Positions 1 through 20,469 of a stretch of 20,469 nt of DNA are shown here, piece by piece. Position 1 is the stretch's first letter. Each line of letters starts with the position of its first letter. The stretch lies in IMG/VR virus record IMGVR_UViG_3300046822_000107, positions 1 to 20,469 of that record. One strand, 5' to 3'. Under the pieces are notes generated by a model, which saw only the letters and a list, made by a program, of their open reading frames with translations, was not told the origin of the DNA and ran no database searches. The translations under genes were made by a program, and so were the position numbers. This stretch comes from a virus.

Positions 1-1
1 C

Positions 2-118
2 ACCACACGGAGAAACCTGCAATGGCGCCGCAACAACCCCGAGAAGGCCAAGGCGCTGCGCCGCGCCTACATCGAGCGCAACAAGGCCCGCAACCGTGCC
101 CGCCGCGGCGAACTCTGA
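2..118 (+). CDS. 3' end of a small basic protein (partial)
   Basis: An open frame enters from the left edge and stops at TGA 116-118, giving the last 38 residues. The tail is very rich in Arg, Lys and Asn, with an N-N-P-E-K-A-K-A-L-R-R core followed by R-N-K-A-R-N-R-A-R-R. Basic Asn-Pro-Glu-Lys runs like this are common in the arms of small HNH-type endonucleases and zinc-finger proteins often found beside phage terminase genes, but no catalytic residues are visible here, so the function is inference only. It overlaps the longest version of the next gene by 23 bases. If that gene starts at 186 instead, a gap of 67 bases follows this stop. Confidence 0.45.
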   Translation, partial: TTRRNLQWRRNNPEKAKALRRAYIERNKARNRARRGEL

Positions 119-656
119 CCCTCAACCTACCGCGCTATCGACCAACGATGCTCCACGTGGAACATCGGACCGCTTAAAACGCCCTATGCGCGATTTTTCC
201 CCCGTTGCGCTACCCGACGATCCCCCCGTCCCGGAAAACGGCGCCGTGGACGATCCTGACCCCTCCACGCACGCTTCCATCGATCCCTCCCGGCTCGGTT
301 TCCCGCACATGCTCCCGGTGGAACTCGCGCTGGCCGAGGACCCGGTGCGCGAGATCTGCGCCGCCTACGGCATCGACAAGGCCGCATTCACCAAGCTCTG
401 CGCCAACCCGGCGTTCGGCAAGGCCGTGAAGGACGCGCAGGACATGCTGGCCAAGGAAGGCATGGGCTTCCGGGTCAAGGCTCGCATGCAGGCGGAAGCG
501 CTGCTCAAAACCAACTGGGCGCTGATCCACTCCCCGAGCACCAACCCCGCGGTCAAAGCGGACCTGATCAAAAACACCTTCAAGGTGGCTGGGTTCGAGC
601 CCCGGGCCGATGACCGGGCCATGGTCATGCCGCTGCAGATCAACATCCAGCTGTAG
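96..656 (+). CDS. Terminase small subunit (probable)
   Basis: This is the probable small terminase, which recognises phage DNA and hands it to the large subunit for packaging. Residues 1-65 of the 186-residue longest form are low-complexity and rich in Pro, Asp and Ser. The conserved-looking part begins near residue 72 with a helical segment (LPVELALAEDPVREICAAYG). It continues through a helix-turn-helix-like stretch (GIDKAAFTKLCANPAFGKAV) and a second helical block with K-A-D-L-I-K near the C-terminus. This layout, and the position 23 bases before the large terminase, support the call. The GTG at 96 has no good SD and overlaps the upstream gene. ATG 186 (residue 31) is an equally plausible start and would leave the parS-like site intergenic. 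Identity rests mainly on position and fold type. Confidence 0.65.
   Translation: MPAAANSDPQPTALSTNDAPRGTSDRLKRPMRDFSPVALPDDPPVPENGAVDDPDPSTHASIDPSRLGFPHMLPVELALAEDPVREICAAYGIDKAAFTKLCANPAFGKAVKDAQDMLAKEGMGFRVKARMQAEALLKTNWALIHSPSTNPAVKADLIKNTFKVAGFEPRADDRAMVMPLQINIQL
149..164. promoter_or_regulatory. parS-like palindrome (candidate ParB-binding site)
   Basis: The sequence TGCTCCACGTGGAACA matches the bacterial chromosomal parS consensus TGTTYCACGTGRAACA at 15 of 16 positions; the only change is C for T at position 3. The surrounding 147-166 forms a 20-base palindrome with one mismatched pair. The known role of parS is as the loading site of the CTP-dependent clamp ParB in chromosome and plasmid segregation. 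Whether ParB binds here is not shown. It lies in the poorly conserved start of the small terminase frame, or in a true intergenic gap if that gene starts at 186. Confidence 0.5.
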
Positions 657-679
657 CACCCACCCAGCGCCCGCGGGCC

Positions 680-2149
680 ATGGCGACGATCAACTACAAG
701 CCTGCGCCGACCGTCAAGGCGTTCATCAAGCACTTCCGGCCGGGCGAGTTGTTCGCCGACTGGATCATGGGACCCGTGGGTTCCGGCAAGACCACGGGCA
801 TCTTCATGAAGCTCGTGGTGATGTCGCTGCTGCAAAAGCCATCGCCGGTCGACGGTAAGCGCCGCGTGCGCGCCGTGGTCGTACGCAACACCATGCCACA
901 GCTCGTGGACACGACGATCGCGTCGTGGAACATGTGGTTTCGCGACGGGGAAGCGGGGTCATGGCACGCCACCGACAAGCGCTTCGTGCTCCGGTTCGCC
1001 GACGTCGAGTGCGAAGTGCTGTTCCGTGCGCTCGATACCGCCGACGACATCGCACGCGTGCTGTCGCTCGAAACGACGTTCGTCATCTTGGACGAATTCG
1101 TGCAGATACCGAAAGCGATCGTCGACGCGCTCGATGCGCGCTGCGGCCGCTACCCGAGCGAGCGTGACGGGGGTGCGACGAATTGGGGCATGTGGGGTGC
1201 GTCGAACCCGGGCAATGAAGATGACTGGTGGCACGCTGCACTCGACCAAGCCGAGCCCGCCAGCGCGACGGCACAGGAGCTGATCGCGCGGCACACCGAC
1301 CGCGTGCTGGCGGGCAAGGCACCCGAGAGCAACTGGATGTTTTTTCTGCAGCCGTCCGGATTCTCCGAAGGCGCGGAGAACGTCGAGAATTTGCCGGGCA
1401 AACGTGCGTATTACACGTCACTCGCCAAGGACAAGGCCGAGCACTGGGTCAAGCAGTTCATTGAAGTGGAGTGGGGCTATTCGATCGCCGGCACGCCGGT
1501 CATCGCGACATTCAAGCCCGACATTCACATCGCCAAAGGGCCGATACGGTTTAACCCACACCTGAAGCTGGTCGGCGGGCTCGACCCGGGGATGAATTGC
1601 GCGATGATTTTCGGACAGGTGGACAACTTCGGCCGACTGTCTGTGTTGAGCGAGCTGGTCACACGCGACTACGGCGCGAAACGATTCATCAGCGACAAGT
1701 TGAAACCGCACCTGAAAAATACGTACGAGAACGCCGATTTCGTTGTCTCCCCCGATCCGGCATCGAATCAACGTGCGCAGACCGACGAGCGCACTGTTGC
1801 GGACATCTTCCGCAAGGATTTCAAGGTACGCGTGGCGACGAGCAACAACCAGTTGCCGGGGCGCATCGACGCCATCGAGCACTACACCACGCGCATCACG
1901 GAGAACGGTGCTGCGCTGCAGATCGACCCACGCTGTCGAACACTGATTCGGGCACTGCGCTCGGGATGGCGCTACAATGCCACCAATAAAGGTGACATTA
2001 AAGACCTACCGATGAAGAACCAGTATTCGCACCCGGGAGATGCCTTTTCATACCTCTGCCTATACTTTTTCGTCGACAGCGAGCGCACGGCCAAGCAAAA
2101 GAACCGACCACCACTTCCCATGTTCAGGAATAGCTACAACGTGCGATAG
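680..2149 (+). CDS. Terminase large subunit (ATPase/nuclease)
   Basis: This is the motor that translocates DNA into the prohead and cuts the concatemer. The 489-residue protein has an N-terminal ATPase with Walker A GPVGSGKTT (residues 31-39), Walker B VILDE (135-139) and a likely coupling motif GASNP (173-177). The C-terminal part looks like an RNase H-like nuclease: GLDPG (Asp302), VSPDP (Asp359) and HPGDAF (Asp454) are spaced like its metal-binding acidic residues. Length is normal for the family. The ATG at 680 is the only start that keeps a full N-terminus before Walker A, although no clear SD precedes it; translation may depend on coupling to the small subunit 23 bases upstream. The portal gene follows after 8 bases. 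Confidence 0.93.
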   Translation: MATINYKPAPTVKAFIKHFRPGELFADWIMGPVGSGKTTGIFMKLVVMSLLQKPSPVDGKRRVRAVVVRNTMPQLVDTTIASWNMWFRDGEAGSWHATDKRFVLRFADVECEVLFRALDTADDIARVLSLETTFVILDEFVQIPKAIVDALDARCGRYPSERDGGATNWGMWGASNPGNEDDWWHAALDQAEPASATAQELIARHTDRVLAGKAPESNWMFFLQPSGFSEGAENVENLPGKRAYYTSLAKDKAEHWVKQFIEVEWGYSIAGTPVIATFKPDIHIAKGPIRFNPHLKLVGGLDPGMNCAMIFGQVDNFGRLSVLSELVTRDYGAKRFISDKLKPHLKNTYENADFVVSPDPASNQRAQTDERTVADIFRKDFKVRVATSNNQLPGRIDAIEHYTTRITENGAALQIDPRCRTLIRALRSGWRYNATNKGDIKDLPMKNQYSHPGDAFSYLCLYFFVDSERTAKQKNRPPLPMFRNSYNVR

Positions 2150-2157
2150 GAACCGCC

Positions 2158-4395
2158 ATGGATCAGCTCCAGCCCGGGGTTAATTTGACGCACGCGATGC
2201 CGCCGAACCCTCCGGTGATGACGTCAAATTCATCGAACATTTCCGGTTCCAGCTACACCGGCACACCGAACATGGACAAGCTGCGCGCACTGGGCGCGAA
2301 GCTCTCCACCGATTTCAAAACATACGAGAACCATCGCAAGCTGCAGGAGCTGAAATGGCAGCGCAATCTGATGCAGTTTCTCGGCGAGTACGACAACGAC
2401 GTCGCCAAGACACTCGATGCTAATCGCAGCAAAGCCTATCCGCGCCTGACGCGTGTGAAGGTCATCTCGATGCTGTCGCGTTTGATGAATCTGCTGTTCC
2501 CGGTGAATGAGAAAAACTGGGGGCTCGCGGCGTCGCCGGTACCGAATCTGTCGATGGAAGACATGATGACGGTGCTGCAACAGGCGCAAACAGGTGCGCA
2601 GCAAGCAGGGGGCCAGCTCTCCGACACCGCGATCGAGGCTGCGGTGCGGGCGTTCGCGATGGAGCGGGCGAAGAATCTGGAGCGCGAGGTCGAGGATCAG
2701 CTGGCCGAAGTCGGTGGCAACCGGAATCTCGACTACGTAGCACTCTGTCGCAAGGTGCTGTTCAGCGGAATTTTGTACGGCGCCGGGGTGTTGAAGGGTC
2801 CGTTCGTACGTCAGCAGCTGCAGCGCACGTGGGCGCGCGGCATCGCAGGTGCGTACGTGCCGCAGCAGATGATGGCGTATCGCCCGCAACTGCAATTCGT
2901 GCCGATCTGGGATTACTACCCGGATATGACGGCGAAGCACATGCACCAGATGGACGGCCAGTTTCAGCGCATGGTGCTGTCGAAATCGCAGCTCCGCGCG
3001 CTCGCGGACAGACCGGACTTTTTCGGCGAGGAAGTGCAGGAATACCTGTCGCAGAATCCGAAAGGGAACTGGAAAGAGCGCACGCACGAGACGATGCTGC
3101 GCACCATCGGCACGCAAAGCAATGTCAACGTGCTATCGAGCACGAAGTACGAAGTGATCATCTGGGACGGTTTCGTGTCGGCGCAGGATCTGCGCAGTGC
3201 TGGCATCGAAGTTCCGGATGAGATGACCAACGATCTGGTCGACGCGTCGGTGTGGACGCTGGACAACCGCGTCATCAAGTGCCTGATGAGCCCATGGGCC
3301 GAGCTGGAACCCGACGAGCGCGTGCAGATGTACCACCAGTTTATTTTTGAAGAAGACGATTCGAGCATCATCGGCAACGGGCTGCCGAACATCATGCGCG
3401 ATTCGCAGATGAACATGGCGGCAGCGACTCGCATGCTGATGGACAACGCGTCGGTCGTGTGCGGTCCGAATCTCGAAATCAACACTGCGTTGCTACGTAC
3501 CGATCAGGACATCAAAGGCATTCAGCCGTACAAGATCTGGTACCGCGAAGACGACAACATGTCGACGGCGCAGTTTCCGTCCGTGCGCGAGGTGAAATTT
3601 GATTCGCACATTAAAGAGCTGCAAGGCGTGGTTGAAATGTGCCAAGCGTTTGCCGATGCGGAGACGTTCGTTAATCCGGCCACCGGGGGTGACATGCAGA
3701 AGGGGCCGAGTGAACCGTTCCGCACGGCTGCCGGCGCCTCGATGATCCAAGGACAAGCCGCGTTGCCGTTCAAGGATGTCGTGCGCAACTACGACACGTT
3801 CACCATGTCGGTGATCAATTCGATTGTGCTGTTCAATAAGCATTTCAATCCGAATCGCGAGGTGCAGGGCGACTTCACTGTCATCGCACGCGGTTCGTCG
3901 TCGCTGATTGCGAAAGAAGTGCGCGGCATGGCGCTCGACATGCTGGCGCAGACGGTGCAGCCGGAAGAGCGCAAGTACATCGACTGGTACAAGATGGTGA
4001 AGGAACGTCTCGGTGTGCGCGACGTCGACATCTCCGAAGTGTTGCTCGATGCCGATGCAGCCAAGGCTGCCGAGCAGGCCGAGTCGGATAAACAGGCCGC
4101 GGATGAGCAGTCGATGAAGTCGTTGATGGCCGCGGAAGTGCGCAAACTCCTTGCGGATGCCACCAAATCGCTCACCGCAGCGGACTCGAATTCAGCGTCG
4201 GCGGAAGCGAAATCGGCGCAAGCGCAGGTGTCCACTTATGAGGCAGTGCTGCGCGGGCTCGAATCGGGTGTCACGCCGAAGGATGTGCACGCTGCGCACC
4301 AAGGCGCCGACGTTCCACCCGCGATCGCAGCGGGTTTCCGGCGCACCAGCGGCAAGGATAAGCCGGTCACGAACGGTACCGGGACGACGCAATGA
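2158..4395 (+). CDS. Portal protein (head-tail connector)
   Basis: This is the portal, the ring at one capsid vertex through which DNA passes and on which the neck is built. At 745 residues it is in the size range of portals from short-tailed phages. Residues 1-38 are Pro/Ser/Asn-rich and probably disordered. Residues 40-130 (KLSTDFKTYENHRKLQELKW, then RSKAYPRLTRVKVISMLSRL) resemble the N-terminal helical part of such portals, and a long mixed wing/stem region follows. Residues of roughly 620-710 are Ala-, Glu- and Lys-rich helix, fitting a C-terminal crown or barrel. The start is well supported by an AGGAA SD (TAGGAACCGCC before the ATG). The call rests on size, position after the large terminase and overall pattern; no single catalytic motif exists for this family. 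Confidence 0.85.
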   Translation: MDQLQPGVNLTHAMPPNPPVMTSNSSNISGSSYTGTPNMDKLRALGAKLSTDFKTYENHRKLQELKWQRNLMQFLGEYDNDVAKTLDANRSKAYPRLTRVKVISMLSRLMNLLFPVNEKNWGLAASPVPNLSMEDMMTVLQQAQTGAQQAGGQLSDTAIEAAVRAFAMERAKNLEREVEDQLAEVGGNRNLDYVALCRKVLFSGILYGAGVLKGPFVRQQLQRTWARGIAGAYVPQQMMAYRPQLQFVPIWDYYPDMTAKHMHQMDGQFQRMVLSKSQLRALADRPDFFGEEVQEYLSQNPKGNWKERTHETMLRTIGTQSNVNVLSSTKYEVIIWDGFVSAQDLRSAGIEVPDEMTNDLVDASVWTLDNRVIKCLMSPWAELEPDERVQMYHQFIFEEDDSSIIGNGLPNIMRDSQMNMAAATRMLMDNASVVCGPNLEINTALLRTDQDIKGIQPYKIWYREDDNMSTAQFPSVREVKFDSHIKELQGVVEMCQAFADAETFVNPATGGDMQKGPSEPFRTAAGASMIQGQAALPFKDVVRNYDTFTMSVINSIVLFNKHFNPNREVQGDFTVIARGSSSLIAKEVRGMALDMLAQTVQPEERKYIDWYKMVKERLGVRDVDISEVLLDADAAKAAEQAESDKQAADEQSMKSLMAAEVRKLLADATKSLTAADSNSASAEAKSAQAQVSTYEAVLRGLESGVTPKDVHAAHQGADVPPAIAAGFRRTSGKDKPVTNGTGTTQ

Positions 4396-4631
4396 AAGAC
4401 GACCCACGCAAGCAGGAGACGGAGTGCCGCGCACGGATCTATGGTGCGCGCGACAGTAGCACGACGGCGGATTTGATCGCGATGCTGACGTCAGTGATCG
4501 AGCGGGCGAAGGTATCGCTGCTCACCGCGGATGCCGCGGAGGTCGTACGGCTACAAGGGAAGTGCGCTGGGTTCCGGGAGGTCCTTAAATGGCTTACTGA
4601 GCCTGTTAACCTACCTGTTGACAAAGTGTAA
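4392..4631 (+). CDS. Small helical protein coupled to portal
   Basis: This 79-residue protein starts on an ATGA overlap with the portal stop codon, so it is probably translated by ribosomes finishing the portal. The sequence is helical and charged: TADLIAMLTSVIERAKVSLL and a second segment TADAAEVVRLQGKCAGFREVLKWL, ending in a Pro-containing tail. The two-helix pattern with an A-D-A-A-E-V-V-R-L-Q-G core resembles small proteins I recall beside phage portals, which may dimerise, but no function is known to me. Its last codons overlap the -35 element of the promoter driving the next gene. There is no signal peptide or membrane segment. Confidence 0.7.
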   Translation: MKDDPRKQETECRARIYGARDSSTTADLIAMLTSVIERAKVSLLTADAAEVVRLQGKCAGFREVLKWLTEPVNLPVDKV

Positions 4632-4646
4632 TGCGTAGCTTATAAG
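4618..4646 (+). promoter_or_regulatory. Sigma70-type promoter ahead of the capsid block
   Basis: A perfect -35 box TTGACA (4618-4623) is followed by a 17-base spacer and a -10 box TATAAG (4641-4646), five of six matches to TATAAT. The -10 lies inside a perfect 10-base palindrome GCTTATAAGC (4638-4647), which could serve as an operator; that is inference. Normal spacing puts the transcription start near 4652-4654, immediately before the scaffold ATG at 4655, so the transcript would have almost no leader. It is the best promoter I can see in the window. Confidence 0.7.
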
Positions 4647-4654
4647 CCACAAGC

Positions 4655-5605
4655 ATGACCACTCAAACCACTACATCTGGTGTTCCGGCTGATGAATTTG
4701 ACCTAGTTTTTGACCAAATTACAAAGCTGGACGCGAAAGGCAATGAGCCGGATGTAGCGCCACCGGCAGCCGCTGCACCCCCGGCAGCTGCTGCCGCACC
4801 GGAAGCGAAAGCGCCCGAAACACCCGAGCCGCCGACGCCCCCGGAAGCGAAAGCACCCGAGACGCCTGAGCCGCCCGCGGCCGCGCCACCGGAGTCGCCA
4901 CCGCCGACTGAAACCGAGCTTGCTGCGCAGCGCATCGCTGAGCTGGAAGCTGAACTCGCTGCGGCCAAGAAACCTGCTGCTGCGCCTGCGCCCGAACCAG
5001 AGGGTGGCAAGCCTGCTGCAGAAGCACCACCTGCTGCGCCGCCCGAGATTCAGTGGTACCAGCCGACGCCGGACGAAGTGGCAGTGATGACCGAGCACGC
5101 CAAGGAATGGCCCGAGATCGCGAAAGCGGAAGAGATCCGGACCAAGGCCGCGGTGTTCAACGCGGTGCAGTACGTGTTCTCGGAAATCGCCGCCAAATAC
5201 GGCCCAGTGCTCGATCGCTTCAAGCTCACGGCCGACGCGATCGAGGAACAGCTCGCGCTGCAGGACATTCGCGGTGCGCATGGAGACTACGACGCGGTGC
5301 GCGACAAGGTTGCGAGCTGGGTCGAGACGCTTCCTGTTGCGTTTAGGGCCGGTGCGCAGGAGATCATGAAGAGCGGCACGCCGGACGAAGTGTCGTCTCT
5401 CATCACCGAATTCAAGAAGCAAACGGCGGCTCCCGGAGCGCCGGCAGCACCAGCAGCAAAAGATAAGACCGAACTCTCAGTCGCGGCCAAAAAAGCGGTG
5501 GGCAACTTGAGTGTGGTCGATTCCAAACGTACTTCTGTCCCAGCTGCTGCACCCGACAAGAACGACTTCGAGGGTGCGTGGAATGAAGCATCGGCAGCCG
5601 GATAG
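4655..5605 (+). CDS. Capsid scaffolding protein
   Basis: This is the probable scaffold, which guides capsid assembly and is then lost from the head. The 316-residue protein has a Pro/Ala/Glu-rich low-complexity stretch (residues 31-140) containing a 14-residue tandem repeat and a helical AAQRIAELEAELAAAKKPAA segment near 90-110. An acidic and helical body spans about 140-265. The C-terminal tail contains KKAVGNLSVVDSKRTSVPAA and then an acidic DKNDFEGAW segment. A basic helix or linker followed by a short acidic end is typical of scaffolds that precede N4 gp56-like capsid genes. An in-frame TAA at 4643-4645 blocks any upstream start, so ATG 4655 is the first possible start. It has no SD, consistent with the promoter placed directly before it. 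Confidence 0.8.
   Translation: MTTQTTTSGVPADEFDLVFDQITKLDAKGNEPDVAPPAAAAPPAAAAAPEAKAPETPEPPTPPEAKAPETPEPPAAAPPESPPPTETELAAQRIAELEAELAAAKKPAAAPAPEPEGGKPAAEAPPAAPPEIQWYQPTPDEVAVMTEHAKEWPEIAKAEEIRTKAAVFNAVQYVFSEIAAKYGPVLDRFKLTADAIEEQLALQDIRGAHGDYDAVRDKVASWVETLPVAFRAGAQEIMKSGTPDEVSSLITEFKKQTAAPGAPAAPAAKDKTELSVAAKKAVGNLSVVDSKRTSVPAAAPDKNDFEGAWNEASAAG
4799..4882 (+). repeat. 42-base tandem repeat (2 copies) in the scaffold gene
   Basis: Copies at 4799-4840 and 4841-4882 encode PEAKAPETPEPPTP and PEAKAPETPEPPAA. They differ mainly at synonymous third positions (for example GCGCCC versus GCACCC), so the duplication is not brand new. It extends the disordered linker of the scaffold by 14 residues. 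Confidence 0.9.
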
Positions 5606-5625
5606 AAACCACTGGAGCAACCCAC

Positions 5626-5979
5626 ATGAGTGAAACCACCGACCGCATTCAGGCTTCGACTGCGTCGCATGATGTGAAGGAAGCACTGGAAGCCATGCGC
5701 AAGGAGTATTTGTCGCTTGGTTCCGGTGGTGGTGGCGACGGCGAGGGACCCACGCTACCCGAGGGCGCGATTGCGCCCAAGGATGTGCAGGCCAATCTCG
5801 ACGCATTGAAAGCTACCGTTATCGTGGATCTCAACAATCTGCACGATGCGGTCGTCCACACGCTCACGCACCTTGATGAGCTGGGCGCAAAACTCAATGC
5901 GGATGCCGGTGTCACGGACGTCGATTACTACACGGAAAACGCACTCGACGACTCACCTCCAGCCATCACGACTGCTTAA
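5626..5979 (+). CDS. Short helical virion-assembly protein, unknown role
   Basis: A 117-residue acidic protein lies between the scaffold and major capsid genes, a slot often used for head-assembly factors or head fibres. It has an N-terminal helix (VKEALEAMRKEYLSLG), a glycine hinge (residues 32-40), then a helical stretch with DVQANLDALKATVIVDLNNL and LTHLDELGAKLNADAG. It ends near V-T-D-V-D-Y-Y. The segment L-N-A-D-A-G-V-T-D-V-D-Y resembles a short motif I recall in phage capsid-neighbour and fibre proteins; that is memory, not a search. A GGAGC SD sits at 5614-5618, about 7 bases before the ATG. No membrane segment, signal peptide or catalytic motif is visible. Confidence 0.7.
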   Translation: MSETTDRIQASTASHDVKEALEAMRKEYLSLGSGGGGDGEGPTLPEGAIAPKDVQANLDALKATVIVDLNNLHDAVVHTLTHLDELGAKLNADAGVTDVDYYTENALDDSPPAITTA

Positions 5980-5993
5980 CTCGGTCTTACCTT

Positions 5994-6009
5994 AAGGAAC
6001 CATCATGGC
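5994..6009 (+). promoter_or_regulatory. Translation-initiation block of the capsid gene (copy 1)
   Basis: AAGGAACCATCATGGC contains a strong SD (AAGGA), a six-base spacer and the ATG of the major capsid gene. The same 16 bases recur at 7061-7076 at the start of the next gene, suggesting matched high translation of two abundant virion proteins. Confidence 0.85.
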
Positions 6010-7042
6010 CAATATCGTCACGTACGGCGACATCTCGCCGCGTACCGCTGCGTACGTCGTCAAGGAACTGCTCAAGCGCGCCATGCCTTACATGGTGATC
6101 GAGCGCTTCGGTCAGAGCTATCCGATTCCGCTGAACAGCACGCGCACTGCGAAGTTTCGTCGTTACTATCTGCAAGGTGCGACGGGCTCCGCAGGTGACG
6201 GCAATCCAGCGAATGCGTTTTTCACACCGCTGTCGCTGACGCCGCTGATCGAAGGTGTTACGCCTGCCGGTCTCAAGCTGGGGTTCACCGATTACACGGT
6301 GCAACTCAACCAGTTCGGTGATTACATTCAGATCACCGACGTGGTTGAAGATACCCACGAAGACCCGGTGCTGTCGGAAGCCACACAAATTCTGTCGGAA
6401 TCGGCAGCGCAGACGTTCGAAGCCGTCCGGTACAACATTCTTCGTGCCGGGACGAACGTGTTCTGGGCGAATGGCGGTGTGCGCACCGCAGTCAACACGG
6501 CGCCCACGCTGGCGCTGCAGCGTCAGATCACCACCGCGCTGACCCGCCAGAATGCGAAGCCGCTGACGTCGATCGTGTCGTCGGACACAAGGTTCCGCAC
6601 GGAACCGGTCGAAGCTGCCTTCATCTGCCTCGCGCATCCGGATTCGGAAACCGACATCCGCGGTATGGCCGGTTTTATTCCGACCAAGCAGTACGGCACG
6701 GTGACGCCGTTCGAAAACGAGATTGGCGCGGTCGAGCGCGTGCGCTATCTCATCTCCACGGTGTTTACGCCGTTCCCGGATGCCGGTGGCGCCAAGGGCG
6801 CGATGCGTTCCACGAGCGGTGTCAATGCCGACGTTTACCCGCTGCTCTACATCGCGCGGGATGCGTACGGGATCGTTCCGCTGCGTGGCCGTGATTCGCT
6901 GACGCCGATGGTCGTCAATCCGAAGCCTGCTGCGGGCGATCCGCTCGGGCAGCGTGGCTCGGTCGGCTGGAAAGCGTGGCAGGCGGCAATCATCCTGCAG
7001 GATGCGTTCATGGTTCGCGCAGAAGTCGCGGCGACCGCGTAA
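6005..7042 (+). CDS. Major capsid protein, N4 gp56-like family
   Basis: This is the shell protein of the head. The 345-residue sequence has the pattern of the N4-gp56 major capsid family (HK97-type fold). It has an early helical arm (TAAYVVKELLKRAMPYMVIE), then RFGQSYPIPLN (34-44) leading to K-F-R-R-Y, then PLIEGVTPAG (80-89) and VQLNQFGDYIQITDV (99-113). Later come an H-P-D turn (211-213) and EIGAVERVRYLIST (239-252), which corresponds to the family's typical G-x-x-x-x-V-R-F/Y block. It follows a scaffold gene and is preceded by one of the best SDs in the window, as expected for the most abundant protein. The family name comes from recognising this motif order, not from a database search. 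Confidence 0.88.
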   Translation: MANIVTYGDISPRTAAYVVKELLKRAMPYMVIERFGQSYPIPLNSTRTAKFRRYYLQGATGSAGDGNPANAFFTPLSLTPLIEGVTPAGLKLGFTDYTVQLNQFGDYIQITDVVEDTHEDPVLSEATQILSESAAQTFEAVRYNILRAGTNVFWANGGVRTAVNTAPTLALQRQITTALTRQNAKPLTSIVSSDTRFRTEPVEAAFICLAHPDSETDIRGMAGFIPTKQYGTVTPFENEIGAVERVRYLISTVFTPFPDAGGAKGAMRSTSGVNADVYPLLYIARDAYGIVPLRGRDSLTPMVVNPKPAAGDPLGQRGSVGWKAWQAAIILQDAFMVRAEVAATA

Positions 7043-7060
7043 TTTTCACACTGTCTTGAC

Positions 7061-7076
7061 AAGGAACCATCATGGC
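7061..7076 (+). promoter_or_regulatory. Translation-initiation block of the next gene (copy 2)
   Basis: AAGGAACCATCATGGC is identical to 5994-6009 ahead of the capsid gene: the same SD, spacer, start codon and first coding bases. Confidence 0.85.
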
Positions 7077-7455
7077 TCTCGTCATTAACACCGTATCGCA
7101 AGAAAACAGTGTCGCTAATTTCGCGTCGGGCAGGGTTACGACCGATGCGGGCGCGGCGGCGGACACATTTTTTCCTCTCGGTTTCAAACCACGCATGATC
7201 GGGTGGATCATGAAGGCCGGCGCTGGTGTCGGAGGTATGCTGGAGTGGTTCGAAGGGATGCCGAATCTGACGTCGATGCGCACGGTCGCAGCGGGCACAC
7301 GCACGGTGGACGCAGCGGGTCTTACCGTTTATGGCCCCGGAGCGCCGGGTGCTGCGGCGTCGCCAATTGCTGGCGGCGTGCAAGGCAACGGCTTCATGGT
7401 CAAGGCGGCGGACATTGCGGTGTCAGGCGAATATTACTGGTACGCGTTCGGTTAG
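7072..7455 (+). CDS. Candidate head decoration/cement protein
   Basis: A 127-residue protein directly after the major capsid gene. It is rich in Gly, Ala, Val and Thr with alternating polar and hydrophobic residues, suggesting beta structure (FKPRMIGWIMKAGAGVGGML, MRTVAAGTRTVDAAGLTVYG) and ending in aromatic GEYYWYAFG. There is no signal peptide or membrane anchor. A decoration or cement role is inferred from three points: its place right after the capsid gene, a size typical of such proteins, and a translation start identical over 16 bases to the capsid gene, which would give high output. I do not recognise a specific family. Confidence 0.6.
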   Translation: MALVINTVSQENSVANFASGRVTTDAGAAADTFFPLGFKPRMIGWIMKAGAGVGGMLEWFEGMPNLTSMRTVAAGTRTVDAAGLTVYGPGAPGAAASPIAGGVQGNGFMVKAADIAVSGEYYWYAFG

Positions 7456-7488
7456 TCCCACGCTGCTGACTCTATCAAGGAGTACGAC

Positions 7489-7983
7489 ATGAATTCGAAT
7501 CAAGCAATCGCCTACGTCAATTCGCTGCCGCTGACGCCGGATGAGCAGGCGTACATCAAGCACCAGATCGAAGCGGCTGAGGCAAAGAAGCCCAAGGACG
7601 ATCCTTTGGCAGAAGCGGCAGCGGCGGCAGAATCTGCCGCCCGAGCGGCAGCAGCGGATGCAAAGGTGAAGGAAGACGCAGCGGAAAAGGCCAAGCGTGA
7701 CGCCGAAGCTGCGAAGAGTGGCGTCGAGACGGCGAATGCCGAAGCCAAGGCTGCTGCTGACGCTGCAGCTGTTGCGGAAAAGGAAGCGCAAGACGCGAAA
7801 GCGGCGGCTGACAAAGCGACGCAGGAAGCGACGGCTGCGCACGATGCACTGGCGAAGGACGAGGCTGCTGCTACGCCGCATTCGAAGAAGAAGGAGCCAG
7901 CGAAGAAAGAGCATCTGACCAAGGAGCAGCAACAGGTCGTGGATGACGAAAAAGCAGCAACGGCTCGCGCGCACGGTGGGTAG
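7489..7983 (+). CDS. Ala-rich coiled-coil structural protein
   Basis: A 164-residue protein whose residues 25-125 are almost entirely Ala, Lys, Glu and Asp in a heptad-like pattern, for example AEAAAAAESAARAAAADAKV and DAAAVAEKEAQDAKAAADKA. This predicts a long continuous coiled coil. The first 20 residues (MNSNQAIAYVNSLPLTPDEQ) look like a short folded cap. The C-terminus is Lys-rich (SKKKEPAKKEHLTKEQQQ). An AAGGAG SD precedes the ATG. A head fibre or structural spacer is plausible from position after the capsid genes, but low-complexity helices cannot be assigned with certainty. The gene may vary in length between relatives because of internal near-repeats. Confidence 0.65.
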   Translation: MNSNQAIAYVNSLPLTPDEQAYIKHQIEAAEAKKPKDDPLAEAAAAAESAARAAAADAKVKEDAAEKAKRDAEAAKSGVETANAEAKAAADAAAVAEKEAQDAKAAADKATQEATAAHDALAKDEAAATPHSKKKEPAKKEHLTKEQQQVVDDEKAATARAHGG

Positions 7984-7989
7984 CGTTGT

Positions 7990-8241
7990 ATGGACGACAC
8001 CATCGTCCGCATCCGCAAGATCGACAACGGCTTCGTTGTCTGCGCGTGCGACCCGGCGATTCAAGCCGCCAACCGCGATCCGAAGAAACCCTATCGAGAT
8101 CCGGAGTGTGAGTACGCGTTCGACACGTTCGAGAAAGTGATCAAGTGGCTTAAGGCGAATGTCGACACGCTGGTTCCGGAACCCGATGACCAATCGGAAT
8201 ACGCCAACAGTTTCGACAAGGCCGTCGCAGAGGAAAGGTAA
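7990..8241 (+). CDS. Small conserved virion-region protein, unknown
   Basis: An 83-residue protein. The first 20 residues form a compact beta-like segment (MDDTIVRIRKIDNGFVVCAC), followed by a charged loop (DPKKPYRDPECEYAF) and a helix (FEKVIKWLKANVDTL), then an acidic C-terminus. Cys18, Cys20 and Cys41 are not arranged as an obvious zinc site. It starts 6 bases after the preceding stop and ends 2 bases before the next ATG, so it belongs to the same message. A weak purine run (GGGTAG) is the only SD candidate. I recall similar short proteins in podovirus head regions but know no function. Confidence 0.65.
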   Translation: MDDTIVRIRKIDNGFVVCACDPAIQAANRDPKKPYRDPECEYAFDTFEKVIKWLKANVDTLVPEPDDQSEYANSFDKAVAEER

Positions 8242-8243
8242 TC

Positions 8244-8627
8244 ATGGGTAATGATCTATTCGGCAACAATCTGGATGACGCTCCGGGCCTACCGGAGATC
8301 CGGATGGAAGCCGCGGTAGTGCGGGATGCGCCCGTGCGTGAAGTGGTGAAGCCTGTCATAACCGAACCGCGCGTGCGCATCATGCTTGAAGAGAATGACA
8401 GCATTCCGCCGACAGGGTTGTTCCTTCAGGCAGACGGTCGCGCGTACATGATCAAGCCGAGTCTTGCGGTTGATGTGCCGATGTGCATCATCCACATTCT
8501 GGATACCGCGATCATGGCGACACCGATCGTTGATCCGGTGACCCGACAGGTCACAGGGTTCCGCGATCGGCTACGGTTCCCCTACCGCGTACTGGCTCAC
8601 GTTCCGGCGCAAAAAGAGGCGGCTTAA
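8244..8627 (+). CDS. Conserved phage structural-region protein, unknown
   Basis: A 127-residue protein with a recognisable core: EENDSIPPTGLFLQADGRAY, then Y-M-I-K-P and VDVPMCIIHILDTAIMATPI, ending RFPYRVL. I recall the I-P-P-T-G-L-F-L...G-R-x-Y pattern followed by a V-P...L-D-x-A-I-M-x-x-P segment in proteins found near the adaptor gene of phages with N4 gp56-like capsids. The function is not known to me. A GAGGAAAGG SD region precedes ATG 8244. The gene sits 2 bases from each neighbour, so translation is probably coupled on both sides. There are no membrane segments and no catalytic motif. Confidence 0.7.
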   Translation: MGNDLFGNNLDDAPGLPEIRMEAAVVRDAPVREVVKPVITEPRVRIMLEENDSIPPTGLFLQADGRAYMIKPSLAVDVPMCIIHILDTAIMATPIVDPVTRQVTGFRDRLRFPYRVLAHVPAQKEAA

Positions 8628-8629
8628 CC

Positions 8630-9388
8630 GTGGATCTCGCCGACGCGCTTGACGAGCTGCGCGTCGGAATCCTGCGCGACTTCTCGACCCTTAAGTCCGG
8701 TACCCCACCGGACGATCATTACTGGACGGATAAGCGACTCGTCGCCTACATCGACGACGCGCACAAGCGCTTCGCGCGCATGACGCTGTGCATTCACGAC
8801 GACACGACGCCCAACGTCACCCGGGTCGTGTTGAATGACGGCAAGGACATCTACCAGCTGCACCAGTCGATTCTGATGGTGCTCTCGGCGCGGCATCAGG
8901 ATGACCAGCAGGACATGGTGCGCATCACGCACCAGCGCGTGGCTAACACCCAAAACACGTACACCGAGGACTTCGAGTTCGCGATCGTCACCACGCCCGG
9001 CAAGCCGGTGCGGTTCACGACCGACGAGGGCATGGACCCGACACGCAATCACGCCATCCGCATGCGCTTTCTAGGCGTGCCGGATGACACGCAGGTGGGC
9101 AAGGTGGTGTACCTGCGCGTGATTCGTAAGCCGATCGCGTCGGTCACGCTCGACAACATGGATGCGGAATTCGAGATCCCCGAGGAATACCACCTCGACA
9201 TGTTGGAGTGGGGCGCGTTCCGTGCGCTGCGCAACTGGGACATCGATTCTGAAGATCGCGCGAAGGCGGTGCAGCATCGTGAGCGTTTTGAGCTGGCGGT
9301 CAAGGAATGCAAGCGTGACATCGAGCGCAAGACGTGGGCGCCGTACATGTGGCAGTTCGGACAGGCAAGCTGGTCTTACGTGAAGTGA
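8630..9388 (+). CDS. Head-tail adaptor (neck) protein, probable
   Basis: A 252-residue protein starting at GTG 8630, 2 bases after the previous stop. The pattern is typical of phage adaptor proteins I know as DUF6682-like. It opens with DELRVGILRDFS, then W-T-D-K-R-L-V-A-Y-I-D-D-A-H-K-R-F-A-R (residues 32-50). A central beta-rich part follows (YQLHQSILMVLSARHQDDQQ), then a conserved tail EIPEEYHLDMLEWGAFRALR (178-197) and a long charged helix R-E-R-F-E-L-A-V-K-E-C-K. Such proteins bind under the portal and form the first ring of the neck. An AGAGGCGG purine run about 10 bases upstream may serve as SD. Position after the capsid block fits. Confidence 0.72.
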   Translation: MDLADALDELRVGILRDFSTLKSGTPPDDHYWTDKRLVAYIDDAHKRFARMTLCIHDDTTPNVTRVVLNDGKDIYQLHQSILMVLSARHQDDQQDMVRITHQRVANTQNTYTEDFEFAIVTTPGKPVRFTTDEGMDPTRNHAIRMRFLGVPDDTQVGKVVYLRVIRKPIASVTLDNMDAEFEIPEEYHLDMLEWGAFRALRNWDIDSEDRAKAVQHRERFELAVKECKRDIERKTWAPYMWQFGQASWSYVK

Positions 9389-9395
9389 ACTGATC

Positions 9396-10763
9396 ATGGC
9401 TACTACCCAATATCCCGGCAGTGATGCACTCGATCGACGGTACCCGGTGGGCTATCAGATGCCAGCACCACCGGGTGGCTATGCGCCCGGTTCGCCGGAA
9501 GCGTTGACGATGGGCACTCGTCCGCAACCGGTGTACAAGCCCAACGCTCCGGTGGACATGACTGCGGCGAACGCTGCGCTCAGAGCACGGCAGGCGGCGA
9601 ATCCGCCCGGGGGTCGTCCCGGCGCGTTTGATGCGCCTACGGCTGCGGATTTTCCGCGGACGACCGGAGCGTATCAGGACCTCATTTCGCAGAGGGATGA
9701 CGCGATTCGTCGTGGCGACATGCCCGGTCGGGTGGGTAGTGTGCTTGCTGGGTCGGCTGCACTGATTCCTGCTGCTGCAGTCGACACGTATCAGGGATTG
9801 AAGACGGCAGCGCAGCCATTGCTTAGTGGTGGACAGAATTTCTTGAGTGCGCTCACTAGTGGATTTATTCCGCGTGCCAATGCTGCGGCGACAACTGCTG
9901 CGGCGAAGGCGACGACCGCAGCTCAATCCACTGCTGCCGCTGCCGCCCCTGTTCCGTTTGAATCCGGATACAGCGATACGCCGACTACACCCGGTGGCAC
10001 CAAGGGCACGCCGGAATCAGCTGACTCGAATGCGCGGTGGAATGCGTTTGTTCAGTCGCAGCTCGGAAGTCTGAACGCGCAGCCTGTCGCTCCGGGACCG
10101 ATGGACCCTACGGGTAGCGGGCGCATGCCCACGTGGACCAAGCAAGCAGGTGAAGCAGCGATCGCTGCGGGCGGTGCGCCGCGAAATCTTGATTATGGCT
10201 ATGGTACTGCGATCGTGGGATCGGGTCGGGGGAGCAAGGGGCAGTTCAACACCTTCACGGGTGTCGGCCAAGGTCCGGCGCCTATGGGTGGTGCAGGCTA
10301 TTACGGGCCGAGCGGTGGACCCGGTGGCGCGCGTGGTGGTGGCAGCATAGATGACATTGTCGATTCACACATGCGTGATGTCATCGCGCAACACGATCAG
10401 TACAGCAACGATGGCACGATGACCGGTATGCGCAAAGCGCACGAGCTGCGCGGTTATCTGGCGCGGCTCGAAGGGCTGAGGCAAGGCGAGGCAACGCGTC
10501 AGTACCAGCAAGGAATTGTTGGTACGCAGCAAGGACAGCTTCAATTGCAAAGAGAGCAGACAGCCCCGGATACCTTCATCAAGGCTCTGACGGCAACGCA
10601 AATTGCTGACAAGAAGTGGGAAGAAGCCGAGAGGTCGAAGCGTTCTTATGGGGGTGAAGCGCCGGCAGCGCCGCCACAAACTCTAACGCCGGGGACGTAT
10701 GTCTACAACCCTATGACCAAGACCAAGGAGTGGGTGGGTTGGCAAGGTTTGGCGAGTCCTTAA
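9396..10763 (+). CDS. Putative internal virion (ejection) protein
   Basis: A 455-residue low-complexity protein. It is Pro/Gly-rich at the start (residues 1-80). Residues of roughly 108-170 are hydrophobic or Ala-rich (VGSVLAGSAALIPAAAVDTY, FLSALTSGFIPRANAAATTA). A Gly-rich stretch spans about 260-315 (GAGYYGPSGGPGGARGGG). A helical Gln/Arg/Glu-rich part spans about 318-410 (MRKAHELRGYLARLEGLRQG), and the C-terminal tail contains TPGTYVYNPMTKTKEWVG. No enzyme motif is visible. Position between the adaptor and the giant internal protein, and amphipathic Ala-rich segments, suggest a protein packed in the head and ejected with DNA. That is inference. A weak SD (GAAGTGA) precedes ATG 9396. Confidence 0.6.
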   Translation: MATTQYPGSDALDRRYPVGYQMPAPPGGYAPGSPEALTMGTRPQPVYKPNAPVDMTAANAALRARQAANPPGGRPGAFDAPTAADFPRTTGAYQDLISQRDDAIRRGDMPGRVGSVLAGSAALIPAAAVDTYQGLKTAAQPLLSGGQNFLSALTSGFIPRANAAATTAAAKATTAAQSTAAAAAPVPFESGYSDTPTTPGGTKGTPESADSNARWNAFVQSQLGSLNAQPVAPGPMDPTGSGRMPTWTKQAGEAAIAAGGAPRNLDYGYGTAIVGSGRGSKGQFNTFTGVGQGPAPMGGAGYYGPSGGPGGARGGGSIDDIVDSHMRDVIAQHDQYSNDGTMTGMRKAHELRGYLARLEGLRQGEATRQYQQGIVGTQQGQLQLQREQTAPDTFIKALTATQIADKKWEEAERSKRSYGGEAPAAPPQTLTPGTYVYNPMTKTKEWVGWQGLASP

Positions 10764-10775
10764 GCAAGGTCTGTT

Positions 10776-13700
10776 GTGCCTACTCCTGACGACTACCCGC
10801 AGCTGCAACCGCTTCCGTTCACAGCGTCTCCGGAAACGACGGCGTTCGTGCGCCGGGCGATGGCGAATATGCCGCCCCCTCCGCAGCCTGTAGCACCTGT
10901 ACCACCAACGCGACCCAATAGTTTGTTGACCGACATCGGTCACGGCTTCGCTGGTGGTGCGATGGTGGATCTGCCCGAGATGATCGGGCATGCCGCACAA
11001 GCGTTCACGCCGGATGACAGCGCCGTTAATCGCCTCGGTGCGTCGATGGTCAAGTTCGGCAAGGAGCGTGAGGAGCTGCCTCAATATCAAACGACTGGTG
11101 CGTTTGGTGCAGGGGCGAGATTTGTCGTGCCTGCGTTGGGGGGATTGGCTGCGACAGCTGCTGCGGCTCCAGTCGTGGGGACCACTGCTGCAGGAGCGTT
11201 GAGCACCGCAGCGCTTGCTGCGCTCTTCGGTGGTTCGACTTATCAGGACATCAAGGAACGGGGGCTGGCCGCAGGAACCGATCCAGATGTCGTGCATGCG
11301 CAGGCCGTCAAGGGTGGCCTTGTGCAAGGTATTGGGCAAGGGCTTGCGCAGATGGTCGGCGGTCGCGTTTTGGCTGGAGCGGGTGGCGCACTGGTCAATA
11401 AAGTTATTGCGAAGGGCGGCGTGGACAACGCCATTCAGTCCTTCACCAATCCGGGTTTTTTGAAGCCGTTCGGTAAGACGATGCTTGAGATGGCTGGTGT
11501 GCAGCTGCCACTGCAGGCAGGCACGTCTGCCGCGATGAACGAGATTGAAGAGGGTGCAGGCATCAACACCGGACAGACGTCGTGGGAAGCCGCCAAGGCC
11601 AGTCTCGCACCCACTGCCGCGATGACGATGCTGCTCTCGCCAGTTGGCGCGTGGGGCGTTCGTGCCAGCAACAAAGTAAAGGCGCGAACTGCAGAACTGG
11701 TTTCCGGTACAGATCCAACGGCGACACAGGAACAACGCAAGGTTGCGCTTGCAGCGATGGCGAAAGAAATGCGCAAGACGGCGCCGCTGCAGGATGTTAC
11801 CGAGTGGCAGCAGCAAGCGGAGTTGGCGATTCTTGACGACAAGCCTGTCGGAATGAAGGCTGACTTCAAGTACACCCCCGATGCGGAGCCTACACCACCG
11901 CTCGCGCTGCCCGGGCCGCGGACTGCATTGCCCAGCGCGGTTCCGCTAGAACAGGCTGGTGGAACTGCAGAGCAAGCCGCCGATGAGAACGCGGCACGGA
12001 TTCAAGCTGCGCGCGATGCGGAAGAAGCACGACAGGCTGGATTGCGTACAGCGCCAGCAGAGGAAGTACCCCCGGGCGGTGAGCCGCCTGCTGAACCACC
12101 GGGTGGCGCTGGCCTCGGCGGCGTGTCACCGATGGAGGAGTCGGCCGCTGCGGCACGTGCGCGTACGCCAAAGGACAAAATCGCTGCGCAAATTGGCGCA
12201 CAGATAGCGCTGCAAGGTGAGCCCACTGCACGCGAGATCCCACCGCGGCAGACGCTACTCGAACGTGTGCCGCGTGCGCCTGAGTCGGCGCAGTTCATGG
12301 AGCTGCCGCAGGAAGCCACCAAGCAGGAACAGGTCAACGATCTGAAAAAGAATTTTCTGCCGACTGCACCGAAGGATTTGATCGCACGGTTGATTGGGCC
12401 GTTGGAGGAGATGCCGGCGAAGATCAAGCAGTTGTGGACGGAGAAGGGTGGCGAGACTTCGGATGCGACGTACGTCAAGCATCTCGGTGATCTGTACAAA
12501 CGGATCACGGGTGAAGAGATCAATGCGGAAGGAATGAAAGATGAAGGCGCCGCTCGTAACGAGCCCAGTGAAGTTGCCCCCGAAGAGCGTGCACGGACCG
12601 AACCCGAACCAGCCCCCGTTCAAGCTGAGCCCGAAGCTGCCCCCCGTCCTGTCGAAGTGGCTCAAGCGCAAGGGGATGCCGGAACCGGGGGCGAAGCTCG
12701 CGCAGCTGCGCAAGAACCTGCGCTGACGAAGGAAGCGAAAGCCAAAGTGACGAGAGCGGCAAAGGCCGCAAAGATCGCAGAAGCTGCGCAAGCTGAACAA
12801 GCGCGTGAGGAAACACGACACGAACCACCGACCGCAGCGGAAGGCGCGGCAGCGCTTGCGGAAGGTCAACCAGCGGACGAAGGGATTTTTCCCAGAGCAG
12901 GAGGTACCGATGCCGTTATTCCCGGGCAAGAAGAACGTGGGGGCGAACCTCAAGGCGGAACTGGCGGCGGGGAAGCCGCGGGGGCAGGCGCTGGCGATCG
13001 CACTGTCGGCGTCGCGGAGGGGGGCACCGAAGCCCAAGGCGGGGAGCAAAACGCACAAGTAAGGGAGCAGCGTCGTGCCGACAACCGGCGCTTTCGTGCG
13101 CACGGTGATTTGGCGGCATACGACGCCAAAACGCAGGCGTTGATTGCTGAGGCCAATGCACTGGAAAAGAGAGATCCCGAGTCTCCTGATCTGAGAAGGA
13201 AGCGACTGGAGATCGGCCGGCGCATGAACGAAGGGCGCAAGGAGCTGCATCGTCGAGCGATCGATGCTAATGCCGAGGCCGATCGCGTCAGAGACAAGTG
13301 GAAAGAACCGGGATGGGATGCAGGCAACGCCCTGTATGCGATGCCGAACGCACTGAACGAAAACAATCATGCCGACACGTTGTCGTTCCTTGCGGCACGT
13401 GAGCTGCTTGGTGAAAAGTTGAGCGATGAAGAAAAGGCATTGCTCAGTAACCGCGGTATAGAAAAGAAAGGCACCCGTGCCAAGGAAGAAGCAGACCTCG
13501 CCATGAAGTCGTTGTCTGCTGATCAGAAAGCGCGCTGGCAGGCGCGAGTGGAGCGGATGGCGGCGTCGGCCAAACTCATGGACGAGATGGCCACCATTCG
13601 GGATGAAATCGAAAAGAAAGACAAGAAGCGAGAGGGCAGGACGGCACGCAATGTTCAGCAGGAAGCGGACGATCGGCTGGACGACGAGCAAAAACTGCAA

Positions 13701-16700
13701 GCGATCGACGAGAGCGTTAAGGGCTGGGTGAAAGTCACCAGCGAGTTGGGTACGCACTGGGTGGTGGAAGGGCACGAAAAGCAAGTGCTCGATGCGATGG
13801 CTGCAGCTGCCAATCGTGATGCGATCCAGAGCCGCGGATTGTCAGGGATCTCCGATGCCGCGCTGGGTGCCAAAGTGGCTTTGACGCCGCACGCTGGCGC
13901 CATCATGGAACACCTCGCCAAGACGCACAACAATCCGTTGATGCGCGTCGTGGCCAAGATGCTCGCCAAAGCCAATCCGAACGCCGAGATCGTCGAGATT
14001 CCGGGTGCTGCGTTCAATGGCGGTCGCTATGTGCCATCGAGCCACAGGATTGAAATCGGTCGCGGTGGCATGAACCCGATTACGTTGATGCATGAGACGG
14101 TGCACTCGCTCGCGCATGCAGCGATCTATCGCGCCATGGACAATCTCACTCGACCGTTCGCTGAACTGCACCCGCAAGAGCGAAAGGAAATGGAAGGGCT
14201 GCAGGTTATTCGCAATGCGATGGATGCGTTCGCCAAGGTAGCCGACTACAGCCGTGAGGATCATCGGCTGGCGTTGGATAACGAGCACGAATTTCTGGCC
14301 GAAGCTCTGAATAACCCGCACATTCAGGAAGCATTGGGTGGCCGGTCCGGCTGGTATGGACGAGTCGTGAATTGGGTGCGCTCGTTGTTCGGCAAGGATG
14401 CGATCAACCAGACGGATTTCGAAAAGCTGATGGACGTTACACCGTCGCTGTTCGGTAGTCCGAATCGCAGCCTTACGGAAGTGTTCAACAGCAACCTTAA
14501 TCGGGCCGAGAAGATTCCCGGTTCGCCGCCGCAGTTGATTGGGGAGACGAAGGCCGCGTTCTCCAAGGCCGCTGAGCTGATGTCACAGGCCCGCAAATTG
14601 GTGCCCTCGGATCTGGATCTGAAGGCGCTTGCCTTGTGGCTTAAGGGCACGACGGTCAACAATAAGCAGCACATGCTGCGTAATTATCGCGAGCGGGTGG
14701 TTCGAGAATTCCCGAAAGTGGCGCCCCTATTCGACCGGGTGATTGCTGCGCATGACGCTATTCAACGGGTGACCCAGAGTCGCAATGCCGGTACGCAGCA
14801 TTTGATGAATGCACCGGGAGAAGGAAACGATCAGGTACGCGAAGCGGCCAAGTTCGCACACGAGAATAAACAGCAGGCACGGGAGATGTTCGAACTGCAA
14901 CGTCGTGAACGTGACGCGGGGGTATTTTCCGGCGACACATGGAAGCAGGCTGAGGCACGTGGCGTTACCCGAGACATGTTCAACAGTCCGCTCGCTGTCG
15001 AAAACCGGACCAAGATGGCAGCCATGCGTGCGCGCGATCTCGCGCGTTTCGAAAAGGAATTTGCTGCAGCCAAAAACCTGAACCCAGCGCTTACCAAAGA
15101 CACGTGGAATGGCCCGCTTACGGCAACTCGTGTGTACGACCACATGGCTACCTATCATGAGCTGACGCTGCAGCGCACCGCCATGGAGCAGTTGGCAGCG
15201 ATGCGCAAGACGTGGGGTCTGAACACTGACCCGAGTCTTTACTGGAAGGCGCATACCTACGGTAAAGACAACCGGGCGATTACCGATCCGCGTGTACAGC
15301 TGCAGAATGTGAAGGCTGCCATTGCGAGATCGCGCGCTGCGACGGCTGCCGCAATAGAAAAAGCGGGCTTTGATCCGAAGTCCAAGTTTGGTCAGGACGT
15401 CACTTCCTATCGTGAAGCGTCTGAGTCGATGCTCAATGAAGCCAATCGACAGGCCAACGTTCCGTATTCACCGCGTACACGCCCGGGTGAATTTTTCCTG
15501 CACGCCGAGATTGCCGATAAGCCCGGACTCTACGAGCGTGTGCGTTCGATTGTGCGCCCTGAGTTTGATCCCAAAAATCCCAATGCTGGCGGTCTTGGTC
15601 GTGACATGGGACCCGAGCTGAAGGGCGGCAGCCGCACGATTCGCATGCACTTCGACAATGAGGGGCAGCTGAAATATGCGGAGCAGCGGCTGCAAGCGTT
15701 GCGCGATGAGGGAGCGTTTCACACCAAGGCGAAGGAGGGTTCGCCGAGTGAGGACACGTTTGCTTCGGGCACGGTCATTGGTGATGCCAAACCCCATGAG
15801 GGTGCTACTGCGGGCTGGGTGCGCGCGTTCGAGAAACGTATTGACGACAACCCGGACTGGGAGGGCGACGTCAAACAGCAAATGAAGCAGGAGGTGCGGC
15901 AGGCGTACATCAACAGTTTGACCGAGATGAATCCGCTCAAGGCACTAAAACATGCCGACAAATCGGCTGGTGCCAGCACTGACATGGTGCGCGGATATTC
16001 CGATCGTTTGCAGCGTGGTACCACCCAGCTGTCGGCTATTCGTGCCGCATCGCTTATGGGCGATGCGATGAATCAGCTTAACGGCGCGATGAAAGAGATC
16101 CAGAAACAGCCAGCAGCATTCACCGAGCACAAAAATAAACTCGCGGTGTTTGAGGCGGAAGCTAAACGTCGGGTCCAAGACACGCGGATTGCGGTCAATA
16201 CGCCGTTTCGGGATGCCATCCGTGCGATTGCAGCGCCGTTCCGACTGGCGCTGTCACCTGCGTATTTGATGATGACGGCGTACCAACCATGGCAGATGAC
16301 GCTGCCGTGGCTCGGTGGCAAGCACGGCTACGTCACAAGCGCGGCAACCATGGCACGCAACTACGGTGTCTCGCACGCCATGATGAGCGCCATGATCAAG
16401 GACGCGTATGAAAACAGTTCCGGTACGAGCAAATTCCAGAAGCTCGTTGATGCCGCTAATCCCGCGGCGTACTTCAGCAACATCAAGCGAGCAGATGGCA
16501 CGTATTTGTTTGATGGAGCGAAGCTGGAAGCGGTCAACCGGCTTGCGGAGTCTGGTCTGACTGCATTCGGTCAGTACAACCAGATCTGGCGTCCGCAAAC
16601 GACTGAGGGATTCGAGGCGGCGAAAGGTGGGCTGCAGCAAGCTAACCGTCTCGCGTCGCTGCTTCCACACTACGTCGAGATGTCGAATCGCATCGTGGCG

Positions 16701-17957
16701 TACCTGTCTGCACACGAGCTGTATCTCACCAAGGGCATCAAGTACGCGGAGGGGGCTACCAAGGCAGAGCGGGCGAAAGCGCGCGACGACATGATGAACG
16801 CCGCGTCGGCGGAACAAAAACGGGCGGCAGAGGAATACGCACTCGGCATGATCCGTGATACGGACGGTGATCACTCGCAAGGCAATATCGCGCGCATGTT
16901 CGGACGGCACGGCTTTATTGGCGGATCGACGCCATTGGTTGTCGGCTTCGGTCAGTACGATCTGCAGATGGTCGAGTCGATGATCCGCAGCATGGTTACA
17001 GCAGCGGGTAGGGGTGACATCAAGAACACAGGAGCCAAGGTCGCTGCGAAGCAACTGGCCGGCGTCGTCGCGATGACATCACTCATGGCCGGTACGCTGG
17101 GCGCACCGTTCATGGGACTCATGACCGGCCTGTGGAATCGTCTCGGTTCGATGTTTCAGGATGATGCCGACACGCCACCAGACTTCGAGAAAAGCTGGCG
17201 TGACGCGATGGAAGGAATTTTTGGTGAGAAGGGTGGCGAGATTGTGTCGCGAGGTCTGCCACATCTGCTCGACTTCGACATGAGCCAACGTTCGGGCTAT
17301 CAGGATCTGGCGCCGTTCACCAACTTCCTCACCGATCGGCAGAAGATCGACGACACGATCAAGACGCAGGCGATGAATTTTCTCGGCCCAGCCGTGGGCG
17401 TGGGTGTGGGGGTCGCCACAGGTTCAGCTGCTGCCATTCGTGGCAACTGGCCGCAAGCCATTGACGATGCGTTGCCAGCGTTTGCTCGCAATCTTTTCAA
17501 GGCGGGGCGTTTGGCGGCGTATGGGTATGAGCGCAAGAGTGATGGCAATGCGCCGATTCCGTTGCATGTGTCGACATGGAACGTGGTCATGCAGGCGGGT
17601 GGTTTTGGTTCGGCAGCAAAAGAAGAAGAAGGAGAGATGCAGAATTATTGGAACGTCAACCAAGCCATCATGCAGCAGCGGATTGCCAAGATTCGCAACA
17701 AGTGGCTGGTTGCGCAGGATCACGGTGATGCTGCTGGTGTGGGCGATGCAATGGAAGATCTTGTTCACATCGCTGAGGTACAGCCGCAGTACGCAGGTGC
17801 TCCTAGCTCGGTCGGACCAGCGTACAAGGCGCGACAGCAGGCGGTCGCGCTGGGTCAAATGACTGGTGGTGTAGGAGTGCACAAACGTGCCTTGCCGTTC
17901 TTTATGCAGTTTCAGGGCGCCAATCACTACCCTGAGCTGGCAGCACCGAACTACTGA
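10776..17957 (+). CDS. Giant internal/ejection protein with zinc-metallopeptidase motif
   Basis: This 2393-residue protein is probably packed in the head and delivered with the DNA. Start is GTG 10776 with a CAAGGT SD. Residues 1-50 are Pro-rich. Hydrophobic Ala/Gly-rich stretches lie near 107-153, 179-214 and 277-304. Low-complexity linkers occupy about 360-480 and 585-780. The zincin motif is HETVH (1106-1110), and Glu1172 or Glu1176 in EHEFLAEAL is the likely third zinc ligand, as in peptidase domains of large polyvalent phage proteins. RTRPGEFFL near 1568-1576 and RGYSDRLQRG near 1739-1748 recall later parts of such proteins. Near 1824-1865 and 2090-2125 are membrane-active-looking segments, followed by a block containing SRGLPHLLDFDMSQRSG. 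I saw no RNA-polymerase motif. The peptidase may act on host or virion proteins; its target is unknown. Two short frames are nested in the 585-780 linker. Confidence 0.8.
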   Translation: MPTPDDYPQLQPLPFTASPETTAFVRRAMANMPPPPQPVAPVPPTRPNSLLTDIGHGFAGGAMVDLPEMIGHAAQAFTPDDSAVNRLGASMVKFGKEREELPQYQTTGAFGAGARFVVPALGGLAATAAAAPVVGTTAAGALSTAALAALFGGSTYQDIKERGLAAGTDPDVVHAQAVKGGLVQGIGQGLAQMVGGRVLAGAGGALVNKVIAKGGVDNAIQSFTNPGFLKPFGKTMLEMAGVQLPLQAGTSAAMNEIEEGAGINTGQTSWEAAKASLAPTAAMTMLLSPVGAWGVRASNKVKARTAELVSGTDPTATQEQRKVALAAMAKEMRKTAPLQDVTEWQQQAELAILDDKPVGMKADFKYTPDAEPTPPLALPGPRTALPSAVPLEQAGGTAEQAADENAARIQAARDAEEARQAGLRTAPAEEVPPGGEPPAEPPGGAGLGGVSPMEESAAAARARTPKDKIAAQIGAQIALQGEPTAREIPPRQTLLERVPRAPESAQFMELPQEATKQEQVNDLKKNFLPTAPKDLIARLIGPLEEMPAKIKQLWTEKGGETSDATYVKHLGDLYKRITGEEINAEGMKDEGAARNEPSEVAPEERARTEPEPAPVQAEPEAAPRPVEVAQAQGDAGTGGEARAAAQEPALTKEAKAKVTRAAKAAKIAEAAQAEQAREETRHEPPTAAEGAAALAEGQPADEGIFPRAGGTDAVIPGQEERGGEPQGGTGGGEAAGAGAGDRTVGVAEGGTEAQGGEQNAQVREQRRADNRRFRAHGDLAAYDAKTQALIAEANALEKRDPESPDLRRKRLEIGRRMNEGRKELHRRAIDANAEADRVRDKWKEPGWDAGNALYAMPNALNENNHADTLSFLAARELLGEKLSDEEKALLSNRGIEKKGTRAKEEADLAMKSLSADQKARWQARVERMAASAKLMDEMATIRDEIEKKDKKREGRTARNVQQEADDRLDDEQKLQAIDESVKGWVKVTSELGTHWVVEGHEKQVLDAMAAAANRDAIQSRGLSGISDAALGAKVALTPHAGAIMEHLAKTHNNPLMRVVAKMLAKANPNAEIVEIPGAAFNGGRYVPSSHRIEIGRGGMNPITLMHETVHSLAHAAIYRAMDNLTRPFAELHPQERKEMEGLQVIRNAMDAFAKVADYSREDHRLALDNEHEFLAEALNNPHIQEALGGRSGWYGRVVNWVRSLFGKDAINQTDFEKLMDVTPSLFGSPNRSLTEVFNSNLNRAEKIPGSPPQLIGETKAAFSKAAELMSQARKLVPSDLDLKALALWLKGTTVNNKQHMLRNYRERVVREFPKVAPLFDRVIAAHDAIQRVTQSRNAGTQHLMNAPGEGNDQVREAAKFAHENKQQAREMFELQRRERDAGVFSGDTWKQAEARGVTRDMFNSPLAVENRTKMAAMRARDLARFEKEFAAAKNLNPALTKDTWNGPLTATRVYDHMATYHELTLQRTAMEQLAAMRKTWGLNTDPSLYWKAHTYGKDNRAITDPRVQLQNVKAAIARSRAATAAAIEKAGFDPKSKFGQDVTSYREASESMLNEANRQANVPYSPRTRPGEFFLHAEIADKPGLYERVRSIVRPEFDPKNPNAGGLGRDMGPELKGGSRTIRMHFDNEGQLKYAEQRLQALRDEGAFHTKAKEGSPSEDTFASGTVIGDAKPHEGATAGWVRAFEKRIDDNPDWEGDVKQQMKQEVRQAYINSLTEMNPLKALKHADKSAGASTDMVRGYSDRLQRGTTQLSAIRAASLMGDAMNQLNGAMKEIQKQPAAFTEHKNKLAVFEAEAKRRVQDTRIAVNTPFRDAIRAIAAPFRLALSPAYLMMTAYQPWQMTLPWLGGKHGYVTSAATMARNYGVSHAMMSAMIKDAYENSSGTSKFQKLVDAANPAAYFSNIKRADGTYLFDGAKLEAVNRLAESGLTAFGQYNQIWRPQTTEGFEAAKGGLQQANRLASLLPHYVEMSNRIVAYLSAHELYLTKGIKYAEGATKAERAKARDDMMNAASAEQKRAAEEYALGMIRDTDGDHSQGNIARMFGRHGFIGGSTPLVVGFGQYDLQMVESMIRSMVTAAGRGDIKNTGAKVAAKQLAGVVAMTSLMAGTLGAPFMGLMTGLWNRLGSMFQDDADTPPDFEKSWRDAMEGIFGEKGGEIVSRGLPHLLDFDMSQRSGYQDLAPFTNFLTDRQKIDDTIKTQAMNFLGPAVGVGVGVATGSAAAIRGNWPQAIDDALPAFARNLFKAGRLAAYGYERKSDGNAPIPLHVSTWNVVMQAGGFGSAAKEEEGEMQNYWNVNQAIMQQRIAKIRNKWLVAQDHGDAAGVGDAMEDLVHIAEVQPQYAGAPSSVGPAYKARQQAVALGQMTGGVGVHKRALPFFMQFQGANHYPELAAPNY
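12541..12726 (+). CDS. Nested alternative-frame ORF (61 aa), speculative
   Basis: This frame lies wholly inside the giant gene, shifted one base relative to it, opposite giant residues 589-651. The ATG at 12541 is preceded by GGAAGGA (12527-12533) at a 7-base spacing, a credible SD. The product is Pro/Lys-rich, strongly basic and without Cys: MKAPLVTSPVKLPPK at the start and K-W-L-K-R-K-G-M-P-E-P-G-A-K-L-A-Q-L-R-K-N-L-R at the end. Of 61 codons, 57 end in G or C, against 28 of 61 in the giant frame. However, this is partly forced, because the nested third position is the giant frame's first position, and Ala, Gly, Glu, Pro and Gln codons all begin with G or C. I recognise no family. It is listed because it shares register and neighbourhood with the better-supported nested gene downstream. 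Confidence 0.33.
   Translation: MKAPLVTSPVKLPPKSVHGPNPNQPPFKLSPKLPPVLSKWLKRKGMPEPGAKLAQLRKNLR
12899..12905 (+). promoter_or_regulatory. Perfect Shine-Dalgarno AGGAGGT inside the giant gene
   Basis: AGGAGGT is followed by four bases and then ATG 12910; from the last G of AGGAGG the spacing is five bases. It is the strongest ribosome-binding site I found in the window and serves no start in the giant gene's own frame. It sets the start of the nested gene and argues against the longer form that would begin at GTG 12805. Confidence 0.75.
12910..13062 (+). CDS. Nested gene: small basic phage protein with Q-A-x-A-I-A-L motif
   Basis: A complete 50-residue gene lies inside the giant gene in another frame, opposite giant residues 712-762. 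A perfect SD precedes its ATG. The product begins MPLFPGKKNVGANLKAEL and continues AAGKPRGQALAIALSASRRG, ending in a Lys-rich tail. From memory, this matches a class of short basic proteins in phage genomes with the pattern M-P-x-x-x-G-K-x-x...N-I-K-x-E-x-x-A-G-K-P-x-K-Q-A-I-A-I-A-L-x-x-A-R, close to what I know as DUF6496-like. Function is unknown; the charge suggests nucleic-acid or capsid-surface contact. In the giant frame the same DNA encodes only a Gly/Ala/Glu linker. SD, normal length and a family-like motif together make chance unlikely. Codon bias is not independent evidence because of the host frame's composition. Confidence 0.7.
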   Translation: MPLFPGKKNVGANLKAELAAGKPRGQALAIALSASRRGAPKPKAGSKTHK

Positions 17958-17966
17958 GGAAGCCCC

Positions 17967-18107
17967 ATGCCATTGACGAAAGAAGAACTGACCGCTGCGG
18001 TAGCAAATCTGTGGTCCAAGATTGCGCGACACATGTACGTTGTTCTTGTGTTGGAAGCTGTTGCCGCCTTGGTGGTTGGCTATCTGGTTGGTCGTGCGGG
18101 GCACTAA
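17967..18107 (+). CDS. 46-residue single-span membrane protein
   Basis: A small gene starts 9 bases after the giant protein's stop. Its SD, GAGGA (17956-17960), lies across that stop with a 6-base spacing to ATG 17967. The N-terminal half is charged and amphipathic (MPLTKEELTAAVANLWSKIA). It is followed by one clear transmembrane segment (MYVVLVLEAVAALVVGYLVG, residues 23-42) and a short R-A-G-H tail. There is no cleavable signal or lipobox. It ends 2 bases before the next ATG. A holin-like or other inner-membrane role is possible, but no lysin gene is nearby, and a role for a membrane helper of the ejected giant protein is equally open. Confidence 0.65.
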   Translation: MPLTKEELTAAVANLWSKIARHMYVVLVLEAVAALVVGYLVGRAGH

Positions 18108-18109
18108 CC

Positions 18110-18721
18110 ATGGCTGCTAAACAACTGGATCTGGTGATTGAGCAGGGTAAGACATTCTCGCGGGTGATTCGCTGGGAGACAGAAAACCTTGTTTGGCGGG
18201 CGATCACGGCGATTGATCAGGTTGCACCTATGCGGGTTACGTCGCTTGCGCACGGCATACCCGATGGCTGGCGCGCGGCGATCACGGATGTGGTCGGCAT
18301 GCTGCAGGCCAACGCGCTGCACACGCCGCCATGGGACAACGAGCTGCAGCTGGTGGCGTTTGCCGGCGCCAGCGCTGTGCTGTTCCCCAACGTCTCGGCC
18401 GCGAGCTTCGATCCGTACGAGTCGGGGGGCTACCTCGTGTACTACGACCCGGCGGATCTTGCCGGTATGACAGCGCGGATGAAGATCAAGGATCAGGTGG
18501 GTGGCAATGAGCTGGAATCGATCGTGACGAAAGCTGGCACCGGCTTCGTGATCGACGATCTGGCCAAGACCATCACGCTTACGATCACTCCCGTGGATAC
18601 GGCGTTGTTCGAGTGGCAGACCGGTGTCTACGATTTGGAAATGGTTGATGGGTCGAGTGGCGATGTCGTGGCCATTCTGTCGGGTGCGGTAACGGTCACC
18701 GAGGAAGTCACCACAGCATGA
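18110..18721 (+). CDS. Tail-associated structural protein (probable)
   Basis: A 203-residue protein starting at ATG 18110, just after the membrane-protein stop. The same frame is open back to about 18011, but that extension overlaps the upstream gene and reads as Cys/Trp-rich noise, so I reject it. The core begins LDLVIEQGKTFSRVIRWE and ends GVYDLEMVDGSSGDVVAILS followed by G-A-V-T-V-T-E-E-V-T. An opening Q-G-x-T-F motif and a closing G-x-Y-D-L-E-x...G-x-V...L-x-G-x-V...E-V-T motif are what I recall from beta-rich tail-region proteins. It is probably a tail or baseplate part. SD is weak (GCGGGGC), so coupling is likely. Confidence 0.65.
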   Translation: MAAKQLDLVIEQGKTFSRVIRWETENLVWRAITAIDQVAPMRVTSLAHGIPDGWRAAITDVVGMLQANALHTPPWDNELQLVAFAGASAVLFPNVSAASFDPYESGGYLVYYDPADLAGMTARMKIKDQVGGNELESIVTKAGTGFVIDDLAKTITLTITPVDTALFEWQTGVYDLEMVDGSSGDVVAILSGAVTVTEEVTTA

Positions 18722-18915
18722 AAATTGACATGGTGAACGTCCCTGAGTTGTGGGACGTCCCGAACGCTATCGAAGCACAGATTGTGATCACCAGAGTGCC
18801 ATGTGGTACGTGTTACACCACGGCGTTTTACGATGTGCGGAACGTTCTGCTACGGCAGGATCAGCACGTCGTCGTGGACAAGTTCCAATCGCTTAACGGC
18901 GCAGCGTCTCTCTAG
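18718..18915 (+). CDS. Small protein coupled by ATGA overlap, unknown
   Basis: A 65-residue protein whose ATG overlaps the previous TGA as ATGA, which favours reinitiation by terminating ribosomes. The sequence reads MKIDMVNVPELWDVPN, then a beta-like stretch (IEAQIVITRVPCGTCYTTAF) with a C-G-T-C pair (residues 30-33) and a C-terminal part ending SLNGAASL. The single C-x-x-C could be redox-active or one half of a metal site, but nothing else supports either idea. I recognise no family. It is well placed, with the next gene's GGGAG SD following its TAG. Confidence 0.55.
   Translation: MKIDMVNVPELWDVPNAIEAQIVITRVPCGTCYTTAFYDVRNVLLRQDQHVVVDKFQSLNGAASL
18737..18758 (+). other. Inverted repeat near the start of the coupled gene
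   Basis: ACGTCCC (18737-18743) and GGGACGT (18752-18758) form a perfect 7-base stem with an 8-base loop, 19 bases after the A of the ATG at 18718. No T-run follows, so it is not a typical terminator. It could lightly tune translation of the gene, or be chance. Confidence 0.4.
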
Positions 18916-18927
18916 GGAGTAGCGACT

Positions 18928-19368
18928 ATGGCCTTTACCGGCAGCTATATGTGCACGAGCTTCAAAGCCGAGCTGGCCAAGGCCCAGCATAACTTCTCGG
19001 CGGCTGGGGGTCACTCGTTCAAGATCGCGCTCTATGACAACACGGCGACGTTGAACGCTGCGACAACGGCGTACACCAGCGCGGGCGAGCTTGCGGCTGC
19101 GGGTGGGTACGGGACGGGCGGGCAGGCACTGGCGGCGAACATTGATCCAACGACGGGTGGCACGACCGCGTTCTGGAGCTGGACCGCCAATCCGCAGTGG
19201 GTGACGGCAACGTTCACAACGTACGGCGCGCTGATCTACAACTTCACCAACAGCAACAAGGCCGTCGCAGTGCTCGACTTCGGTGGTGCGAAGCCGGTGT
19301 CGTCGGGTACGTTCACGATCGTGCTGCCGACCAACGACGCCAGCAATGCCATTCTACGCATCGCTTGA
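18928..19368 (+). CDS. Conserved phage tail/virion structural protein
   Basis: A 146-residue protein with a GGGAG SD before ATG 18928. The pattern is one I recall from phage structural proteins: S-F-K-A-E-L near residue 11, H-N-F, then FKIALYDNTATLNAATTAYT (residues 31-50). Next comes G-G-Y-G-T-G-G-Q-A-L, then W-V-T-A-T-F-T-T-Y-G-A-L-I-Y-N and a V-A-V-L-D-F-G block. The end is GTFTIVLPTNDASNAILRIA. It is all-beta in character and lacks signals. Its role is probably in the tail or fibre assembly, inferred from neighbours and family memory. The 3' end overlaps the start of a short membrane-protein frame. Confidence 0.75.
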   Translation: MAFTGSYMCTSFKAELAKAQHNFSAAGGHSFKIALYDNTATLNAATTAYTSAGELAAAGGYGTGGQALAANIDPTTGGTTAFWSWTANPQWVTATFTTYGALIYNFTNSNKAVAVLDFGGAKPVSSGTFTIVLPTNDASNAILRIA

Positions 19369-19486
19369 TTGGGACTGGGCGGATCTCGCGATGGCAGCGC
19401 CGTTGGTCTTGCTGATGCCGATTCTTGCGCTCTATGTTTTGCGGTGTAAGCGCAAGCGAAGGAAAGATCATGCCGGTCACTCATAA
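19346..19486 (+). CDS. 46-residue membrane protein with basic tail (tentative)
   Basis: This short frame fills the 101-base gap between two well-supported genes. It overlaps the upstream gene by 23 bases and the downstream gene by 17. It reads MPFYASLDWDWADLA, then one hydrophobic span (MAAPLVLLMPILALYVL), then R-C-K-R-K-R-R-K. The positive-inside rule predicts a cytoplasmic C-terminus. No good SD precedes ATG 19346, and an internal ATG at 19391 would give a 31-residue form starting at the span. Small overlapping span-plus-basic-tail proteins occur in phage late regions, so it is plausible, but coding evidence is limited to the gap and the topology. Confidence 0.45.
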   Translation: MPFYASLDWDWADLAMAAPLVLLMPILALYVLRCKRKRRKDHAGHS

Positions 19487-19640
19487 CTTCGTCTCAGTGA
19501 TCAGCGATGCTGCCGATACCACACTGGTACGGCCATCGAACTGGAATGACGGACATACCGTTTTGTTGACAGCCCCCACCGAGGTGCCGATCGCGGTACC
19601 GGCCATGATTGTCGCTGCGGTGCTTAACGGAGCGTTCTGA
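19470..19640 (+). CDS. Short tail-fibre-type N-terminal protein
   Basis: A 56-residue protein from ATG 19470, chosen over an upstream in-frame start because AAGGAA lies at 19460-19465 at normal spacing. It opens HNFVSVISDAADTTLVRPSN and continues W-N-D-G-H-T-V. I recall the H-x-F...D-x-A-D-x-T-L-V-R-P-S-x-W-N-x-x-H pattern from N-termini of longer phage tail or fibre proteins. Here the frame closes after another 23 residues (P-T-E-V-P-I-A-V-P-A-M-I-V-A-A-V). It may be a natural short form or a remnant of a longer gene. Its TGA overlaps the next ATG by one base. Confidence 0.65.
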   Translation: MPVTHNFVSVISDAADTTLVRPSNWNDGHTVLLTAPTEVPIAVPAMIVAAVLNGAF

Positions 19641-20035
19641 TGCCTGCCAACACGCTGCCGATCTATCCGGTCACACCCAACTGGGGCGTGGCCGTGTTGT
19701 CGACGGGGCTCACGACACGTACGGTGGTTGGCGTCGCGGGTTTGACGTTGCTACTCGCAGCGGGCGGAAATGGCACGCGTGTGGACAGCATCACTATGGT
19801 CGCGACTGGTACGACTACTGCTGGCATGATTCGCTTGTGGAAGTACGGCGGGTCAGGTAATGCAGCGCTGATTTCTGAGACGACGGTGGCCGCTATTGTT
19901 CCGTCAGCAAGCGTTGCGTCGTGGGCGAGTGAGCAGCTGCCCATCAACTTTACGCTTGAAGCTGGTGAGTCGTTGTATGCCTCGACGCACAATTCCGAAG
20001 GGTTCAACGTGCATGCGCGGGGTGGGGACTACTGA
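19640..20035 (+). CDS. Tail-region beta-rich protein, unknown
   Basis: A 131-residue protein starting at a TGATG overlap with the previous stop, so translation is probably coupled. It is rich in Thr, Ala, Val and Gly with alternating patterns (VVGVAGLTLLLAAGGNGTRV, DSITMVATGTTTAGMIRLWK). It has a C-terminal part LPINFTLEAGESLYASTHNS and ends H-A-R-G-G-D-Y. The overall shape, including a T-L-E-A-G-E-S-L-Y strand near the end, suggests a jelly-roll or similar beta-sandwich as in many small tail and capsid-surface proteins. No enzyme motif or membrane segment is visible. Confidence 0.6.
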   Translation: MPANTLPIYPVTPNWGVAVLSTGLTTRTVVGVAGLTLLLAAGGNGTRVDSITMVATGTTTAGMIRLWKYGGSGNAALISETTVAAIVPSASVASWASEQLPINFTLEAGESLYASTHNSEGFNVHARGGDY

Positions 20036-20469
20036 TGTTTCCGTTTGCCAGTCCAGCTGGCACGCTGGGCATCCCCGGCAGTGTTAATTTTCCCGGAGCG
20101 GGTGCGCGGCTTGGGGTATGGGGGCTGGCCACGGCCAGTTTTTCGGGTGATCTGCGAACGCTGTTTCGTTCGATGCACCCGAATCAGAACACGGTGTTTG
20201 GTGCTGCGCCTAACGGTACTGCGACCGTTGCCGCCATTCAAGCCTACTCTACTGACAACATCGGCTACAACGGTTCTGGTTACCGCTATGGTGATCTGCG
20301 CACCACACCGGGCTTTGTTCAGATTACGTCTGCGGCGCTTGGCCCCGGGGGCAACAACGCCATAAGTCCCGGTCCTCCGTCGCCGTGGCCGCTTCGTTTT
20401 TTTGTGAATGGTCGATCGCACGTCGTTGACATTAACGGCGGATGGAGTTTCAACAACGGGCAAACCATT
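20035..20469 (+). CDS. Tail-fibre-like protein, 5' part (runs off the window)
   Basis: The frame opens at ATG 20035, again on a TGATG overlap, and stays open to the last base, giving at least 145 residues. It begins MFPFASPAGTLGIPG and is rich in Gly, Asn, Ser, Tyr and Pro, with segments SGDLRTLFRSMHPNQNTVFG and AIQAYSTDNIGYNGSGYRYG. This glycine-, asparagine- and aromatic-rich texture is typical of fibre or spike proteins. Position at the end of the tail cluster agrees. Without the C-terminus, receptor-binding or enzymatic domains cannot be judged. Confidence 0.55.
   Translation, partial: MFPFASPAGTLGIPGSVNFPGAGARLGVWGLATASFSGDLRTLFRSMHPNQNTVFGAAPNGTATVAAIQAYSTDNIGYNGSGYRYGDLRTTPGFVQITSAALGPGGNNAISPGPPSPWPLRFFVNGRSHVVDINGGWSFNNGQTI

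Follow-up and report, generated by a model that had tools for sequence, protein, structure and literature searches.

The presumed capsid scaffold gene of this phage is probably preceded by a sigma70-type promoter for the host RNA polymerase, from which a second transcript would start at the scaffold ATG or within 0–3 nt of it and be translated in a leaderless or nearly leaderless mode. The whole stretch of DNA analysed, 20,469 bases in length, is referred to here as the window. The features that matter for this reading are the following.

680–2149, plus strand: terminase large subunit gene (PHROG 2, E = 2e-21)
2158–4395, plus strand: portal or head-tail connector gene (PHROG 332, E = 2e-24)
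4392–4631, plus strand: small ORF of 79 aa; the −35 element lies within its last codons
4618–4623, plus strand: −35 element TTGACA, 6/6 consensus, by direct reading
4624–4640, plus strand: spacer AAGTGTAATGCGTAGCT, 17 nt, unconserved, by direct reading and comparison
4641–4646, plus strand: −10 element TATAAG, with G at −7 and containing TAAG, by direct reading and comparison
4647–4654, plus strand: CCACAAGC, the 8 bases between the −10 element and the ATG, by direct reading
4652–4655, plus strand: predicted transcription start, from the spacing to the −10 element
4655–5605, plus strand: presumed capsid scaffold gene, 316 aa, ATG start, proposed from position and Ala/Pro/Glu-rich composition
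6005–7042, plus strand: major capsid protein gene, N4-gp56 family (TIGR04387, E = 4e-82)

The preliminary description had reported TTGACA, 17 bases, TATAAG and an ATG at 4655, and every letter and coordinate was correct on direct reading. The in-frame stop that it had placed upstream was also confirmed, with TAA at 4643–4645 sharing the frame of the ATG at 4655–4657. As for the claimed lack of a Shine–Dalgarno (SD) sequence, the sole complementarity is the 4-nt TAAG inside the −10 element, with a duplex energy of −0.7 kcal/mol, the weakest among the gene starts examined in the window; the scaffold start thus combines an AUG codon with the absence of an upstream SD, as expected of a leaderless mRNA. 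The window contains a single copy of the motif TTGACA-N16..18-TATAA, which did not appear in any of 100 dinucleotide-preserving shuffles. A standard promoter scan missed the site for the sole reason that it requires a T at position six of the −10 element.

The 316-aa ORF is presumed to encode the scaffold based on its composition and its position in the order portal, ORF, major capsid protein. Searches of PHROG, Pfam and NCBIfam gave no match for this protein or its relatives, and no homology to the scaffold annotated in Stenotrophomonas phage StenR_269 could be established. In StenR_269, an annotated homing endonuclease gene (L125:5526–5975) is found between the scaffold and capsid genes, a position occupied by a 117-aa ORF in the window. 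An Ala/Pro/Glu-rich low-complexity stretch close to the scaffold N terminus is encoded by repeated units of the GAAGCGAAAGC(A/G)CCCGA type (4795–4900). Further downstream, positions 10776–17957 encode a 2393-aa protein, which may belong to the tail or the virion interior, whose C-terminal residues 1673–2358 match the PLxRFG domain (NCBIfam NF032893, E = 2e-54) and for which no Pfam match was found. No known phage was matched when the promoter/scaffold region was used as a nucleotide query. Genome matches with related capsids were mostly from Alphaproteobacteria, but they were distant.

To assess the conservation of the site, about 90 related loci were collected by capsid, scaffold and portal searches. 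The promoter-bearing set comprised 26 distinct sequences, namely the window, 24 metagenomic relatives and Pseudomonas phage Rollin. All of them share the same layout at the homologous scaffold start: TTGAC(A/T), 17–18 nt, a TATAAG-like hexamer, 6–9 nt and ATG, the start codon in 26/26. The −35 element is TTGACA in 24 sites and TTGACT in 2, and the spacer measures 17 nt in 19 and 18 nt in 7. The −10 element is TATAAG in 18/26, the others being TAGAAC, TAGAAA, TACAAG, TATAAC, TCTAAT and TAGATA. The two hexamers have mean pairwise identities of 98% (−35) and 83% (−10), but the values are only 30% for the spacer, 28% for the 30 nt upstream and 36% for the segment from the −10 element to the ATG. 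In Rollin, the sole promoter-bearing isolate, listed on Pseudomonas aeruginosa and with a capsid identity of only 47%, the start of the presumed scaffold gene reads TTGACA-N17-TAGATA-N7-ATG. The frame of the −35 element relative to the upstream ORF varies, and in some cases the element lies beyond that ORF, so its conservation cannot be put down to coding. Random 60-nt windows of the same loci reached a score of 10/11 in 0.27% of cases; together with the shuffles and the conservation in 26 sequences, this rules out a chance motif.

The other 39 relatives lack the promoter, scoring at most 7/10, with no intermediates. On the capsid tree, the trait needs about 6 changes versus 18 with shuffled labels and is therefore clustered. 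A few losses inside the promoter clade are probable (L009, L024 and L032), each of these loci having an SD at the scaffold start. In five long relatives that were scanned, a consensus-like site abuts the start of a long ORF only at the scaffold gene, the one exception being a weaker match ahead of the G005 capsid gene. The near-zero distance between promoter and ATG, conserved amid flanks of near-chance identity, is the pattern expected under selection for a leaderless promoter, and it supports the leaderless reading made in the preliminary description.

Based on spacing, initiation at the scaffold ATG or up to 3 nt before it is the best prediction. In the window, a start at A4655 would give a leaderless mRNA, and a start at A4652 or G4653 a leader of 2–3 nt. 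Counting 6 nt between the −10 element and +1 yields leaders of 0–3 nt across the sites, and counting 7–8 nt yields zero in many of them. In 20 of the 26 sites, the stretch lying 5–9 nt past the −10 element has no purine ahead of the codon's G other than the A of the ATG. The ATG is preceded by a pyrimidine at all 26 scaffold starts, although this is also common at other starts.

The overlap of the −10 element with an SD-like sequence has to be weighed at this point. Most promoter-bearing relatives contain the 5-nt TAAGG inside the −10 element, at 6–8 nt from the ATG, which is ordinary SD spacing. It is plausible that TAAGG, which the preliminary description had not considered, serves as a usable SD for read-through RNA in most of these phages, the window retaining only TAAG, and the leaderless mode could thus be one of two modes of translation. 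In keeping with this, the promoter may have a dual use, in which TATAAGG also acts as the SD, the long transcript being SD-led and the short one leaderless, with the SD half decayed in the lineage of the window. We regard this as a serious possibility, at somewhat below even chances. However, the window lacks AAGG, as do no fewer than seven further phages with the promoter (L010, L028, L031, L034, L039, L040 and L041), and the SD part is therefore dispensable. The −10 elements without AAGG include TCTAAT (L010), TATAAC (L031), TAGAAC (L034 and L039), TAGAAA (L040 and L041) and TAGATA (Rollin). Since these members keep the −35 element, the spacing and a −10-like element, the constraint is promoter-like and not SD-like.

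It is very improbable that the site is a ribosome-binding sequence only, with a chance or inherited −35 element, no promoter, and a long operon RNA translated by coupling or from a weak SD. Such an explanation would account for the TAAG or TAAGG before the ATG and would fit the 79-aa ORF ending 23 nt upstream, but it leaves unexplained why TTGACA hardly varies, and stays 17/18 nt from TATAA, in 26 sequences with nearly randomised spacers and upstream regions, and why SD-less members have intact −35 and −10 elements. A pure SD reading is rejected in view of the conservation of −35 and −10 across a divergent spacer.

Most of the 39 promoterless relatives have an SD at the scaffold start. The mean SD energy there is −3.5 kcal/mol in promoter-bearing and −6.6 kcal/mol in promoterless phages (p = 1e-6 when counted by rows); with kinship controlled, the trade-off between SD and promoter was not significant (5 independent pairs, median p = 0.25). 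In the promoter-bearing phages, the capsid start is served by an SD (mean −6.5 kcal/mol) and lacks a promoter, and the capsid gene of the window has an ordinary TAAGGA (−6.1 kcal/mol). Scaffold starts are less structured at the 5′ end than capsid starts, with or without the promoter, and only the A/C content differs. Low 5′ structure was ruled out as a promoter-linked trait, as it is common to promoterless scaffold starts.

The window has a −35 element matching the consensus at 6/6 positions, as do 24 of the 26 sequences, all of which have a spacer of 17 or 18 nt. A at −11 is present in 25/26 sites, including the window. The T at −7, which is important for sigma70 promoters, is absent in 25/26 scaffold sites and replaced by G in the window, a deviation that the preliminary description had overlooked. 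It was compared among perfect TTGACA-N16-18-TANWW sites of 15 long records and Rollin. T at −7 was found in 0 of 14 distinct scaffold sequences versus 7 of 9 other sites (Fisher p = 1.5e-4). In Alphaproteobacteria, most sigma70 promoters lack the −7 T, and a dependence on CarD has been proposed (PMC8407463). Consequently, the missing T lowers, and does not exclude, membership in the sigma70 class; the site is called "sigma70-type" here and not a "consensus sigma70 promoter". For the same reason, the unaided promoter may be weak.

It is possible, though rather doubtful, that an altered polymerase or an activator reads the promoter, the activator being either a late factor of the phage or, as in Alphaproteobacteria, CarD, the missing −7 T reflecting that factor and the factor setting the timing. 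The contrast at −7 and the alphaproteobacterial precedent are consistent with this. Against it, the only promoter-bearing isolate is listed on Pseudomonas aeruginosa, the G at −7 may be inherited or may be the G of the SD, and a search of nine records for the sigma region 4 domain (PF04545) found no phage sigma factor. The likeness to the alphaproteobacterial promoters also has a limit, in that other consensus sites of these phages mostly keep the −7 T. No T7-type late promoter consensus was matched in the window at 3 mismatches; the search for a T7-type polymerase (PF00940) gave no match in any record, but its controls were silent as well, so this result does not speak against such a polymerase. 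The T4-type late promoter (TATAAATA without −35) was not matched at 1 mismatch, whereas the −35 element is conserved here.

Consensus sites outside the scaffold start were also observed. The nearest long relative, G001, has a second perfect promoter, TTGACA-N17-TATAAT, on the minus strand (G001:67355–67383, equal to L109:7355–7383); it has the −7 T, adjoins no long ORF start and is a candidate early or small-RNA promoter. TTGACA-N17/18-TATAAT sites are also found at G006:27832–27860 (in L115) and G007:33300–33329.

Based on the sigma70-type reading, we suggest the following scheme. Within the structural gene cluster, the host RNA polymerase would initiate a second transcript, and the scaffold would be translated from this leaderless or nearly leaderless mRNA. 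The capsid gene, with its normal SD, would be translated from the same RNA. The scaffold and capsid mRNA would thus be added on top of read-through from the terminase and portal genes, giving a higher dosage. No terminator-like site was found by a scan of the plus strand between portal and scaffold, so read-through is expected, and coupling to the 79-aa ORF, with its stop 23 nt before the ATG, could support translation of the read-through RNA. The promoter would presumably act late, and it may separate scaffold and capsid expression from that of terminase and portal. In G001 (68.7 kb), the nearest long relative, the terminase block has a weaker site, TTGACA-N16-TAAACT (1013–1040), some 280 nt ahead of its first ORF; terminase and portal would have their own promoter if this site is real. 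A more elaborate scheme, which we consider unlikely, is a promoter class dedicated to scaffold and capsid, with a perfect −35 element and a −10 element without the −7 T that stays quiet until an activator acts and doubles as the read-through SD, so that firing switches scaffold translation from SD-led to leaderless.

Phage T7 has extra promoters (phi9 and phi10) within its structural cluster, directly before scaffold gene 9 and capsid gene 10. They are read by T7's own RNA polymerase, and their leaders carry SDs. The present site resembles them as an additional promoter inside the structural cluster ahead of the scaffold and capsid genes, but it is of sigma70 type, abuts the ATG and has no T7-promoter match. 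Leaderless phage mRNAs have been described for the repressor genes cI of lambda and cI and cro of PY54 (PMC4488713), where, as predicted here, the promoter sets the start at an AUG without SD. Those are regulatory genes of temperate phages, whereas here a presumed structural gene is concerned and the arrangement recurs across a diverged phage group. In Sinorhizobium meliloti, mRNAs starting at the AUG occur naturally (PMC3616915).

Judging from sequence, the site is predicted to be an element of a known type, a sigma70-like internal promoter producing a leaderless mRNA, but its setting is new and it departs from the consensus at −7 in a conserved way. In a literature search of partial coverage, no precedent for a leaderless structural gene in a phage came up, and the leaderless mRNAs of phages described there were those of repressor genes. 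The conserved promoter can serve as an annotation marker for the scaffold start, and the difference in −7 T between the scaffold sites and other promoter-like sites in these genomes lends itself to a direct test. If the leaderless reading is true, these phages would provide a natural system for studying why a high-demand phage gene is translated without an SD and for asking whether late infection favours leaderless translation.

Follow-up and report, generated by a model that had tools for sequence, protein, structure and literature searches.

The window, which is the whole stretch of 20,469 nucleotides analyzed here, carries the terminase, portal, coat and adaptor genes of an HMO-2011-like podovirus. 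A giant gene on the plus strand (10776..17957) encodes a 2393-aa polyvalent protein, whose PLxRFG domain (15792..17849, aa 1673-2358) matches NCBIfam NF032893 with an E-value of 1.9e-54 and a score of 185 bits, above the cut-off of 100 bits. At 14091..14105 (plus strand, giant aa 1106-1110) the same protein contains HETVH, an HExxH motif of the zincin-like metallopeptidase type, identified as a motif only and with no Pfam domain match. The giant is thus of the polyvalent kind described by Iyer et al. 2017 (PMC5512222; PLxRFG and LPD38 families), and many proteins of that kind are packaged and injected. The label of ejection protein given to the giant in the preliminary description is plausible. 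Within the giant gene, and on the same strand, two small genes are nested, both in the +1 frame relative to it: gene A at 12541..12726 and gene B at 12910..13062. When the window is compared with the 96%-identical contig L001, hypervariable stretches of the giant linker are seen at window positions 12009-12336 and 12744-12860, the second of which includes an indel of ~258 nt and lies between the end of gene A and the Shine-Dalgarno (SD) sequence of gene B. The closest cultured relative is Pseudomonas phage Rollin, with homologous capsid and portal proteins and a 2184-aa giant.

Gene B was the only nested gene in the preliminary description, and its layout stood up to reexamination. The SD sequence AGGAGGT at 12899..12905 (plus strand) is followed, five bases after its AGGAGG, by the ATG at 12910, and the frame runs for 50 codons to a TAA at 13060-13062. 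The product, MPLFPGKKNVGANLKAELAAGKPRGQALAIALSASRRGAPKPKAGSKTHK, is a basic protein with a pI of 11.8, and the giant frame at this place is, as had been claimed, an Ala/Glu/Gly-rich linker. The SD-ATG spacing pattern AGGAGGTNNNNATG occurs once in the window versus 0.01 expected from shuffling. However, when the codons of the giant gene were shuffled synonymously, 3.5% of 1000 shuffles contained an AGGAGG, an ATG and an ORF of at least 45 codons, so that the SD and ORF of gene B are by themselves only moderately improbable by chance. The case for this gene thus rests on homology and conservation.

The preliminary description placed the product among short basic phage proteins that are widespread and share a KQAxAIAL core, and a profile search against phage protein sets bore this out. 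In PHROGs, which was built independently of the present analysis, gene B matches phrog_2423 over practically its full length (E 4.2e-10, residues 1-46 on profile positions 1-48 of 52). The match begins at residue 1 of both, which supports ATG 12910 as the start. Eight positions of the family core (M1, P2, L3, N13, G21, A29, I30 and A31) are invariant over 38 members including the window protein, so the MPL start, the N, the G and the AIA are all present in gene B. Against a family profile that includes gene B itself, the real protein scored 62 bits, versus 16 bits for the best of 19,460 shuffled alternative-frame ORFs. This profile match is the decisive point for gene B being real, and the ORF at 12910-13062 is almost certainly a gene. 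The suggested relation to DUF6496 (PF20106) did not hold: the window protein has no Pfam match at E<=1, and the best DUF6496 score, 16.3 bits for one stand-alone homolog, is below the gathering score of 24 bits. No match to the small nested proteins was found in NCBIfam.

The AlphaFold2 model of gene B is a helical hairpin (residues 7-19 and 24-38) with a core pLDDT of about 92. A fold search of the PDB gave no match at E<1, and a structure search of BFVD returned mainly uncharacterized phage proteins of the same kind, with weak E-values. In the profile search of solved structures, TALE repeats were the only hits; they were rejected as a repeat artifact, since they are built from many sub-threshold repeats worth a few bits each.

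Gene A, missed in the preliminary description, was found by listing all alternative-frame ORFs in giant linkers. It encodes a 61-aa Pro/Lys-rich basic protein of a family with the motif GPNPxQPP (GPNPNQPP in the window), and a Shine-Dalgarno-like AAGGA lies at 12529..12533 on the plus strand, 7 bases before its ATG. This SD is modest, and stronger ones precede the homologs in L031 (AGGAGGT) and L156 (GGGAGGT). The gene lies within the giant, always in this +1 phase, in ~8 lineages (window/L001, G001, G005, G010, L155, L156, L157 and L031), with weaker homologs in G014 and G021; the BLAST E-values to the window copy are 7e-21 for L137 and 4e-15 for L141. Genes A and B follow each other in tandem, in this order, in the window, L155 and G001. 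When 394 alternative-frame ORFs were compared all against all, A pairs and B pairs made up nearly all of the top matches, and the remaining ones fall mainly in regions over which the giant protein is conserved in its own right. Searches of cultured phages, of the contigs of the genome collection and of the remainder of the records covered revealed no stand-alone gene A. The AlphaFold2 model of its product shows, with low confidence, an extended Pro-rich arm and two short helices.

Both nested frames are conserved as proteins across distant phages, which were compared as metagenomic contigs. In L001, the close relative that keeps the giant gene, the SD, ATG and frame of gene B are all retained, together with 49 of its 50 residues. 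At a much greater distance, with giants that share only ~30-36% identity with that of the window, L039/G001 and L155 carry gene B in the same +1 phase of the equivalent linker, in L155 with the SD AGGAGG. The start and stop codons are intact in every nested copy compared. In codon alignments, the residue identity for gene A is 48% in the nested frame, 25% in the giant frame and 27% in the third frame, and the corresponding values for gene B are 53%, 31% and 33%. When the frames were aligned separately, the nested one scored highest in all 21 A pairs and in 9 of 10 B pairs. The nested frame is thus the constrained one, with independent purifying selection detected over seven A and five B copies, and the giant frame in the overlaps behaves as a merely open frame. 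Between the window and L001, gene A shows no nucleotide change and gene B one, versus 40 changes and the indel in the 60 codons between them; this contrast is only suggestive, since the two giants hardly differ in other regions either. The closeness and mosaic nature of this pair also preclude a formal synonymous-site test.

Nesting of gene B is a minority arrangement and not obligatory, since several relatives have a giant with no B inside it (G005, G008, G012, G015-G017 and Rollin, the last also lacking nested A). In G012 and G015 a B gene is found downstream of the giant. As the gene is nested, downstream or absent among related phages, its nesting can be regarded as optional.

The preliminary description presented a hidden gene inside a single giant gene; the nesting is real and is seen again in further phages, also within giants unrelated to this one. 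Among 173 distinct phrog_2423-like hits in the loci compared, seven are nested in a long ORF on the same strand (window, G001, L155, L289, L186, L221 and L247), all seven in the +1 phase; as the hits were fetched by similarity to nested copies, this proportion is no estimate of frequency. The giant of L289 is a remote relative of the window giant, that of L221 is an LPD38 polyvalent protein, and those of L186, L221 and L247 show no BLAST similarity to that of the window. Each nested B is preceded by a purine-rich SD-like sequence, for instance AGGAGG in L186, AAGGAG in L247 and CGGAG in L221 and L289, and the homologs in L155, L186, L221, L289 and L247 match phrog_2423 with E-values from 1e-14 to 1e-21. 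Two further cases, L217 and L240, appeared nested only by stop-to-stop reading and were left out of the count.

Other small ORFs were observed in the linkers of relatives' giants. SD-preceded basic ORFs in the +1 phase are found, in coordinates of the reverse complement, at 3896-4024 in L138, 3176-3304 in L142 and 3833-3997 in L139. Their products begin with MASKPNPF, MALPAKFL and MPYVSQKQ, respectively, and the first two are alike at E 9e-5; these ORFs possibly represent further nested gene families. The small basic ORFs in G006/G011 and G007 appear similar in kind to the nested genes, with weak support, and the one in G007 has no database match.

The relatives of gene B outside giant genes are numerous. 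A tblastn search with the nested homologs found B-like genes in >500 records of cultured phages, among them SP6 (gene 48) and phages of the Pbunavirus, Bcep781-like, Klebsiella and Acinetobacter groups. The stand-alone relatives mostly lie in head gene clusters, adjoining coat, portal, terminase or prohead protease genes. An exception is SP6 gene 48, which adjoins tail genes, and thus a head role may not be general. In Pseudomonas phage SCUT-S1, gp22 is a full-length phrog_2423 member (E 1e-28, 7.4 kDa), and it is listed as ORF22 in the published virion mass-spectrometry table at 7.46 kDa with 7 peptides and 77% coverage (PMC6521218, Table 1). The head maturation protease of Acinetobacter phage TT23 (L243, 2501-3826) has a phrog_2423 domain as its N-terminal part. 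PHROGs lists the family as of unknown function, and neither SP6 nor PB1 is mentioned in the CRISPRi-ART paper. Given the location in head clusters, the virion peptides of SCUT-S1 and the fusion in TT23, the best-supported inference is that gene B encodes a small virion or head-assembly protein. In records of cultured or deposited phages, homologs of the family were also observed at OR532847.1 7325-7444, OR532883.1 7375-7494, NC_020847.1 23517-23633 and MW202674.1 11306-11425, at sites where either no gene is annotated or only a barely overlapping neighbor is.

The preference for the +1 phase can be related to codon composition. In stand-alone B-family genes with a GC content of at least 55%, the phase equivalent to that of the giant is open in 9 of 24 cases, versus 1 of 24 for the other phase. 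Lys and Arg codons read one base off become Glu, Gly, Ala and Gln codons, and the giant frame across gene B accordingly has 0% Lys, 31% Gly and 14% Glu, with a pI of about 4. As the partner frame of a Lys/Arg-rich gene is often open and acidic, such a gene can lodge in a linker harmlessly.

Genes A and B both lie wholly within the giant gene, in its +1 phase, at a place where the giant frame reads as a disordered linker rich in Ala, Glu, Gly and Pro. Taking the sequence comparisons together, we consider it very likely that both are translated internally, with B being virion- or head-assembly-like. Ribosomes would start on the late mRNA at each internal SD independently, and the giant would thus be produced alongside both small basic proteins. 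Gene B would then have the role of its stand-alone relatives, in the virion or in head assembly, and the putative product of gene A probably works together with B or the giant. Moreover, gene B would not have arisen by overprinting in the giant, but would belong to an old stand-alone gene family that later lodged in the linker. Such lodging would work because in GC-rich DNA the partner frame of Lys/Arg-rich genes of this type frequently lacks stops and encodes a flexible, acidic linker.

The nested ORFs might instead be decaying or untranslated gene copies that the giant absorbed and kept only as linker, as the giant ORF reads through them and many relatives have no nested B. We regard this as improbable, since conservation is seen in the frame of the nested proteins and not in the giant frame, starts and stops have stayed intact, and G001 and G002, as records of 66-69 kb, have no other B copy. 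Somewhat less credible still is the idea that the giant ORF is not one protein, but separate upstream and downstream genes with the small genes between them in an accidentally open region. The linker is indeed of low complexity and poorly conserved, and the small genes lie between two conserved blocks; however, the same frame runs uninterrupted for roughly 2000-2600 codons in >15 relatives, whether these have nested genes or not, and the members of such PHROG families are single proteins 2000-4600 aa long. That the +1 frame is open merely through GC-rich codon bias, with a coincidental or compositional likeness to short basic phage proteins, would fit the large number of long +1 frames in GC-rich linkers and the codon-shuffle rate given above, but this reading, the least probable, is already contradicted by the profile results (E 4e-10 for phrog_2423, and the gap to the best shuffled score) and by the conservation of the nested frame, not the giant one, in distant phages that keep nested homologs with an SD in the same phase.

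We give even weight for and against to a broader proposal: the disordered linkers of giant polyvalent genes could be a general, phase-locked lodging site for pre-existing small virion genes, in which Lys/Arg-rich inner genes in the +1 phase create an acidic, stop-free outer frame, with the small gene as the constrained partner and the linker sequence as a by-product. If true, this would turn around the usual view of overprinting, which takes the inner gene to be the newcomer. The arrangement provides a concrete and testable model for embedding an existing gene without conflict, as the outer frame need only remain open and flexible, and it explains part of the hypervariable "linker" of giants as a coding constraint from another frame. 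Since gene callers normally suppress small genes in long ORFs, a class of virion genes may lack annotation; this possible gap concerns phages with giant internal proteins, in whose linkers small virion genes seem to be concealed. In addition, phrog_2423 can be flagged as a family of which one member has been detected in phage particles.

The host gene resembles the polyvalent proteins described previously (PMC5512222) in being giant and multidomain, with an HExxH motif and a place among virion genes. The difference lies in the nested genes, as the text of that study mentions neither overlap nor linker; in the part of the literature covered, no report of nested genes in giant phage genes was found. 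With the known phrog_2423 members, such as SP6 gene 48, the gp22-type proteins of Pbunavirus and Bcep781 gp02, gene B shares the family over its full length, the size, the basic charge, the MPL start, the KQAxAIAL core and a predicted helical hairpin. Those members are, however, stand-alone, or protease-fused in TT23, whereas gene B is contained entirely in a giant gene and read in a different frame. Phages are known to carry nested genes, such as Rz1 in Rz and E in D of phiX174. As in these cases, a whole small gene is contained in a larger one, in another frame and with its own start and SD. Unlike in these cases, B as the inner gene comes from a family that is old and known independently, the outer portion is linker of variable sequence, and the same layout is found again in giants that resemble each other little or not at all.
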